A stretch of 64,000 bases of DNA, taken from Streptomyces sp. NBC_00620 (GTDB lineage Bacteria > Actinomycetota > Actinomycetes > Streptomycetales > Streptomycetaceae). The number at the start of each line of letters is the position of its first letter. Position 1 is the stretch's first letter. The notes under the pieces are model-generated. The model had not been told where the DNA came from, made no database searches, and worked only from the letters and a program-made list of their open reading frames with translations. This document shows positions 1 through 64,000 of this stretch, piece after piece. Location of the stretch: assembly GCF_026341825.1 (NCBI RefSeq), contig NZ_JAPENY010000002.1, positions 248,001 to 312,000 on the forward strand, read 5' to 3'. Made by a program: the position numbers and the translations under genes.

Positions 1-46
1 GCCCCCCAGGCACCCCGCAGCGACCCACGCGCGGAGGGGGGCGCGG

Positions 47-667
47 TCAGACCACTGCGCCCCGGCCGGGGTCGTCGCCGTCCTCGTCGTCGCTCTTCAT
101 GCGTGTCACCAGGGTGGCGAAACCGCCCAGGAAGCCGCCGATGCCGAGGGTGGCGAGCCACCAGGTCATGTCCCAGCCGAGCAGGATGGCCAGCAGGAGC
201 AGTACGGGGCCGCCCAGGACTGCCAGCCAGGCGAACTTGGCCGTGGTGTCGGCCGAGGGGAGCGGGGGCGGCTCGGGCGGTACGAAGTGGCCCTCGTCGG
301 TGTCGTCGAAGTCGTCGTCCGTGGACTCGGGGGCCTGGAAGTCACGCGGGCCGGCGACGCCGGGGGCGAAGGCCACGGAGCTGCCGAGGGGCTTCGCGGG
401 CGCGGTCTTGTCCCCGGTCTTGTCCTCGGGCTTGTCGTCCTGGCTTCGCTTCTCGCTGTCCGCGTCGTCGTTCGTCTCGGGCTCGAGAAGGGCCAGGTCT
501 TCCACCGACTTGAACGGTTTCGCGCCGGGCGGGTCCTTGGGCTCCTCGCCGTAACCGGACACGATCGCCTGCCAGGCGGCCTCCTCGTCGAAGGGCACGC
601 TCTGCTCATCGCCGAGGGGCACGCCCTTCTCCTCGGAATCGTCGCGGTCCGCCTCGTGCTCAGCCAC
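47..667 (-). CDS. Acidic membrane protein of unknown function
   Basis: A 206-residue protein I cannot assign. The first ~140 residues are rich in Asp, Glu, Ser and Pro and look disordered, ending in a proline-rich GHFVPPEPPPLP motif. Two hydrophobic segments follow (about residues 145-165 and 168-190), then a short acidic tail, so it is probably a membrane protein with a long soluble N-terminus. The GTG at 667 was chosen because it overlaps the stop of the upstream hydrolase gene by 8 bases, suggesting translational coupling. The frame stays open further upstream, but that part lies inside the hydrolase gene. The function is unknown; the pairing suggests a shared transcript only. Confidence 0.75.
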   Translation of the reverse strand: MAEHEADRDDSEEKGVPLGDEQSVPFDEEAAWQAIVSGYGEEPKDPPGAKPFKSVEDLALLEPETNDDADSEKRSQDDKPEDKTGDKTAPAKPLGSSVAFAPGVAGPRDFQAPESTDDDFDDTDEGHFVPPEPPPLPSADTTAKFAWLAVLGGPVLLLLAILLGWDMTWWLATLGIGGFLGGFATLVTRMKSDDEDGDDPGRGAVV

Positions 668-1469
668 CGGTGGCCGTCCCTTCCTGCTGAACCCCTCGAC
701 CAGTGTCGGACTCCTTGCCGACACCGGGTGCGAGCCGGCCGATGAACGCGTAGCTCTCCTCGAAGATCCGGTCCGCATCGTGGTCCAACGTCGCGACGTG
801 GTAGCTCTGTTCCAGCAGGATCTCCGTCACGTCCGTGGACGACACCCGGCTGAGGATCCGCTCCGAGTCGACCGGCGGCACCACGTGGTCCTGCGGGCTG
901 TGCAGGAGCAGCAGCGGCTGGGTGACCTGCGGCAGCTCGCCGTCCAGCAGGCGGTAGAAGTTGCGCATCGAGTGCGCCGCGTGCAGCGGCACCTTGTCGT
1001 AGCCGATCTCGGCGCTGCCTTCTTTGGCGATGTCGCTCGTGATGCCGGGCACCGTGCGCACGAAGTGCCGGAGCACCGGAAGGGCGTGCGCCGCCAGGCC
1101 GTGCACCTTGTTCGCGGGGTTGACGACGACGATGCCGCTCACCTCGTCCCCGTGCTTCGCAGCCAGCCGCAGGGCCAGCGCGCCGCCCATGGAGAGGCCG
1201 AAGACGAACACGTGGGCGCACCGCTCGCGGAGCGCGCGCAGCTCGCGGTCCACCTCGGCGTACCAGTCCTGCCAGCCGGTGAGCTGCATGTCCTCCCAGC
1301 GCGTGCCGTGCCCGGGCAGCAGCGGCAGCGCGACGGTGAGACCGCGCTCGGCGAGATACTCCGCCCAGGGGCGCAGCGACTGCGGGGAACCGGTGAAACC
1401 GTGGCACAGAAGGACGCCGACCTCTCCGCCTTCATGGCGGAACGGCTCGGCTCCAGGAAGGACCGGCAC
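660..1469 (-). CDS. Alpha/beta hydrolase (carboxylesterase / monoacylglycerol lipase-like)
   Basis: A 269-residue cytoplasmic serine hydrolase of the Est30 / monoacylglycerol lipase type. The oxyanion-hole region is LLCHGFTGSPQSL near residue 22. The nucleophile elbow is GLSMGG near residue 95. An Asp in SPQDHVVPP and a His in SYHVATLDHD complete a plausible Ser-Asp-His triad, and the length is normal for the family. It probably cleaves short-chain or glycerol esters, but the substrate cannot be read from the sequence. It is divergent from the PlsC-like acyltransferase gene across a gap of about 160 bases, so lipid ester turnover is a reasonable but unproven theme. Confidence 0.85.
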   Translation of the reverse strand: MPVLPGAEPFRHEGGEVGVLLCHGFTGSPQSLRPWAEYLAERGLTVALPLLPGHGTRWEDMQLTGWQDWYAEVDRELRALRERCAHVFVFGLSMGGALALRLAAKHGDEVSGIVVVNPANKVHGLAAHALPVLRHFVRTVPGITSDIAKEGSAEIGYDKVPLHAAHSMRNFYRLLDGELPQVTQPLLLLHSPQDHVVPPVDSERILSRVSSTDVTEILLEQSYHVATLDHDADRIFEESYAFIGRLAPGVGKESDTGRGVQQEGTATGG

Positions 1470-1629
1470 CTTCGGTCTCCTGTTCGTGAGACGGGCGGAA
1501 GCAAGAAATCGCCCCGGGACTTCGAGGCGTACTTCACCGTACGCGACCGCACTGACACCGACCAGGGTCGTCGGGGCCTTTGACAGTGCTCCGGGTTAAG
1601 GTCTGACCTACGACACAGGAGGCACTCGG

Positions 1630-2439
1630 TTGATCTACGGCGCAATGAAGTTTTCCATCGGAGGGCCGCTGAAGCTCGCCTTCAGACCCTGGGTGGAAGG
1701 CCTCGAGAACATCCCCGCCGAGGGCCCCGCCATTCTGGCGAGCAATCATCTGTCGTTCTCGGACTCGTTCTTCCTGCCCGCGGTCCTCGACCGCAAGGTC
1801 ACCTTCATCGCGAAGGCCGAGTACTTCACGACGCCCGGCATCAAGGGCCGGATGACCGCCGCCTTCTTCAAGGGCGTCGGCCAGCTCCCCGTGGACCGCT
1901 CCGGTGCGCGCGGCGCGGGCGAGGCGGCCGTCAAGAGCGGTATCGGCGTCGTCGAGCGCGGTGAGTTGTTCGGCATCTACCCGGAGGGCACACGCTCGCC
2001 CGACGGCCGTCTCTACCGCGGCAAACCCGGCGGCCTCGCGCGCGTGGCGCTCGCCACCGGAGCGCCCGTCATCCCGGTCGCGATGATCGACACCGAGAAG
2101 ATCCAGCCGCCGGGCAAGGTGATGCCCAAGCTGATGCGCCCGGGCATCCGCATCGGCAAGCCGCTCGACTTCAGCCGCTACAACGGCATGGAGCACGACC
2201 GTTTCGTGCTGCGCGCCGTGACCGACGAGGTCATGTACGAAATCATGAAGCTCTCCGGCCAGGAGTACGTCGACGTGTACGCGACGGCCGCCAAGCGGCA
2301 GCTCGCGGAGGCGGCGAAGGCCGAGAAGCAGGCGCACAAGGAAGCCGAACAGGCACAGAAGCAGGCGGAGAAGGACGCGACGGCCGCCGAGGCCGAAGCG
2401 GCTGCCTCGGCAGCCGACACGGAACGGGCCGGCTCCTAG
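1630..2439 (+). CDS. plsC: 1-acyl-sn-glycerol-3-phosphate acyltransferase family protein
   Basis: A 269-residue PlsC/AGPAT-family acyltransferase that would transfer an acyl chain to lysophosphatidic acid at the membrane. The HX4D catalytic motif is NHLSFSD (His40, Asp45), and the acceptor motif is YPEGTRSPDG near residue 118. The C-terminal ~45 residues are an Ala/Lys/Glu-rich helix (AEAAKAEKQAHKEAEQAQK), probably a coiled coil or membrane-surface helix. The TTG at 1630 was chosen because AGGAGG ends 7 bases before it; ATG 1645 is the alternative. The substrate assignment rests on family membership, and actinobacterial genomes carry several paralogues. Confidence 0.88.
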   Translation: MIYGAMKFSIGGPLKLAFRPWVEGLENIPAEGPAILASNHLSFSDSFFLPAVLDRKVTFIAKAEYFTTPGIKGRMTAAFFKGVGQLPVDRSGARGAGEAAVKSGIGVVERGELFGIYPEGTRSPDGRLYRGKPGGLARVALATGAPVIPVAMIDTEKIQPPGKVMPKLMRPGIRIGKPLDFSRYNGMEHDRFVLRAVTDEVMYEIMKLSGQEYVDVYATAAKRQLAEAAKAEKQAHKEAEQAQKQAEKDATAAEAEAAASAADTERAGS

Positions 2440-2461
2440 GCGAGTCCGTCAGGGGTATGGG

Positions 2462-3733
2462 GTGGGGGACATGGCCAAGCGCGAGCGAGTCATGAGGATG
2501 TCGGTCGAGCAGCCGCTGTGGCGTGCGCTCAGCGGCTACCGCGTGCTGACGATGCTGTACGCGACCGGGCTCTTCGCCACCGCGTACGACGAGTTCGCCC
2601 GGCCCTGGGTTGCCATCGTCTACTACGTCGTCCTGTTCGTGTGGACCATCGCGACCCTTCCCAGGGTCGCCAACGCGGCCAGCTGCACCAAGCGGTTCCT
2701 CGCCGCCGACCTGACCATCGCGCTCACCGGCATCCTGCTCACCCGGGTCGCCGACAGCGCGGCCCGGATAGACGCGGGCGGTCCGACCCTGCCGTCGATA
2801 TGGACCGCCGGCTCCGTCCTGGCGTTCGCGATCAAGGGCGGCTGGCGCTGGGCGGCGTTCGCCTCCACGCTCGTCGCGGCCGCCAACCTCGTCCACCGCG
2901 GCGCCCCGACCCGCGACACCATCCACAATGTGCTCCTCGTCTGGGTCGCCTCCATCGCCATCGGATACGTCGTCGAGGTCGCCCGGGCCTCCGAGCTCAC
3001 CCTCGCCCGCGCCCTGGAGATCGAGGCCGCGACCCGCGAACGGGAACGCCTGGCCCGCGACATCCACGACGGCGTACTCCAGGTCCTCGCCATGGTGCAG
3101 CGGCGTGCTTCCGCCCTCGGCGGCGAGACCGCCGAGCTGGGCCGGATGGCCGGTGAGCAGGAGGTGGCGCTGCGCACGCTGGTCTCGGGCGGCCTGGTGC
3201 CCGTCTCCCGGGTGTCCGAGGACGCCGCGCTCGGTGCCGTCGTACGAGCCGTCGAAGAACCGGGCGACGACGAGGACCCCACGGGCCCCGTGGACCTGCG
3301 CGGGCTCCTCGCCCCGTACGCCACCGCGCGCGTGACGCTCTCCGAGCCCGGCGCACCCGTGCCGCTCGCCCCGGCCGCCGCCAAGGAGCTGGCCGCCGCT
3401 GTCGGTGCCGCCCTGGACAATGTCCGCAAGCACGCGGGTGCGGACGCCAGGGCCTGGATCCTGGTCGAGGACGAGCCGGACGCGGTGATCGTGACCGTGC
3501 GCGACGACGGCCCCGGCATCCCGGAGGGGCGGCTCGCCCAGGCCGAGGGGGAGGGGCGGCTCGGCGTGGCCCTGTCGATCCGCGGCCGGCTGCGTGAGAT
3601 CGGCGGCGCGGCCGAGCTGATCTCGGTCCCGGGGCAGGGCACGGAGGTCGAGCTGAAAGTGCCGAAGGCGCCGAAGGATTCGAAGGCGCCCAAGGGTTCG
3701 AAGGTTTCACGGGGGAAGGCGGAGCGAGCATGA
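2462..3733 (+). CDS. macS: Two-component sensor histidine kinase MacS
   Basis: A 423-residue membrane histidine kinase. Residues ~20-175 contain several hydrophobic segments (the DUF5931-type sensor region). A HisKA_3 dimerisation box follows, with the phosphoacceptor in RERERLARDIHDG (His202), then the N box LDNVRKHAG and G box DDGPGIPEG of the ATPase domain. The tail is a Lys/Pro/Ser repeat (KAPKDSKAPKGSK). The stop overlaps the macR start by 4 bases, so the two are coupled. In Streptomyces this pair is known as MacRS, linked to morphology, antibiotic production and membrane-protein genes. The signal is not apparent from the sequence. ATG 2471 is an equally possible start. Confidence 0.88.
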   Translation: MGDMAKRERVMRMSVEQPLWRALSGYRVLTMLYATGLFATAYDEFARPWVAIVYYVVLFVWTIATLPRVANAASCTKRFLAADLTIALTGILLTRVADSAARIDAGGPTLPSIWTAGSVLAFAIKGGWRWAAFASTLVAAANLVHRGAPTRDTIHNVLLVWVASIAIGYVVEVARASELTLARALEIEAATRERERLARDIHDGVLQVLAMVQRRASALGGETAELGRMAGEQEVALRTLVSGGLVPVSRVSEDAALGAVVRAVEEPGDDEDPTGPVDLRGLLAPYATARVTLSEPGAPVPLAPAAAKELAAAVGAALDNVRKHAGADARAWILVEDEPDAVIVTVRDDGPGIPEGRLAQAEGEGRLGVALSIRGRLREIGGAAELISVPGQGTEVELKVPKAPKDSKAPKGSKVSRGKAERA

Positions 3734-4410
3734 GTGAGCAGCACGAGGGTTCGATCAAGGTCATGGTGGTGGACGACCACCCCATGTGGCGCGATGCCGT
3801 CGCCCGCGACCTCGCCGAGGCCGGCTTCGACGTCGTCGCCACCGCGGGCGACGGCGAGCAGGCCGTGCGCCGCGCCCAGGCCGCTGCGCCCGACGTCCTC
3901 GTCCTCGACCTGAACCTGCCCGCCAAGCCCGGCGTCCAGGTCTGCAAGGAACTGGTCGGCGCCAACCCGGCGCTGCGCGTCCTCGTCCTGTCGGCCAGTG
4001 GTGAGCACGCCGACGTCCTGGAGGCGGTCAAGTCCGGCGCGACGGGCTATCTGCTCAAGTCGGCGTCCACGGCGGAGCTGACCGACGCGGTGCGCCGCAC
4101 GGCCGTCGGCGACCCGGTGTTCACACCGGGCCTCGCCGGACTGGTCCTCGGCGAGTACCGCCGGCTCGCCTCCGACCCCGGACCCGCCACGGGCGGCGAC
4201 GAGCCCAGGGCACCGCAGCTCACCGACCGCGAGACCGAGGTGCTCCGCCTGGTCGCCAAGGGCCTCAGCTACAAGCAGATCGCCGAGCGCCTGGTCATCT
4301 CCCACCGCACGGTCCAGAACCACGTGCAGAACACCCTGGGCAAGCTCCAACTCCACAACCGTGTGGAGCTCGTTCGCTACGCCATAGAGCGCGGACTGGA
4401 CGACGCGTAA
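3730..4410 (+). CDS. macR: Two-component response regulator MacR (LuxR family)
   Basis: A 226-residue NarL/LuxR-type response regulator. The receiver domain spans residues 8-125 with acidic pocket VVDDHPMW and phosphoacceptor Asp60 in VLVLDLNLP. The LuxR-type HTH occupies residues ~160-222, beginning LTDRETEVLRLVAKG and with recognition helix SHRTVQNHVQNTL. Its ATG overlaps the macS stop (ATGA), which fixes the start. Phosphorylated MacR is expected to bind a TGAGTAC-N2-GTACTCA palindrome, a consensus I recall from the S. coelicolor MacRS work; a similar site lies at 26678-26693. A hairpin follows the stop. Confidence 0.9.
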   Translation: MSEQHEGSIKVMVVDDHPMWRDAVARDLAEAGFDVVATAGDGEQAVRRAQAAAPDVLVLDLNLPAKPGVQVCKELVGANPALRVLVLSASGEHADVLEAVKSGATGYLLKSASTAELTDAVRRTAVGDPVFTPGLAGLVLGEYRRLASDPGPATGGDEPRAPQLTDRETEVLRLVAKGLSYKQIAERLVISHRTVQNHVQNTLGKLQLHNRVELVRYAIERGLDDA

Positions 4411-4420
4411 ACCACGGGTT

Positions 4421-4444
4421 ACCCACCTTCGAGTGAAGGTGGGT
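4421..4444 (+). terminator. Hairpin after macSR
   Basis: Arms ACCCACCTTC and GAAGGTGGGT pair perfectly around a GAGT loop, 10 bases after the macR stop. There is no U-run, which is normal for Streptomyces terminators. It probably separates macSR from pfkA. Confidence 0.6.
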
Positions 4445-4553
4445 GATCAACTCCCGCACAATTCACCGGAATTGACCTTCCGCACCATACTGAAGTGACC
4501 TGGATCACTATTAGCGTGAGTCCCGTCAGCCAACCATGGCGAAGGGACTTTCC

Positions 4554-5582
4554 ATGCGGGTCGGAGTACTGACCGGAGGCGGCGACTGCCCCGGGCTCAA
4601 CGCCGTCATCCGGGGCATCGTCCGCAAGGGCGTGCAGGAGTACGGCTATGACTTCGTCGGCTTCCGGGACGGCTGGCGGGGTCCGCTCGAGGGCGACACC
4701 GTCCAGCTCGACATCCCGGCCGTGCGCGGCATCCTGCCCCGCGGCGGCACCATCCTCGGCTCCTCGCGCACCAATCCGCTCAAGGTCGAGAACGGCATCC
4801 GCCGGATCAAGGAGACCCTCGCCAAGCAGGATGTCGAGGCGCTCATCGCGATCGGCGGCGAGGACACGCTCGGTGTGGCCGCGCGCCTCACCGACGAGTA
4901 CGGCGTCCCCGTCGTCGGCGTACCGAAGACCATCGACAACGACCTGTCCGCCACCGACTACACCTTCGGCTTCGACACCGCCGTCAACATCGCCACCGAG
5001 GCGATCGACCGGCTGCACACCACCGCCGAGTCGCACATGCGCGTGCTCGTCTGCGAGGTGATGGGGAGGCACGCGGGCTGGATCGCCCTCCACTCGGGCC
5101 TCGCGGGCGGCGCGAACGTCATCCTCATCCCCGAGCAGCGCTTCGACGTGGAACAGGTCTGCTCCTGGGTGACCTCTCGCTTCAAGGCCTCGTACGCCCC
5201 GATCGTGGTCGTCGCCGAGGGTGCCATGCCCAAGGACGGCGACGTGGTCCTCAAGGACGGCACGCTCGACTCCTTCGGACACGTCCGGCTCTCCGGTGTC
5301 GGCGAGTGGCTGGCCAAGGAGATCGAGAGGCGCACCGGCAAGGAGGCCAGGACCACGGTCCTCGGGCACGTCCAGCGCGGCGGCACCCCCAGTGCCTTCG
5401 ACCGCTGGCTCGCCACCCGCTTCGGCCTGCACGCCATCGAGGCCGTCCGGGACGGCGACTTCGGCAAGATGGTCGCCCTGCGCGGCACGGACATCGTCCG
5501 CGTCCCGATCGCGGAGGCCACGGCCAAGCTGAAGACGGTGGACCCGAAGCTGTACGAGGAGGTCGGGGTCTTCTTCGGCTGA
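4554..5582 (+). CDS. pfkA: 6-phosphofructokinase (group III; PPi-type active-site residues)
   Basis: A 342-residue phosphofructokinase catalysing phosphorylation of fructose 6-phosphate in glycolysis. Visible motifs are LTGGGDCPGLN at the N-terminus, the catalytic PKTIDND near residue 124, EVMGRHAGW and the effector/substrate region GHVQRGG. ATG 4554 was chosen over ATG 4536 because GAAGGGA lies just upstream and MRVGVLTGGG is the family N-terminus. The phosphoryl-donor loop reads GGEDT (Asp104) and position 125 is Lys. In E. coli the equivalents are Gly104 and Gly124, and Asp/Lys are the residues linked to pyrophosphate use. The donor is therefore uncertain: ATP by genus annotation habit, PPi by residue signature. 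Confidence 0.92.
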   Translation: MRVGVLTGGGDCPGLNAVIRGIVRKGVQEYGYDFVGFRDGWRGPLEGDTVQLDIPAVRGILPRGGTILGSSRTNPLKVENGIRRIKETLAKQDVEALIAIGGEDTLGVAARLTDEYGVPVVGVPKTIDNDLSATDYTFGFDTAVNIATEAIDRLHTTAESHMRVLVCEVMGRHAGWIALHSGLAGGANVILIPEQRFDVEQVCSWVTSRFKASYAPIVVVAEGAMPKDGDVVLKDGTLDSFGHVRLSGVGEWLAKEIERRTGKEARTTVLGHVQRGGTPSAFDRWLATRFGLHAIEAVRDGDFGKMVALRGTDIVRVPIAEATAKLKTVDPKLYEEVGVFFG

Positions 5583-5647
5583 GGAGGCTGAGGCGGCTGG
5601 GGCGGCCGAGTCCGCGGGTCCTGCCGCTCCGTTGACCCGGCGACCTG

Positions 5648-5679
5648 GGGTTATGGGCCGTATATTCGGCCCATAACCC
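5648..5679. promoter_or_regulatory. Perfect 13-bp inverted repeat upstream of the 2-hydroxyacid dehydrogenase gene
   Basis: Arms GGGTTATGGGCCG (5648-5660) and CGGCCCATAACCC (5667-5679) flank TATATT. The element ends 19 bases before the GTG of the dehydrogenase gene and 66 bases after the pfkA stop. It could be a repressor operator, a leader hairpin or a terminator. Its AT-rich centre, lack of a U-run and position close to the start codon favour an operator. A TTGACC hexamer at 5632-5637 is too far from TATATT (23 bases) to make a normal promoter. Confidence 0.55.
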
Positions 5680-5698
5680 TCCAGGACGGGAGTAGCCG

Positions 5699-6694
5699 GT
5701 GGAGATTCTGGCGTTCGGTGTGCAGGCCGACGAGAAGCCCCTGATCCAGAAGGCCTTCGCGGGACACCACGACGTCCGCTGCCTCGACGTCTTCCTGACC
5801 GAGGACACCGCTCCCATCGCGGCCGGCCACGAGATCATCTCCACCAGCGTCAACTGCGGCCTCGGCCACCACGTCCTGCAGACCCTCGCGGCCGGCGGCA
5901 CGCAGATGATCGCCCAGCGCTCCACCGGCTTCAACAACATCGACCTCGACGTAGCCGAGCGCCTCGGCATGACCGCCGCACGGGTCTCGTACTACTCGCC
6001 GTACTCGGTCGCCGAGTTCGCCTGGACCCTCGGTATGGCCGTCAACCGCCGTATCGTCCGCGCCGCCATCCGCACCCGCGACTTCGACTTCCGCCTCGAC
6101 GGCTTGATGGGCCGCGACATGCACGGCCGCACCGCGGGCGTCCTCGGCACCGGCAAGATCGGCGAGGCGTTCACCCGGATCGCCCACGGCTTCGGCATGA
6201 ACCTGCTCGGCTGGGACGTCGCCGAGAACCCGGCCTGCGTGGACCTCGGCATGAAGTACGTCCCCAAGGAGCAGCTCTTCGCCGAGTCCGACCTGATCAC
6301 CCTGCACGTCCCGCTCATGCCCGAGACGCAGCGGCTCATCGACGCCGCCGCGCTGCGCACGATGAAGGACGACGCGATCCTCGTGAACTCCAGCCGCGGC
6401 GGCCTGATCGACACCGCGGCCCTCGTCGACCAACTGCGCGAGGGCCGCTTCACGGGCGTCGGCCTCGACGTGTACGAGGCGGAAGCCGGGCTCTTCTTCC
6501 TCGACAAGTCCCTGGAGGCCGTCGAGGACGACACCCTGGCCCGCCTCGTCACCTTCCCGAACGTCCTGGTCACCTCCCACCAGGCGTACTACACCGTGGA
6601 CGCCGTCGGCCAGATCATCGACACCACCCTGAGCAACGTCCTGGACTACACCGCGGGCCGCCGCTCGGAGAACGTGCTGGTCCCGCGCAGCTGA
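5699..6694 (+). CDS. D-2-hydroxyacid dehydrogenase (D-lactate dehydrogenase family)
   Basis: A 331-residue NAD-dependent D-2-hydroxyacid dehydrogenase, closest by eye to fermentative D-lactate dehydrogenase (LdhA). It has the nucleotide-binding GVLGTGKIG near residue 150, the catalytic Arg in LVNSSRGGLID, the Glu in GLDVYEAEAG and the catalytic His in TSHQAYYT. It would interconvert pyruvate and D-lactate, placing it after pfkA in sugar catabolism. The start is GTG 5699, with GGACGGGAG upstream. Its 3' end overlaps the convergent trpEG gene by 49 bases. The palindrome at 5648-5679 may control it. Confidence 0.87.
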   Translation: MEILAFGVQADEKPLIQKAFAGHHDVRCLDVFLTEDTAPIAAGHEIISTSVNCGLGHHVLQTLAAGGTQMIAQRSTGFNNIDLDVAERLGMTAARVSYYSPYSVAEFAWTLGMAVNRRIVRAAIRTRDFDFRLDGLMGRDMHGRTAGVLGTGKIGEAFTRIAHGFGMNLLGWDVAENPACVDLGMKYVPKEQLFAESDLITLHVPLMPETQRLIDAAALRTMKDDAILVNSSRGGLIDTAALVDQLREGRFTGVGLDVYEAEAGLFFLDKSLEAVEDDTLARLVTFPNVLVTSHQAYYTVDAVGQIIDTTLSNVLDYTAGRRSENVLVPRS

Positions 6695-8526
6695 CCCAGC
6701 AACTCCCGTACGATCCCGGTGCCGCGCAGCGTCAGCACCGACTCCGGGTGGAACTGGACGCCGGCGAACCCCGGCCCTCTCAGCGCGTGGACCTCGCCCG
6801 TGCCGCTGCGGCTGACCTCGACGCCATGGGCCGCCAGCTCGGCAGCCGTCTCGTCGTCGCACCGCGCCACGAAGCTGTTGTAGAAGCCGACGGTCTCCGG
6901 CCGCCCGAAGAGGTCGACCTCGGTCTGCGCGCCCTGGTAGGGCACCTCCTTGCGCACGATCTCCAGCCCCAGTTCGGCCGCGATCAGCTCATGGCCGAGG
7001 CAGACGCCGAGCACGCCGTGGCGGTGGGTGCGCAGGACCTCGGCGGTGAGCCCGCGCAGGAAACGCATCTTGGGGTCGTCGACATCGCCCGGATCACCGG
7101 GCCCCGGACCCAGGATCAGCGGCCCCTCATGGGCGAGCACGACCTCCCGCAGCCCGGGCTCGTCGTACCGCCGCACGGTCACGTCAAGGCCCGACGACCG
7201 CAGCACATGCGCGAGCATCGCCGTGAACGTGTCCTCGCCGTCCACGACCAGGGCGTGCCCCTCCAGCGCGTCGGTCCGCTCCTGCATCCGCAGCCAGAAC
7301 GGCGCCAGTGAGCCCCGTCGCCCGTCGAGCGCCGCCTGCACCCGCGGATCGTCGGCCATCTTCGGCCGTACGCCCTCCTCGCGCGGCCTGCCTTCGAGGA
7401 CCCCCAGAGCCGCCAGGACTCCCGCCGCCTTCGCATGCGTCTCGGCGACCTCGCTCGCCGGATCCGACCCCCGGACGAGGGTGGCGCCGACCGGCACCCG
7501 CAGCCGCCCGTCTGCGTCGATGTCGGCGGTCCGGATGAGGATGGGGGAGTCGAGGGTCTGGGCCCCGCCCGCGTCCCGTCCGACGAGGGCAAGGGCGCCC
7601 GCGTAGTAGCCGCGTCCGCCGACCTCGTGGCGCTCGATGACCCGGCACGCGTTCTGCACCGGCGACCCGGTCACGGTGGCGGCGAACATGGTCTCGCGCA
7701 GAACCTCCCGTACGTCCAGCGACGACCGGCCCCGCAACTCGTACTCGGTGTGCGCGAGATGGGCCATCTCCTTGAGCCGCGGCCCGATCACCACCCCGCC
7801 CATGTCACCGACCGTGCACATCATCTTGAGCTCCTCGTCGACGACCATCGAGAGCTCCTCGATCTCCTTGCCGTCGGCGAGGAAGGCGAGCAGATCCTCG
7901 GGCGTCGGACCCCCGGCCGGGTAGCGGTACGTCCCGCTGATCGGGTTCATGACGACCGTGCCGCCCGCCATCCGCACGTGCACCTCGGGACTCGCCCCGA
8001 CCAGCGTCCGCTCCCCGGTGTGCACGACATACGTCCAGTACGCGCCCCGCTCACCGACGAGCAGCCGTCGGAAGAGGGCCAGCGCGTCGGCCTTCCCGAA
8101 CCCCGGGATCTGCCCCTCGTACGTACGACGGATGACGAAGTTCGCGCCCTCGCCGCTTCCGATCTCCTCGTGGAGCACGCGCCCGACGATCCTCGCGTAC
8201 TCCTCGTCGGCGACGTCGAAGCCGCCGCCCTCGACCCGCACGTCGTGCGACGGCAGCTCCGCCAGGGCGCGCTCCAGCGGCAGTTCGTACGTCTCCTGCG
8301 GGGTCAGTACCGCGAGCGGTGTGCCGTCGTCGCGGACGTCGAAGCCGCGCTCCCTGATCTGGCGGAAGGGGATCAGCGCGAGGCCCTCGTCGGGGAGGTC
8401 GGCGAGGCGGTCGTACGTGCTGACCGGGCCGAGCAGGACCTCGACCACGTCATGGTCGTGACCGGGTGTGCGGCGGCGCAGCAGGGCGAACGGACGGGGA
8501 TCGTCCAGCAGATCGAGCAGGTTCAT
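6646..8526 (-). CDS. trpEG: Fused anthranilate synthase (TrpE-TrpG)
   Basis: A 626-residue fusion that makes anthranilate from chorismate and glutamine, the first step of tryptophan synthesis. Residues ~1-420 form the chorismate-binding TrpE part (NPISGTYRYPAGG, DEELKMMCTVGDMGG, TVTGSPVQNA). Residues ~435-626 form the glutamine amidotransferase, with nucleophile Cys in GVCLGHELIA and His-Glu in GVQFHPESVLT. ATG 8526 is the start because upstream in-frame sequence is the attenuator region. The N-terminus reads FALLRRRTPG where feedback-inhibited TrpE proteins have an LLES element, so end-product inhibition may be weak or differently built. A leader peptide gene and attenuator lie directly upstream. 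Confidence 0.93.
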   Translation of the reverse strand: MNLLDLLDDPRPFALLRRRTPGHDHDVVEVLLGPVSTYDRLADLPDEGLALIPFRQIRERGFDVRDDGTPLAVLTPQETYELPLERALAELPSHDVRVEGGGFDVADEEYARIVGRVLHEEIGSGEGANFVIRRTYEGQIPGFGKADALALFRRLLVGERGAYWTYVVHTGERTLVGASPEVHVRMAGGTVVMNPISGTYRYPAGGPTPEDLLAFLADGKEIEELSMVVDEELKMMCTVGDMGGVVIGPRLKEMAHLAHTEYELRGRSSLDVREVLRETMFAATVTGSPVQNACRVIERHEVGGRGYYAGALALVGRDAGGAQTLDSPILIRTADIDADGRLRVPVGATLVRGSDPASEVAETHAKAAGVLAALGVLEGRPREEGVRPKMADDPRVQAALDGRRGSLAPFWLRMQERTDALEGHALVVDGEDTFTAMLAHVLRSSGLDVTVRRYDEPGLREVVLAHEGPLILGPGPGDPGDVDDPKMRFLRGLTAEVLRTHRHGVLGVCLGHELIAAELGLEIVRKEVPYQGAQTEVDLFGRPETVGFYNSFVARCDDETAAELAAHGVEVSRSGTGEVHALRGPGFAGVQFHPESVLTLRGTGIVRELLGQLRGTSTFSERRPAV

Positions 8527-8589
8527 CGGTCCTGTTCCTTCTCGGTGAGGTCTGACCGACTCAGAGAGGAACGGGCTCCGGGAAACGCC

Positions 8590-8614
8590 GAAGGCCGCCC
8601 CTCGGGCGGCCTTC
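8590..8614 (-). terminator. trp attenuator terminator hairpin
   Basis: In minus-strand sense, arms GAAGGCCGCCC and GGGCGGCCTTC pair perfectly (11 bp) around GAG, between the leader peptide stop and trpEG. GGCCGCC in the first arm can alternatively pair with GGCGGCC inside the leader gene (plus-strand 8643-8649), giving an antiterminator. There is no strong U-run. Confidence 0.8.
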
Positions 8615-8636
8615 GCGAAGTCTTGAGTACGCGCGA

Positions 8637-8693
8637 TCAGTGGGCCGCCGGATGAGCGGTCCACCACCAGGTCTGGGTCGAATGCGCGAACAT
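8637..8693 (-). CDS. trpL: Tryptophan leader peptide
   Basis: An 18-residue leader peptide reading MFAHSTQTWWWTAHPAAH, with three consecutive Trp codons. It is followed by a hairpin containing those codons: GTGG-A-CCGC pairs with GCGG-C-CCAC, plus-strand 8640-8664. When Trp-tRNA is scarce, a ribosome stalled at the Trp codons should free GGCGGCC to pair with the terminator arm and allow read-through into trpEG. Trp attenuators ahead of fused anthranilate synthase genes are known in Streptomyces. Confidence 0.88.
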   Translation of the reverse strand: MFAHSTQTWWWTAHPAAH

Positions 8694-8824
8694 GCGCCGC
8701 ACCCTACCCGACGCCGGGGGCCGGGCAACAGCGTGAACCGCGCGGGCACCGGGTTCGGATCGCCCGGTCGGCGGCCATTGATGGGTTCACAGCCCGACCG
8801 AGGAGCCCGACCGAGGAGAGAGTC

Positions 8825-10030
8825 ATTCACGCAGCTCGTTCACCCCTGTCCCGCCGGAGCGGCGCACGCGCGCTCACGGCCCTCGCCGCAGCCGCGGTCC
8901 TTGCCGCCGGCTGGCCCGGCGCCGCCCAGTCGGCCCCGCGCCCCGCCGAATCCGACGACACCACCCAGGTCAGCTACCGCAGCCACGAGTTCACCGTCCC
9001 CGCCTCCTGGCAGGTCGTGGACCTGACGGAGAACCCGGAAGCCTGCGTCCGCTTCGACCGGCACGCCGTGTACCTCGGCACGCCCGGCGGCCGGCAGGAC
9101 TGCCCGGCGCGTCTGAGGGGACGTACCGAAGCACTCCTGATCCAGCCCGCCACCGCCGCGCGGAGCGCCGTCACCGAGAACCGCACGGCCCGCACCTACC
9201 GGGCCACCGCGGACCGCATCACCGTGACCGCCGCGTACGGAGACGACCGGGGCAGCATCCAGCGGATCCTGCGCAGCGCCGGTCTGCCCGTCGCCGCCCC
9301 GGAGACGGAGCAGACAGCCGTGGCGCCCGTCCCCGCGGACGCCACCTCGTTCCGGGGCGAGGGCTTCGACGCCTGCACCGCACCGAGCCAGTCGGCGATG
9401 GACGCCTGGCGGGACGCGTCCGACTACGGCGCCATCGGCATCTACATCGGCGGCCTCAACCGCGCCTGCGCCCAGCCGAAACTCACGGCCGCGTGGGTGC
9501 GCACGCAGTACGCCAACGGCTGGCGGTTCTTCCCGCTGTACGTCGGCCGGCAGCCCTCCTCCGACGGCGGCAGCTGCGGCGGTGGCTGTGCGTCGATCAC
9601 CGACCCGGTACCGCAGGGCACCGCGGCCGCCGACGACGCCGCCAAGCAGGCCGCGGCGCTGGGCCTCGGCAAGGGGTCGGTGATCTACAACGACCTCGAG
9701 CACTACACCCGCGGCACCACCGTGACCGCCCGGGTGCTCGCCTACATCGAGGCCTACACCGAGCGCCTGCACCAGCTGGGCTACCGCTCGGGCGCGTACG
9801 GCAGCGTCTCGTCCCTGATCACCGACCTGGTGGCCAACGTGAAGACGATCACCCCGCCCGACGTGATCCACTTCGCCCGCTGGAACGGTGAGTCGACGCT
9901 CACGGACCCGTCGATCCCCGCGAAACTCTGGGCCGACCACCAGCGCATCCACCAGTACGTGGGCGACACGACCGAGACCCACGGCGGTGTGAAGATCAGC
10001 ATCGACCGCAACCGGCTCGACGTGGACTAG
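8825..10030 (+). CDS. Secreted DUF1906 (glycoside-hydrolase-like) protein with non-canonical start
   Basis: A secreted protein of about 401 residues ending in a DUF1906 domain (roughly the last 225 residues, from SFRGEGFDACTAPS), a TIM-barrel glycoside-hydrolase-like fold related to Rv2525c. Domain motifs include GAIGIYIGG, WRFFPLYVGRQ and SVIYNDLEHY. The frame upstream of the first GTG (9017) encodes a clear signal peptide: Arg-rich SPLSRRSGARAL, hydrophobic TALAAAAVLAAG, then AQSA. There is no in-frame ATG, GTG or TTG before it. The best start is ATT 8825, six bases after GAGGAG; alternatively GTC 8822 is a mutated or misread GTG. It may bind or cleave cell-wall carbohydrate; the substrate is unknown. 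Confidence 0.75.
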   Translation: MHAARSPLSRRSGARALTALAAAAVLAAGWPGAAQSAPRPAESDDTTQVSYRSHEFTVPASWQVVDLTENPEACVRFDRHAVYLGTPGGRQDCPARLRGRTEALLIQPATAARSAVTENRTARTYRATADRITVTAAYGDDRGSIQRILRSAGLPVAAPETEQTAVAPVPADATSFRGEGFDACTAPSQSAMDAWRDASDYGAIGIYIGGLNRACAQPKLTAAWVRTQYANGWRFFPLYVGRQPSSDGGSCGGGCASITDPVPQGTAAADDAAKQAAALGLGKGSVIYNDLEHYTRGTTVTARVLAYIEAYTERLHQLGYRSGAYGSVSSLITDLVANVKTITPPDVIHFARWNGESTLTDPSIPAKLWADHQRIHQYVGDTTETHGGVKISIDRNRLDVD

Positions 10031-11521
<1,491 letters not shown>

Positions 11522-11559
11522 CGGGCGGACAGCTGTTTCGGCTGTTACAGGAGCGTGAA

Positions 11560-11593
11560 GTGGGGCGCGGATCACATACGATCCGCGCCCCAC
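11560..11593 (+). terminator. Strong terminator after aroH
   Basis: Perfect 14-bp arms GTGGGGCGCGGATC and GATCCGCGCCCCAC flank ACATAC, 38 bases after the aroH stop and before the iron box. A short T-run (CACTTTTACG) follows. Confidence 0.85.
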
Positions 11594-11621
11594 GGCACTT
11601 TTACGGTTCCTGACAGGCGGG

Positions 11622-11640
11622 TAAGGTTAGGTTAGCCTCA
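11622..11640. promoter_or_regulatory. Iron box (DmdR1/IdeR-type operator)
   Basis: TAAGGTTAGGTTAGCCTCA matches 15 of 19 positions of the actinobacterial iron box TTAGGTTAGGCTAACCTAA. It lies 52 bases upstream of the Bfd-like gene. Iron-loaded DmdR1 should repress here, so the ferredoxin would be made when iron is low. Confidence 0.8.
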
Positions 11641-11692
11641 CCGATCATCGGGATGGCACGACCTACGAAATCCCTGTCGGGAGGTGGACCGC

Positions 11693-11977
11693 GTGTACGT
11701 CTGCAACTGCTTCGGTGTCACCGAGGCGCAGGTGAAGAAGCACGCGGAGGGCGGTGCCTGCACCCCCCGCCAGATAGCGTCGGAGTGCAAGGCGGGCACG
11801 GACTGTGGTTCGTGCGTCCGCCGAATTCAGGCCCTGCTGGGCCGGGGCGCGTGCCCGCGCCGCGAGCTGGTGGGCGAGGGCAGGCCGGTCCTCTCCGAGG
11901 TCTCGGTGTCCGCAGCCGAGGTTCCGGTGTCCGCGACCGAGGTTCCGGTGTCCGCGTCGCTGGACGAGGCCGCCTAG
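11693..11977 (+). CDS. bfd: Bacterioferritin-associated ferredoxin-like (2Fe-2S) protein
   Basis: A 94-residue Bfd-like [2Fe-2S] protein expected to reduce bacterioferritin and release stored iron. The ligand pattern is CNC at the N-terminus and CGSC in AGTDCGSCVRRIQALL, giving four cysteines. GTG 11693 was chosen: GGGAGG is eight bases upstream and MYVCNCFGV matches the family start, whereas GTG 11684 overlaps the ribosome site. The C-terminus carries three copies of a 7-residue unit (EVxVSAx), encoded by 21-bp DNA repeats, and is unlikely to be part of the fold. The gene is convergent with bacterioferritin, with eight bases between stops, and is preceded by an iron box. Confidence 0.88.
   Translation: MYVCNCFGVTEAQVKKHAEGGACTPRQIASECKAGTDCGSCVRRIQALLGRGACPRRELVGEGRPVLSEVSVSAAEVPVSATEVPVSASLDEAA
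11897..11959 (+). repeat. Three 21-bp in-frame tandem repeats
   Basis: The unit GAGGTnnCGGTGTCCGCnnCC occurs at 11897, 11918 and 11939 at the 3' end of the Bfd-like gene. It adds EVxVSAx repeats after the Fe-S domain. Copies two and three are nearly identical, suggesting recent expansion by slippage. Confidence 0.8.
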
Positions 11978-11985
11978 AGGGCGGA

Positions 11986-12465
11986 CTAGCTGTCCGGCTG
12001 CTCGATCTGCTGCGCGATGTAGAGCGCCTCGCCGAGCTTCTCGACCAGGTCGAGCTGTGTGTCGAGATAGTCGATGTGGTGCTCCTCGTCCTCGAGGATC
12101 GACTCGAAGATGTTCGCCGACGTGATGTCGCCCTTCGCGCGCATCACCTCGATGCCCCGCTTGAGGCGGTCGATCGCCTCGACCTCCACCTGCCGGTCGG
12201 CCTGGAACATCTCGGTGAGGGTCTGCCCCACTCGCACATGGAACAGCCGCTGGTAGTTCGGCAGGCCGTCCAGCATGAGGATGCGCTCGGTGATCTTGTC
12301 CGCGTGCTTCATCTCATCGATGGATTCAGAACGCGTGTACTTGGCGAGCTTGGTCCAACCGTTGTTGTCCTGGATGCGGTAGTGCAGCCAGTACTGGTTG
12401 ATCGCCGTCAGCTCGCCGGTGAGCTGTTCGTTCAGGAACTCGAGGACCTCGGGGTCGCCCTGCAT
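11986..12465 (-). CDS. bfr: Bacterioferritin
   Basis: A 159-residue heme-containing ferritin that oxidises and stores iron in a 24-subunit shell. All expected residues are at canonical numbers: ferroxidase ligands Glu18, Glu51, His54, Glu94, Glu127 and His130, and heme ligand Met52. ATG 12465 follows GGAAGGAG at good spacing; in-frame sequence further upstream is untranslated leader. It is convergent with the Bfd-like ferredoxin and divergent from the molybdopterin oxidoreductase-like gene. No iron box is evident in its own upstream region, so the two partners may be regulated in opposite senses. Confidence 0.96.
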   Translation of the reverse strand: MQGDPEVLEFLNEQLTGELTAINQYWLHYRIQDNNGWTKLAKYTRSESIDEMKHADKITERILMLDGLPNYQRLFHVRVGQTLTEMFQADRQVEVEAIDRLKRGIEVMRAKGDITSANIFESILEDEEHHIDYLDTQLDLVEKLGEALYIAQQIEQPDS

Positions 12466-12621
12466 CGCAGAGGCTCCTTCCAGGAAGGGGAGTTGGCAGG
12501 TTGCGCCGCATCCTTGCACCGGCTTCCTGAGGGCGTCCAGTAAGTGCATGCTTAGTAGGAGTTGCCCGAATCCGACTTTGGCTGGTCATGTGCACTGCCC
12601 CAGGTCTGTCAGGATGGAGTC

Positions 12622-13254
12622 ATGGGTCAGCCGGTGGAGCGTGAATCTGGAGAAGCGGCACAGTCGGAGCTTCCGCCGGGGCAGCGACTGCAGCGCGGCT
12701 GGCCGGTCACGCACTACGGGCCCGTACCCAAGTTCCGCCCCGAACGCTGGGAGTTCAGGGTCTTCGGCGCCACCGCCGACGGTGAGAAGCACTGCTGGAC
12801 CCACGAGGAGTTCACGGCCCTGCCGTACGCCTCGGTCGTGGCCGATCTGCACTGCGTCACGAAGTTCAGCATGATCGGGGCCGAATGGGGTGGCATTCCG
12901 GCCCGTACGATCCTGGAGATCGCCCCGCCGGCGCCCACTGTCACTCATGTCATGGTCTGGGCCGAGTACGGGTTCAGCTCCAACCTCCGCCTCGACGACT
13001 TCGCCTCCGACCGCACGATCTTCGCCACCCACAAGGACGGCGAACTGCTGACGGCGGAACACGGCTTCCCGCTCCGCCTCGTCGTGCCGCAGCTTTATGC
13101 CTGGAAGGGCCCCAAGTGGGTGCGCGGCGTCGAGTACATGACGGCGGACCGCCGCGGCTTCTGGGAGGAGCGCGGGTACCACAACGTCGGCGACCCGTGG
13201 CGCGAGCAGCGCTACTCGTACCAGGAGGAGCCCGGGGACGGCCCCGAGCTCTGA
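12622..13254 (+). CDS. Sulfite oxidase-like molybdopterin-dependent oxidoreductase
   Basis: A 210-residue protein of the sulfite oxidase / YedY molybdopterin-binding fold. The conserved Mo-ligand Cys lies in DLHCVTKFSM, followed by EWGGIPARTI; later family motifs are YGFSSNLRLDD, GFPLRLVVPQLYAWKGPKWV and FWEERGYHNVGDPW. It is close to the minimal Moco domain, with no heme, dimerisation domain or signal peptide, so it is probably cytoplasmic. ATG 12622 has AGGATGGAG upstream. The substrate is unknown; sulfite oxidase is only the fold label. Confidence 0.85.
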   Translation: MGQPVERESGEAAQSELPPGQRLQRGWPVTHYGPVPKFRPERWEFRVFGATADGEKHCWTHEEFTALPYASVVADLHCVTKFSMIGAEWGGIPARTILEIAPPAPTVTHVMVWAEYGFSSNLRLDDFASDRTIFATHKDGELLTAEHGFPLRLVVPQLYAWKGPKWVRGVEYMTADRRGFWEERGYHNVGDPWREQRYSYQEEPGDGPEL

Positions 13255-13285
13255 GTCCTGCCCTTACTCCTGCTTTCTGTGCCGG

Positions 13286-13777
13286 TCAGTGGTACTGGTG
13301 CACCACCGCATGGCCCTTGCCGCGGCCGATCATCCACTTGTTCACGGGCAGGGTGATCGCGAAGGCGGCGGCCAGCGCGAGGGCCAGGACCCACCAGAAG
13401 GACGCGTCCGAGAGTCCGGCGTCCATCGCGCCCGGCCAGAAGGCGATCACGCCGTTGTCGATCAGCTCCATCACGGCGATCGACAGGGTGTCCGCGGCGA
13501 GCGCGACCCGGAACGCCGTCCGGAAGTCGACGCCGGCCTTGAGCACGCTCCGCAGCGTGAACGAGTAGCCGAAGACGAACGCCAGGACGATCGCCAGGAT
13601 CAGCGTCGGCACATTGCCCCAGCCGAACGCGGTCCCGATCACCATGCCGAGCACCTCACCGATGGCGCAGCCGGTGAGGCAGTGCAGGGTCGCCTGGGCG
13701 GCCGTGGACCAGGTGACCTTGCCGATGCCATGGGCGTGGCCTTCGTGCGTGTGCCCGGTGTGCGCGTCGTGCTGCAT
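13286..13777 (-). CDS. DUF4396 membrane protein with His-rich N-terminus
   Basis: A 163-residue membrane protein of the DUF4396 family. The N-terminus is His-rich (MQHDAHTGHTHEGHAHG), and four hydrophobic segments follow, with conserved CLTGCAIGE, ELIDNGVIAFWPG and a C-terminal NKWMIGRGKGHAV. A perfect CsoR-type palindrome lies 50 bases upstream. His/Cys content plus that operator suggests a role in copper or other soft-metal handling, perhaps metal binding or export. This is inference, because the biochemical function of DUF4396 is not established to my knowledge. Confidence 0.85.
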   Translation of the reverse strand: MQHDAHTGHTHEGHAHGIGKVTWSTAAQATLHCLTGCAIGEVLGMVIGTAFGWGNVPTLILAIVLAFVFGYSFTLRSVLKAGVDFRTAFRVALAADTLSIAVMELIDNGVIAFWPGAMDAGLSDASFWWVLALALAAAFAITLPVNKWMIGRGKGHAVVHQYH

Positions 13778-13826
13778 GAGAAGCCCCCGGAGTCAGGTAG
13801 CGGTTCCTGTCGCGAGCAACAACTAC

Positions 13827-13843
13827 ATACCCCCAGGGGGTAT
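13827..13843. promoter_or_regulatory. CsoR-type metal-sensor operator
   Basis: ATACCCCC-A-GGGGGTAT is a perfect 17-bp palindrome upstream of the DUF4396 gene. It matches the TACC(C)n-(G)nGGTA pattern bound by CsoR/RcnR-family copper or nickel sensors. It overlaps the expected promoter, so metal should relieve repression. Confidence 0.75.
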
Positions 13844-13846
13844 TCC

Positions 13847-14713
13847 TTACTCCCGGAGCTTCTTCAGGCGCTCGATGTCCCCGGCGTGCCCCTCCTTGCC
13901 GCCCGGCGTCTCGATGATCAGGGGTACGCCCTCGGTGGCCGGGTGGGTCATCAGCGCGCGGAACGGGTCCTCGCCGATGTGGCCGGAGCCAATGTTCTCG
14001 TGGCGGTCCTTGTGGGCGCCGACCACATCCTTGGAGTCGTTGGCGTGGATCAGCTTGAGCCGGCCCTCGCCGACCGTGTCCACCAGCAGGTCCAGGGTCT
14101 GGTGCATCCCGCTCGGACCAGTCAGATCGTGGCCCGCCGCGTAGATGTGGCAGGTGTCGAGGCAGACACCCAGCTTCGGATGGGCGTCCAGCGCCTCGAA
14201 GTACGGCCCGAAGTCCCAGGTGCGGGAACAGAGCGAAGCGCCCTGACCTGCGGTCGACTCCAGGAGCAGGAACGGGTCCTCTTCGTGGGTCAGCTCGTCG
14301 AGCAGCGGCAGCAGGTGCTCGCGCACCTGCGCGAGGGCCACGGAACGCTCCCTGCCCCCGGTGGCGCTCCCCGTGTGCACGACCACGCCCAGCGCGCCGA
14401 TCTCCCGGCCCCTGCGCAGCGAGTGCCGCAGTGACTCCACGGACTTCTCGACCGTGGCCTCGGTGTGCGAGCCGAAGTTGATCAGATACGGGGCATGGAC
14501 GTACGCCGCGATCGATTCGGCGGCGCAGGCCGCGCGGAACTCCTCGTCTTGGCGGGGGTTTCCGACGGGCGTCGCCCAGCCGCGCGGGTTGGCGACGAAG
14601 ACCTGGACGGTCTCGGCCTTGAGCTCACGGGCGTAGCTCAGGCCGACGGAGTTGAGGCCGCCGGCCACGGGGACATGGCCGCCGACGGGGTTGCGGAGTT
14701 GCTTGCTGGTCAC
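13847..14713 (-). CDS. nfo: Endonuclease IV (AP endonuclease)
   Basis: A 288-residue zinc-dependent AP endonuclease of base-excision repair. Family motifs with the Zn ligands are YVHAPYLINFGS, VVHTGSATG, LLLESTAGQG, VCLDTCHIYAAGHD, LKLIHANDSK, DRHENIGSGHIG and the final IIETPGG. The length is normal. It is on the same strand as, and about 70 bases upstream of, the DUF4396 gene, but the CsoR-type operator between them suggests separate control. The start ATG 14713 gives MTSKQLRNPVGGHVPVAGG, the usual N-terminal strand. Confidence 0.94.
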   Translation of the reverse strand: MTSKQLRNPVGGHVPVAGGLNSVGLSYARELKAETVQVFVANPRGWATPVGNPRQDEEFRAACAAESIAAYVHAPYLINFGSHTEATVEKSVESLRHSLRRGREIGALGVVVHTGSATGGRERSVALAQVREHLLPLLDELTHEEDPFLLLESTAGQGASLCSRTWDFGPYFEALDAHPKLGVCLDTCHIYAAGHDLTGPSGMHQTLDLLVDTVGEGRLKLIHANDSKDVVGAHKDRHENIGSGHIGEDPFRALMTHPATEGVPLIIETPGGKEGHAGDIERLKKLRE

Positions 14714-14791
14714 ACCCGTCAGGGTGTCACGCGCGCACTCCCGCCCTGTCGGCGGACCTCGTGGTCATCGGCCGGCTTGGTGCGGCGCGGC

Positions 14792-16747
14792 TCAGTCGAT
14801 CTCGATCGTGATCGTCGAGCCCTTGGGTGCCGTGTCGCCGCCGTCCACCGACTGGCTCTTGACGGTGTTCCCGAAGAGGTTGAGCAGGCCGCGGTCCTCG
14901 TCGACCTGGAACCCGGCGTCCTCCAGCGTCTGCTTCGCGTCGTCCACGCTGTCGCCCACGACATCCGGGACCTCGACCATCTCGGGACCCTTGGAGATCG
15001 TCAGCGTCACGGTGTCGCCCTCGGCGGCCTCATTGCCCGCGCCGGGGGACTGTTCGGCGACCAGACCCTTGTCGAACTCCGAATTGACCTGCGCGGAGGC
15101 GATCTTCACCTTCAGACCCGCCTCCTCCAGCTCCGCGGTGGCGTCCTCGACGGACGCTCCCGTGACGTCGGCCACCTCCACCGGGCTGCCCTTGCTGACG
15201 GTGATCGCGATGGCCGAGCCCGCGTGGCGCTCGGTGCCCGCCTCCGGGTCCGTACCGATCACAGAGCCGTTGGGTACGTCGTCGCTGAACTCCCGGGTGA
15301 CCAGGCCCGCCGCCAGGCCGCCGTCCTCCAGCGCGGCCTTCGCCTTCGCCAGAGTGGAGCCCTGGAGGTCGGGCACCTTCACCGTCTCCGGGCCGTCGGA
15401 GATGGTCAGGTTCACCGAGTCGTTGTCACGGATCTTGGCGCCGACGTCCGGGTCGCTGCTGATGACGGTGCCGCGCTCCACGGTGTCGCTGTACGCGTGC
15501 TCGACCTGCCCGGTGTCGAGCCCGGCGTCCGCCAGCCGGTCCTTGGCCTCCGCCTCGGTGACCGCCAGGACCGCCGGGACCTTGGTGAACTGGCCGGAGT
15601 TGATGTACCAGACGCCCGCGCCGACACCGAGCACCAGCAGGAGCGCCGTGACGATCGCGAGCATTCCGCGCCGGGAGCCGCCCGGGGCGCGTCGCGAGGG
15701 CGGGCCCGGCTCGGACGCGAACTGGCTGGTCCGCTCGAACCGGCTGGTCGGGTTGAGCACGGCGGCATCGGCGTACTCGGCGGGCTCGTTCACCGGCAGC
15801 GGGCGCGGCACGGACAGCGAGCGCGGGATCACACTCGTACGGTCCTCGGCGTTGTGGTGCCCCGTGGCGAGTGCCTGCGGTGGTACGGCGTCGAGCTGCT
15901 CGGCGCTGAGCCCTGCCCGCGCCTCGAGGACCTGTCCCAGCAGCGCCACCGCGTCGTGCGGGCGCACTGCGGGGTTGCGCGCGGTCGCGGAGGTGACCAG
16001 CTCGTCGAGCTGGTACGCCAGCCCCGGCACGGCGGCCGACGGCGGCGGTACGTCCGCGTGGAGGTGCTGGTAGAACACCTGGGCGGGGGAGTCCCCGGAG
16101 TGCGGCTTGTCGCCGGTGAGCATCTCGTAGAGGACGATTCCGCAGGCGTAGACGTCGACGCGGGCGTCGGCCGTGCCGTGCTCGATCTGCTCGGGGGCGA
16201 GATACGAAACGGTGCCGAGGACGGCGCCTGTCGTGTTCGTCACGGTGTCCACGGCCCGTACGAGCCCGAAGTCCGCCACCTTGACCCGGCCGTCATCCCC
16301 TATGAGGACGTTCTCCGGCTTCATGTCGCGGTGCACGAACCCGGCGCGGTGCGCGGCTCCGAGCGCGGCGAGCACCGGCTCCAGGATGTCCAGCGCGGCC
16401 CTCGGCTGGAGGGCTCCGCGCTCGCGCAGCACGTCACGCAGGGTGCACCCGGCGACGTACTCCATGGCCAGATAGACGTACGACCCGTCCGTCCCCTGGT
16501 CGAAGACCTGCACCACATTGGGGTGCGCGAGCCGGGCCACCGACTTGGCCTCGCGGATGAACCGCTCCACGAACGAGCCGTCGGCGGCCAGCGCCGGGTG
16601 CATCACCTTGAGGGCGAGCACGCGGTCGAGGCGGGTGTCCAGGGCCCGGTAGACCGTGGCCATCCCGCCGACCGCGATGCGCGCGTCCACGCGATAGCGG
16701 CCGTCGAGCAGCTGCCCGACAAGCGGGTCCTGAAGGGTCGTATCCAC
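14792..16747 (-). CDS. Serine/threonine protein kinase with PASTA repeats
   Basis: A 651-residue PknB-type membrane kinase. The kinase domain (residues ~18-275) has Gly-rich loop IAVGGMATVYRA, catalytic Lys47, HRDMKPEN with Asp141, DFG with Asp159 and activation-loop Thr residues (TNTTG). A juxtamembrane linker leads to one TM helix (361-381), then four extracellular PASTA domains to the C-terminus. PASTA domains bind muropeptide or lipid II fragments, so it probably senses cell-wall synthesis and phosphorylates division or wall proteins. GTG 16747 is the chosen start; GTG 16771 has a better purine-rich site and remains possible. It is separate from the division cluster here. Confidence 0.92.
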   Translation of the reverse strand: MDTTLQDPLVGQLLDGRYRVDARIAVGGMATVYRALDTRLDRVLALKVMHPALAADGSFVERFIREAKSVARLAHPNVVQVFDQGTDGSYVYLAMEYVAGCTLRDVLRERGALQPRAALDILEPVLAALGAAHRAGFVHRDMKPENVLIGDDGRVKVADFGLVRAVDTVTNTTGAVLGTVSYLAPEQIEHGTADARVDVYACGIVLYEMLTGDKPHSGDSPAQVFYQHLHADVPPPSAAVPGLAYQLDELVTSATARNPAVRPHDAVALLGQVLEARAGLSAEQLDAVPPQALATGHHNAEDRTSVIPRSLSVPRPLPVNEPAEYADAAVLNPTSRFERTSQFASEPGPPSRRAPGGSRRGMLAIVTALLLVLGVGAGVWYINSGQFTKVPAVLAVTEAEAKDRLADAGLDTGQVEHAYSDTVERGTVISSDPDVGAKIRDNDSVNLTISDGPETVKVPDLQGSTLAKAKAALEDGGLAAGLVTREFSDDVPNGSVIGTDPEAGTERHAGSAIAITVSKGSPVEVADVTGASVEDATAELEEAGLKVKIASAQVNSEFDKGLVAEQSPGAGNEAAEGDTVTLTISKGPEMVEVPDVVGDSVDDAKQTLEDAGFQVDEDRGLLNLFGNTVKSQSVDGGDTAPKGSTITIEID

Positions 16748-16815
16748 GCAGGTGAGTGTACGAGCCGCCACTGTCAGCCCCCACCCGTTCAGCCGATACC
16801 GGGGCTGTACTGAAG

Positions 16816-16843
16816 CCGTCCTGTGACGCACGTCGCAGGACGG
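16816..16843 (-). terminator. Terminator after thiOSG
   Basis: Arms CCGTCCTGTGACG and CGTCGCAGGACGG pair over 13 bp with one mismatch and a two-base centre. It lies between the thiG stop and the kinase start, both on the minus strand. Confidence 0.65.
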
Positions 16844-16963
16844 AGAACCACGCGGCAGCCGCCGACGGCGCGGGACCCCCACGGGAGACCCGCACCTTTC
16901 AACGGAGTGGAAACGGGCGGTGCGCGGTCGGGGAAGTCCTGAAGCAGCAACCACGGACGGCAG

Positions 16964-17761
<798 letters not shown>

Positions 17762-17974
17762 TCAGCCTCCTTGGACGGCGGTGAGGACTTCGACGCGGTC
17801 TCCCTCGGAGAGGGAGGTGGACGACCACTGCCCGCGCGGGACGACGGTTTCGTTGAGCGCGGCGGCGACGCCGGACGGGGCCGGGGTGAGCGCCGCGACG
17901 AGCGTGTCGAGAGCGGTGCCCGCGGCGATCCGCTGCCGCTCTCCGTTGACGAAGACGCTGACGAGGATGTTCAT
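17762..17974 (-). CDS. thiS: Sulfur carrier protein ThiS
   Basis: A 70-residue ubiquitin-like sulfur carrier. It ends in the diagnostic Gly-Gly (LTAVQGG), which is adenylated and thiocarboxylated to deliver sulfur to ThiG. Family features are the N-terminal VFVNGERQRIAAGT and the VVPRGQW and GDRVEVL strands. Its ATG overlaps the thiO stop by four bases. Confidence 0.95.
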   Translation of the reverse strand: MNILVSVFVNGERQRIAAGTALDTLVAALTPAPSGVAAALNETVVPRGQWSSTSLSEGDRVEVLTAVQGG

Positions 17975-19194
17975 GCGGGCTGCTCCGTGAGGGCCGGGCT
18001 GAAGCGCTTGGGGGTGAAGGGGCGTGCCACTTCCGGGAGTTCACCGGTGGCCAGGGCATGCGCCAGCGCGTCACCGGTGACGGGGGTCAGCAGGACGCCG
18101 TTGCGGTAGTGCCCGGTCGCCAGCAGGAGCCCGTCGAGTTCGGTGGGGCCGAGCAGTGGCGCGTTGTCCGGCGAGCCGGGGCGCAGTCCGGCGCGCGTCT
18201 CGGTGAGCGGCAGCTCGGTGATCCCGGGCACCAGCTCATGGGCATCGCGCAGCAGCTCGTACACGCCGCCCGCGGTCACCGTCGTGTCCCAGCCGAGCTC
18301 CTCGTTGGTCGCGCCCACGACGAGCTCGCCGTTCTCGCGCGGCACCAGGTAGACATGGCTGCCGCGGACGACGGCACGCACGGTCCTGCTCAGGAAGGGC
18401 GCGTACGGCTTCGGCACGGTCAGCCGCAGAACCTGCCCCTTCACCGGGCGCACGGGTGGCAGTACGGCGTCGGGAACGCCCGCGAGGCGCCCGCTGAGGC
18501 TGCCCGCGGCGAGGACCACCTGCTCCGCCGACAGCTCGGTGCCGTCCGCGGTGACGACTCCGGCGGCCCGGTCCCGTACGACGGTCAGGCGCTCGGCCCA
18601 CGTCCGGTGGAACACCACTCCGGCCCGCTCGCACGCCGTGACCAGGGCCTTGGCGAGCCGGCGCGGATCGACCTGGTGGTCGCCGTCGACCCGCAGCCCG
18701 CCGCGTACGCCGGGCGCGAGCATCGGTTCGAGGCGGCGGCACTCACGCCCGCTGAGCCACTCCGAGTCGAGCCCCGACTGACGTTGCAGGGCGTGCAGTT
18801 CACGCAGGTGGGCGCGGTCGTCGGCGTCGAGTGCGACGGCCAGGGTGCCGCACCGGCGGTAGCCGAGGTCCTGGCCCGTCGCCTCGGTGAGCTCGGCGAC
18901 GAAGTCCGGGTAGCGGTCCGCGGAGGCGAGGTTGAGGCCCAGCAGGGTCTGCTCGCCGTAGTGCAGTTCCGTGACGGCGGCGAGCATTCCGGCCGCGACC
19001 TGCGCGGCGCCACCGCCGGGCTCGGGGTCCAGGAGCGCGGTCGTGAACCCGCGCTGCGCGGCCCGCCAGGCCGTCACAAGACCGATGATTCCGCCCCCGA
19101 CGACAAGGACGTCCGAGGTGCCCGATGACTGGAATGCAAGAGATGCGAGAGATGCGTCTGATGTCTGGGATGTGTCTGACGGTGTACGCGACAT
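17971..19194 (-). CDS. thiO: Glycine oxidase ThiO
   Basis: A 407-residue FAD enzyme that oxidises glycine to the imine (dehydroglycine) used by ThiG. The dinucleotide site is VLVVGGGIIGLVTAWRA near residue 30. Later motifs are GGLRVDGDHQVDPRRLAKAL, VVLAAGSLSGRL, the substrate-side RPVKGQVLRL and the C-terminal LLLATGHYRNGVLLTPVTG. The first ~25 residues are Ser/Thr/Asp-rich and poorly conserved in appearance. The start ATG 19194 follows the AAGGGAGG that forms the 3' end of the TPP riboswitch. Confidence 0.94.
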   Translation of the reverse strand: MSRTPSDTSQTSDASLASLAFQSSGTSDVLVVGGGIIGLVTAWRAAQRGFTTALLDPEPGGGAAQVAAGMLAAVTELHYGEQTLLGLNLASADRYPDFVAELTEATGQDLGYRRCGTLAVALDADDRAHLRELHALQRQSGLDSEWLSGRECRRLEPMLAPGVRGGLRVDGDHQVDPRRLAKALVTACERAGVVFHRTWAERLTVVRDRAAGVVTADGTELSAEQVVLAAGSLSGRLAGVPDAVLPPVRPVKGQVLRLTVPKPYAPFLSRTVRAVVRGSHVYLVPRENGELVVGATNEELGWDTTVTAGGVYELLRDAHELVPGITELPLTETRAGLRPGSPDNAPLLGPTELDGLLLATGHYRNGVLLTPVTGDALAHALATGELPEVARPFTPKRFSPALTEQPA

Positions 19195-19204
19195 GGGCGT
19201 CCAG

Positions 19205-19303
19205 CCCCTCCCTTCGCCGGCATGACCCGGATCAGGTTCGTACGGTCGGAGGCCGTCCCAGCCTCCCTCTCAGCCCGGTGCGTCCGGACTCCCGCGAGTG
19301 CTT
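19205..19303 (-). promoter_or_regulatory. TPP riboswitch (THI box) upstream of thiO
   Basis: In minus-strand sense the leader contains GGGCTGAGAGG (plus 19266-19276), then ACCTGATCCGGGTCATGCCGG (plus 19219-19239) and GAAGGGAGGG, the hallmark conserved segments of the thiamine pyrophosphate riboswitch. The last helix includes the thiO ribosome site, so bound TPP should block translation of thiO-thiS-thiG. Confidence 0.95.
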
Positions 19304-19357
19304 TACGTTGGCCAGCCTAGCCCGCTGCGGTATGTCTCAGTAAGGGAGCCCGCGTCC

Positions 19358-19762
19358 ATGGCCCGTTCGCTCGACGGCCTCGTCCTGTCCCCGGTCGCCG
19401 ACCAGGCACCAGGTCAGGTGGGTACCCGCACCCGGTTCACCTACCACGAGCGGAACGGCGAGATCTGGGCCGACTACGCGGGCGGCGATGTCGTACGCGG
19501 GCATCTCCTGGGTACCCGCGAGGGTGACCGTCTCGACTTCCGGTACGTGCAGTTGAAGCGCGACGGCAGCACCTCCTCGGGGCATTGCGTGTCCCGCGTG
19601 GCGGAGCTGCCCGACGGGCGCGTGCGGCTTGAGGAGACCTGGGAGTGGGAGTCGCAGCGGGGCAGTGGGACGAGCGTCGTGGAAGAGGTCGGGGCGAGCG
19701 GCGTGGACGAGGCCGGGACGAGCGACGCAGGTCAGGACGGGCGATGTGGAACAGGTCACTGA
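19358..19762 (+). CDS. Conserved hypothetical protein (often mislabelled N-acetylglutamate synthase)
   Basis: A 134-residue small soluble protein, divergent from thiO. The core pattern FTYHERNGEIWADYAGGDV, VRGHLLGT, LDFRYVQL, GHCVSRV and LEETWEWES looks like a short antiparallel beta-barrel family found across bacteria. It is sometimes annotated as N-acetylglutamate synthase, with no residues I can recognise as catalytic. The C-terminal ~28 residues (VEEVGASGVDEAGTSDAG) are low-complexity and probably disordered. ATG 19358 follows AAGGGAG. Function unknown. Confidence 0.7.
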   Translation: MARSLDGLVLSPVADQAPGQVGTRTRFTYHERNGEIWADYAGGDVVRGHLLGTREGDRLDFRYVQLKRDGSTSSGHCVSRVAELPDGRVRLEETWEWESQRGSGTSVVEEVGASGVDEAGTSDAGQDGRCGTGH

Positions 19763-19807
19763 GCACGTCCGCTGACTGACAAATCGTCAGCTGTCTATGG
19801 TGATCAG

Positions 19808-21034
19808 GTGACCGAGAAGACGCGGGTTCAGGAGCGGACGGTACGGCAGGTCGTCGTCGTGGGCGCCGGCATGGCGGGTGTGCAGACCGCGGTCGCCCTG
19901 CGAGAACAGGGCTTCGACGGCGGTGTGACGCTGATCGGGGCGGAACCGCACCAGCCGTACGACCGGCCACCGCTGTCCAAGGCCGTGCTGCTCGGCAAGG
20001 CCGAGGGCTCCGCCTTCGACATCGACTTCGAGGCACTGGGCATCGAACTGCAGCTCGGACGCGAGGCGCTCGGCGTCCGCCCCGAGGATCATGAGCTGGA
20101 CACCGCCACGGGCCCGGTGCCTTACGACGTCCTGGTCGTCGCGACCGGCGCCGAACCGATCCGGCTGCCGGGCGCGGAGGGCGTCCCCGGGGTCCATCTG
20201 CTGCGCACCCTGGACGACGCCGAGCGGCTGCGTCCGGTGCTCGCCCAGCAGCACGACATCGTGGTGGTCGGGGCGGGCTGGATCGGCGCCGAGTTCGCCA
20301 CGGCGGCGCGTGACGCGGGGTGCGTGGTGACCGTCGTCGAGGCCGCCGACCGGCCGCTCGCCGGGGCGTTGCCCGCCGAGGTCGCCGAGCCGATGGCCGC
20401 CTGGTACGCGGACAGCGGAGCCGAATTGCGCACCCACGCGCGCGTGGAGCGCATCGAGCCCGGCGCGGTGGTCCTGGACGACGGCTCCAGGGTGCCCGCG
20501 GACGCCGTGGTCGTCGGCATCGGCGCGCGCCCCGCCACCGCCTGGCTCAGCGGCTCGGGCATCGAGCTCGGCGCCCACCGCGAGGTCGTGGCCGACGACC
20601 ATCTGCGCACCTCCGCTCCGGACGTCTACGCGGTCGGCGACTGCGCTTCCTTCCCTTCGGGCCGGTACGAGGACCGCCTTCTGGTCCACCACTGGGACAA
20701 CGCCCTCCAGGGCCCGCGCACGGTGGCGGCGAACATCATCGGCGAGTCCCCCGTCGCGTACGACCCCGTCCCGTACTTCTGGTCCGAGCAGTTCGGCCGC
20801 TTCGTCCAGTACGTCGGCCACCACGCCCCCGCCGACACCACCGTCTGGCGCGGCGACCCGTCCGGCGCCGCCTGGACGGTCTGCTGGCTCCACGACGGCC
20901 GCCTGGTCGCCCTCCTGGCGGTCGGCCGCCCCAGGGATCTGGCGCAGGGCCGCAAACTCATCGAGGCGGGCACCCTGATGAACCCGGAGCTGCTGTCGGA
21001 CCCGGCGCGACCGCTGAAGACGGCGACGGCGTAG
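19808..21034 (+). CDS. FAD-dependent ferredoxin/rubredoxin reductase-like oxidoreductase
   Basis: A 408-residue pyridine-nucleotide flavoprotein. The FAD site is VVVVGAGMAGVQTAVAL near residue 14, the active region is YDRPPLSKAVL, the second NAD(P)H Rossmann site is IVVVGAGWIGAEFA near residue 150, and the second FAD motif is PDVYAVGDCASFP. The C-terminal reductase domain has YFWSEQFGRFVQYVG. It would pass electrons from NAD(P)H to a [2Fe-2S] ferredoxin or similar. No redox partner is adjacent; the nearest candidate is the Bfd-like ferredoxin about 8 kb away. GTG 19808 follows the gap containing CTATGGTGATCAG and is the only N-terminus that includes the full FAD fold. Confidence 0.9.
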   Translation: MTEKTRVQERTVRQVVVVGAGMAGVQTAVALREQGFDGGVTLIGAEPHQPYDRPPLSKAVLLGKAEGSAFDIDFEALGIELQLGREALGVRPEDHELDTATGPVPYDVLVVATGAEPIRLPGAEGVPGVHLLRTLDDAERLRPVLAQQHDIVVVGAGWIGAEFATAARDAGCVVTVVEAADRPLAGALPAEVAEPMAAWYADSGAELRTHARVERIEPGAVVLDDGSRVPADAVVVGIGARPATAWLSGSGIELGAHREVVADDHLRTSAPDVYAVGDCASFPSGRYEDRLLVHHWDNALQGPRTVAANIIGESPVAYDPVPYFWSEQFGRFVQYVGHHAPADTTVWRGDPSGAAWTVCWLHDGRLVALLAVGRPRDLAQGRKLIEAGTLMNPELLSDPARPLKTATA

Positions 21035-21114
21035 GCGGTACGGATTCGCCGCCGAGGGGGCGGCCATCAGCGGTTCTGATTGGTTTTGGGTGGTTTGTGC
21101 CCTGTCGGGGCGGG

Positions 21115-21129
21115 ACTCGGGTACCGAGT
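21115..21129. promoter_or_regulatory. Short palindrome upstream of the Rv2175c-like gene
   Basis: ACTCGG-GTA-CCGAGT lies 28 bases upstream of the GTG of the DNA-binding protein gene, so it could be an autoregulatory site. Arms are only 6 bp, so chance is possible. Confidence 0.3.
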
Positions 21130-21156
21130 GTCAGTCCGGGATGGCAGGCTTGTCCC

Positions 21157-21522
21157 GTGACCGAGATTGACGCAAAGATCGATGCTCTCGTACCCGCCTG
21201 GCTCACCCTCCCCGACATCGCCGAGCAGTTCGGCGTCGAGGTGACCCGAGTCCGGCAGCTGGTCAAGGAGGGCCAGGTGATCGCCGTACGCCGTGGTGAG
21301 AACCGCGCGCTGCACGTCCCTGCCGCCTTCATCGACGGGGACAAGGTGGTCAAGGGCCTGACAGGCACCCTGACGCTCCTGAGGGACGACGGTTTCTCCG
21401 ATGAAGAGATGCTCGAGTGGCTCTTCACCCCCGACCCGAGCCTGCCCGGTACCCCCGCGCAGGCTCTCAGCGAGAATCGCGGCACGGAGGTGAAGCGTCG
21501 CGCCCAGGCGCTCGCCGTCTGA
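21157..21522 (+). CDS. Rv2175c-family DNA-binding protein
   Basis: A 121-residue winged-helix DNA-binding protein of the Rv2175c type. The HTH is [20 protein letters not shown] followed by [15 protein letters not shown]; the C-terminal part is [19 protein letters not shown]. In Mycobacterium the relative is phosphorylated by the Ser/Thr kinase PknL, which reduces DNA binding. Here the PASTA kinase gene is about 5 kb away, so a functional link is only suggestive. GTG 21157 yields [14 protein letters not shown] strong hairpin follows. Confidence 0.85.
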
Positions 21523-21545
21523 CCTGAACAGACCGTCCGACGTCC

Positions 21546-21585
21546 GGACCACGGCGGCCACGGACCACCCCGGCCGCCGTGGTCC
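21546..21585 (+). terminator. Terminator between the Rv2175c-like gene and thiE
   Basis: Arms GGACCACGGCGGCC and GGCCGCCGTGGTCC pair perfectly over 14 bp with a 12-base loop, 23 bases after the stop. No TPP riboswitch signature is seen in front of thiE, unlike thiO. Confidence 0.8.
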
Positions 21586-21613
21586 CCACGCACCGACAAC
21601 GGGGGACACACCC

Positions 21614-22285
21614 ATGCCCGACAACGCCGCCGCAGCCGCACGCGCCCAGCTCGCCGACGCCCGCGTGTACCTGTGCACGGACGCCCGCAAGCGTCAGGGC
21701 GACCTCGCCGATTTCCTGGATGTGGTCCTGGAGGGCGGTGTCGACATCGTGCAGCTGCGCGACAAGGGCATGGAGGCGGCCGAGGAACTGGAACACCTCC
21801 AGGTCTTCGCGGACGCCTGCGCACGCCACGGCAAGCTCCTCGCGGTCAACGACCGGGCGGATGTCGCCCACGCGATCGGTGCCGACGTGCTCCATCTGGG
21901 CCAGGGCGACCTCCCGGTTCCCGCGGCCCGCGCCATCCTCGGCGACGAGGTCCTCCTGGGCCGCTCCACGCACGCCGAGTCCGAGGCCGCAGCGGCCGCC
22001 GTCCAGGAGGGCGTGGACTACTTCTGCACCGGCCCCTGCTGGCCGACCCCCACCAAGCCGGGCCGCCACGCACCCGGCCTCGACCTGGTCCGGTACACGG
22101 CCTCGCTGGGCACCGACCGCCCCTGGTTCGCCATCGGCGGCATCGACCTCGGCAACCTCGACGAGGCGCTGGAGGCGGGCGCCCGCCGCGTCGTCGTCGT
22201 ACGGGCGATCACGGAGGCGGACGACCCGGGAGCGGTGGCGGGAGAGTTCGCGAAGCGGCTGCGCGGCGTAGAGCTGTCCGAGTAG
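21614..22285 (+). CDS. thiE: Thiamine-phosphate synthase ThiE
   Basis: A 223-residue TIM-barrel enzyme that couples HMP pyrophosphate and thiazole phosphate to thiamine phosphate. Motifs are [21 protein letters not shown]-type [52 protein letters not shown] and [11 protein letters not shown], with a basic VVVVRAI phosphate loop. It is divergently placed from thiO-thiS-thiG and completes the local thiazole-to-thiamine phosphate route. ATG 21614 follows GGGGGAC. The stop region is repeated in tandem just downstream. Confidence 0.95.
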
Positions 22286-22349
22286 CGGCGCAAAGCTGCC
22301 CGAGTAGCGGTCCGATGGCCTGAAAAGCTGTCCAGAAGCTGTCCGAGGG
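22272..22349 (+). repeat. Short direct repeats spanning the thiE stop codon
   Basis: AGCTGTCCGAGTAGCGG (22272-22288), which contains the thiE stop, is repeated as AGCTGCCCGAGTAGCGG (22294-22310). Shorter copies AGCTGTCC occur at 22326 and 22338. The first pair has a 22-base period and one mismatch. Confidence 0.75.
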
Positions 22350-22427
22350 GTGGACAAGAAGTCGACAAATCGGACAATTCTCGGTCGTTCGGTTGGGGGA
22401 CCCGATCCCCCTGGCTAACCTGCGGGT

Positions 22428-23351
22428 ATGGCCCTCGGATCTGCTTCCACCAGGACTGACCGCGCACGAACCGTGCGCGACATGCTCGCGACCGGCAACA
22501 AGACGTACTCGTTCGAGTTCTCCGCGCCGAAGACCCCCAAGGGCGAGCGGAACCTGTGGAACGCGTTGCGCCGGGTCGAGGCGGTCGCGCCGGACTTCGT
22601 CTCCGTGACGTACGGAGCAGGCGGATCCACTCGTGCGGGCACGGTCAAGGAGACCCAGCAGATCGTCGTCGACACGACGCTCACCCCGGTCGCCCACCTC
22701 ACCGCGGTCAATCACTCCATCGCGGAACTGCGCAACATCATCGGCCAGTACGCGGACGCCGGGATCCGCAACATCCTCGCCGTCCGCGGCGACCCGCCCG
22801 GCGACCCGATGGGCGACTGGGTGCCGCACCCCAAGGGCCTGACCTACGCGGCCGAACTCGTCCGGCTCATCAAGGAGTCCGGCGACTTCTGCGTCGGTGT
22901 CGCGGCCTTCCCCGAGATGCACCCGCGCTCCGAGGCCTGGGACCTCGACGTCGAACACTTCGTCGACAAGTGCCGCGCCGGCGCCGACTACGCGATCACA
23001 CAGATGTTCTTCCACCCCGAGTCGTATCTCCGCCTGCGCGACCGCGTCGCCGCGGCCGGCTGTGAGACTCCGGTGATTCCCGAGGTCATGCCGGTCACGA
23101 GTGTGAAGATGCTGGAGAGGCTTCCGAAGCTCAGCAACGCCTCGTTCCCGGACGTCCTGAAAGAGCGAATCCTCACAGCCAAAGCCGATGCAGCGGCTGT
23201 ACGCTCCATTGGCATCGAGTTCGCCACGGAGTTCTGCGCGAGGCTGCTGGCCGAGGGAGTCCCCGGACTGCACTTCATTACGCTCAACAACTCCACGGCG
23301 ACGCTGGAAATCTACGACAATCTGGGTCTGCACCACCCACAGCAGGCCTAG
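22428..23351 (+). CDS. metF: Methylenetetrahydrofolate reductase
   Basis: A 307-residue FAD-dependent reductase making 5-methyl-THF for methionine synthesis. Motifs are [18 protein letters not shown] with the catalytic Glu, [71 protein letters not shown] and [10 protein letters not shown]. The length is normal for the bacterial single-domain type. ATG 22428 begins a variable N-terminus before the conserved core. I see no SAM riboswitch upstream; the 140-base gap before it holds only the thiE-end repeats and an AT-leaning promoter-like stretch. Confidence 0.95.
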
Positions 23352-23407
23352 ACCGGTCGCACCCACGTACGACACACTGCGTAGCGGCCACTGGGAGAGG
23401 GGCGTAC

Positions 23408-24388
23408 ATGGGCTGGACGGTCCTCTATATCGCGTTCGGCGTCGTCGCACTGTGGCTGCTGGGCGAGGTCCTGCTGCAGTACAAGGCGCGGTTGCGCTAC
23501 CGGCTGCTCGCCTTCGCCGGCTTCCTCGGCGTGGTCCTCGGCGTGCTGATTCCCTCCGTGGTGGTCATCGGCCTGGGCGCGGCGGCCTTCGCGGTCGGCC
23601 AGACGTACGTCACGCTGTCGTTCCGCCGCGGGTTCGCGGCCGGCTGGGCCGTCGGCAACCGCCAGGGCGCCGACAAGATCAAGAGCAAGCGCCGCCGCGG
23701 CGAGCCGGAGCACCAGGATCCGTCGCTGGAGGTCTCCGGCCTCGAAGCGACCGACGGCATGGTGAATCCCCAGGGCGACGAGTACGCCGGCGAGGACAAC
23801 GTCTTCTCGCCCGCACAGTCCGACCGCTTCATGCCGCCCGGCTCGGGCCGGCCCGCCGCCGCCGAGACCACCGCCGTGTACGAACCGCAGCCCCTGCCCG
23901 ACGACACCGGCTCGTACGGCATCTACGACGCCAACGCGTACGCGGCAGCGGCCGACCAGTCCTACGAGGCCACCACCGACCAGTCCTACGCGACCGCCGC
24001 CCAGGCCCAGGACCAGCAGGCCTACGCGTACGACGGCTACTCCGGCTACGACCAGCAGCAGTACGGCTACGACAACGGCCAGCAGCAGTACGCCGCCTAC
24101 TCCGACCCGTACATCGGCACGCAGACGTACAGCGGTGCCTCGTACGACAACACCACCTACGGTGGCGGCGAGCAGCAGCAGTACACGCAGCAGGCCTACG
24201 GACAGGACCAGTACGCCGCCGGCAACTACGGCGGCGACACCACCCCGCCCGGCGGCGTCTGGGTGCCGCAGCAGCGCACCGACGAGTACGGCGGCGAACT
24301 CCCGCCGGAGCAGCCGTACCCGTACCAGGAGAACGGCAACGGTAACGGCAACGCCACCGGGTACGACGAGCAGCAGTACCGGTACTGA
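23408..24388 (+). CDS. Membrane protein with Tyr/Gln/Gly-rich disordered tail
   Basis: A 326-residue protein of unknown function. Residues 1-22 and ~32-68 form two or three TM segments, followed by a basic stretch (KIKSKRRRGE near 91-99). The C-terminal half is disordered: residues 158-326 hold 28 tyrosines in repeats such as QSYEATTDQSYATA, QQQYGYDNGQQQYAAY and NGNGNGNATG. Short Tyr/Gln/Gly repeats like these are typical of prion-like domains that phase-separate. The protein is Streptomyces-like in style, and the tail should lie in the cytoplasm if the basic stretch is cytoplasmic. ATG 23408 has GAGAGGGG upstream. Confidence 0.82.
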   Translation: MGWTVLYIAFGVVALWLLGEVLLQYKARLRYRLLAFAGFLGVVLGVLIPSVVVIGLGAAAFAVGQTYVTLSFRRGFAAGWAVGNRQGADKIKSKRRRGEPEHQDPSLEVSGLEATDGMVNPQGDEYAGEDNVFSPAQSDRFMPPGSGRPAAAETTAVYEPQPLPDDTGSYGIYDANAYAAAADQSYEATTDQSYATAAQAQDQQAYAYDGYSGYDQQQYGYDNGQQQYAAYSDPYIGTQTYSGASYDNTTYGGGEQQQYTQQAYGQDQYAAGNYGGDTTPPGGVWVPQQRTDEYGGELPPEQPYPYQENGNGNGNATGYDEQQYRY

Positions 24389-24393
24389 GTGAC

Positions 24394-24419
24394 GGCCCGC
24401 ACCTGACCTCGCGCGGGCC
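24394..24419. terminator. Hairpin between convergent genes
   Basis: GGCCCGC and GCGGGCC pair across a 12-base loop in the 54-base gap between the Tyr-rich protein gene and the convergent CrtI-like gene. It probably serves both strands. Confidence 0.5.
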
Positions 24420-24442
24420 TCCTCTCGTTCAGCGCACCGGGG

Positions 24443-25951
24443 TCACTGCGAGCCGCGGAACTCCGGTCCTTCCACGATCAGTCCGGCCACCAGCGCGCCC
24501 GACATTCCCGCGTGCGGCAGGCCGCCGCCGGGGTGGGCCCAACCGCCGGCCGCGAACAGGCCAGGCAGACGGGTGCCGTTCGCGGGATGCAGCAGGGTCC
24601 CTGTCGCGCCCGCCAGTGAGGGTGCCGGTATGCCGCCGCCCTGCGCGCCCGTTTCTTCCTCCGTGTGCACGGGAGTGCGCACCTCGCGCCACAGCACCCG
24701 TTCACCCAGCCCGGGAACGGCCCGCTCGGCGGCGGCGACCATGCGGTCCGCGAAGGCGTCCGCCGCTCCTGCCGCCGTCCAGTCGTGATGGGCCTGGGAC
24801 GGCACCGTCGCCGTGAGCACCACGGACTCGTGCGCGTCGTCGGGGCGCAGCCGCGGGTCGTCCGGCCGCTCGACCCACACGGTCGGCCGCTCGGGCGGTG
24901 TACCGAGTCCGAAGAGGTCGAGTTCCGCCTCCCGGTCGGTGGTGTGGACGACCGTGCGGTGCGCGGCGCCCGCCTCACGCGCGCCGCGCAGCGCGAGGCA
25001 GACCACGACCTTGCCGGAGAAGAGGGCCTCCGGGTTCGGCTCCACGTCGTCCCCCACGTACAGCTCGGGACGGCTCATGCCGCTCAGCCGCCAGGGCCCC
25101 GTGCCGACGACCATGTCCGCCTCGGCGACGGTCCCGTCCCGCAGCTCGATCCCCGCGGCCCGGCCGTCCTTCTCGACGATCCCCGTGACCTCGGCACCGA
25201 AGACGAACTCGACCTTCCGAGCGACACACCGCTCGTACACCGCGCGCGCCAACTCCCGTATGCCGCCGCGGACATACCAGGTGCCGAAGGCGTGCTCCAT
25301 GTACGGCAGTACCGCGGCGCTCGCCGGGGCGACGCGCGGGTCGAGCCCGTAGGCGAGGGCGTGGCTCTCCAGGAGGGCCGTCAGGCGCGGGTCACGCAGC
25401 TCCCAGTCGCCGACCTCGGCGAGGGTGCTCGCCCGCCGGGTGCGCAGCAGCCGCTTGTGAGGCACCGCGGGGTAGGGCTCGCGCTCGGCGAGCACCGACC
25501 AGTTGGGCCACAGTGGCTCCTCCAGGAGCGGCCTGCGCGTGCGGTCCCAGGCCTCGCGCGCCCGCACCAGGAAGTCGCCCCACCGCTCGCCCGCGCCCGC
25601 GCCGAGTGCCTCGGTCAGCGCGGTGACGACGCCCGCGCGGGACGCGTTCGGCAAGGAGACGTCCGTGCCGTCCGCGAAGACGTGCCGCGACGACGGGTCC
25701 ACCTGGACCAGCTCGACGCACGCCTCCAGCGGCTCCTTGCCCGTCTTGAGGAACAGATCGCGGTAGACCGCGGGCAGCGCCAGCAGCCCCGGACCCGTGT
25801 CGAACGCGAAGCCGTCGCGCTCGAAGCGGCGCACCGCTCCGCCGTACGTCGCCGTGCGCTCGTACACCACCACCCGGTGGCCCGCGACGGCCAGCCGGGC
25901 GGCGGCCGCCATCGCGCCCATCCCGGCGCCCATCACCGCAATTCGTGCCAT
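24443..25951 (-). CDS. CrtI-like FAD-dependent NAD(P)/FAD oxidoreductase (phytoene desaturase family)
   Basis: A 502-residue flavoprotein of the phytoene desaturase / carotenoid isomerase superfamily. The FAD-binding N-terminus is IAVMGAGMGAMAAAARLA, followed by VYERTATYGG and FDTGPGLLALPAVY. The C-terminal family signature is GLFAAGGWAHPGGGLPHAGMSG. No crtB, crtE or other carotenoid genes are nearby, so the true substrate is unknown and need not be a carotenoid. ATG 25951 was chosen because the Rossmann motif starts at residue 3; upstream in-frame sequence runs into the DUF4126 gene. Confidence 0.85.
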   Translation of the reverse strand: MARIAVMGAGMGAMAAAARLAVAGHRVVVYERTATYGGAVRRFERDGFAFDTGPGLLALPAVYRDLFLKTGKEPLEACVELVQVDPSSRHVFADGTDVSLPNASRAGVVTALTEALGAGAGERWGDFLVRAREAWDRTRRPLLEEPLWPNWSVLAEREPYPAVPHKRLLRTRRASTLAEVGDWELRDPRLTALLESHALAYGLDPRVAPASAAVLPYMEHAFGTWYVRGGIRELARAVYERCVARKVEFVFGAEVTGIVEKDGRAAGIELRDGTVAEADMVVGTGPWRLSGMSRPELYVGDDVEPNPEALFSGKVVVCLALRGAREAGAAHRTVVHTTDREAELDLFGLGTPPERPTVWVERPDDPRLRPDDAHESVVLTATVPSQAHHDWTAAGAADAFADRMVAAAERAVPGLGERVLWREVRTPVHTEEETGAQGGGIPAPSLAGATGTLLHPANGTRLPGLFAAGGWAHPGGGLPHAGMSGALVAGLIVEGPEFRGSQ

Positions 25952-26007
25952 GCCAGGGACTTTATCGGCCACCACTGACAGTCCGGCCCGGGCCCTTCGC
26001 GAAGGGA

Positions 26008-26622
26008 TCAGCCGGGTGGCTCTGCCACCCGCGCCGCCAGCCGTCTCTCCTCCCGGCGCTGGGCCCTGCGGCGCAGGAACCGTCTGATCCGCGAGACCAG
26101 GAAGAAGAGCACCACAAGTCCGGCGAGCAGCAGGACGGCCGCGATGATCGCCGCGGCCTCCGGATGGAACATCGCGAAGGTGAGGATGCCGGCCACCCCG
26201 AGGTCCTCGGCGGTGCTCATGAGGAAGTTGCTGAACGGCTCCGGCGAGGTGTTGATCGCCATGCGCGTGCCGGCCTTGACGGTGTGGCTCGCCAGCGCCG
26301 TCGAACCGCCGATGGCCCCGGCCGCCAGGTCGGAGAGCGAACCGCTCTGCCCGGCGAGCAGCGCCGCGACCACCGCGCCCGACACGGGCCGGATCACGGT
26401 GTGCACCGAGTCCCACACCGAATCCACGTACGGGATCTTGTCGGCGACCGCCTCACAGAGGAAAAGCACGCCGGCTGTGACGAGGATCTCAGGGCGCTGA
26501 AGCGACTCCGGGACATCGTCGCTCAGGCCGGTCGCGCCGAAAATGCCGAGGAGCAGCACCACCGCGTACGCGTTGATGCCGCTGGCCCAGCCGCTGGTGA
26601 AGACCAGGGGGAGTACGGACAC
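26008..26622 (-). CDS. DUF4126 membrane protein
   Basis: A 204-residue integral membrane protein of the DUF4126 family. It begins LPLVFTSGWASGINAYAVVLLLG and has several TM segments plus the Gly/Ala-rich repeat-like GAIGGSTALASHTVKAGTRM. A basic tail (RIRRFLRRRAQRREERRLAAR) is probably cytoplasmic. GTG 26622 was chosen because the first TM starts at residue 2 and upstream sequence has no hydrophobic or coding character. It is co-directional with the CrtI-like gene (56-base gap), so co-transcription is likely. A MacR-box-like site lies about 56 bases upstream, which would suit a membrane-protein target. Function unknown. Confidence 0.85.
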   Translation of the reverse strand: MSVLPLVFTSGWASGINAYAVVLLLGIFGATGLSDDVPESLQRPEILVTAGVLFLCEAVADKIPYVDSVWDSVHTVIRPVSGAVVAALLAGQSGSLSDLAAGAIGGSTALASHTVKAGTRMAINTSPEPFSNFLMSTAEDLGVAGILTFAMFHPEAAAIIAAVLLLAGLVVLFFLVSRIRRFLRRRAQRREERRLAARVAEPPG

Positions 26623-27009
26623 GGGGGCGATCGTAACCAGTCGGCAACGGTGCGTCCTGGGCATGAGTGCGTACGGCTGAGTACTCGTACCTAGCCAGTG
26701 AGATGAGTACGCGCGCGGATGGGCCCGACCTGCGCGAACGGGAGAGTGGAGACACGGAAAGGGGCGCGGCTCCGGTACCGCCGACACGGGGCGGCGGAAC
26801 GGTTCTCGCGCCCTTGGCCGCTCCTTCCGCCGATTCGTCGGCGGGAGCGAGGCACGGGGGACCCGGGGATGACCGGACGGGGCCCAACGGGGGATCGGGG
26901 GGAGCACGGGGGAGCACGGCGAAGCGCCGGTTCGACTGGCCCGCGGGGGACGCGGCCACATCGGACCGGCGCTTTCGTGCGTGCAGGGGGCGCCCGGTCC
27001 CGGGGTGCG
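26623..27009. other. 387-bp non-coding gap between DUF4126 and tetR
   Basis: Both neighbours are on the minus strand. The right two thirds is GC-rich with an open plus-strand frame that starts at ATG 26704 and runs into antisense tetR sequence. It has weak third-position GC bias, so I do not call it. The left part holds three TGAGTRC heptamers (26664, 26678, 26704), described separately. Confidence 0.5.
26678..26693. promoter_or_regulatory. MacR-box-like palindrome
   Basis: TGAGTAC-TC-GTACCTA matches 12 of 14 defined positions of TGAGTAC-N2-GTACTCA. Two further TGAGTRC heptamers flank it. It lies 56 bases upstream of the DUF4126 gene and could be a direct target of the MacRS system encoded in this window. 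Confidence 0.4.
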
Positions 27010-27639
27010 CTAGCGGTTGCCGCTCACACGCCCCTGGAGCAGCCGTGAGAGGGCCGCGTGGACGTCGTCCAGGGAGTGCTCGGGCTGGAAGGCCTGCCAG
27101 TCCAGGGCAGCCACAAGGACCATGCCGACCAGTGCGGAAGCTGTCAGCGGGATGTCGATCTCGTCGCTGAGCTCGCCGTTCGCCACGCCGTCGCGCAGGA
27201 CGCCCTCCACGACCGCGACCGCTTGCTGCCGGACCACCATGAGCGTGGACTGCCAGGCCCGGTTGGTGCGCCACAGCTCCGCCACGTAGAGCTGCGTGAA
27301 GGCCGGATAGCGGTCGATGAAGACGAGGCCGGCCCGGATCATCGCGTCCAGCGCGTCGACCTTGCTGCCGCCGTCCCGGTCGGTCTTCTCGGCCGCCTCC
27401 CGGAGGGAGGCGGTGAGGAGCTCGACGCCGTGCCGCAGCAGCTCTTCGAAGAGGACGGATTTGCTCGCGAAGTTGTAGTAGACCGTGCCCTTCGCGACCC
27501 CGGCGCGCTCGGCGATCTCGTCCACCGTGGTGGCGGAGAAGCCCTGTTCGGCGATCAGGGTGACGGCCGCCTCGTAGAGCTTCTGCCGGGTCGCCTCGCG
27601 GCGGCTGCCGCCGCCTGCCGTGGTGTTGCTGCTTTCCAT
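27010..27639 (-). CDS. TetR-family transcriptional regulator
   Basis: A 209-residue TetR-type repressor. The N-terminal HTH is RQKLYEAAVTLIAEQGFSATTVDEIAERAGVAKGTVYYNFASKSVLFEELL (residues ~18-68), and the C-terminal ~140 residues form the ligand and dimer domain. ATG 27639 gives the natural N-terminus; longer in-frame extensions run into the upstream permease gene. It is the third gene of ABC ATPase-permease-tetR, with 36 bases after the permease stop. It most likely represses the operon from the 26-bp palindrome at 30587-30612. The effector is unknown. Confidence 0.9.
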   Translation of the reverse strand: MESSNTTAGGGSRREATRQKLYEAAVTLIAEQGFSATTVDEIAERAGVAKGTVYYNFASKSVLFEELLRHGVELLTASLREAAEKTDRDGGSKVDALDAMIRAGLVFIDRYPAFTQLYVAELWRTNRAWQSTLMVVRQQAVAVVEGVLRDGVANGELSDEIDIPLTASALVGMVLVAALDWQAFQPEHSLDDVHAALSRLLQGRVSGNR

Positions 27640-27674
27640 GACCCTGATTGTCACAGGAGTGGTCGTGTGCGCGG

Positions 27675-29759
27675 TCACAGGCTCAGCTCCGGGTGCAGCC
27701 GGTCGAGCGTCCACACCTGCTTGCGGCGCGCGGACAGGGCGGTGAGAGCCAGGGCGCCGGCGGTGAACGCGGCCAGGACGGCGCACGCCTGCCAGACCGG
27801 CCCGAGGCCGCCGCCCGTAATGAGCCTCCTGAGGGCATCGACGACGTAACTCATCGGCAAGAAGGGGTGGATCGCGTTGAAGAAGTCCGGACTGGTCTGG
27901 ACGGGGTAGGTGCCTCCGGCCGAGGTCAGCTGGAGCATCAGGAAGGCGAGGACGAGGATCCGGCCCGCCGCTCCGAAGCGTGCGTTCAGCCACTGCACGA
28001 TCGCCGCGAAGCACGCAGTCACCAGGAACAGGAAGCCCACCGTCCCGGCCGCGTGCACCATCTCCAGGCCGACCGCCCAGTGCAGCACGGACATCAGGGC
28101 CGCCGTCTGCAGCACGCCTATGGCGGCCACCGGCAGCCAGCCCGCCAGCGCGATGCGCCAGGCCGAGGCGCCCGCCGCGAGTGCGCGCCGGTTGAGGGGC
28201 TGGATCAGCATGTACGCCACCATCGCGCCCACCCACAGGGACAGCGGGATGAAGTACGGGGCGAAACCGGTGCCGTAGTTGGGCGCCTTGTGCAGGTCCT
28301 GCGAGGCGAGCTGAACCGGGTCCGACATGACGTCGGTGCGCTGGTCGCGGTCCTCCTTGTCGTAGTCGGGGATCTGGTCGGCGCCGTCGTGCAGTCCGTC
28401 GGCGAGCGTCCCGGAGCCGTCCGCGAGCTTGTACAGGCCTGCGTCGAGGTCGTTCGCGCCCGTCTTCAGCTTCCCCACGCCCGTGTCGAGGTCCGCCGCG
28501 CCGGTCTTGGCCGTACCGAGCCCCGAGTGCAGCGTCTTCGCCCCCTCGGCGACCTTCCCGGCGCCGTCGTTCAGTTCGTTGATCCTGGAGACGGCGTCGG
28601 CGAGGTCCTCGGAGAGGTTCGGCGAGCGGTCGGCGAGCGCCTGAGCCTGCTTCTGGAGCACGGCCAGGTTCTTGTCGAGCTTGTCGAGATCGCCGTCCTG
28701 GTCCTCGATCAGGGTGTTCACGTCGTCGGCGACCGTGGCCACGTCCGCGGCCGCCTGCTTGGCCTTCTTCAGGTCGGGGCACGCGGCGTCGGGAACCGGC
28801 AGGGTCTCGCAGCGTGCCTTGTAGACCGTGTTGAGCGCGGCGGAGGCCGTGTGGGCGCCCTTGGCGGCGGCCGGGGCCGTCTCGACCAGGGTGCCGAGGT
28901 TGGCGCGGATCCCCGAGGCGGCGTCCGCGACCAGCTGGGCAGTGTCGCCGATCGACTTCTCGTTGTCCTTCAGGAAGGGGCCCACCTGGTCCGCGACCCC
29001 GTTGACCTTGTCGGCCAGGGTCTGCGTGCCGTCCGCGACCTGCTGCGAACCGTCCTCCAGGTCACCTGCGCCCGTGTTGAGCTTCTTCAGGCCCGTGGAG
29101 AGCTTCCCGCTGCCCTTCTTGGCGTCCTTCAGACCGTCCGCGAGGTCCTCGGCCCCCTTCTCCGCCGTGCCGATCCCGCTCTCCAGCTTGTCGGCGCCCT
29201 TAGCGGCCTTCTCGGTCTCCCCGTGGATGCCCGAGAAGGAGACGTAGATCTTGTCGAGGAACGACCGGGAGGCCTTCGTGGACGCGGCCGTGCGCACCTC
29301 GCTGAACACCGTCCGGGAGATCTGCCCGACGATGTAGTTGTTCGCGTCGTTCGTACGCACCTGGAGCGCGCCCGTCTCCGGTGACTCCCCGGAGCTGGAG
29401 GCGATCCGCTCGCTGAAGTCGCCCGGCATGGTCAGCGACAGGTAGTACGTGCCGTCCTCGACGCCCGCCCGGGCCTCCGCCGCGCTCACCTCGTGCCACT
29501 CGAAGGTGTCGCTGCCGCGCAGCCCCTTGGTGATGTCGTCGCCCGCCATGACCTTCTTGCCCGCGGCGGTCGCCCCCTTGTCGGCGTTCACGAGCGCCAC
29601 GGGGATGCGGTCGAGACGGCCGTACGGGTCCCAGAACGACCACAGGTAGAGGGCGCCGTAGAGCAGGGGCAGCAGCAGGAGCGCGGCCAGCGCGGCGCGC
29701 GGGAGCTTGCCCCTGCCGAAGCGCCTGAGCTCAAGCGAGGCCAGTTTCGGCGAGCGCAT
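27675..29759 (-). CDS. YhgE/Pip-family ABC-2 type membrane protein
   Basis: A 694-residue membrane protein of the YhgE/Pip type. TM1 is at residues ~22-42, then a long extracytoplasmic region (~45-480) rich in heptad-like Gly/Asp/Leu repeats (KGADKLESGIGTAEKGAEDLADGLKDAKKGSGKLSTGL), then about five or six TM helices in the last 200 residues. Such proteins are related to the ESX/EsaA-like and ABC-2 families and are often paired with an ATPase. Its ATG 29759 lies inside the 3' end of the ATPase gene (29-base overlap). It is probably the export channel of a TetR-controlled system; the substrate is unknown. Confidence 0.88.
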   Translation of the reverse strand: MRSPKLASLELRRFGRGKLPRAALAALLLLPLLYGALYLWSFWDPYGRLDRIPVALVNADKGATAAGKKVMAGDDITKGLRGSDTFEWHEVSAAEARAGVEDGTYYLSLTMPGDFSERIASSSGESPETGALQVRTNDANNYIVGQISRTVFSEVRTAASTKASRSFLDKIYVSFSGIHGETEKAAKGADKLESGIGTAEKGAEDLADGLKDAKKGSGKLSTGLKKLNTGAGDLEDGSQQVADGTQTLADKVNGVADQVGPFLKDNEKSIGDTAQLVADAASGIRANLGTLVETAPAAAKGAHTASAALNTVYKARCETLPVPDAACPDLKKAKQAAADVATVADDVNTLIEDQDGDLDKLDKNLAVLQKQAQALADRSPNLSEDLADAVSRINELNDGAGKVAEGAKTLHSGLGTAKTGAADLDTGVGKLKTGANDLDAGLYKLADGSGTLADGLHDGADQIPDYDKEDRDQRTDVMSDPVQLASQDLHKAPNYGTGFAPYFIPLSLWVGAMVAYMLIQPLNRRALAAGASAWRIALAGWLPVAAIGVLQTAALMSVLHWAVGLEMVHAAGTVGFLFLVTACFAAIVQWLNARFGAAGRILVLAFLMLQLTSAGGTYPVQTSPDFFNAIHPFLPMSYVVDALRRLITGGGLGPVWQACAVLAAFTAGALALTALSARRKQVWTLDRLHPELSL

Positions 29760-30537
29760 CGGCCGTCTCCTTGTTGTCGTTCTCGGTGTTCTCGGTGTTC
29801 TCGTCGTTGTGCTGCTGCTCCGCCGCGGTTTCCGGCGCAGGCTTGGGGCTGGTGGACACGACGACGGCGTCCTCGGGAGCCTCGCTGCACACCGCGACGA
29901 CCGTGGTCCCGGACTCGGTGAGAGACCTCAACAAGGCCCATGCCTCGGCCCGTTCGGCGTCGGACAGCTTGAGGTCGAGGTCGTCGACGGCGAGCAGGTG
30001 CGGACGGCCGATGAGAGCCAGCGCGACGGACAGCCGCAGCGCCTCCAGGCGTTCCAGGTCGCGTACGGACGTCCGGGAACCCTTGGGCAGCGTCTCCCGG
30101 TCGAGCCCGGCGGCCGTCAGCGCCGTGTCGATCCGCAGTCTCGCCTCCGTCACCCGGTCCCCGCGGGGCCGCAGCAGCCCCCGCAGTGAACCGCCGAAGC
30201 GCCGTTGCAGCAGCGCCCGTTCCAGCAGGTGCTCCCCGACGGTCAGGGCCGGGTCCAGGTCGGTGACGCCCGGGACATGGGCCGGCGCACTGATCCGGCG
30301 CACCGCGGACATCTGCTTGGGCAGCCGGAAGGAACCGACAGCCGCGTGCCCCTCGCTCGGCTTCATCCGCCCACTGAGCGCGAGCAGCAGACAGGTCCTC
30401 CCGGAACCGGACGGTCCCTCGACAGCGATCAGCGAGCCGGGCTCCGCGGTGATGTCGATGCCGCGGAAGGCCCAGCCGCGCGGTCCCTTGAGCCCGAACC
30501 CCTCGGCGCTGACGGCGACTCCATGGTGCTCGCCCAC
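29731..30537 (-). CDS. ABC transporter ATP-binding protein with degenerate motifs
   Basis: A 268-residue ABC-type ATPase paired with the YhgE/Pip protein. Walker A is GPSGSGRT (residues 41-48), with Arg47 in place of the usual Lys. The signature region (SVRDLERLEALRLS, ~157-170) lacks LSGGQ. Walker B ends LLAVDD, with Asp186 where the catalytic Glu normally sits. The C-terminal 40 residues are Glu/Asn/Thr-rich and unlike an ABC domain. GTG 30537 follows GAGGGGGAG. The three changes suggest slow or no hydrolysis, perhaps ATP binding in a regulatory role. It is the first gene of the operon behind the TetR-type operator. Confidence 0.82.
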   Translation of the reverse strand: MGEHHGVAVSAEGFGLKGPRGWAFRGIDITAEPGSLIAVEGPSGSGRTCLLLALSGRMKPSEGHAAVGSFRLPKQMSAVRRISAPAHVPGVTDLDPALTVGEHLLERALLQRRFGGSLRGLLRPRGDRVTEARLRIDTALTAAGLDRETLPKGSRTSVRDLERLEALRLSVALALIGRPHLLAVDDLDLKLSDAERAEAWALLRSLTESGTTVVAVCSEAPEDAVVVSTSPKPAPETAAEQQHNDENTENTENDNKETADALAETGLA

Positions 30538-30586
30538 AGCTCCCCCTCTTCGAGCCGACCGACACCGGCGGCTCTTGAACCGATTC

Positions 30587-30612
30587 TTTTGAACTGACTG
30601 GTCAGTGCAAAA
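30587..30612. promoter_or_regulatory. TetR-type operator for the ABC-YhgE-tetR operon
   Basis: TTTTGnACTGAC-TG-GTCAGTnCAAAA is a 26-bp palindrome with only two asymmetric positions, 50 bases upstream of the ATPase gene. In minus-strand sense, TTGCAC and AAGAAT lie on either side about 16 bases apart, so the operator would fill the promoter spacer. Confidence 0.75.
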
Positions 30613-30729
30613 ACTATCTCGAACCTTCGATCGAAGCAAAAGCCCAGGTCAGAACGGATTGTCAGTGGCATACCTCACGATGGACACATACGGCCACAGA
30701 GCCGTCACACAGACGACAGGAGGTTCGTC

Positions 30730-31269
30730 ATGGCCAACTCATCCGCAGCCGCCTCCCACCGGCGCCGCGCCACCGGCCCTGCCCCCTCACTGACCGGTCC
30801 GGCGAGCGACGTGCACCCCGTGCTCCGCCGGACCACGGCCCCGCCCGCCGCCCTCGAACTGCTCGCACAGGCCCACGCCGGACTCGACGAGGCGACCGCC
30901 CTCGACACACCCAACGAGCGCTATGCGACGGCCCACTTGGCCGCCCTGCGCACCGCCGCGGCCGTCCTCGCCGCGCGGGGACGCCCGGAACCCACGCCCC
31001 GACGCAGGGCACGCATCCGGAGCGCCTGGGAAGTGCTCCCCGAAATCGCGCCTGAACTCGCCGAGTGGAGCGCGCTGTTCGCCGCCGGAGCGACCCGCCG
31101 TGCTCGCGCCGAGGCGGGCATACAGGGCGCGGCCGGCAGCCGCGACGCCGACGACCTCATACGCGACGTGGCGATGTTCCTGCGCCTCGTCGAGCGGATG
31201 CTGGTGCTGCAACCCGTGCTGCCCCAGCCCCGGCAGGACGGAGACCGGCAAGTCCCGGACGCGGGCTGA
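30730..31269 (+). CDS. SAV_6107-type HEPN domain protein
   Basis: A 179-residue small helical protein matching the SAV_6107-like HEPN family. After a disordered N-terminus (~1-35), helices ALELLAQAHAGLDEATAL and ERYATAHLAALRTAAAVLAA form the first half. RYATAH (Arg64-His69) fits the R-x4-H motif found in active HEPN ribonucleases. The last helix is DLIRDVAMFLRLVERML. HEPN proteins include toxins and RNA-cleaving effectors, but this family is common and chromosomal in Streptomyces, so a housekeeping role is possible. ATG 30730 has AGGAGG upstream. No antitoxin-like nucleotidyltransferase is adjacent. Confidence 0.82.
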   Translation: MANSSAAASHRRRATGPAPSLTGPASDVHPVLRRTTAPPAALELLAQAHAGLDEATALDTPNERYATAHLAALRTAAAVLAARGRPEPTPRRRARIRSAWEVLPEIAPELAEWSALFAAGATRRARAEAGIQGAAGSRDADDLIRDVAMFLRLVERMLVLQPVLPQPRQDGDRQVPDAG

Positions 31270-31480
31270 CCGGCACGGGAGCCGCGAACCGCCGTTTCCT
31301 CCGAGGAGCCTCACGCTTCACGGCACAGAGCCTGAGACTCCGGAGCCGGTCGGTATTGACTCGCTGCGCTGCCCATTAGGGTGGAAGCGCATGAAGCCTT
31401 CCGCCCCGGAAATGGGCCCGGGAGGCCCCCCGATCGCTCCGCCGTGCAAGAGGCGGTGCCGCGCCGAGGAGTCAACTGCC

Positions 31481-32251
31481 GTGTCGGACCCGATGCGCCC
31501 CCGCGCTTCTCTCCGTACCGCCGTGGTCTGGGAGGTCCTCAAGGACGCCCTGGACCGCCGGGTCAAGGCCACGGGGCGGGATGCCCTGGACGTCCTCGAC
31601 ACCGGGGGCGGCAGCGGCAACTTCGCGGTGCCCGTGGCCCGCCTCGGCCACCGCGTCACCGTCGTCGACCCCAGCCCGAACGCGCTGTTCGCGCTGGAGC
31701 GCCGGGCCGCCGAGGCCGGAGTCGCCGACCGCGTGCACGGCGTCCAGGGCGACGCACACGGCCTCTTCGACGTCGTCGAGCGCGGTGGCTACGACGCGGT
31801 GCTCTGTCACGGAGTCCTGGAGTACGTGGACGACCCGGCCAACGGCGTCCGCAACGTGGTGGACGCGCTGCGCCCCGAAGGCGTCCTCAGCCTCCTCGCC
31901 GCGGGCCTGGGCGGAGCCGTGCTGGCCCGCGCCCTCGCCGGGCACTTCAAGGAGGCCAGGCAGGCGCTCGACGACCCGGACGGACGCTGGGGCGAGGGTG
32001 ACCCTGTACCCCACCGTTTCACCGCCGAACAGCTCACCGCGCTGGTCGAGGGCGCGGGCCTGAAGGTCGCCTCCGTACACGGGGTGCGGGTCTTCGCGGA
32101 CCTGGTCCCCGGCGTCCTCGTGGACACCGAGCCCGGGGCCCTGGAAGCACTGCTGAAGCTGGAGGCGGCAGCGGCCGAACTCGCCGCGTTCCACTCCGTG
32201 GCGACGCAGCTTCATGTGCTCGGTGAGACGCAAGGGGCCGGTGAGCGCTGA
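31481..32251 (+). CDS. Class I SAM-dependent methyltransferase
   Basis: A 256-residue Rossmann-fold methyltransferase. The SAM-binding motif I is LDVLDTGGGSGNFAVPVA near residue 35, followed by acidic VTVVDPSP, GDAHGLFD and motif IV region YDAVLCHGVLEYVDDP. The C-terminus (HRFTAEQLTALVEGAGLKV) is typical of small-molecule or CmoA/UbiE-like members. Substrate unknown. GTG 31481 follows CGAGGAG; ATG 31391 would add 30 low-complexity residues and is less likely. It is co-directional with the HEPN gene but about 210 bases away. Confidence 0.85.
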   Translation: MSDPMRPRASLRTAVVWEVLKDALDRRVKATGRDALDVLDTGGGSGNFAVPVARLGHRVTVVDPSPNALFALERRAAEAGVADRVHGVQGDAHGLFDVVERGGYDAVLCHGVLEYVDDPANGVRNVVDALRPEGVLSLLAAGLGGAVLARALAGHFKEARQALDDPDGRWGEGDPVPHRFTAEQLTALVEGAGLKVASVHGVRVFADLVPGVLVDTEPGALEALLKLEAAAAELAAFHSVATQLHVLGETQGAGER

Positions 32252-32526
32252 GCCGCCTCCCGTGGTGCGCCGCTGATCAGGGGCTTGGCTGCAGATGGAG
32301 TACGCCACAGGCCCCCCGATCGGGCGCTCGGCGCCGTATGATCGAGGGAGACCGTTCGGCATGACGGGCCGTTCGCTGGGGAATGCACGCCTCAGTGGAT
32401 CCGGGCGTCATGGCGGGTTCCGGTTGGCTAATTGGCGTAGAGGGGCGGGTTTCACGGGGGCGATTCCCTGCCTATCCTGAAGGGGACCCCCGGTCGCCCC
32501 GGCGACTGCACGATGAGGAGGACTCC

Positions 32527-32925
32527 GTGCCGCTCTCGGAGCACGAGCAGCGAATGCTCGAGCAGATGGAGCGAGCGCTGTACGCCGAAGATCCCAAGTT
32601 CGCGACAGCGCTTGAGGGAAGCGGGCTGCGTACGTATACCCGGCGACGGGTCTACCAGGCGGTCGCGGGCTTCCTGGTGGGTATCGCGCTCCTCATGGCC
32701 GGAATGGTCGCCGTGCAGATCTGGCTAAGCGTGGTGGGTTTCCTCGTCATGCTGGGCTGCGCGGTGCTTGCCGTAACCGGTTGGCGCAAGGCCCCCAAGC
32801 CGGGTGAACAGCCGACCGCGCCAGGCGCGCCGGCCGCCCGCAGCCAAGGCCGACAGCGCCGCTCCATGATGGACCGCATCGAACAACGCTGGCAGCGCCG
32901 CCGCGACGACCAGGGTGGCCAGTAG
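32527..32925 (+). CDS. DUF3040 membrane protein
   Basis: A 132-residue actinobacterial DUF3040 protein. The family N-terminus is PLSEHEQRMLEQMERALYAEDPKFA, then two adjacent TM helices (residues ~47-64 and 69-87), then a basic disordered tail (SQGRQRRSMMDRIEQRWQRRRDDQ). Small proteins of this family are common near actinobacterial division clusters; no activity is known. GTG 32527 has a strong GAGGAGG site. The terminator at 32956-32992 ends the unit. Confidence 0.9.
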   Translation: MPLSEHEQRMLEQMERALYAEDPKFATALEGSGLRTYTRRRVYQAVAGFLVGIALLMAGMVAVQIWLSVVGFLVMLGCAVLAVTGWRKAPKPGEQPTAPGAPAARSQGRQRRSMMDRIEQRWQRRRDDQGGQ

Positions 32926-32955
32926 CCCCCGAGCGCCGCGGTCAATGACATCGCC

Positions 32956-32992
32956 TGAGGGGGTGTCCACCAGTCCGGTGGACACCCCCTCA
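32956..32992. terminator. Strong bidirectional-type terminator after DUF3040
   Basis: TGAGGGGGTGTCCACC and GGTGGACACCCCCTCA pair perfectly over 16 bp around AGTCC. Confidence 0.85.
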
Positions 32993-33202
32993 CGCACGCC
33001 CTGAACCGGGCGCAGCGGCACTCACGCCGCAGCCGTGGGCACGCGCGCCGCGGCAACCTTCCTCGCTGTGGGCATGCGTGCCGCTAGGGGCGGCACGGGT
33101 GGGCATAGCGGCACCCCGTACAGCGCCGGGCCGCGCGACCCACCCGACCCCAGCCCCCACGCCGGGCTCCTCGGCAACAGAGCGCCCCGGTGCCTGACAG
33201 CG

Positions 33203-33238
33203 GTGCGGCCCCCGCCCCAGTCAGGGCAAGGGCCGCAC
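33203..33238 (-). terminator. Terminator after the transglutaminase gene
   Basis: GTGCGGCCC and GGGCCGCAC pair over 9 bp with an inner GCCC/GGGC helix, 15 bases past the minus-strand stop at 33254. Between this and the previous hairpin (32993-33202) I see no gene. Confidence 0.6.
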
Positions 33239-33253
33239 ACAGCGCAGGGACGG

Positions 33254-35650
33254 TCAGCCGTTCTGCCCCGAAGGCCGCCGCAGCAAGGTCTCCCGCCGGG
33301 CCGCCAGGCGGGCAGCCAGAGCGGTCCAGTAGTCCGACGCCGCCCACACCACCCGGATGGCTGAGCGGGGAGCGAGGAGTGCACGGAGACGGGCCGGACG
33401 GCTTGCCAAGGTGCGGAAGCCGTCCGCGACCTGACGGGCGTCCTCGGAGAGACCCGCCGTCGGACGGGGATGCGGAGCGTAGAGCACCTGCTCCACAGCC
33501 GCCGCCACCCGGTGCACCGCATCCGCCGCCGTCGGTTCGAGAAGCCCGAGACGGACAATCCGCGCGGCAGCCTTGCGAGGCGTCTGCGAGTCGTCCGGCT
33601 CGATCCCGTAGTCCCACGCCGTATCGGTCACTTCCAGCCAGGCACTCAGCGTGTACACCGCCGCATCCGCGTCGGTGCGCCCGTGCGCGCCGAGCCGCAC
33701 GGCCCGTATCCGCATGCGCCACAGCATCGGCAGCAACGGCACCCCAAGGACCAGGAGTCCGGCCAAGGCCAGCCCCAGGATCTGGAGCCACGGCATACCG
33801 TCGTCGTCGGAGCCCACCGTGGCCAGCGCGGATTCGCTCGCGCACGCCTCGAGCTTCCGCTCCTGCGCCGTGCAGCTCTCGCTCGCCGACGCCGAGGCGG
33901 CAGGCGCATCGGAGGCCGACTGCGTCGGCTGCGGTGCGGCCGGCACATCGGTGCCGGACGTCTCCGGCTGGGTGTAGTCCGGAACCGAGCCCCGGTTGGG
34001 AGTGGGCTCGAAGCGCGTCCAGCCCACCCCCTCGAAGTACAGCTCGGGCCAGGCGTGCGCGTCCCGCAGCCCCACCGTCATCGAACCGTCGGGCTGCGTG
34101 GAACCGGGCGTGAAGCCCACCGCCACGCGGGCCGGTATCCCCAGCGTGCGGGCCATCGCGGCCATCGCGAAGGAGAAGTGGACGCAGAAGCCCTCCTTGT
34201 CCTTCAGGAAGCGCGCGATCGCGGCAGAACCGCTGCCGACCTGCACCTCCGTGTCGTACGTGAATCCGCCGCTCACGGCGAAGTAGTCCTGGAGCTTGAC
34301 CGCCTGCTCGTAGTGGTTGGCCGAGCCCGCGGTCACCTCGCGCGCGGTGTCGGCCACCACCGAGGGCAGCGAATCCGGCACCTGAGTGAACTCGCGCTTC
34401 AGAGCCGGATCCGGCTCCGGCGCCGTCGCGAGCTGCTCCGCGGTCGGCTGCACGAGCAGGCTCGTGACCTCGTACTGCACGCCTCGCGTGTTCTGGCCGT
34501 GGTCCCCGACGAGCGTGCGCCCCACCGGCTCGTACCGCCAGCTGCCGTTGATGTCCACCCGGGTGGCCGGATAGGGCATGGGGAGCCAGTCCTGCGCGTA
34601 CCAGTCGGCCGCCGAGACACGGGTCTGGATCGCGGTCCGCTGGACGTCGCTCCCGAGGCCGATCGGCGTCGGGAACGTGTCCGGCACATCGACGATGTGC
34701 CGCTGGGCCGGCTTCCAGGCCGTGCCGTCGAAGTCGTCCAGGGAGACGATCCGCAGATACATGTCTTGGGTGTCGTCGGTGTTGGTGCGGTACGACATGA
34801 CCTCGCGGTCCTCGTCCACGTTCAGACTGTCGCGGAGTGAGACCAGCGGGTTGACCGCAGAGATCGTGCCACCGCCTCCGGAGCCCGAGCCCACACCCGT
34901 CCCAGTACCGTCCAGCAGACCGCCGTCGAGCGAGGGCAGGGCGAGCGGCACCACCAGGGCGATGCCCAGCGCGACCGCGCCGATGCGCCGCCCGGTGCGC
35001 ACGGGCGCGACGGCGCCGCCCGAGGGTTCGGGGCCCGGCGTTCGGGACGCCGCCGCTCCGCCGAAGACGCGGCCCCACTGCGAGAGCCGGTCGCGGCCCT
35101 CGGCGAGCAGCAGCATGAGATAGCCGGCGGCCGCGAGCAGGAACCACAGCCATGCGGCACCGCCGCCGGAAAGCCCCGCGGCGACCGAGTACAGCGCGAG
35201 CAGCGGGAGTCCCGCGGGAGCCGCGCTGCGGAACGTCACCGCGAGCGCGTCCACCAAGAGCCCGATCACCAGGACACCGCCGACCAGCATCAGCCGGATG
35301 CCGTCGGACAGCGGCGCCGGAATCGCGAACCGCCCGACGTCGTCCGTGCCCGCCTGCAGCAGCACCCCGAACTGGTTGAAGGCCTCGGGCCCCGGGATGA
35401 TCCCGAGGAAGGCCTGCTGCCGGGCGAAGACCAGCGTCAGCAGCATCAGCGTCACCAGCGCCTGCACCGCCACGGTCAGCGGCCGGGCCAGCGGAACCCG
35501 CCGGGTCAGCGCGCCCGCACCGGACTGCATCGCCAGCAGAAACGCCGCCTGGAAGAACCAGGTCGCCGGATCGACCAGCGGCAGCAGAGCAGTCGCGGCC
35601 ATGAGAGTGGCCGCCGCCGCGAATAGCGCCAGTCGCGCCCGCCCGCTCAT
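33254..35650 (-). CDS. TgpA-type transglutaminase-like membrane protein (DUF3488)
   Basis: A 798-residue membrane protein with about seven TM helices in residues 1-230, a large outside domain containing a transglutaminase-like fold, and a final TM (about 640) plus a cytoplasmic helical DUF4129-like tail. The catalytic Cys is in KEGFCVHFSFAMAAMARTLG, and the His and Asp are in LRDAHAWPELYFEGVGW and nearby. It is the third gene of moxR-DUF58-tgpA, with an ATGA overlap to the DUF58 gene. This trio is common and thought to act in envelope protein maturation; the substrate is unknown. Confidence 0.92.
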   Translation of the reverse strand: MSGRARLALFAAAATLMAATALLPLVDPATWFFQAAFLLAMQSGAGALTRRVPLARPLTVAVQALVTLMLLTLVFARQQAFLGIIPGPEAFNQFGVLLQAGTDDVGRFAIPAPLSDGIRLMLVGGVLVIGLLVDALAVTFRSAAPAGLPLLALYSVAAGLSGGGAAWLWFLLAAAGYLMLLLAEGRDRLSQWGRVFGGAAASRTPGPEPSGGAVAPVRTGRRIGAVALGIALVVPLALPSLDGGLLDGTGTGVGSGSGGGGTISAVNPLVSLRDSLNVDEDREVMSYRTNTDDTQDMYLRIVSLDDFDGTAWKPAQRHIVDVPDTFPTPIGLGSDVQRTAIQTRVSAADWYAQDWLPMPYPATRVDINGSWRYEPVGRTLVGDHGQNTRGVQYEVTSLLVQPTAEQLATAPEPDPALKREFTQVPDSLPSVVADTAREVTAGSANHYEQAVKLQDYFAVSGGFTYDTEVQVGSGSAAIARFLKDKEGFCVHFSFAMAAMARTLGIPARVAVGFTPGSTQPDGSMTVGLRDAHAWPELYFEGVGWTRFEPTPNRGSVPDYTQPETSGTDVPAAPQPTQSASDAPAASASASESCTAQERKLEACASESALATVGSDDDGMPWLQILGLALAGLLVLGVPLLPMLWRMRIRAVRLGAHGRTDADAAVYTLSAWLEVTDTAWDYGIEPDDSQTPRKAAARIVRLGLLEPTAADAVHRVAAAVEQVLYAPHPRPTAGLSEDARQVADGFRTLASRPARLRALLAPRSAIRVVWAASDYWTALAARLAARRETLLRRPSGQNG

Positions 35651-37011
35651 GAGCCACCACCCCCCGCCGTACTTCCCGTCGACGCGACGCCCGTGCGCTG
35701 CCGGTCCGCCTCACGCCACAGGTCGGCGATCCCCGCCCCCCGTGGCACCCTCACAGCCGTCCAGCCCGCCTCGCGCAGCATGCGCAGTTGATCCTCGCTC
35801 TTGTCCAACGGCCCGGGGACGTCCGCCGGTTCCCGCATCCATGCCTCGCTGTCCAGCAGGAAGGCGACGGCCCCGCCGCTGCGCTGGCGCATCTTGGCGA
35901 GCACTGTCGCCTGTTCCTCGTCCAGATCGCCGAGGAAGGCGATCAGCAGCCCTTCGTTCCCGCCGCGCAGCACGTCGTAGGCGCGGGACAGACCCGTGCC
36001 GTCCGAGTGGTCGACGACGGCGAGTGTGTCCATCATCAGTCCGGCCGCGTCCGCCGACTCCGGGCTCGCGCCCGCGAAGCCGTCCGCGCCCTCGCCGGGC
36101 ACCGAACTGCCGGTGTCGGTCAACAGCCGTACCGAAAAGCCCCGTTCGAGCATGTGCACCAGCGTCGACGCCGCGCCCGAAACCGCCCACTCGAAGGCCG
36201 AATCCGGGCCCGCGCCCTCGAAGGCGACCCCCCGGGTGTCCAGCAGCACCGTGCAGCGGGAGCGCTGCGGCTGCTCCTCGCGGCGGACCATCAACTCGCC
36301 GTAGCGCGCGGTCAGGCGCCAGTGCACCCGGCGCAGATCGTCGCCGTAGCGGTAGCCGCGCGGGATTATGTCGTCCTCGCCGGCCAGCGCCAGCGAGCGC
36401 TGCCGCCCGTCGCCGTACCCCTTCGCCTCACCGGTCAGCCGCACCGGCGGCAGCGCCTCCACGCGCGGGATGACCGTCAGGGTGTCGTACGTCGAGAAGG
36501 AGCGCGTCAGTTCGCACATTCCGAAGGGGTCCGTGAGCCGTAGTTGCAGCGGGCCCAGCGGATAGCGGCCGCGCAGGTCCGAGCGCACCCGGTAGGACAC
36601 CTCGCGGCGGCCGCCCGCCTCCACCCGGTCCAGGACGAACCGGGGCCGCGGGCCGAGCACGTACGGCACCCGGTCCTGGAGCATCAGCAGTCCGGTGGGC
36701 AGCCGCGAGACGTTGTCCATGCGCAGATGGACCCGCGCCTCGGAACCGGCGGGCACGCGCGCGGGGGCGAGCCTGCGGCTGCCCGCGACCCGGTAACGGG
36801 TGCGGTACAGCACGGTCGCGCACACCAGTGGCAGCACCGCCAGGAGCAGGCCGACCCGGAGCAGATCGCTCTGCCCCAGGACGTACGCGCAGATCGCGGC
36901 CGCGACTCCGGCGGCCAGGAAGGAGCGGCCCCGCGTGGTGAGCCCGGCGAGCGCTGTGCGCAGCCCGCCCTTGTCCTCCTCGGCGGTGTACCCCGTCCCT
37001 CCTTGCGTCAT
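35647..37011 (-). CDS. DUF58 domain-containing membrane protein
   Basis: A 454-residue DUF58 protein. Two TM helices (about residues 32-50 and 53-70) precede beta-rich sequence and the family signature IPRGYRYGDDLRRVHWRLTA near residue 215, followed by a von Willebrand A-like region (VLLDTRGVAF, AFLGDLDEE). DUF58 proteins are normally the MoxR ATPase client or partner. Stop and start overlaps of four bases join it to moxR upstream and tgpA downstream, so the three are translationally coupled. Confidence 0.92.
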   Translation of the reverse strand: MTQGGTGYTAEEDKGGLRTALAGLTTRGRSFLAAGVAAAICAYVLGQSDLLRVGLLLAVLPLVCATVLYRTRYRVAGSRRLAPARVPAGSEARVHLRMDNVSRLPTGLLMLQDRVPYVLGPRPRFVLDRVEAGGRREVSYRVRSDLRGRYPLGPLQLRLTDPFGMCELTRSFSTYDTLTVIPRVEALPPVRLTGEAKGYGDGRQRSLALAGEDDIIPRGYRYGDDLRRVHWRLTARYGELMVRREEQPQRSRCTVLLDTRGVAFEGAGPDSAFEWAVSGAASTLVHMLERGFSVRLLTDTGSSVPGEGADGFAGASPESADAAGLMMDTLAVVDHSDGTGLSRAYDVLRGGNEGLLIAFLGDLDEEQATVLAKMRQRSGGAVAFLLDSEAWMREPADVPGPLDKSEDQLRMLREAGWTAVRVPRGAGIADLWREADRQRTGVASTGSTAGGGGS

Positions 37012-38048
37012 CCAAGCCTCCGCGGCGGCTGCTGGCCGTAGGCGGTGGCACCGCGGCCCACCGTGAAGCCGGACTGCTGCTGGGGCGCGGCGGGAACGGG
37101 GATGCGCTGCAGGATCTCCTGCACGACCTGTTCGGCCGTGCGCCGGTTCAGCTGTGCCTGTGCCGTGGGCAGCAGACGGTGGGCCAGGACCGCCACGGCG
37201 AGTGCCTGGACGTCGTCCGGAAGTGCGTACTCCCGGCCGCTGAGGGCGGCGGACGCCTTCGCCGCGCGCAGCAGGTGCAACGTGGCACGCGGTGAGGCGC
37301 CGAGTCTGAGATCGGGGTGCGTGCGCGTGGCCCCGACCAGCTCCACCGCGTACCGCCGCACCGGGTCGGCGACGTGGACCGAGCGGACCGCGTCGATCAG
37401 CTTCACGATCTCGTGTGCGTGCGCCACCGGCTGGAGGTCGTCCAGCGGGTTCACCCCGCCATGGATGTCCAGCATCTGCAGTTCGGCCTCCGCGCTGGGA
37501 TAGCCGATGGAGACACGGGCCATGAAACGGTCGCGCTGGGCCTCCGGAAGCGGGTAGGTGCCCTCCATCTCGACCGGGTTCTGCGTGGCCACCACCATGA
37601 AGGGGCTGGGCAGTTCGTACGTTGTCCCGTCGATGGTGACCTGGCGCTCCTCCATGGACTCCAGGAGCGCGGACTGTGTCTTGGGCGAGGCTCGGTTGAT
37701 CTCGTCGCCGATCACGATCTGAGCGAAGATCGCGCCCGGCTTGAACTCGAAGTCCCGGCGCTGCTGGTCCCAGATGGACACACCTGTGATGTCCGAGGGC
37801 AGCAGGTCGGGCGTGAACTGGATACGCCGCACCGAACAGTCGATGGACCGTGCCAGCGCCTTGGCCAGCATGGTCTTGCCGACGCCGGGAACATCCTCGA
37901 TCAGAAGATGACCCTCGGCGAGCAGCACGGTCAGCGAAAGCCGTACGACCTCAGGCTTGCCTTCGATCACTCCTTCCACCGAACTGCGGACACGCTCCAC
38001 AGTGGCGGTCAGATCTGTAAGGCTCGCTCGATCGTCATAGGTCGTCAC
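37008..38048 (-). CDS. MoxR-family AAA+ ATPase
   Basis: A 346-residue AAA+ chaperone-like ATPase. Walker A is EDVPGVGKTMLAKAL, Walker B is IVIGDEINRASPKTQSALLE, sensor 1 is MVVATQNPVEMEGTYPLPEAQRDRF, and the lid domain has LGASPRATLHLLRAAKA. GTG 38048 has GAGGAGGG five bases upstream; the upstream in-frame extension is leader sequence. It is the first gene of moxR-DUF58-tgpA. The MoxR protein probably remodels the DUF58 partner to control an envelope process. Confidence 0.93.
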   Translation of the reverse strand: MTTYDDRASLTDLTATVERVRSSVEGVIEGKPEVVRLSLTVLLAEGHLLIEDVPGVGKTMLAKALARSIDCSVRRIQFTPDLLPSDITGVSIWDQQRRDFEFKPGAIFAQIVIGDEINRASPKTQSALLESMEERQVTIDGTTYELPSPFMVVATQNPVEMEGTYPLPEAQRDRFMARVSIGYPSAEAELQMLDIHGGVNPLDDLQPVAHAHEIVKLIDAVRSVHVADPVRRYAVELVGATRTHPDLRLGASPRATLHLLRAAKASAALSGREYALPDDVQALAVAVLAHRLLPTAQAQLNRRTAEQVVQEILQRIPVPAAPQQQSGFTVGRGATAYGQQPPRRLG

Positions 38049-38186
38049 CCGGCCCTCCTCGGCCCTTTCTCGGGCCGACGCCCTGTGCGGACCGGCCCAC
38101 CCCAAAACACGGACACCAAGCGGGAAAAGTTCCGCGTGACGCCACACTCGCATTCTTGTTGCCGTTACCGGTTCGTGTCATCCGCC

Positions 38187-38195
38187 TGTGGATAA
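38187..38195 (-). promoter_or_regulatory. Isolated consensus DnaA box
   Basis: TTATCCACA in minus-strand sense, in the 261-base gap upstream of moxR. That gap is AT-richer than its surroundings and is probably the moxR promoter. A single box does not make an origin; it could titrate DnaA, link moxR to DnaA, or be chance. Confidence 0.3.
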
Positions 38196-38309
38196 CTGGC
38201 CGCGATATGTCTGCCTTGCGGTCTTTTGGTCGGCCCTGGTTCATGATTTTTAGTGAACAGAGGCTCCCACGAGGCCCAGAAAGCCACCGTGAAGGCCCGA
38301 TGAAGATTG

Positions 38310-38858
38310 TCAGACCGGGTCGATCTCGCGCAGCAGACCCGTCGTGACGTCGAAGACGAAGCCGCGTACGTCGTCGGTGTGCAGAAGGAACGGCGAGGTG
38401 CGCACGCGCTGCATCGACTGCCGTACGTCCTGCTCGACGTCCCGGAAGGCCTCGACGGCCCAGGCCGGCCGCTGGCCGACCTCCATCTCCAGATCGTGCC
38501 GGAAGTCCTCGGTGAGGGACTCCAGGCCGCAGCCGGTGTGGTGGATGAGGACCACACTGCGGGTGCCGAGCGCCCGCTGGCTGATCGTGAGGGAGCGGAT
38601 CACGTCGTCGGTGACGACTCCGCCGGCGTTGCGGATGGTGTGACAGTCGCCCAGCTCCAGGCCGAGCGCGGCGTGCAGGTCGAGCCGGGCGTCCATGCAC
38701 GCGACCACCGCGACGTGCAGGACGGGACGGGCGTCCATCCCCGGATCGGCGAAGGCGGCGGCGTACTGCTGGTTCGCGTCGACGAGACGGTCGGTCACGG
38801 TGCCGTCGCTGGATATGGCGCCTTCGGGCCCGGTGGGAACAGATGCGGAGGTCGTCAT
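38310..38858 (-). CDS. Beta-class carbonic anhydrase
   Basis: A 182-residue zinc enzyme interconverting CO2 and bicarbonate. Zinc ligands are Cys54, His107 and Cys110 (VVACMDARLD and LIHHTGCGLE), with the Asp56-Arg58 dyad of the beta class. The length is near minimal for the family. ATG 38858 gives MTTSASVPTGPEG. It lies alone on the minus strand between the moxR promoter region and the division cluster promoter. Confidence 0.92.
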   Translation of the reverse strand: MTTSASVPTGPEGAISSDGTVTDRLVDANQQYAAAFADPGMDARPVLHVAVVACMDARLDLHAALGLELGDCHTIRNAGGVVTDDVIRSLTISQRALGTRSVVLIHHTGCGLESLTEDFRHDLEMEVGQRPAWAVEAFRDVEQDVRQSMQRVRTSPFLLHTDDVRGFVFDVTTGLLREIDPV

Positions 38859-39034
38859 GCCTATGACGGTACTGGTCACATATGAAGCGGTCCTGCCGTG
38901 AGAGGGGACAAAGAACGTCATCGTGGCTTGTTGTGAGGTAACCCACACGGGCGGTGTCGGCTCGCCCGTATGGGTTGTTCTTTCCGATTCACGGCTTCAT
39001 CGGGAGCAGGACTCACGACGCGCATGCCGGTTGA

Positions 39035-39062
39035 TTGACCGCGAGACACCGTGGACTAAAGT
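39035..39062 (+). promoter_or_regulatory. Candidate sigma-70-type promoter for the division cluster
   Basis: TTGACC (39035-39040) and TAAAGT (39057-39062) are 16 bases apart, about 245 bases before the rsmH start. No mraZ lies between 38859 and 39307, so this long leader is the likely start of the dcw transcript. Confidence 0.6.
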
Positions 39063-39089
39063 GACGCGAAGCGGGAGGCGAGGCTCTCC

Positions 39090-39150
39090 CTGCTGGACTG
39101 CTTTCCCCCGGAAACCCGGCGATTTTCCGGCGTTTCCCCACGTGCGCGGC
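39090..39150 (+). ncRNA. Candidate mraW leader RNA motif
   Basis: The rsmH leader contains CTTTCCCC followed by a bulged hairpin (GGAAACCCGG pairing with CCGGCGTTTCC, loop CGATTTT, 39110-39137) and then CCACG. An mraW RNA motif of unknown role is known upstream of this gene in Actinobacteria; I cannot run the covariance search that would settle identity. Confidence 0.4.
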
Positions 39151-39235
39151 GCGTACGTACGGCTCGGCCTCCTCCCGCTCCCGGTCGGCTGACGCCACTC
39201 TCCCGGCGCCAGCGGGCCTCCCCTTCTCCGGGGGT

Positions 39236-39255
39236 CCCCCCAGCGTCAGCTGGGG
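39236..39255 (+). repeat. GC-rich hairpin in the rsmH leader
   Basis: CCCCCAGC-GTCA-GCTGGGGG, with flanking C and G runs, about 50 bases before the rsmH TTG. Similar CCCCCAGC...GCTGGGGG palindromes are scattered in Streptomyces intergenic DNA from my recollection. It could attenuate transcription or be a mobile repeat relic. Confidence 0.5.
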
Positions 39256-39307
39256 GAGGGCGGGGACCCGGCGGTGCGTACTGCCTTGCCGGATCTGAGA
39301 GGGCCCC

Positions 39308-40264
39308 TTGAGCCAGAGTCGACACGTCCCGGTGATGCTCCAGCGGTGCCTGGACATGTTGGCCCCGGCCCTCACCGGGCCCGGAGCCGTCGTCGTCGAC
39401 TGCACCCTGGGACTCGGCGGCCACAGCGAGGCGCTCCTCACCCAGTTCCCCGAGGCCCGTCTCGTGGCCCTGGACCGCGACAAGGAGGCGCTGCGCCTCT
39501 CCGGGGAGCGGCTCGCCCCCTTCGGTGACCGGGCGACCCTCGTGCACGCCGTCTACGACGAACTCCCCGACGTACTCGACCGCCTGGGCATCCCGCGCGT
39601 CCAGGGCATCCTGTTCGACCTGGGTGTCTCCTCCATGCAACTCGACGAGGCGGACCGCGGGTTCGCGTACGCGCAGGACGCTCCGCTCGACATGCGCATG
39701 GACCAGACGACCGGCATGAGCGCCGCCGAGGTGCTCAACACCTACCCGCCGGGCGAACTGGTACGGATCCTGCGGGCGTACGGCGAGGAGAAGCAGGCCA
39801 AGCGGATCGTGTCGGCGGTCGTGCGTGAACGCGCGAAGGAACCCTTCAGCAACAGCGCGCGCCTCGTCGAGCTGATCCGCGACTCGCTTCCCCAGGCCGC
39901 CAAGCGGACCGGCGGCAACCCCGCCAAGCGCACCTTCCAGGCGCTGCGCATCGAGGTCAACGGCGAACTCAGCGTCCTGGAGCAGGCGATCCCCGCGGCC
40001 GTGAAGGTGCTCGCCGTCGGCGGCCGGATCGCCGTTCTGTCGTACCACTCGCTGGAAGACCGGCTGGTCAAGCAGGTGTTCGCGGCCGGCGCCGCCAACA
40101 CGGCGCCGCCCGGCCTGCCGGTCGTGCCCGAGCGCTACCAGCCCCGGCTCAAGCTGCTCACGCGCGGTGCCGAACTTCCCACCGAGGAAGAGGTCGCGGA
40201 GAACCGGCGAGCGGCTCCCGCCCGGCTGCGGGGGGCGCAGCGCATCCGCGAGGAAGCCGAGTGA
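39308..40264 (+). CDS. rsmH: 16S rRNA m4C1402 methyltransferase RsmH (MraW)
   Basis: A 318-residue SAM methyltransferase acting on N4 of C1402 in 16S rRNA. Motifs are [28 protein letters not shown] (SAM site), [32 protein letters not shown] and [18 protein letters not shown] 39308 follows GAGAGGG. It is the first gene of the division and cell wall cluster; mraZ, which usually precedes it, is missing here. After it comes a 276-base gap to ftsL filled by degenerate repeats. Confidence 0.95.
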
Positions 40265-40286
40265 GGCGCGGGGAGAGGGAGGACGA

Positions 40287-40570
40287 GTGAGTCGGAAACC
40301 CGAACTCGCGAGGTCGGGAGAGTGGGACATCCCAACTCGCGGGCCGCGACTCGGTGCGGCATCCAAACTCACGGGACCGAGTGGGTTGGGGATCCAGACG
40401 CGTTGTCGGCGTCCGGGTAGGACATCCGAACTCACGGAGCGGAGCGAGTCGATGATCCCGGCCCGCGAGGCGACATGGGTGGGAGATTCGAACTCGCGGC
40501 GCGGCCGCGAGTCGGGAAACCGAACCCGCAGGGAGGGCGCGTGAGCAGGAAACCCGAACTGAGAGGGCGG
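40287..40570 (+). repeat. Degenerate 31-32-bp tandem repeat array between rsmH and ftsL
   Basis: Cores of the form AACTCrCG occur at 40303, 40334, 40366, 40429, 40491, with weaker ones near 40397, 40460, 40523 and at 40557. That is eight or nine units at 31-34 base spacing. The consensus is roughly GAGTsGGACATCCgAACTCG then CGGgcCG. Each unit has internal dyad symmetry (GAGT-nGG...CCn-ACTC). The first unit, GTGAGTCGGAAACCCGAACT, is almost the same as the ftsL start, GTGAGCAGGAAACCCGAACT. The array keeps an 85-codon frame open (GTG 40287 to TGA 40544) that overlaps the ftsL GTG, but third-position GC is low, so I treat it as repeat DNA or a leader ORF rather than a gene. Confidence 0.8.
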
Positions 40571-41080
40571 GCCGCCAAGCTCGCCCGGCTTCTCCCGGCA
40601 GGTGCCGGGACGGCCGCCCGTACCCCCTTCGTCCTGCTGGTCGTGCTCCTGCTCGGCGGCGGCCTCATCGGGCTCCTCGTGCTGAACTCCGCGCTCAGCG
40701 CAGGGTCGTTCCAGCTCGACGACCTGCAGAGGGACACCAAGAGCCTCACCGACGAGGAGCAGGCGCTCCAGCGGGACGTGGACGCCTACGCCGCCCCCGA
40801 CGCCCTCCAGCGCCGAGCCCGCGAACTGGGCATGGTCCCCGGCGGCGACCCGGCCTTCCTCAACCCGGACGGCACCGTCAAGGGCGTCCCGGGAGCAGCC
40901 GCCCAGCAGTCCTCCGCACGTACCCCGGTGGTGCGCCCGCCCGAAGTCCTCGCCCCCGCGCCGAGCCCGACGCCGACCGCGGTCCCAACGCCCACCCCCA
41001 CGCCGTCCACGGCCGCCGCCTCCGCGCAGCCGCCGGCGGCCACCCCGTCCGCACAGCCCTCCACAATCCCCGGCAGGTGA
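40541..41080 (+). CDS. ftsL: Cell division protein FtsL
   Basis: A 179-residue bitopic division protein. There is a basic N-terminus (MSRKPELRGRAAKLARLL), one TM helix (residues ~29-51), then a short coiled coil (LDDLQRDTKSLTDEEQALQRDVDAYAAPDALQRRARELGM) and a long Pro/Ala/Ser/Thr-rich tail (TPTAVPTPTPTPST). It should work with FtsQ/DivIC and FtsW/FtsI at the septum. GTG 40541 has GGGAGGG upstream, overlaps the stop of the repeat-derived ORF and gives the actinobacterial N-terminus. The stop overlaps the ftsI GTG by four bases. Confidence 0.9.
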   Translation: MSRKPELRGRAAKLARLLPAGAGTAARTPFVLLVVLLLGGGLIGLLVLNSALSAGSFQLDDLQRDTKSLTDEEQALQRDVDAYAAPDALQRRARELGMVPGGDPAFLNPDGTVKGVPGAAAQQSSARTPVVRPPEVLAPAPSPTPTAVPTPTPTPSTAAASAQPPAATPSAQPSTIPGR

Positions 41081-43038
41081 CGGAAGTGTCCGACAGGGAA
41101 CCGCCGCGCCGCCGAGTGCCCGGCCCCGCCAGGCCCGTACGACCCTCAGGCCAGCGGCGTCCGGACCCCGGCGCCCGCCCCGCGCGCCGCCCGGGCGCGC
41201 CGAGGCCCGCCGGCCCCCGTGTCATCCGGCTCGGCAGCCCGCGCCCCCGGCTCCGTATGGTCAGTCTCGCGCTGACCCTGGTGATGATCGCCTTCGTCGT
41301 GCGGCTGCTCCAGGTGCAGGCCGTGGACGCGAGCACGTATGTCGCCAAGGCCGAGCAGAACCGGTACGTCGGGCGCACTCTGGCTGCCGAACGCGGCGGG
41401 ATCACGGACCGCAACGGCGTCGAGCTGGCGACCAGCGTGGACGCGTACGACATCACGGCCGACCCCACGATGTTCACGCAGAAGGCCACGAAGACGGCGG
41501 ACGCGCCCGAGCAGGCCGCGGCGCTGCTCGCCCCGATCCTCGGCCAGGACGCGGAGAAGGTCACCAAGAAGCTGAAGACGAAGAACACGCGCTACACCCT
41601 GCTCGCGAACCGTCAGACCCCTCAGGTCTGGAAGCAGATCAAGGACATCAGGAGCACGCTCGCGGCCAAGGCGGAGACCGACCCGAGCACGGTAAACGTC
41701 CTCGCGGGCATCGTCGCGGTCCCCGCCAGCAAGCGCGTGTACCCGAACGGAGATCTCGCCGCCGGGATACTGGGTTGGGTCAACGCCGACGGCAAGGGCG
41801 GCGGCGGGCTCGAACAGGAGTTGAACAAGGAACTGGCCGGCAAGGACGGCGAGATCCGGTACGCGCAGTCCGGCGGCCTCCAGGTGCCCACCGCGGGTTC
41901 CACCGAGACCCCCGCCGTGGCCGGCTCCGACATCGAGCTGACCATCGACCGTGACATCCAGTGGGCCGCGCAGAACGCCATCACCGAGCAGGTGAAGGAG
42001 TCGAAGGCGGACAGCGGGTACGTGATAGTGCAGGACACGCAGACCGGCGAGATCCTCGCGATGGCCAACTCGCCCGGCTTCGACCCGAACGACCTCTCCC
42101 AGGCCGACCCGGCGGCGCTCGGCAACGCGGCCGTCCAGGACGCGTACGAGCCCGGCTCCACCGCCAAGGTCATGTCGATGGCCGCCGTGCTGGAGGAGAA
42201 CGTCGCCACGCCCGCGACGCATGTGGTCGTGCCCAACCGGCTGCAGCGCGGCGACCGGCTCTTCCAGGACGACATCGACCACCCGACCTGGAGCCTGACG
42301 CTCAACGGCGTGCTCGCCAAGTCCAGCAACATCGGCACCATCCTGGCGGTCGGCCAGCTCGGCAAGACGCAGACGGAGGCCAACAAGGTCCTCTACTCGT
42401 ACCTGCGCAAGTTCGGCATCGGCGGCAACACCGGGCTGGACTTCCCCGGCGAGACGAAGGGCATCCTCGCGGCCCCCGAGGACTGGTCGACCTCGCAGCA
42501 GTACACGATTCCTTTCGGCCAGGGAGTGTCGCTCAGCGCGCTGCAGGCGGCCTCCGTCTACTCGACGATCGCCAACGGCGGCGTACGGATCGAGCCGACT
42601 CTGGTGCGCGGTACGGAAGGTGCCGACGGCCGCTTCACGCCCGCCTCCGAGCCCAAGAAGACAAGGGTCGTCAGCGAGAAGACGGCGAAGACCCTCGCCC
42701 AGATGCTGGAGTCCGTCGTGGACGACGAGCAGGGCACCGGCACCAAGGCGCGCATTCCCGGCTACCGGGTCGCGGGCAAGACGGGTACGGCCAACCGCGT
42801 GGATCCGGCCACCGGCAAGTACAACGGCTACACCTCGTCGTTCGCCGGATTCGCACCCGCCGACAACCCGCGGATCACCGTGTACTGCGCGATCCAGAAC
42901 GCCACCAAGGGCAGCTACTTCGGAGGCCAGATCTGTGGACCCATCTACAAGGAGGTCATGGAGTTCGCCCTGAAGACACTTCAGGTACCGCCCACCGGGG
43001 CCAAGGCCGCGAATCTCCCCGTGACCTTCACGCCCTGA
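41077..43038 (+). CDS. ftsI: Septal peptidoglycan transpeptidase FtsI (PBP3)
   Basis: A 653-residue class B penicillin-binding protein that cross-links septal peptidoglycan outside the membrane. The cytoplasmic N-terminus is Pro/Arg-rich, with one TM near residues 62-82 and then the dimerisation domain (ERGGITDRNGVELA). Transpeptidase motifs are AYEPGSTAKVM (Ser-x-x-Lys), KSSNIGT (Ser-x-Asn) and AGKTGTANR (Lys-Thr-Gly). GTG 41077 overlaps the ftsL stop by four bases. In Streptomyces it is needed for sporulation septa rather than hyphal viability. Confidence 0.95.
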   Translation: MTEVSDREPPRRRVPGPARPVRPSGQRRPDPGARPARRPGAPRPAGPRVIRLGSPRPRLRMVSLALTLVMIAFVVRLLQVQAVDASTYVAKAEQNRYVGRTLAAERGGITDRNGVELATSVDAYDITADPTMFTQKATKTADAPEQAAALLAPILGQDAEKVTKKLKTKNTRYTLLANRQTPQVWKQIKDIRSTLAAKAETDPSTVNVLAGIVAVPASKRVYPNGDLAAGILGWVNADGKGGGGLEQELNKELAGKDGEIRYAQSGGLQVPTAGSTETPAVAGSDIELTIDRDIQWAAQNAITEQVKESKADSGYVIVQDTQTGEILAMANSPGFDPNDLSQADPAALGNAAVQDAYEPGSTAKVMSMAAVLEENVATPATHVVVPNRLQRGDRLFQDDIDHPTWSLTLNGVLAKSSNIGTILAVGQLGKTQTEANKVLYSYLRKFGIGGNTGLDFPGETKGILAAPEDWSTSQQYTIPFGQGVSLSALQAASVYSTIANGGVRIEPTLVRGTEGADGRFTPASEPKKTRVVSEKTAKTLAQMLESVVDDEQGTGTKARIPGYRVAGKTGTANRVDPATGKYNGYTSSFAGFAPADNPRITVYCAIQNATKGSYFGGQICGPIYKEVMEFALKTLQVPPTGAKAANLPVTFTP

Positions 43039-43067
43039 TCAGCACGGAAACCAGCCAGGAACACCTC

Positions 43068-44750
43068 GTGACAACGATCACCCCCGATCCCGGGAACCAC
43101 GCCGTGCCGCACACCCCGGCGCACGGCCCGTCCACGCCCTCACTTCGCTCCGGCGGGGGTGCGCCCGGTACGCTCACCGCCGTGCCAGACGCTGATCAGT
43201 CCCAAACCACCCAGAAGGGCGTTCCTGTGACATATCCGGGGCCGCCGCGACCGGTTCAGAACGCCGCCACACCCCTGGCGGAACTCGCCGATCAGCTGGG
43301 TGCCCAGAAGCCACAGGACACCGCTGTGGAGGTCACGGGTATCACCCATGACTCCCGCGCCGTGCGCCCCGGCGACCTGTACGCCGCGCTGCCCGGCGCC
43401 CGCCTGCACGGCGCCGACTTCGTGACGCAGGCGGCCGGACTCGGCGCCGTCGCCGTGCTGACCGACCCGACGGGCGCCGAACGCGCCGCGGCCACCGGGC
43501 TGCCGGTCCTCGTTGTGGACGACCCGCGAGGGCAGATGGGAGAGCTGGCGGCCACGATCTACGGCCACCCGGGGCGCGACCTGCTTCAGTTCGGCATCAC
43601 CGGCACCTCCGGCAAGACCACCACGGCGTACCTCGTCGAGGGCGGTCTGAAGACGGTCCGGAGCACCGGACTGATCGGCACCGTCGAGACGCGCATCGGC
43701 GACGAGAGCATCAAGTCGGAGCGCACGACGCCGGAAGCCACCGACCTCCAGGCGCTGTTCGCGGTCATGCGTGAACGCGGGGTCGAGGCGGTCGCCATGG
43801 AGGTTTCCAGCCATGCGCTGGTCCTCGGCCGGGTCGACGCCTGCATCTTCGACATCGCCGTCTTCAACAACCTCAGCCCGGAGCACATGGAGTTCCACTC
43901 CGGCATGGAGGACTACTTCCAGGCCAAGGCACAGCTGTTCACGCCGGAACGCAGCAAGCTGGGCGTGGTCAACCTCGACGACGAGTACGGGCGCCGGCTG
44001 GCCAAGGAGGCCACCGTCCCCGTCGTCACCTTCTCCGCCGAGGGGCACCCCGACGCCGACTGGCGGGCCGAGAACGTCGAAGTCGGCCCGATGGACTCGA
44101 CGTTCACCGCTGTCGGCCCCAAGGGCGAGCGGGTCACCGCCAGGTCGCCGCTCGCGGGCCCCTTCAACGTGGCGAACACGCTCGCCGCGCTCGTCTCCCT
44201 CGCCGTGGCCGGAATCGACCCGCAGACCGCCGCCGACGGCATCGCCGCCGTACAGGGCGTACCGGGCCGCCTGGAGCGGGTGGACGCGGGCCAGCCCTAT
44301 CTGGCCGTCGTCGACTACGCGCACAAGACGGACGCCGTCGAATCGGTCCTGCGCGCGCTGCGCAAGGTGACGACAGGTCAGCTGCACGTGGTGCTCGGCT
44401 GCGGCGGTGACCGCGACAGGACGAAGCGGATGCCGATGGGTGCCGCCGTCGCACGGCTCGCCGACACCGCCGTACTGACCTCCGACAACCCCCGTTCCGA
44501 GGACCCCCTCGCGATCCTCGCCACGATGCTCGCGGGAGCCGCCGAGGTGCCGCAGCACGAGCGAGGCGAGGTCCAGGTCTTCGAGGACCGGGCCGCAGCC
44601 ATCGCCGCCGCCGTCGCCCGCGCGCGGCCCGGCGACACCGTACTGATCGCGGGCAAGGGCCACGAGCAGGGCCAGGACATCGCCGGGGTGGTGCGTCCCT
44701 TCGACGACCGCCAGGTGCTTCGCGAAGCTATCCAGAAGACCCAGGGATGA
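43068..44750 (+). CDS. murE: UDP-MurNAc-tripeptide synthetase MurE (diaminopimelate-adding)
   Basis: A 560-residue ATP-dependent ligase adding diaminopimelate to UDP-MurNAc-L-Ala-D-Glu. Motifs are THDSRAVRPGDLYAAL, the ATP loop GITGTSGKTTTAYLVE, VSSHALVLGRV, YAHKTDAVESVLRAL and the DAP-recognition DNPRSEDP. Streptomyces uses the LL isomer. GTG 43068 has AGGA upstream, but the first ~60 residues are low-complexity; GTG 43227 (MTYPGPPRPVQN, 507 residues) also has a purine-rich site and is a serious alternative. A four-base gap separates it from murF. Confidence 0.93.
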   Translation: MTTITPDPGNHAVPHTPAHGPSTPSLRSGGGAPGTLTAVPDADQSQTTQKGVPVTYPGPPRPVQNAATPLAELADQLGAQKPQDTAVEVTGITHDSRAVRPGDLYAALPGARLHGADFVTQAAGLGAVAVLTDPTGAERAAATGLPVLVVDDPRGQMGELAATIYGHPGRDLLQFGITGTSGKTTTAYLVEGGLKTVRSTGLIGTVETRIGDESIKSERTTPEATDLQALFAVMRERGVEAVAMEVSSHALVLGRVDACIFDIAVFNNLSPEHMEFHSGMEDYFQAKAQLFTPERSKLGVVNLDDEYGRRLAKEATVPVVTFSAEGHPDADWRAENVEVGPMDSTFTAVGPKGERVTARSPLAGPFNVANTLAALVSLAVAGIDPQTAADGIAAVQGVPGRLERVDAGQPYLAVVDYAHKTDAVESVLRALRKVTTGQLHVVLGCGGDRDRTKRMPMGAAVARLADTAVLTSDNPRSEDPLAILATMLAGAAEVPQHERGEVQVFEDRAAAIAAAVARARPGDTVLIAGKGHEQGQDIAGVVRPFDDRQVLREAIQKTQG

Positions 44751-44754
44751 ACTT

Positions 44755-46161
44755 GTGATCGCCCTCTCTCTCGCCGAGATCGCAGCAGTCGTCGGCGGGC
44801 AGACGTACGACATACCGGATCCGGCGGTACAGGTGACCGGACCCGTCGTCAGGGACTCCCGTGAGGTGGAGTCCGGCAGCCTCTTCGTCGCCTTCGTGGG
44901 CGAACGCGTGGACGGCCACGACTTCGCCCAGGCGGTCGTCGACGCGGGCGCGGTAGCCGTACTGGCCTCCCGGCCCGTCGGCGTCCCCGCGATCGTCGTG
45001 GCGGACGTACAGACGGCCCTTGGCGCCCTCGCACGCCATGTCGTCGAACGGCTCGGCGCGACCCTCGTGGCGCTCACCGGCTCCGCCGGCAAGACCAGCA
45101 CCAAGGACCTCATCGCGCAGGTCCTGCGCAGCAAGGCGCCGACGGTCTTCACACCGGGCTCGCTCAACAACGAGATCGGGCTGCCGCTCACCGCGCTCAG
45201 CGCCACCGAGGAGACCAGGTTCCTGGTGCTGGAGATGGGCGCCCGGGGCATCGGCCACATCCGGTACCTGACGGAGCTCACCCCGCCGCGGATCGGCCTC
45301 GTCCTCAACGTCGGCACCGCCCACATCGGGGAGTTCGGCGGCCGCGAGCAGATCGCGCAGGCGAAGGGCGAGTTGGTCGAGGGCCTTCCCGAGGACGGCG
45401 CCGCGATCCTCAACGCCGACGATCCCCTCGTACGCGCCATGTCTTCCCGTACGAAGGCGCGCGTGATCCTCTTCGGAGAGTCCGACGAAGCGGACGTACG
45501 CGCCGAGAACGTCCGTCTCACCGAGAGTGGACAGCCTTCCTTCAGCCTTCGCACACCCTCCGGGTGCAGTGACGTGACCATGCGCCTGTACGGTGAGCAC
45601 CACGTGTCGAACGCGCTCGCCGCGGCCGCCGTCGCCCATGAGCTGGGCATGTCCGCAGACGAGATCGCCGGTGCGCTCTCCGAGGCGGGCACCCTCTCCC
45701 GCTGGCGGATGGAGGTCACCGAGCGCCCGGACGGCGTGACGGTCGTCAACGACGCCTACAACGCGAACCCCGAGTCCATGCGAGCCGCTCTGCGCGCGCT
45801 CGCGGCCATGGGCAGAGGGCGTCGTACGTGGGCGGTGCTCGGTCAGATGGCCGAGCTCGGGGACGAGGCGCTCGCCGAGCACGACGCGGTCGGGCGGCTC
45901 GCCGTCCGGCTCAACGTCAGCAAGCTCGTCGCGGTCGGGGGCAGGGAAGCGTCCTGGCTCCAACTGGGCGCATATAACGAGGGTTCGTGGGGTGAGGAGT
46001 CGGTGCACGTGTCCGACGCACAGGCGGCTGTCGACCTGTTGCGCAGTGAACTGCGCCCAGGGGACGTCGTGCTCGTGAAGGCGTCCCGGTCGGTCGGGCT
46101 CGAACGGGTGGCGCTCGCGCTGCTCGACAGCGGCGTTGAGGGTGAGGTTGCCGCCCGATGA
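44755..46161 (+). CDS. murF: UDP-MurNAc-tripeptide-D-alanyl-D-alanine ligase MurF
   Basis: A 468-residue ligase adding D-Ala-D-Ala to the UDP-MurNAc tripeptide. Motifs are [19 protein letters not shown] loop [65 protein letters not shown] and [13 protein letters not shown] 44755 gives [15 protein letters not shown], the family N-terminus. The stop overlaps the mraY ATG by four bases. Confidence 0.96.
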
Positions 46162-47231
46162 TGAAGCAGATCCTGTTCGCAGGAGTCATTGGCCTGTTCC
46201 TGACCCTGATCGGCACCCCGCTGCTGATCAAGCTCCTGGCCCGCAAGGGTTACGGCCAGTACATCAGGGACGACGGCCCGCGCGAGCACCACGCAAAGCG
46301 CGGTACGCCGACGATGGGTGGTATCGCCTTCATCCTGGCGACGATCATCGCGTACTTCATGTCCAAGGTGATCACGGGCTACGCGCCGACCTTCTCGGGT
46401 CTGCTGGTGCTCGGCCTGATGGCGGGCATGGGCCTGGTCGGCTTCCTGGACGACTACATCAAGATCGTCAAGCGGCGCTCGCTCGGTCTGCGGGCCAAGG
46501 CGAAGATGGCCGGACAGCTGACCGTCGGTATCGCCTTCGCGGTACTGGCCCTGCAGTTCGCCGACAACCGCGGCAACACTCCGGCCTCCACGAAGCTCTC
46601 CTTCGTCCAGGACTTCGGCTGGTCCATCGGCCCGGTGCTGTTCGTGGTCTGGGCGCTGTTCATGATCCTGGCCATGTCGAACGGCGTGAACCTGACGGAC
46701 GGTCTGGACGGCCTCGCCACCGGCGCCGCGACGATGGTGTTCGGCGCCTACACCTTCATCGGTGTCTGGCAGTTCCAGGAGTCCTGCGCCAACGCGCAGA
46801 CCCTCACCAACCCGGCCGCCTGTTACGAGGTACGAGATCCACTGGACCTCGCGGTCGTCGCCTCGGCCCTGATGGGCGCCTGCTTCGGCTTCCTGTGGTG
46901 GAACACCTCGCCGGCCAAGATCTTCATGGGTGACACCGGTTCGCTGGCCCTCGGCGGCGCGCTCGCCGGTCTCGCGATCTGCTCCCGCACGGAGATTCTG
47001 GTTGCCCTGCTCGGCGGCCTCTTCGTCCTCATCACCATGTCGGTGGTCATCCAGGTCGGCTCCTTCAAGATGACCGGCAAACGAGTCTTCCGAATGGCGC
47101 CACTCCAGCACCACTTCGAACTAAAGGGGTGGTCCGAGGTCCTTGTCGTGGTCCGCTTCTGGATCATCCAGGGCATGTGCGTGATTGTGGGTCTCGGCCT
47201 CTTCTACGCAGGATGGGCAGCCAAGAAGTGA
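46158..47231 (+). CDS. mraY: Phospho-MurNAc-pentapeptide transferase MraY
   Basis: A 357-residue polytopic membrane enzyme making lipid I from UDP-MurNAc-pentapeptide and undecaprenyl phosphate. About ten TM helices are visible. Conserved loops are [24 protein letters not shown], the catalytic [25 protein letters not shown] and the C-terminal [17 protein letters not shown] 46158 overlaps the murF stop. Its 3' end overlaps murD. Confidence 0.96.
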
Positions 47232-48640
47232 CCAACTGGCAGGGCAAGTACGTCACCGTCGCCGGCCTCGGCGTCTCCGGTATCCCGGCGGCCCGTGTGC
47301 TGCACGGCCTCGGCGCGGTCGTCACGGTCGTCAACGACGGCGACGACGAGCGCTCCCGGGCGCAGGCCGCGGACCTGGAGGCGCTCGGCATCACCGTGCG
47401 CCTCGGTGACGGCGCCACCCTGCCGGAGGGCACCGAGCTCATCGTCACCACGCCCGGCTGGAAGCCGGACAAGCCGCTGTTCGCCGCGGCCGCCGAGGCC
47501 GGCGTCCCGGTCTGGGGCGACGTGGAGTTGGCCTGGCGGCTCAGGGGCCCTGACGCGGCTCCCTGGCTCGCCGTCACCGGCACCAACGGCAAGACCACCA
47601 CGGTCCAGATGCTCGCCTCGATCCTGAAGGCGGCAGGGCTGCGTACGGCTGCCGTCGGCAACATCGGGGTCTCGCTCCTGGACGCGGTCCTCGGCGAGGA
47701 GACGTACGACGTCCTCGCCGTGGAGCTGTCGAGCTACCAGCTGCACTGGGCGCCCTCACTGCGCGCCCACTCCGCCGCCGTACTGAACCTCGCGCCCGAC
47801 CACCTCGACTGGCACGGCTCCATGGAGGCGTACGTCGCCGACAAGGGCCGTATCTACGAAGGAAATCGGGTCGCCTGCGTCTACAACGCGGCCGACAAGG
47901 CCACCGAGGACCTGGTGCGCGAGGCGGACGTCGAGGAGGGCTGCCGGGCGATCGGCTTCACCCTCGCCGCGCCGGGGCCCTCCCAACTCGGTGTCGTGGA
48001 CGGCATCCTGGTCGACCGTGCCTTTGTCGACAACCGGCAGAAGAACGCCCAAGAGCTGGCGGAGGTGTCGGACGTCAATCCGCCCGCCCCGCACAACATC
48101 GCCAACGCCCTTGCGGCGGCGGCCCTGGCGCGTGCCTTCGGGGTGCCCGCCGCGGCCGTACGGGACGGTCTGCGGGCCTTCCGGCCGGACGCCCACCGCA
48201 TCTCGCACGTCGCCGATGTGGACGGGGTCGCGTACATCGACGACTCCAAGGCCACCAACACCCATGCGGCGGAAGCCTCTTTGGCCGCGTACGAGTCGAT
48301 CGTGTGGATCGCGGGCGGGCTCGCCAAGGGCGCGACCTTCGACGAGCTGGTCGCCAAGTCGGCAAAGCGGCTTCGGGGTGCCGTGCTGATCGGTGCCGAC
48401 CGGGCTCTCATCCGGGAAGCGCTCGCGCGACACGCGCCGGAAGTACCGGTCGTCGACCTCGACCGGACCGACACTGGGGCGATGCTCGCGGCGGTTCAGG
48501 AGGCGCGGGGGCTCGCTCACGCGGGCGACACGGTGCTGCTGGCGCCGGCTTGCGCCTCCATGGATATGTTCGCCAACTACAACAAGCGCGGTGACGCTTT
48601 CGCGGAAGCGGTTCGCGAACTCGGCGCCGCGAGCGCCTGA
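47213..48640 (+). CDS. murD: UDP-MurNAc-L-Ala-D-Glu ligase MurD
   Basis: A 475-residue ATP-dependent ligase adding D-Glu to UDP-MurNAc-L-Ala. Motifs are [79 protein letters not shown] and [24 protein letters not shown] 47213 (MGSQEVTNW) lies 19 bases inside mraY; GTG 47228, overlapping the mraY stop by four bases, is the alternative. Either way the genes are coupled. Confidence 0.94.
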
Positions 48641-48786
48641 CGGCGGGTCTGAGCCGCTGTCCCGGGCGCCCGGGATCCTTGGGAGCGACGCGTGACGCCA
48701 TTGTGGTCGGTGCTTCGCCGGCGGCTTTCCGCCGGTGGCACGGCGCTGTGCCAGCCTGTCCCGCCCCGCGGCGACAGGAGCCGCTG

Positions 48787-50151
48787 ATGCCCGGCAGTCG
48801 TACCGGCCGCCCCCCTGTCCAGCGGGCCTCGAAGCGGCCCGCCGCCGCCCGGCCCCCGCGCGACAACCCCCTGCGCACCCTCTACGTGCGCGCCCGCAAA
48901 GCCTGGGACCGGCCGCTGACCGCGTACTACCTGATCCTCGGTGGCAGTCTGCTGATCACCGTGCTCGGCCTTGTGATGGTCTACTCGGCTTCGCAGATCA
49001 CGGCGTTGCAGCTGTCGCTGCCGGGGTCCTACTTCTTCCGGAAGCAGTTCCTGGCGGCCTGTATCGGTGGCGTGCTGCTCTTCGTCGCCTCGCGGATGCC
49101 GGTGCGGCTGCACAGGGCGCTGGCGTATCCGATGCTGGCGGGCTCCGTCTTCCTGATGATCCTGGTGCAGGTGCCGGGGATAGGAGTGGCGGTCAACGGC
49201 AACCAGAACTGGATCTCCGTCGGCGGCCCCTTCCAGCTGCAGCCCAGTGAGTTCGGCAAGCTCGCGCTCGTGCTGTGGGGCGCCGATCTGCTCGCCCGCA
49301 AGCAGGACAAGCGGCTGCTGACGCAGTGGAAGCACATGCTGGTGCCGCTGGTTCCGGTGGCCTTCATGCTGCTCGGGCTGATCATGCTCGGCGGTGACAT
49401 GGGTACGGCGATCATCCTCACGGCGATCCTCTTCGGGCTGCTGTGGCTGTCCGGAGCGCCCACCCGGCTGTTCGGGGGTGTGCTGTCCATCGCCGTGACG
49501 CTCGGTTTCATCCTCATCAAGACCAGCCCGAACCGGATGGGCCGCCTCGCCTGCATCGGTGCCACCGACCCCGGCCCCAACGACCAGTGCTGGCAGGCCG
49601 TGCACGGTATCTACGCCCTCGCCTCCGGCGGGCTCTTCGGGTCAGGACTCGGTGCCAGTGTGGAAAAATGGGGCCAACTGCCCGAAGCGCACACGGACTT
49701 CATCTTCGCCGTCACCGGGGAGGAACTGGGCCTGGCGGGGACGCTGTCGGTGCTCGCCCTCTTCGCGGCTCTAGGCTATGCGGGTATCCGCGTGGCCGGA
49801 CGCACGGAGGACCCCTTCGTGAGGTATGCCGCGGGAGGCGTGACCACCTGGATCACGGCCCAGGCCGTGATCAACGTCGGTGCGGTGCTCGGTCTGCTGC
49901 CGATCGCCGGTGTCCCGCTCCCGCTGTTCTCCTACGGGGGTTCCGCCCTGCTGCCGACCATGTTCGCGATCGGGCTGCTGATCGCCTTCGCGCGCGACGA
50001 CCCCGCCGCGCGGGCGGCGCTCGCGATGCGGCAGCCTCGCTTTGGCAGAAAGCGGGCTGCGGTGAGAGGCTCCGCGGGGGCCGCGGGGCCTCGGAGATGG
50101 AACACAATGCGACGGTGTGCCTCGGCGGCGCGTTCGTCCGGAGAGCGGTGA
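48787..50151 (+). CDS. ftsW: Septal peptidoglycan polymerase FtsW (SEDS family)
   Basis: A 454-residue SEDS-family glycosyltransferase with about ten TM helices, polymerising lipid II at the septum with FtsI. Family motifs are MVYSASQITA, VNGNQNWISVGG-type loop with LQPSEFGKLALVLW, GGDMGTAII, the large outside loop containing EAHTDFIFAVTGEELGL and the final PLPLFSYGGSALL. ATG 48787 has AGGAG seven bases upstream. The cytoplasmic tail (last ~40 residues, Arg-rich) is less conserved. It ends seven bases before murG. Confidence 0.95.
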   Translation: MPGSRTGRPPVQRASKRPAAARPPRDNPLRTLYVRARKAWDRPLTAYYLILGGSLLITVLGLVMVYSASQITALQLSLPGSYFFRKQFLAACIGGVLLFVASRMPVRLHRALAYPMLAGSVFLMILVQVPGIGVAVNGNQNWISVGGPFQLQPSEFGKLALVLWGADLLARKQDKRLLTQWKHMLVPLVPVAFMLLGLIMLGGDMGTAIILTAILFGLLWLSGAPTRLFGGVLSIAVTLGFILIKTSPNRMGRLACIGATDPGPNDQCWQAVHGIYALASGGLFGSGLGASVEKWGQLPEAHTDFIFAVTGEELGLAGTLSVLALFAALGYAGIRVAGRTEDPFVRYAAGGVTTWITAQAVINVGAVLGLLPIAGVPLPLFSYGGSALLPTMFAIGLLIAFARDDPAARAALAMRQPRFGRKRAAVRGSAGAAGPRRWNTMRRCASAARSSGER

Positions 50152-50157
50152 ATTTCG

Positions 50158-51249
50158 GTGCATGTCGTACTCGCCGGCGGGGGGACCGCCGGCCACATCG
50201 AGCCCGCGCTGGCCCTCGCGGATGCCCTGCGCAGGCAGGACCCGACCGTGGGGATCACGGCTCTGGGCACGGAGCGCGGCCTTGAGACCCGACTCGTACC
50301 CGAGCGGGGCTACGATCTCGCGCTGATTCCCGCCGTCCCACTGCCGCGCAAGCCCACCCCCGAGCTGATCACCGTCCCCGGGCGGCTGCGCGGCACCATC
50401 AAGGCGGCCGAGCAGATCCTGGAGCGCACCAAGGCGGACGCGGTCGTCGGCTTCGGCGGCTATGTCGCGCTGCCCGGCTACCTCGCGGCCAAGCGCCTCG
50501 GCGTGCCCATCGTCATCCACGAGGCCAACGCCCGGCCCGGCCTGGCCAACAAGATCGGTTCGCGGTACGCGGCCCAGGTCGCCGTCTCGACGCCCGACAG
50601 CAAGCTCCGCGGCGCCCGCTACATCGGCATCCCGCTGCGCCGCTCCATCGCCACCCTCGACCGCGCCGCCGTACGCCCGGAAGCCCGCGCCGCGTTCGGC
50701 CTCGACCCCGCGCTGCCGACCCTGCTCGTCTCGGGCGGCTCCCAGGGCGCCCGCCACCTCAACGAGGTCATCGAGCGGGTCGCCCCGTACCTCCAGCAGG
50801 CCGGAATCCAGATCCTGCACGCGGTCGGCCCGAAGAACGAACTGCCGCAGGTCCACCAGATGCCGGGAATGCCCCCGTACATCCCGGTACCGTATGTGGA
50901 CCGGATGGACCTCGCGTACGCCGCGGCCGACATGATGCTCTGCCGCGCGGGCGCGATGACCGTCGCCGAACTCTCCGCCGTCGGGCTCCCCGCCGCCTAC
51001 GTCCCGCTGCCCATCGGCAACGGCGAACAGCGGCTGAACGCCCAGCCGGTGGTCAAGGCCGGCGGCGGCCTCCTTGTCGACGACGCGGAACTGACGCCCG
51101 AGTGGATCCAGGGCAACGTCCTGCCCGTGCTCGGCGACCCGCACCGGCTGTACGAGATGTCCCGCGCCGCCAGCGAGTTCGGCCGCCGGGACGCCGACGA
51201 CCTGCTCGTCGGCATGGTGTACGAGGCGATCGCCTCGCGCCACCGCTAG
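50158..51249 (+). CDS. murG: Lipid II synthase MurG (GlcNAc transferase)
   Basis: A 363-residue peripheral membrane GT-B glycosyltransferase that adds GlcNAc to lipid I to make lipid II. Motifs are LAGGGTAGHIEPALALA, GFGGYVALPGYLAAKRLG, IHEANARPGLANKIG, VSGGSQGARHLNEV and AADMMLCRAGAMTVAELSAVGLPAAYVPLPIGNGEQRLNA. GTG 50158 begins MHVVLAGGG, and GGAG lies about 16 bases upstream with a shorter purine run nearer. Confidence 0.96.
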   Translation: MHVVLAGGGTAGHIEPALALADALRRQDPTVGITALGTERGLETRLVPERGYDLALIPAVPLPRKPTPELITVPGRLRGTIKAAEQILERTKADAVVGFGGYVALPGYLAAKRLGVPIVIHEANARPGLANKIGSRYAAQVAVSTPDSKLRGARYIGIPLRRSIATLDRAAVRPEARAAFGLDPALPTLLVSGGSQGARHLNEVIERVAPYLQQAGIQILHAVGPKNELPQVHQMPGMPPYIPVPYVDRMDLAYAAADMMLCRAGAMTVAELSAVGLPAAYVPLPIGNGEQRLNAQPVVKAGGGLLVDDAELTPEWIQGNVLPVLGDPHRLYEMSRAASEFGRRDADDLLVGMVYEAIASRHR

Positions 51250-51274
51250 CAGCGTATGAGGGAAGGCAGGGAGC

Positions 51275-52060
51275 GTGGCCGGACCGACGACCGCCGAGCG
51301 CGGTGAACGGCAGAAGCTGGAGTCCGGCCCGCCCCGGCCGCCCCGTCTCGGGCGGCTGTCCAGGCCCCGTACGCTCATCATCCTTATGATCGCCGCGGTG
51401 TTGCTCGGCGCCGCCTCCGTGTGGGTCCTCTACGGCTCGAGTTGGCTGCGCGTGGAGCGTGTATCGGCCTCCGGGATGCGGGTGCTGACGGATCAGCAAG
51501 TGCGCGAAGCCGCCGGAGTTCCGGTCGGATCCCCGCTGATTTCCGTCGACACCGATGCCATTGAGGAACGGCTGCGCCGGAAATTGCCCCGAATTGACTC
51601 GGTTGATGTCGTCCGATCCTGGCCGCATGGAATCGGACTGAAAGTGACCGAGCGCACTCCGGTCCTGATTGAAGAAAAGGGCGGAAAGTTCGTCGAAGTG
51701 GACGCCAAGGGCGTGCGTTTCGCGACGGTTTCGGATGCTCCGAAGAGCGTGCCGCTGCTGGAATTGACGGTGCCTCAGTCGGCAGGGCTACGCCGCTTCG
51801 GGACCGACCGGCTGGTGCGCGAGGCCGTGACGGTCGCCGGTGACATTCCGGCCGCCGTCGCCCGCGACACCCAGGTCGTCAAGGTCCGTTCGTACGACTC
51901 CATCTCGCTGGAGTTGAAGGACGGCCGCACCGTCGAGTGGGGGAGTGGCGAGAAGGGCGCCGCGAAGGCGCGTACGCTCACCGCTCTCATGAAAGCCGCT
52001 CCCGGGGCGCGGCACTTCGACGTAAGTGTTCCCACCGCCCCTGCGTCATCAGGGAGTTGA
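51275..52060 (+). CDS. ftsQ: Cell division protein FtsQ
   Basis: A 261-residue bitopic divisome protein. There is a cytoplasmic N-terminus, one TM helix near residues 33-52 (LIILMIAAVLLGAASVWVLY), then a POTRA domain beginning LRVERVSASGMRVLTDQQVREAAG and the FtsQ/DivIB beta domain. GTG 51275 follows AAGGCAGGGAG. Codons in about 51540-51770 (ATT, GAA, AAA, GTT, GAT) are noticeably less GC-biased than the rest of the cluster. It is the last gene before the ftsZ promoter region. Confidence 0.92.
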   Translation: MAGPTTAERGERQKLESGPPRPPRLGRLSRPRTLIILMIAAVLLGAASVWVLYGSSWLRVERVSASGMRVLTDQQVREAAGVPVGSPLISVDTDAIEERLRRKLPRIDSVDVVRSWPHGIGLKVTERTPVLIEEKGGKFVEVDAKGVRFATVSDAPKSVPLLELTVPQSAGLRRFGTDRLVREAVTVAGDIPAAVARDTQVVKVRSYDSISLELKDGRTVEWGSGEKGAAKARTLTALMKAAPGARHFDVSVPTAPASSGS

Positions 52061-52150
52061 CGCACATCTGCGCAGGCCAGCACCCTGGTTGGGCACTGCT
52101 ACGGCTGATCACATAGGGTGAAAAGAAAAACGGGAGGTTCGGCGTGTTCG

Positions 52151-52180
52151 TTGAACGTGCGCCACTTGTCGACTTAGTGT
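52151..52180 (+). promoter_or_regulatory. Candidate ftsZ promoter
   Basis: TTGAAC (52151-52156) and TAGTGT (52175-52180) are 18 bases apart, in the 275-base ftsQ-ftsZ gap. Streptomyces ftsZ is known to have several promoters, one raised at sporulation; which this represents cannot be told here. Confidence 0.5.
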
Positions 52181-52216
52181 CCTGTTCGGAAGAGTCCAAG
52201 GAACAGACACACTGGT

Positions 52217-52241
52217 AACCCTAAACTTCAACGTTAGGGTT
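52217..52241. promoter_or_regulatory. Inverted repeat upstream of ftsZ
   Basis: AACCCTAA and TTAGGGTT pair perfectly around a 9-base centre ACTTCAACG, about 95 bases before the ftsZ start. TAAACT inside it (52222-52227) could be a -10 element. A regulator operator is plausible. Confidence 0.5.
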
Positions 52242-52335
52242 CGGGTCGGCGTTCGGACCGTCCCATTCGGCATCAGTCGTCGGATCGCGAGCGTGCGAGG
52301 CGACGACACGTAACTCGAGGCGAGAGGCCTTCGAC

Positions 52336-53526
52336 GTGGCAGCACCGCAGAACTACCTCGCAGTCATCAAAGTCATCGGTGTCGGCGGCGGTGGTGTCAA
52401 TGCCATCAACCGGATGATCGAGGTCGGTCTCAAGGGCGTCGAGTTCATCGCCATCAACACCGACGCGCAAGCTCTGTTGATGAGCGACGCCGACGTCAAA
52501 CTCGACGTCGGCCGCGAACTCACCCGCGGACTCGGCGCCGGAGCCAACCCGGCCGTCGGCCGCAAGGCGGCGGAGGACCACCGCGAGGAGATCGAGGAGG
52601 TCCTCAAGGGGGCCGACATGGTCTTCGTGACGGCCGGCGAGGGCGGCGGCACCGGCACCGGCGGCGCGCCCGTCGTGGCCAACATCGCCCGCTCGCTGGG
52701 CGCCCTCACCATCGGCGTGGTCACGCGCCCGTTCACCTTCGAGGGACGGCGCCGGGCCAACCAGGCGGAGGACGGCATCGCCGAACTCCGCGAAGAGGTC
52801 GACACCCTCATCGTCATCCCGAACGACCGGCTGCTGTCCATCTCGGACCGCCAGGTCTCCGTCCTCGACGCCTTCAAGTCGGCGGACCAGGTCCTGTTGT
52901 CGGGTGTTCAGGGCATCACCGATCTCATCACCACGCCCGGTCTGATCAACCTCGACTTCGCCGACGTCAAGTCCGTGATGTCCGAGGCGGGTTCGGCCCT
53001 CATGGGCATCGGCTCGGCCCGCGGCGACGACCGCGCGGTGGCGGCGGCCGAGATGGCGATCTCCTCGCCGCTCCTCGAAGCCTCCATCGACGGCGCCCGC
53101 GGCGTGCTGCTCTCCATCTCCGGCGGCTCCGACCTCGGTCTGTTCGAGATCAACGAGGCCGCTCAGCTGGTGAGCGAGGCCGCGCACCCCGAGGCCAACA
53201 TCATCTTCGGTGCGGTCATCGACGATGCCCTCGGCGACGAGGTGCGGGTCACCGTCATCGCCGCCGGTTTCGACGGCGGCCAGCCGCCCTCGAAGCGGGA
53301 CACCGTCCTCGGCTCGTCCTCGGCCAAGCGCGAGGAGCCCACCCCGGTGCGGTCCTCCGACAGCCGTCCGTCCTTCGGCTCCCTGGGCAGCGTCACGCCG
53401 AAGGAGACGTCGGCGCCCGCCCCGGAGCCGGTGAACGAGATCCCGGTCTCCCCGCCGGTCCCGCCGTCCCGCTCGTACTCGGACAGCGCGGCCGAGGAGC
53501 TGGACGTGCCGGACTTCCTGAAGTGA
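52336..53526 (+). CDS. ftsZ: Cell division protein FtsZ
   Basis: A 396-residue tubulin-like GTPase that forms the Z ring, and Z-ladders in aerial hyphae. The tubulin signature is [15 protein letters not shown] near residue 100, with N-terminal [15 protein letters not shown], the NTDAQAL loop and the T7 loop [14 protein letters not shown] disordered linker (residues ~318-385) leads to the C-terminal peptide ELDVPDFLK, expected to bind SepF. GTG 52336 follows GAGGCGAGAGG. The stop overlaps the pgeF GTG by four bases. Confidence 0.97.
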
Positions 53527-54263
53527 TAGGACAGCGCTCCGGAACGAGCACAGTGAGCGGCGCGCACTTCGCCTTCACCGACAGGTGGGGCGGGGTGAGC
53601 GCCGTTCCGTACGAGGAGCTCAACCTCGGCGGAGCGGTCGGCGACGACCCCGCCGCCGTAGGGACCAATCGGCTGTGGGCCGCCAAGTCCCTGGGACTCG
53701 ACGCGAATCGCGTGGTCTGGATGAACCAGGTGCACGGCAAGGACGTCGCCGAGGTCGACGGGCCGTGGACCGACCCCCGGTTCACCCCGCCGGTCGACGG
53801 TCTGGTGACCGCGACCCGGGGCCTCGCCCTCGCCGTGCTCACCGCCGATTGCGTCCCGGTCCTGCTGGCCGACCCCGTCGCCGGGGTGGTCGCCGCGGCC
53901 CACGCGGGGCGGCCCGGCATGGTCGCCGGGATCGTGCCCGAGGCCATCGACGCCATGGAGTCGCTGGGCGCGGAGGCCGCGCGCATCGTCGCCCGCACCG
54001 GGCCCGCCGTCTGTGGCCGTTGCTACGAAGTGCCGGAAGCGATGCGCGCCGAAGTCGCCGCCGTCGAACCCGCGGCGTACGGCGAGACGAGTTGGGGGAC
54101 TCCGGCGGTCGACGTGGTCGCCGGGGTGCACGCGCAGCTCGAACGGCTCGGGGTCCGCGACCGGGAGCGGTCGCCGGTGTGCACGCTCGAATCGCGGGAT
54201 CACTTCTCGTACCGTCGCGACCGCACCACGGGGCGGCTCGCGGGATATGTCTGGCTGGACTGA
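53523..54263 (+). CDS. pgeF: YlmD/PgeF (YfiH-family) protein
   Basis: A 246-residue YfiH/YlmD-family protein. The metal-site motifs are [37 protein letters not shown] and [12 protein letters not shown]. Members are reported as laccase-like or purine nucleoside phosphorylase/adenosine deaminase enzymes, and PgeF corrects mis-incorporated residues during wall synthesis in some bacteria. Which activity applies here is unknown. GTG 53523 overlaps the ftsZ stop, and the last base of its own stop is shared with the next ATG (TGATG). Confidence 0.88.
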
Positions 54264-54988
54264 TGGACATGACGGACCGTAGGGCTCAACTCGCCGGAAA
54301 TCTGGCGAAAGTGGAAGAGCGCATCGCGGCGGCGTGCACGGCCGCCGGGCGCAAGCGTGAAGAGGTGACCCTGATCGTGGTCACCAAGACCTACCCCGCC
54401 AGTGATGTGCGGATCCTGTCGGAACTCGGTGTGCGGCAGGTCGCCGAGAACCGTGATCAGGACGCGGCGCCCAAGGCGGCGGAATGTTCCGATCTGCCCC
54501 TCTCCTGGCATTTCGTCGGTCAGTTGCAGACCAACAAGGTGCGTTCCGTGGTCGGTTACGCGGATCTCGTGCAGTCCGTCGATCGTTCCAAGCTCGTCAC
54601 GGCTCTGTCGAAGGAGGCGGTGCGGGTGGAGCGTGAGGTGGGGTGCCTGATTCAGGTCGCGCTGGACGCGGAGGAGGACGGCCGGGGGGAGCGGGGAGGC
54701 GTGGGGGTCGGCGGAATCGAAGAGTTGGGCGACCTCGTCGCGAACGCTCCGGGGCTCCGTCTCGACGGGCTGATGACCGTCGCGCCGCTCACCGGGAGCT
54801 ACGCGGGACGCCAACAAGCGGCGTTCGAGCGGCTGATGGATTTGTCGACTGCTATGCGCCGCACGCATCCGGCTGCGAACATGGTGTCCGCAGGGATGAG
54901 TACGGACCTCGAACAAGCCGTGGCGGCCGGAGCGACACATGTACGCGTCGGTACTGCGGTACTCGGAGTCCGACCCAGGCTCGGGTAA
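54263..54988 (+). CDS. ylmE: YggS/YlmE-family PLP homeostasis protein
   Basis: A 241-residue single-domain PLP-binding TIM-barrel protein of the YggS (PLPBP) family. The PLP Lys is in LIVVTKTYPASDV, followed by GVRQVAENRDQDAAPKA, WHFVGQLQTNKV, LMTVAPL and MSTDLEQAVAAGATHVRVGTAVLG. It has no known catalysis and balances PLP and amino acid pools. ATG 54263 overlaps the previous stop; ATG 54269 is alternative. A Gly/Arg insertion (DGRGERGGVGVGG) is present near residue 140. Confidence 0.9.
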   Translation: MDMTDRRAQLAGNLAKVEERIAAACTAAGRKREEVTLIVVTKTYPASDVRILSELGVRQVAENRDQDAAPKAAECSDLPLSWHFVGQLQTNKVRSVVGYADLVQSVDRSKLVTALSKEAVRVEREVGCLIQVALDAEEDGRGERGGVGVGGIEELGDLVANAPGLRLDGLMTVAPLTGSYAGRQQAAFERLMDLSTAMRRTHPAANMVSAGMSTDLEQAVAAGATHVRVGTAVLGVRPRLG

Positions 54989-55117
54989 CGTCGCCAAGAA
55001 GTCGGACCACAGCAGAAAATATGGTCATTACCGCCGAAGGCGGGCATAACGACCTCGTGGATCGCGGGCACTTGGCAACTCGTCAGCCGATCCACCACAG
55101 AGCGGAGGACTCAGAGC

Positions 55118-55759
55118 ATGGCCGGCGCGATGCGCAAGATGGCGGTCTACCTCGGCCTCGTGGAGGACGATGGGTACGACGGCAGGGGATTCGACCCCGA
55201 TGACGACTTCGAGCCCGAGCTCGACCCTGAGCCCGAGCGGGACCGTCGGCGGCACGAGCCGCCGCACCAGTCACACCAGGCGCATCAGTCCCAACGGGAC
55301 GAATCGGTACGAGTGGTGCAGCCTCCGGCGCAGCGCGATCCGGTGCCGCATTCCGCTTCGCTGGCCGCGGAATCCGGGCGTCCGGCGCGAATCGCCCCCG
55401 TGGCGTCCATCACACAAGAACGTCAAAGCATGGAGAAGAACGCCCCGGTGATCATGCCCAAGGTCGTGTCCGAGCGAGAGCCTTACCGGATCACCACATT
55501 GCACCCCCGGACCTACAACGAGGCCCGTACCATCGGGGAACACTTCCGTGAGGGCACCCCGGTGATCATGAATCTGACTGAGATGGATGACACAGATGCG
55601 AAGCGACTTGTCGACTTTGCGGCCGGTTTGGTGTTTGGTCTCCACGGCAGCATCGAGCGGGTGACGCAGAAGGTGTTCCTGTTGTCGCCTGCTAACGTCG
55701 ATGTCACGGCGGAGGACAAGGCTCGTATCGCAGAGGGCGGGTTCTTCAACCAGAGCTGA
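55118..55759 (+). CDS. sepF: Cell division protein SepF
   Basis: A 213-residue Z-ring membrane anchor. The N-terminal amphipathic region is [18 protein letters not shown], the linker (~20-105) is acidic then Gln/His/Pro-rich, and the C-terminal SepF domain spans residues ~120-205 ([58 protein letters not shown]). ATG 55118 has GCGGAGGA upstream. It should bind the FtsZ C-terminal peptide and replaces FtsA, which is absent from this cluster. Confidence 0.94.
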
Positions 55760-55821
55760 GACGCTGGACCGGAGTCAAGGTACGGAAACGTACGGAAACA
55801 GGGGAGAGGGAAGCACGGATC

Positions 55822-56106
55822 ATGAGCGTGGTCGGGCAGGTTCTCTACATCGCGCTGATGTGTTTCCTCATCGTGCTGATCTTCCGGTTGGTCATGGACT
55901 ACGTCTTCCAGTTCGCCCGCTCATGGCAGCCCGGCAAGGCGATGGTGGTCGTTCTTGAGGCCACCTACACTGTCACCGATCCACCGCTCAAGCTTCTGCG
56001 GCGGTTCATTCCGCCGCTGCGTCTCGGGGGCGTGGCGCTCGACCTGTCCTTCTTCGTACTGATGATCATCGTCTACATCCTGATCTCCGTCGTGAGCCGG
56101 CTGTGA
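55822..56106 (+). CDS. ylmG: YggT-family membrane protein YlmG
   Basis: A 94-residue integral membrane protein of the YggT family with two TM helices (about residues 6-26 and 68-90). The conserved middle VLEATYTVTDPPLKLLRRFIPPLRLGGVALDLSFF is typical. It lies between sepF and divIVA, the standard actinobacterial order, and is linked to division or turgor/osmotic roles in other organisms. ATG 55822 follows GGGAGAGGGA. Confidence 0.92.
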   Translation: MSVVGQVLYIALMCFLIVLIFRLVMDYVFQFARSWQPGKAMVVVLEATYTVTDPPLKLLRRFIPPLRLGGVALDLSFFVLMIIVYILISVVSRL

Positions 56107-56152
56107 ACGATACGGTCTTGCCGAATGCCGACGACTACGTTGAGGTGAAGAG

Positions 56153-57343
56153 ATGCCGTTGACCCCCGAGGACGTGCGGAACAAGCAGTTCACGACCGTC
56201 CGCCTCCGAGAAGGCTATGACGAGGACGAGGTCGATGCCTTCCTCGATGAGGTCGAAGCCGAACTGACTCGCTTGCTCCGCGAGAACGAGGACCTGCGCG
56301 CCAAGCTGGCGGCGGCCACGCGCGCGGCTGCGCAGAACCAGCAGCAGGGCATGCGCAAGCCGCCCGAGCAGCAGGACCAGCAGCAGGGCCCGCCGCAGGG
56401 CATGCGCGGTCCGGGTGCCCCCGTGCCCGCCGGCATATCGGGCCCGCCGCAGCAGCAGATGGGCGGCCCCATGGGCGGCCCGCCCCAGCTGCCGAGCGGT
56501 GCGCCGCAGCTGCCCGCCGGTCCCAGTGGCCAGGGTGGTCCGCAGGGTGGCCCCATGGGCCAGGGCCCGATGGGTGGGCCGATGGGCCAGGGCCCGATGG
56601 GTCAGCAGGGTCCCGGCCAGCAGATGCAGCAGCACCCCGGCCAGATGCAGCCGCAGATGCAGCAGCAGATGGGTGGCCCGATGGGCGGACCCATGGGTGG
56701 CCCGATGGGCGGTCACGGCCCGCAGATGGGTCAGCCCGGTCAGGGTCCCGGTGGCGACAGCGCCGCCCGTGTCCTCTCGCTGGCCCAGCAGACCGCCGAC
56801 CAGGCGATCGCCGAGGCCCGCTCCGAGGCCAACAAGATCGTCGGCGAGGCCCGCAGCCGTGCCGAGGGCCTGGAGCGCGACGCGCGCGCCAAGGCCGACG
56901 CGCTGGAGCGGGACGCCCAGGAGAAGCACCGCGTCGCGATGGGCTCCCTGGAGTCCGCCCGCGCCACGCTGGAGCGCAAGGTCGAGGATCTGCGCGGCTT
57001 CGAGCGCGAGTACCGCACCCGGCTGAAGTCCTACCTCGAGTCCCAGCTGCGTCAGCTGGAGACCCAGGCCGATGACTCGCTGGCTCCGCCGCGGACTCCG
57101 GCGGCCGCTTCGCTGCCGTCGCCTTCCGCGCCCTCCATGGCTCCGGCCGGTGCGAGTGCGCCGTCCTACGGTGGGCCGATGGGTGGCGGTCCGGCTCCGG
57201 CCGGGCCCTCCTACGGTGGGCAGCAGCAGATGTCTCCGGCGATGACTCAGCCGATGGCGCCGGTGCGGCCGCAGGGGCCGTCGCCGATGCAGCAGGCTCC
57301 CTCGCCGATGCGTGGGTTCCTCATCGACGAGGACGACAACTGA
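56153..57343 (+). CDS. divIVA: Polar growth protein DivIVA
   Basis: A 396-residue coiled-coil protein that marks hyphal tips and directs polar growth in Streptomyces. The N-terminal lipid-binding domain is [45 protein letters not shown] (residues 1-45). A long Gln/Gly/Met/Pro-rich insert (~60-200, repeated [11 protein letters not shown]) separates it from the second coiled coil (~205-305, [38 protein letters not shown]), and the tail ends GFLIDEDDN. It is the last gene of the cluster and is followed by a strong terminator. Confidence 0.95.
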
Positions 57344-57379
57344 CGGCCTGCGGTACGCCTTAGGCGTCGGCAGCGTTCA

Positions 57380-57415
57380 GGGCGGGGCCCCCGGTTTCGG
57401 GGGCCTCGCCCTTTT
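57380..57415 (+). terminator. Rho-independent terminator after divIVA
   Basis: GGGCGGGGCCCCCG and CGGGGGCCTCGCCC pair over 14 bp with one G-U, loop GTTT, followed by TTTT. Confidence 0.92.
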
Positions 57416-57457
57416 GTGCGTCGCCCTTGCGGGCAGCTGTGCGGGGTACGCAACGCC

Positions 57458-57500
57458 GAAGGCCCGGGGCCACCAAGAATCTTGGTGGCCCCGGGCCTTC
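57458..57500. repeat. 21-bp-arm palindrome
   Basis: GAAGGCCCGGGGCCACCAAGA and TCTTGGTGGCCCCGGGCCTTC form a near-perfect 43-bp palindrome with a single central base, followed by TTGTG. It sits between convergent divIVA and ileS and may act as a second, bidirectional terminator. Confidence 0.8.
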
Positions 57501-57607
57501 TTGTGCGGGGTGTGGGGGTGCGCGTGGGAGGTGTTCGCCCCCTCCGCCCCTTCCCGTCCCGTTCCTGGGGGCTGCGCCCCCAGACCCCCCTGTCGCGCTG
57601 CGCGCTC

Positions 57608-57842
57608 GTCCTCAAACGCCGGACGGGCTGAAGCCACAGCCTCCGTGGGTGGGTGGGGGATCGGGATGGCGCTGTCTTGTCCTCGAACGCCGGACGGGCT
57701 GAAACCGCGGCTCCCATGGGTGGGTGGGGGATCGGGATGGTGCCGTCTTGTCCTCGAACGCCGGACGGGCTGAAACCACGGCCCCCGTGGGTGGGTGGGG
57801 GATCGGGATGGCGCCGTCTCGTCCTCGAACGCCGGGCGGGTT
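57608..57842. repeat. 71-bp tandem repeat
   Basis: GTCCTCrAACGCCGGACGGG starts at 57608, 57679, 57750 and (partial, as GCCGGGCGGG) 57821, a 71-base period. Each unit continues CTGAAnCC, a GTGGGTGGGTGGGGGATCGG run and GATGGnGCCGTCT. Three full units plus a partial one merge into the ileS terminator hairpin. The CCTCAAACGCCGGACGGGCTG motif is common in Streptomyces intergenic DNA from my recollection. Several frames stay open through it only because of repetition. Confidence 0.85.
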
Positions 57843-57859
57843 GGCCCGCCCGGCGTTCG
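57826..57859 (-). terminator. Terminator after ileS
   Basis: CGAACGCCGGGCGGG and CCCGCCCGGCGTTCG pair perfectly over 15 bp around TTGG, immediately past the ileS stop (57863). Confidence 0.85.
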
Positions 57860-57862
57860 GTG

Positions 57863-60800
57863 TTACGCCTTGCGGAGGCGGAACGTCAGGGACAGGGGCT
57901 CGTCCGTGAACGGGGGGCCGTAGGTGTCGTCCGCCTCGGACTGGGCGAAGTCTGTGGCGAGGACCTCGTCGGCGATGAGGGGGGTGTGTTCGGTGAGGGC
58001 CGCGATGACTGCCGGGTCCGTGGAGGTCCAGCGGAGTGCGATGCGGTCGGCCACGTCGAGGCCGCTGTTCTTGCGGGCCTCCTGGATCAGGCGGATCGCG
58101 TCACGGGCGAGGCCCGCCTGGCGCAGCTCCTCGGTGATCTCCAGGTCGAGGGCGACGGTCGCGCCGGAGTCGGATGCCACCGACCAGCCCTCGCGCGGGG
58201 TCTCTGTGATGATCACCTCATCCGGGGCCAGCGTCACCGTCTCGCCGTCGACCTCGACCGAGGCCGTGCCCGCGCGCAGGGCGAGGGAGAGGGCGGCGGC
58301 ATCGGCTTCCGCGACGGCCTTCGCCACCGCCTGGACGCCCTTGCCGAAACGCTTGCCCAGGGCGCGGAAGTTCGCCTTCGCGGTCGTGTCGACCAGGGAG
58401 CCGCCCACTTCACTCAGAGAAGCCAGCGAGCTCACGTTCAGCTCTTCGGTGATCTGTGCGTGCAGCTCGCGGTCCAGAGTCTCGAAGCCCGTCGAGGCGA
58501 TCAGCGCGCGGGACAGCGGCTGGCGGGTCTTGACGCCCGACTCCGCTCGGGTGGCGCGGCCCAGCTCCACGAGACGGCGTACGAGCACCATCTGCTTGGA
58601 CAGCTCCGGGTCGATGACGGACAGGTCCGCCTCCGGCCAGGAGGAGAGGTGTACGGACTCGGGGGCGCCCGGCGTGACCGGCACCACCAGGTCCTGCCAG
58701 ACCCGCTCGGTGATGAACGGGGTGAGCGGGGCCATCAGGCGCGTGACCGTCTCGACGACCTCGTGCAGGGTGCGCAGCGCCGCCTTGTCGCCCTGCCAGA
58801 AGCGGCGCCGGGAGCGGCGTACGTACCAGTTGGACAGGTCGTCGACGAAGGCCGACAGGAGCTTTCCGGCGCGCTGGGTGTCGTACGCCTCCAGAGCCTG
58901 CGTCACCTGGTCGGTGAGCGCGTGGAGTTCGGACAGGAGCCAGCGGTCGAGGACCGGGCGGTCGGCGGGGGCCGGATCGGCCTCGCTGGGCGCCCAGTTG
59001 GACGTGCGCGCGTAAAGGGCCTGGAAGGCGACCGTGTTCCAGTACGTGAGGAGCGTCTTGCGGACGACCTCCTGGATGGTGCCGTGGCCCACTCGGCGCG
59101 CGGACCACGGGGAGCCGCCGGCCGCCATGAACCAGCGGACCGCGTCGGCGCCGTGCTGGTCCATCAGCGGGATCGGCTGCAGGGTGTTGCCCAGGTGCTT
59201 GGACATCTTGCGGCCGTCCTCGGCGAGGATGTGGCCCAGGCAGACCACGTTCTCGTACGAGGACTTGTCGAAGACGAGCGTGCCGACCGCCATGAGGGTG
59301 TAGAACCAGCCGCGGGTCTGGTCGATGGCCTCGCTGATGAACTGCGCCGGGTAGCGGCTCTCGAAGAGCTCCTTGTTCTTGTACGGGTATCCCCACTGCG
59401 CGAACGGCATCGAACCCGAGTCGTACCAGGCGTCGATGACCTCCGGGACGCGGGTCGCGGTCTGCGCGCACTGCGGGCAGGGGAACGTGACCGCGTCGAT
59501 GTACGGGCGGTGCGGGTCCAGGTTCGACTGGTCGGTGCCCGTCAGCTCGGAGAGCTCCGCGCGGGAGCCGACGCACGTGAGGTGGCCCTCCTCGCAGGTC
59601 CACAGCGGGAGCGGGGTGCCCCAGTAGCGGCTGCGGGACAGCGCCCAGTCGATGTTGTTGTTCAGCCAGTCGCCGAAGCGGCCGTGCTTGACCGACTCCG
59701 GGAACCAGTTGGTCTTCTCGTTCTCCTCGAGGAGGCGGTCCTTGATGGCCGTGGTGCGGATGTACCAGGACGGCTGCGCGTAGTAGAGGAGCGCGGTGTG
59801 GCAGCGCCAGCAGTGCGGGTAGCTGTGCTCGTACGGGATGTGCTTGAAGAGCAGCCCGCGCTCCTGGAGGTCCTCGGTGAGCTTTTCGTCCGCCTTCTTG
59901 AAGAAGACACCGCCCACGAGGGGGACGTCCTCCTCGAAGGTGCCGTTCGGACGGACGGGGTTCACCACGGGCAGGCCGTACGCGCGGCAGACCTTGAGGT
60001 CGTCCTCACCGAAGGCGGGGGACTGGTGGACGAGACCCGTACCGTCCTCGGTCGTGACGTAGTCGGCGTTGACCACGTAGTGGGTTTCCACGTCCGCCGG
60101 GAACTCCACCAGCTCGAACGGACGTTGATAGGTCCAGCGCTCCATCTCGGCGCCGGTGAAGGTCTCGCCGGTGGTCTCCCAGCCCTCGCCGAGGGACTTC
60201 TCGACGAGCGGCTCGGCGACGACGAGCTTCTCCTCGCCGTTGGTCGCGACGACATAGGTGACGTCGGGGTGCGCGGCGACGGCGGTGTTGGAGACCAGCG
60301 TCCACGGGGTCGTCGTCCACACCAGGAGCGCTGCCTGGCCGGCGAGCGGACCGGAGGTGAGCGGGAAACGGACGTACACGGACGGGTCGACGATCGTCTC
60401 GTAGCCCTGCGCCAGCTCGTGGTCCGACAGACCGGTCTCGTCGCGCGGGCACCACGGAGCGACGCGGTAGTCCTGGACCAGCAGACCCTTGTTGAAGATC
60501 TCCTTCAGCGACCACCAGACGGACTCGACGTACTCGGGGTCCATCGTGCGGTAGGCGTCGTCGAGGTCGACCCAGTAGCCCATGCGGTCGGTGAGCTCGG
60601 CGAAGGCGTCGGTGTGGCGGGTCACGGACTCGCGGCACTTGGCGTTGAACTCGGCGATGCCGTACGCCTCGATGTCCTGCTTGCCGGTGAAGCCGAGCTC
60701 CTTCTCCACGGTCAGCTCGACCGGGAGGCCGTGGCAGTCCCAGCCGGCCTTGCGGGCCACGTGGTAGCCGCGCATGGTGCGGAAGCGCGGGAAGACGTCC

Positions 60801-61006
60801 TTGAAGACGCGCGCCTCGATGTGGTGGGCGCCCGGCATGCCGTTCGCGGTGGGCGGGCCCTCGTAGAACACCCATTCGGGGTGGCCCTCGGACTGCTCAA
60901 GGCTCTTGGCGAAGATCTTCTGCTCGGCCCAGAAGTCGAGCACGGCGTGCTCGAGGGCGGGCAGGTCGATCTGGGCGGGCACCTGGCGGTACGTCGGCGC
61001 TGTCAT
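57863..61006 (-). CDS. ileS: Isoleucyl-tRNA synthetase (type 2, GAHH signature)
   Basis: A 1047-residue class I tRNA synthetase charging tRNA-Ile. The length and the lack of a C-terminal zinc finger fit the type 2 (eukaryote-like) IleRS, which is naturally mupirocin-tolerant. The class I HxGH signature is replaced by GAHH (residues 59-62, in GMPGAHHIEARVFKD), and KMSKH is in EDGRKMSKHLGNTL near residue 600. The editing domain has LVWTTTPWTLVSNTA. ATG 61006 follows GGAGGAAG, which the upstream T-box can sequester. Codon use is normal. Confidence 0.96.
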   Translation of the reverse strand: MTAPTYRQVPAQIDLPALEHAVLDFWAEQKIFAKSLEQSEGHPEWVFYEGPPTANGMPGAHHIEARVFKDVFPRFRTMRGYHVARKAGWDCHGLPVELTVEKELGFTGKQDIEAYGIAEFNAKCRESVTRHTDAFAELTDRMGYWVDLDDAYRTMDPEYVESVWWSLKEIFNKGLLVQDYRVAPWCPRDETGLSDHELAQGYETIVDPSVYVRFPLTSGPLAGQAALLVWTTTPWTLVSNTAVAAHPDVTYVVATNGEEKLVVAEPLVEKSLGEGWETTGETFTGAEMERWTYQRPFELVEFPADVETHYVVNADYVTTEDGTGLVHQSPAFGEDDLKVCRAYGLPVVNPVRPNGTFEEDVPLVGGVFFKKADEKLTEDLQERGLLFKHIPYEHSYPHCWRCHTALLYYAQPSWYIRTTAIKDRLLEENEKTNWFPESVKHGRFGDWLNNNIDWALSRSRYWGTPLPLWTCEEGHLTCVGSRAELSELTGTDQSNLDPHRPYIDAVTFPCPQCAQTATRVPEVIDAWYDSGSMPFAQWGYPYKNKELFESRYPAQFISEAIDQTRGWFYTLMAVGTLVFDKSSYENVVCLGHILAEDGRKMSKHLGNTLQPIPLMDQHGADAVRWFMAAGGSPWSARRVGHGTIQEVVRKTLLTYWNTVAFQALYARTSNWAPSEADPAPADRPVLDRWLLSELHALTDQVTQALEAYDTQRAGKLLSAFVDDLSNWYVRRSRRRFWQGDKAALRTLHEVVETVTRLMAPLTPFITERVWQDLVVPVTPGAPESVHLSSWPEADLSVIDPELSKQMVLVRRLVELGRATRAESGVKTRQPLSRALIASTGFETLDRELHAQITEELNVSSLASLSEVGGSLVDTTAKANFRALGKRFGKGVQAVAKAVAEADAAALSLALRAGTASVEVDGETVTLAPDEVIITETPREGWSVASDSGATVALDLEITEELRQAGLARDAIRLIQEARKNSGLDVADRIALRWTSTDPAVIAALTEHTPLIADEVLATDFAQSEADDTYGPPFTDEPLSLTFRLRKA

Positions 61007-61012
61007 CAGCGA

Positions 61013-61345
61013 ACTTCCTCCAACGGACTTTCTGCCTTCCGTCGGAGGGACGAGAGCCTGTGCGGCTGCCTAGCAGCCGCTGCGGACGCCGTGTGCGGCG
61101 CGCTCCCGCGGTACCACCCTCCTTGGCTCTCCGGTGCTCTGTGTGCTCCGGCGAGCCCCCTCATTGGGGTCGCGATACCGGGTCTACCGGCCTTGGCCGC
61201 TGGGCCCAGGCTTTCTTCCGGCGGCTCCGGGGTGATCTTCGCGTCGCGCTCGCCCCCGGGCTTCCACCGTCCCCGGGTCGCTCTTGGCCGCTTACGCCGT
61301 TACTCGTCCCCATCCACGCTTCTCGCTGCGCCCAGTGTACGGCGC
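61013..61345 (-). promoter_or_regulatory. Translational T-box riboswitch controlling ileS
   Basis: In minus-strand sense, the T-box motif AGGGTGGTACCGCG is at plus 61107-61120. A probable Ile specifier ATC lies in GAAGATCACCCC near 61233. Downstream, CCTCCGACGG (plus 61039-61048) can pair with CCGTTGGAGG (plus 61017-61026), covering the Shine-Dalgarno sequence. Uncharged tRNA-Ile should favour the antisequestrator and switch on translation. No terminator is needed, as in other actinobacterial ileS T-boxes. Confidence 0.92.
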
Positions 61346-61586
61346 CGCGAGGACAGCGGCCGACCGGTTTTCCGGGGTGGCCCGGTGGCCTGCGAAGTGA
61401 CCCGAATGGCGAGGTGCGGATGTCCGGATCCTGGGACGCCGGACTCGGCGGATTACCCGGCGGGGAGCTGGGCACAACGCTTGCAGGCTTGTCGTGCGGG
61501 ACCCGCGGGGCGGGCGAATCGCTGGTGTGCCCCGTTGCCGCGGGCCAGAAGTCGATTTATCGTCCCAGCACGATTCGCGAGCAAGA

Positions 61587-61599
61587 TCACAATATGTGA
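61587..61599. promoter_or_regulatory. Small palindrome before the DksA-like gene
   Basis: TCACA-ATA-TGTGA lies 14 bases upstream of ATG 61613, overlapping the leader. Between the T-box (61345) and here I see no gene. It could be a Crp/Fnr-like or other operator; arms are only 5 bp. Confidence 0.35.
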
Positions 61600-61612
61600 A
61601 GGGGCCGCGGCC

Positions 61613-62617
61613 ATGGTGGCGAAGAAGACCGCCGTACAGCAGTCGGCGTCCGGCAGATCCACGGGTCCGGCGGCCAAGGATGTGGGTGGGAAGAAGAGCG
61701 CGCAGGGGGCACCGGCGGAGGGCGGTGCCGCCGCCAAGCCGGTGAAGAACGCCTCCAAGACGGCTGCCAAGGCCTCCAAAGCGGCCGCCAGGAAACCGGC
61801 CACTTCCAAGGCGGCGGCTTCGAAGACGGCCACCTCTGAGGCGGCTGACGCGAAAACGGTCGCTCCGAAGGCGGCTGTTTCGAAAACGGCGGCCAAGAAG
61901 GCCACCGCGAAGAAGGCCCCTGCCAAGAAGGCGGTGGCCAGGAAGACCGTCGGGAAGAAGGCCGCGGTGGCGGAGGCCGTTCCGGAGGAGACCGGGGTGG
62001 CGAAGGGCGGTACTAGGAAGAAGGCCGGTGCGAAGCGCGCCGCCAAGAAGAGCAGCAGTACGGCGAAGACGGCGGTCGCTTCCGCGGCCCAGGGCGCGGC
62101 CCAGGCCGCGATGACGACGGGAGCCACGACGGTGGTTGCGAAGAAGACTCCTGGTACGGCCACGGCGGCGAAGAAGCCCACCGCTGTTCCCAAGGCGCGG
62201 GTCTCCGCGCTGGTGGAGCCCGGCGAGCTCGCGGTGCGCCCCGGCGAGGACCCCTGGACCCCGGAAGAGGTAGCGGATGCGCGCGCGGAGCTCCAGTCCG
62301 AGGCGCTGCGGCTGAGCTCCGAGATCTCCGCGTCCGAGGAGGCGCTCGCGGGCCTGATGCGCGACTCCGGCGACGGCGCGGGCGACGACCAGGCGGACAC
62401 CGGCACCAAGAACATCACGCGCGAGTCCGAGATGGCGCTCAACGCCAACGCGCGCGAGATGCTGGAGCAGACCGAGCGGGCGCTGCAACGCCTCGACGCG
62501 GGCACGTACGGACTCTGCGAGAACTGCGGCAACCCCATCGGCAAGGCGCGGATGCAGGCCTTCCCGCGGGCCACCCTGTGCGTCGAGTGCAAGCAGAAGC
62601 AGGAACGCCGCTACTGA
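61613..62617 (+). CDS. DksA/TraR-type zinc-finger protein with histone H1-like N-terminus
   Basis: A 334-residue two-part protein. Residues ~1-195 are Lys/Ala-rich with repeats such as AAKKATAKKAPAKKAVARK, like histone H1 or the tail of actinobacterial HU, and should bind DNA or RNA. Residues ~205-334 are DksA/TraR-like: coiled-coil helices (WTPEEVADARAELQSEALRL) and a four-Cys zinc finger (LCENCGNPIG and LCVECKQ). It lacks the canonical DxxDxA tip as far as I can see. It may couple nucleoid compaction to RNA polymerase control. ATG 61613 has GAAGGGG upstream. Confidence 0.87.
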   Translation: MVAKKTAVQQSASGRSTGPAAKDVGGKKSAQGAPAEGGAAAKPVKNASKTAAKASKAAARKPATSKAAASKTATSEAADAKTVAPKAAVSKTAAKKATAKKAPAKKAVARKTVGKKAAVAEAVPEETGVAKGGTRKKAGAKRAAKKSSSTAKTAVASAAQGAAQAAMTTGATTVVAKKTPGTATAAKKPTAVPKARVSALVEPGELAVRPGEDPWTPEEVADARAELQSEALRLSSEISASEEALAGLMRDSGDGAGDDQADTGTKNITRESEMALNANAREMLEQTERALQRLDAGTYGLCENCGNPIGKARMQAFPRATLCVECKQKQERRY

Positions 62618-62705
62618 ACGGCGCGGGAGGGCTCCTGAGCACGTGGGCGCCAGGGGGCGTGTCGTACCCTCGTCCTCAGTCAGGAACCTAGGTTGAGGGA
62701 CTCAC

Positions 62706-63365
62706 GTGGCAGAGGCGGAGCGCATCATCGGTACGCCGGACATCCCAGGGGCGGCGGGATCCGGGCCGGAGCAGTCCGACGAGAACGCGGCGTCGGGCGA
62801 CGGCTCCGGCTCGGACGGGTCGGCCCCGGCCGAGCGGTCCGGCGCGGACGGGACCGCGACCCCGGACGAGCGGCCGAAGGGCAAGCGCAGGATCGCCGTC
62901 CTGTTCACGGTCGCCGCCCTGGCGTACGTCCTCGACCTCGTCAGCAAGATGATCGTGGTCGCGAAGCTGGAGCACCACGACTCGATCGAGATCATCGGGG
63001 ACTGGCTGAAGTTCGAGGCGATCCGCAACGCGGGCGCGGCCTTCGGTCTCGGTGAGGCCTTCACCATCATCTTCACGGTGATCGCGGCGGCCGTGATCGT
63101 GGTGATCGCCAGGTTGGCGCGCAAGCTGTACAGCCTGCCCTGGGCGATCGCGCTCGGCCTGCTCCTCGGCGGCGCGCTCGGGAACCTGACCGACCGGATC
63201 TTCCGCTCGCCGGGCGTCTTCGAGGGTGCGGTCGTCGACTTCATCGCGCCCAAGCACTTCGCGGTCTTCAACCTGGCCGACTCGGCGATCGTCTGCGGCG
63301 GCATCCTGATCGTGCTGCTGTCCTTCCGCGGGCTCGACCCGGACGGAACCGTCCACAAGGACTGA
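62706..63365 (+). CDS. lspA: Lipoprotein signal peptidase LspA
   Basis: A 219-residue aspartic membrane protease (signal peptidase II) that removes lipoprotein signal peptides. The N-terminal ~55 residues are a disordered Gly/Ser/Asp-rich extension, followed by four TM helices. Conserved regions are [25 protein letters not shown], the catalytic Asp in [12 protein letters not shown] and the second Asp in [12 protein letters not shown] 62706 has GAGGGA upstream. The stop region is tandemly duplicated. rluD follows about 115 bases later, the usual bacterial order. Confidence 0.95.
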
Positions 63366-63388
63366 GCCTCACCCTCCACAAGGACTGA
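63348..63388 (+). repeat. Tandem duplication spanning the lspA stop codon
   Basis: ACCGTCCACAAGGACTGA (63348-63365) is repeated as ACCCTCCACAAGGACTGA (63371-63388). The copies match at 17 of 18 bases with a 23-base period, and the second stop lies outside the gene. Confidence 0.8.
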
Positions 63389-63480
63389 TCCGCCGGGACG
63401 GCGTACGGAGCCCTCCGCGCGTACTGATGTTCGGGCTGTGGTCGGGCGGTGTCGGACCCGTCCGGCATACTCGACGGGTG

Positions 63481-64000
63481 AGCACCATTCCCGAGATCCG
63501 TAACCTGCCCGTGCCCGACGGTCTGGAGGGCGAGCGTGTCGACGCCGCCATCTCCCGTATGTTCGGCTTCTCCCGCACGAAGGCCGCCGAGCTCGCCGCG
63601 GCGGGGAAGGTCACGGTCGACGGCTCGGTGGTCGGCAAGTCCGAGCGGGTGCACGGCGGCGCCTGGCTCGAGGTGGAGATGCCGCAGGCCCCCGCCCCGG
63701 TGCAGATCGTGGCCGAGCCCGTCGAGGGCATGGAGATCATCCATGACGACGACGACATCGTCGTGATCGTGAAGCCGGTCGGCGTCGCCGCGCACCCGAG
63801 CCCCGGCTGGACCGGGACCACCGTCATCGGCGGCCTCGCCGCCGCGGGCTACCGGATCTCGACCTCCGGTGCCGCCGAGCGCCAGGGCATCGTGCACCGG
63901 CTCGACGTCGGCACCTCCGGCCTGATGGTGGTGGCCAAGTCGGAGCGCGCGTACACGTCGCTGAAGCGCCAGTTCAAGGAGCGCGTCGTCGACAAGCGCT
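63481..64000 (+). CDS. rluD: 23S rRNA pseudouridine synthase RluD (partial, 3' end missing)
   Basis: The window ends within this gene; 173 codons are visible with no stop. The S4 RNA-binding domain is at residues ~15-75 ([31 protein letters not shown]). The pseudouridine synthase domain starts [22 protein letters not shown], and the catalytic Asp143 is in [19 protein letters not shown] 63481 begins [15 protein letters not shown] after a TACTCGACGG leader. It would isomerise uridines of 23S helix 69 and is normally downstream of lspA. Confidence 0.92.

Follow-up and report, generated by a model that had tools for sequence, protein, structure and literature searches.

A degenerate array of ftsL-start copies in the rsmH-ftsL gap of Streptomyces as a probable translated spacer

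The 276-nt gap between rsmH and ftsL in the window (the whole stretch of Streptomyces DNA that we analysed, 64,000 nucleotides) is filled by a degenerate tandem array whose units resemble the start of ftsL itself. Two leader frames cross this gap, and rsmH, a 9-codon frame, an 85-codon frame and ftsL are joined by three serial 4-nt overlaps, at 40261, 40287 and 40541. Comparison with related junctions makes it probable that the gap is a translated spacer, in which tandem duplication of the ftsL start is tolerated while translational coupling passes via the leader ORFs. The arrangement suggests that ribosomes cross the filler by means of tiny throw-away frames, each with a stop codon that overlaps the next start.

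The array and the frames that cross it

The array extends over 40289-40561 and consists of eight degenerate upstream units and a ninth copy formed by the ftsL start (Table 1), in agreement with the eight or nine units that a preliminary description of this DNA had reported. The unit core is 19 nt long, and successive steps are 31, 32, 31, 32, 31, 31, 32 and 34 nt; the upstream units follow each other at 31-32-nt steps, and the ftsL-start copy lies 34 nt beyond unit 8. Repeat searches returned 28-nt copies beginning at 40289, 40320, 40352, 40415, 40477 and 40543 (spacings of 31, 32, 63, 62 and 66 nt), a 21-nt repeat family added the copy at 40509, and the weaker units at 40383 and 40446, recognized when the sequence was read in register, split the 63- and 62-nt steps. 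Five of the six cores named previously contain AACTC (at 40303, 40334, 40366, 40429 and 40491), whereas the one near 40557 reads AACTG. Autocorrelation peaked at lag 63 (0.468) and lag 31 (0.414), and then at lags 94 and 32, and its observed maximum was reached by 0 of 500 dinucleotide shuffles. Tandem Repeats Finder, at a score of at least 30, gave no row within 40265-40575, the units being too degenerate for it.

The likeness of unit 1 to the ftsL start, also pointed out in the preliminary description, amounts to 87% identity over 31 nt when the SD of the unit is included (repeat family D3), and the first 21 nt of ftsL (core 40543-40561) form the ninth unit copy. The unit consensus is a dyad. 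In a DNA search, the 311-nt stretch was found at one place in its own genome. A unit weight matrix, hand-seeded and iterated on the same junctions, gave 7 scattered hits elsewhere versus 7 inside the junction when the 64-kb window was scanned on both strands. None of 114,023 rsmH positions reached a score of 5 with this matrix, a control that bears on chance and not on shared descent. Short matches (25-40 nt, 83-96%) to 40431-40474 were present in at least 14 Streptomyces genomes among the matches listed; in the three genomes compared (G065, G076 and G080) they sit away from rsmH-ftsL, and they possibly represent a chance likeness to another gene. Other tandem repeats of the window include a 71-bp unit at 57608-57840 (3.3 copies, 90% matches) and overlapping repeats of 15, 21 and 30 bp at 61751-61932.

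Table 1. Coordinates of the genes, leader ORFs, SD-like sequences and repeat units at the rsmH-ftsL junction of the window
Feature	Position	Strand	Basis
rsmH (mraW), 16S rRNA methyltransferase	39308..40264	+	Pfam PF01795, 2.9e-112
Leader ORF 1, 9 codons	40261..40290	+	Overlap chain of L001 (-4, -250, 9 codons)
SD-like GGGAGG of unit 1 (putative former ftsL start)	40277..40282	+	Sequence
Leader ORF 2, 85 codons, through the array	40287..40544	+	No Pfam/PDB match
Unit 1	40289..40307	+	Repeat families D1/D2; weight-matrix hit
Unit 2	40320..40338	+	Repeat search; weight matrix
Unit 3 (weaker)	40352..40370	+	Repeat search; weight matrix
Unit 4 (very degenerate)	40383..40401	+	Register only; below matrix threshold
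Unit 5	40415..40433	+	Repeat search; weight matrix
Unit 6 (very degenerate)	40446..40464	+	Register only; below matrix threshold
Unit 7	40477..40495	+	Repeat search; weight matrix
Unit 8	40509..40527	+	Repeat family D2; weight matrix
ftsL SD GGGAGGG	40531..40537	+	Sequence
ftsL	40541..41080	+	Pfam DivIC PF04977, 9.5e-7, 29.0 bits vs cut-off 28.9

As the preliminary description had stated, the whole array lies within one open frame that ends in a GTGA overlap with ftsL: the TGA of leader ORF 2 (40542-40544) and the GTG of ftsL (40541-40543) overlap by 4 nt. Leader ORF 1, absent from that description, overlaps the rsmH stop codon with its GTG and the next GTG, at 40287, with its TGA, in both cases by 4 nt. 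The last codons of rsmH contain an SD-like GAGGAAG (40250-40256) upstream of GTG 40261. The junction shows one trait of a translationally coupled gene pair, namely genes on the same strand with overlapping or close stop and start codons. A sigma-70-like site (TTGACC, 16 nt, TAAAGT; shuffle mean 0.0) was noted at 39035-39062, upstream of rsmH.

Variety of the spacer and origin of the array

The relatives were drawn from searches of 61, 392 and 296 genomes, 80 named loci and 100 fetched stretches. The resulting 270 loci represented 211 distinct junctions of rsmH and ftsL, most of them from Streptomyces, and the frequencies given here describe this sampled set and not the genus, because many junctions were chosen by their likeness to the window. 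The ftsL start was assigned by its motif in 186 of the 211 junctions and estimated in the remaining 25. The gap ranges from -17 to 814 nt, with a median of 63 nt; it is 100 nt or longer in 42 junctions and 200 nt or longer in 13.

The array as such is not conserved across the relatives: the number of units varies from 0 to 8. At least one upstream unit was above score in 83 of the 186 motif-start junctions, and three close relatives (L032, L035 and L036), in which ftsL starts at +22, have a 22-nt gap and no array. In the rsmH tree of 127 rows, the window belongs to a clade of 8 rows (support 99/96), the spacers of which measure 276, 276, 282, 216 and 215 nt in five rows and 22 nt in the other three. 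The +22 position is occupied in unit 1 of the window by a GTG following a G-rich SD-like stretch, matching the ftsL start of L032, L035 and L036; the GGGAGG of unit 1 matches the ftsL SD of these three in position. The same combination is present at +22 in the array-bearing L113, L038, L175, L003, L143 and L174. Since the GTG at +22 is shared by unit 1 and ftsL of the array-less sisters, unit 1 looks like a former ftsL start, and the array like what separates the former start from the present one. The earlier proposal that the ftsL start had been amplified gains support from this.

Upstream of ftsL, its first 30 nt recur as a copy (p<=0.01) in 42 of 129 junctions of at least 45 nt, at -33 or -34 in 35 of these 42, and 26 of 57 gaps of at least 90 nt were periodic at p<=0.01. 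Other, unrelated repeats occupy rsmH-ftsL in L083, L084 and L104. The gap of L083 (Streptomyces sp. Ru71) is 814 nt long and repeat-rich (best lag 39), and a single open frame of 273 codons connects the rsmH stop (-4) with the ftsL start (+4), as happens in 8.5% of shuffles. The 313-nt gap of L227 (G267) carries a cleaner array that has a consensus of its own, about ten units of near 30-31 nt and a best lag of 30, and it is bridged by a frame of 106 codons.

Direct overlap of the two genes is found in several places. Among the 25 junctions with an estimated start, the -4 frame, opened by the start codon on the rsmH stop, remains open into ftsL in 9, and in 7 of those (L021, L022, L023, L028, L030, L088 and L245) ftsL was taken to start at -4; in the rest of the 25, the -4 leader frame ends at +4 in 8, at +11 in one and earlier in 7. 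A direct -4 start is present in outgroup Streptomyces, and in other actinomycetes the -4 frame is open into ftsL at 8 of 20 loci. In E. coli K-12 (NC_000913), rsmH and ftsL also share 4 nt (rsmH end 91035, ftsL start 91032), but the overlap is direct, without the leader ORFs or repeats of the window.

We infer that direct overlap is the earlier state, with the ftsL start on the rsmH stop codon, and that the start was then moved or copied downstream while the old one was kept as the opening of a leader ORF. In the clade of the window, a downstream shift of the start would have been followed by tandem duplication in 31-34-nt steps. The duplicated piece would comprise the start codon and the G-rich LKGR codons that follow it, which resemble an SD and may act as one for the next copy.

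Overlap chains and the length of the spacer

Of 186 junctions, 181 have a start codon that overlaps the stop codon of rsmH. Within 14 nt of the -4 start, an SD-like 4-mer is present in 206 of 211 junctions, compared with 7 of 211 at a single control position within rsmH, an excess for which the rsmH codons may account in part. We defined a strict chain as a series of frames that begins with the start codon on the rsmH stop and proceeds by 4-nt or 1-nt overlaps only. Such chains extend to ftsL in 165 of 184 junctions, versus 122.9 expected from gap shuffles, and the excess is clear in long gaps: 19 of 23 versus 9.3 expected at 100-199 nt, and 13 of 13 (two of them from one species) versus 3.2 expected at 200 nt or more. 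In three of these longest gaps (L003, L143 and L174), the chain consists of frames of 9, 53 and 12 codons, and in L175, which is one base longer, of two frames with the end still at +4. Of the 19 junctions with no strict chain, five (L054, L062, L075, L158 and L202) have a -4 frame that is open into ftsL itself.

The junctions are not independent of each other, because gap lengths and starts are inherited, and we used thinning by rsmH identity alongside clustering of the gaps. After thinning to rsmH identity below 95%, chains were present in 59 of 71 gaps of at least 50 nt (38.6 expected) and in 17 of 20 gaps of at least 100 nt (5.9 expected). The coarsest clustering, at 65% gap identity, reduced 118 junctions to 10 clusters, with 7.9 chains versus 4.1 expected. 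Among the 118 gaps of at least 50 nt, ftsL is reached in 107 when the true frame is read, compared with 57 and 64 for the two alternative frames. Of the 13 gaps of at least 200 nt, 10 also succeed in the third frame, in part owing to the +22 frame that it includes. Chains were found in 0 of 11 of the remaining co-directional junctions of the window (rough gene calls), a weak control, since the start overlaps the upstream stop in only one of the 11; the ftsI-murE junction was dropped as a control because of its ambiguous murE start.

The length of the spacer determines where a -4 frame that reaches ftsL can end. With a length of 1 mod 3, the frame meets the TGA of GTGA; with 0 mod 3, it needs the TAG of GTGAGTAG; with 2 mod 3, it would enter ftsL in frame. 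Gap lengths of 0, 1 and 2 mod 3 occur in 80, 79 and 27 of the 186 junctions, and the out-of-frame TAG in ftsL codons 2-3 (+6..+8) is present in 59 of 80, 9 of 79 and 10 of 27 of them, respectively. Where the frame arrives at ftsL with a length of 0 mod 3 (n=62), it stops at +8 in 56 junctions and at +11 in 6. In 15 tree-independent pairs that differ in length class and in which the frame arrives, taken from a tree built without the rsmH end, TAG differed in the expected direction in 8.8 on average, in the opposite direction in 0.0, and not at all in 6.2 (median p 0.004, range 0.004-0.039). Without the restriction to arriving frames, 23 pairs gave 9.8, 0.4 and 12.8. The codon that makes the TAG, AGT, accounts for 65 of 156 AGT plus AGC at ftsL codon 2 (42%), compared with 6% at later ftsL codons and 17% in rsmH. 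Spacer length mod 3 and the out-of-frame stop are associated, and the frame prediction that links them held for the sequences compared.

The same data bear on whether the array does anything at all. It might be a neutral minisatellite, grown without function at a slippage-prone place, with open frames that are by-products of high G+C content and of the duplicated GTGA. The variable number of degenerate units, the differences between sister species and the unrelated repeats that occupy the same place in three junctions are what such growth would produce, and the array may well have arisen in this neutral way. However, neutral growth leaves the kept route unexplained: chains and the true frame exceed the shuffles and the other two frames, and length class and TAG are associated in independent pairs. 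We consider a purely neutral array unlikely.

The most probable explanation of the gap is a translated spacer. On leaving rsmH, ribosomes would first restart at GTG 40261, next at GTG 40287 and finally at the ftsL GTG at 40541. Selection would act to keep this route open, through the frame and the positions of its stop and start codons, and would not act on peptide, RNA fold or unit number. Of the roles that the preliminary description had offered for the array, that of a leader frame coupled to ftsL by overlap is the one favoured by the chains, the true frame and the TAG pairs; such a frame might, as proposed there, set the dose of FtsL. The observation made in that description is confirmed, and the interpretation given there is supported in part.

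Structural and protein-level alternatives, and related systems

Stacked RNA hairpins ahead of ftsL, regulating its translation or RNA stability, had also been suggested. The dyad of the unit consensus fits this idea, as does the folding of the window gap, which is better than that of shuffles (z -3.4, or -2.2 with other ends and fewer shuffles); within the set, the excess is greatest in L227 (z -5.2). However, no covariation was detected among 69 distinct upstream units, each pair being matched by at least 157 of 2000 column shuffles, and the mean fold z of 41 gaps was -0.62 versus -0.48 for equal rsmH stretches. A search of 39000-41300 against Rfam gave four matches up to E 5; all lie outside the gap, and none comes close to its gathering score. 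As a conserved feature, hairpins are not supported by these results, and we consider them a very improbable explanation of the array. Structure is not generally enriched, but a structural role in single species is possible: the fold excess of the window and L227 allows for a local effect on ftsL translation, and such structure, if it acts on ftsL, would possibly itself require ribosomes to open it.

Repeated binding of a protein was another of the suggested roles, with the units as sites on one face of the DNA, for example as an operator for the ftsL-ftsI segment. Three helical turns correspond to 31.5 bp, and regular 31-32-bp steps with a dyad in each unit would suit such an arrangement. Against it, many relatives have steps of 33-34 bp, and an upstream unit above score is missing from 103 of 186 junctions; the promoter scan found no promoter-like site in the gap, and the terminator scan found nothing there either. 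An MraZ box array consists of three TGGG boxes 10 nt apart. Boxes of this type (at most 2 mismatches) are at chance level in the window (13 versus a mean of 9.9 by chance), with none in the gap. We regard an array of protein sites as still less probable than hairpins. That the 85-codon frame, though open and provided with an SD and a GTG, encodes a functional small protein is hardly credible, as its product has no Pfam or PDB match, the G+C content of pooled leader ORFs by codon position is 70/70/79% versus 77/46/91% in rsmH of the window, and the changes that separate relatives do not cluster at codon position 3 (14, 9 and 15 in L039/L151).

Translational coupling by a 4-nt stop/start overlap, as treated in the review PMC12548453, includes short ORFs that deliver a ribosome. 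The rsmH-ftsL junction resembles the coupling described there in its co-directional genes, its 4-nt overlaps and short ORFs that would bring ribosomes onward. It differs in that two serial ORFs bridge 276 nt, that degenerate copies of the ftsL start make up these ORFs, and that the length of the spacer is associated with a stop codon in ftsL that is out of frame. Mycobacterial interspersed repetitive units (MIRUs), apparently mobile and present in many places according to section 11 of the same source, also lie at the start codon of an operon gene and carry an ORF coupled at -4 spacing. The repeat ORF of the array likewise overlaps the following gene by 4 nt; however, in contrast to what that section says of MIRUs, the array unit would derive from ftsL itself, and the DNA search with the 311-nt stretch returned one place in the genome instead of dispersed copies. 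Because it was not found dispersed and resembles ftsL itself, we do not class the array as a MIRU. It is best read as a variant of translational coupling that is MIRU-like in effect. The S. coelicolor ftsL gene was reportedly the subject of work by Bennett et al. in 2007. Within the portions of the open-licence PMC literature that were covered, no report of an rsmH-ftsL array or of start-copy relays was found.

A bolder reading, possible but rather doubtful, takes the ftsL-start copies as self-amplifying modules, such that the length of the relay and the number of hand-overs tune the FtsL:RsmH ratio and the choice between AGC and AGT co-evolves with them. If it is true, each copy may supply an SD and a GTG together with an overlapping TGA, resulting in a stepping-stone relay, and the synonymous choice of AGC or AGT at ftsL codon 2 would be that of an out-of-frame stop that ends the relay.

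As to the translated spacer, rsmH-ftsL would represent a natural replicated experiment on translational coupling: the spacer of one junction has been rebuilt often, by duplication and insertion, yet a continuous route of 4-nt overlaps has mostly been kept. It makes testable the idea of leader ORFs that exist solely to carry ribosomes, it might explain why a division gene has a rare codon so early, and it serves as a warning that junk-like repeats within operons may be translated.
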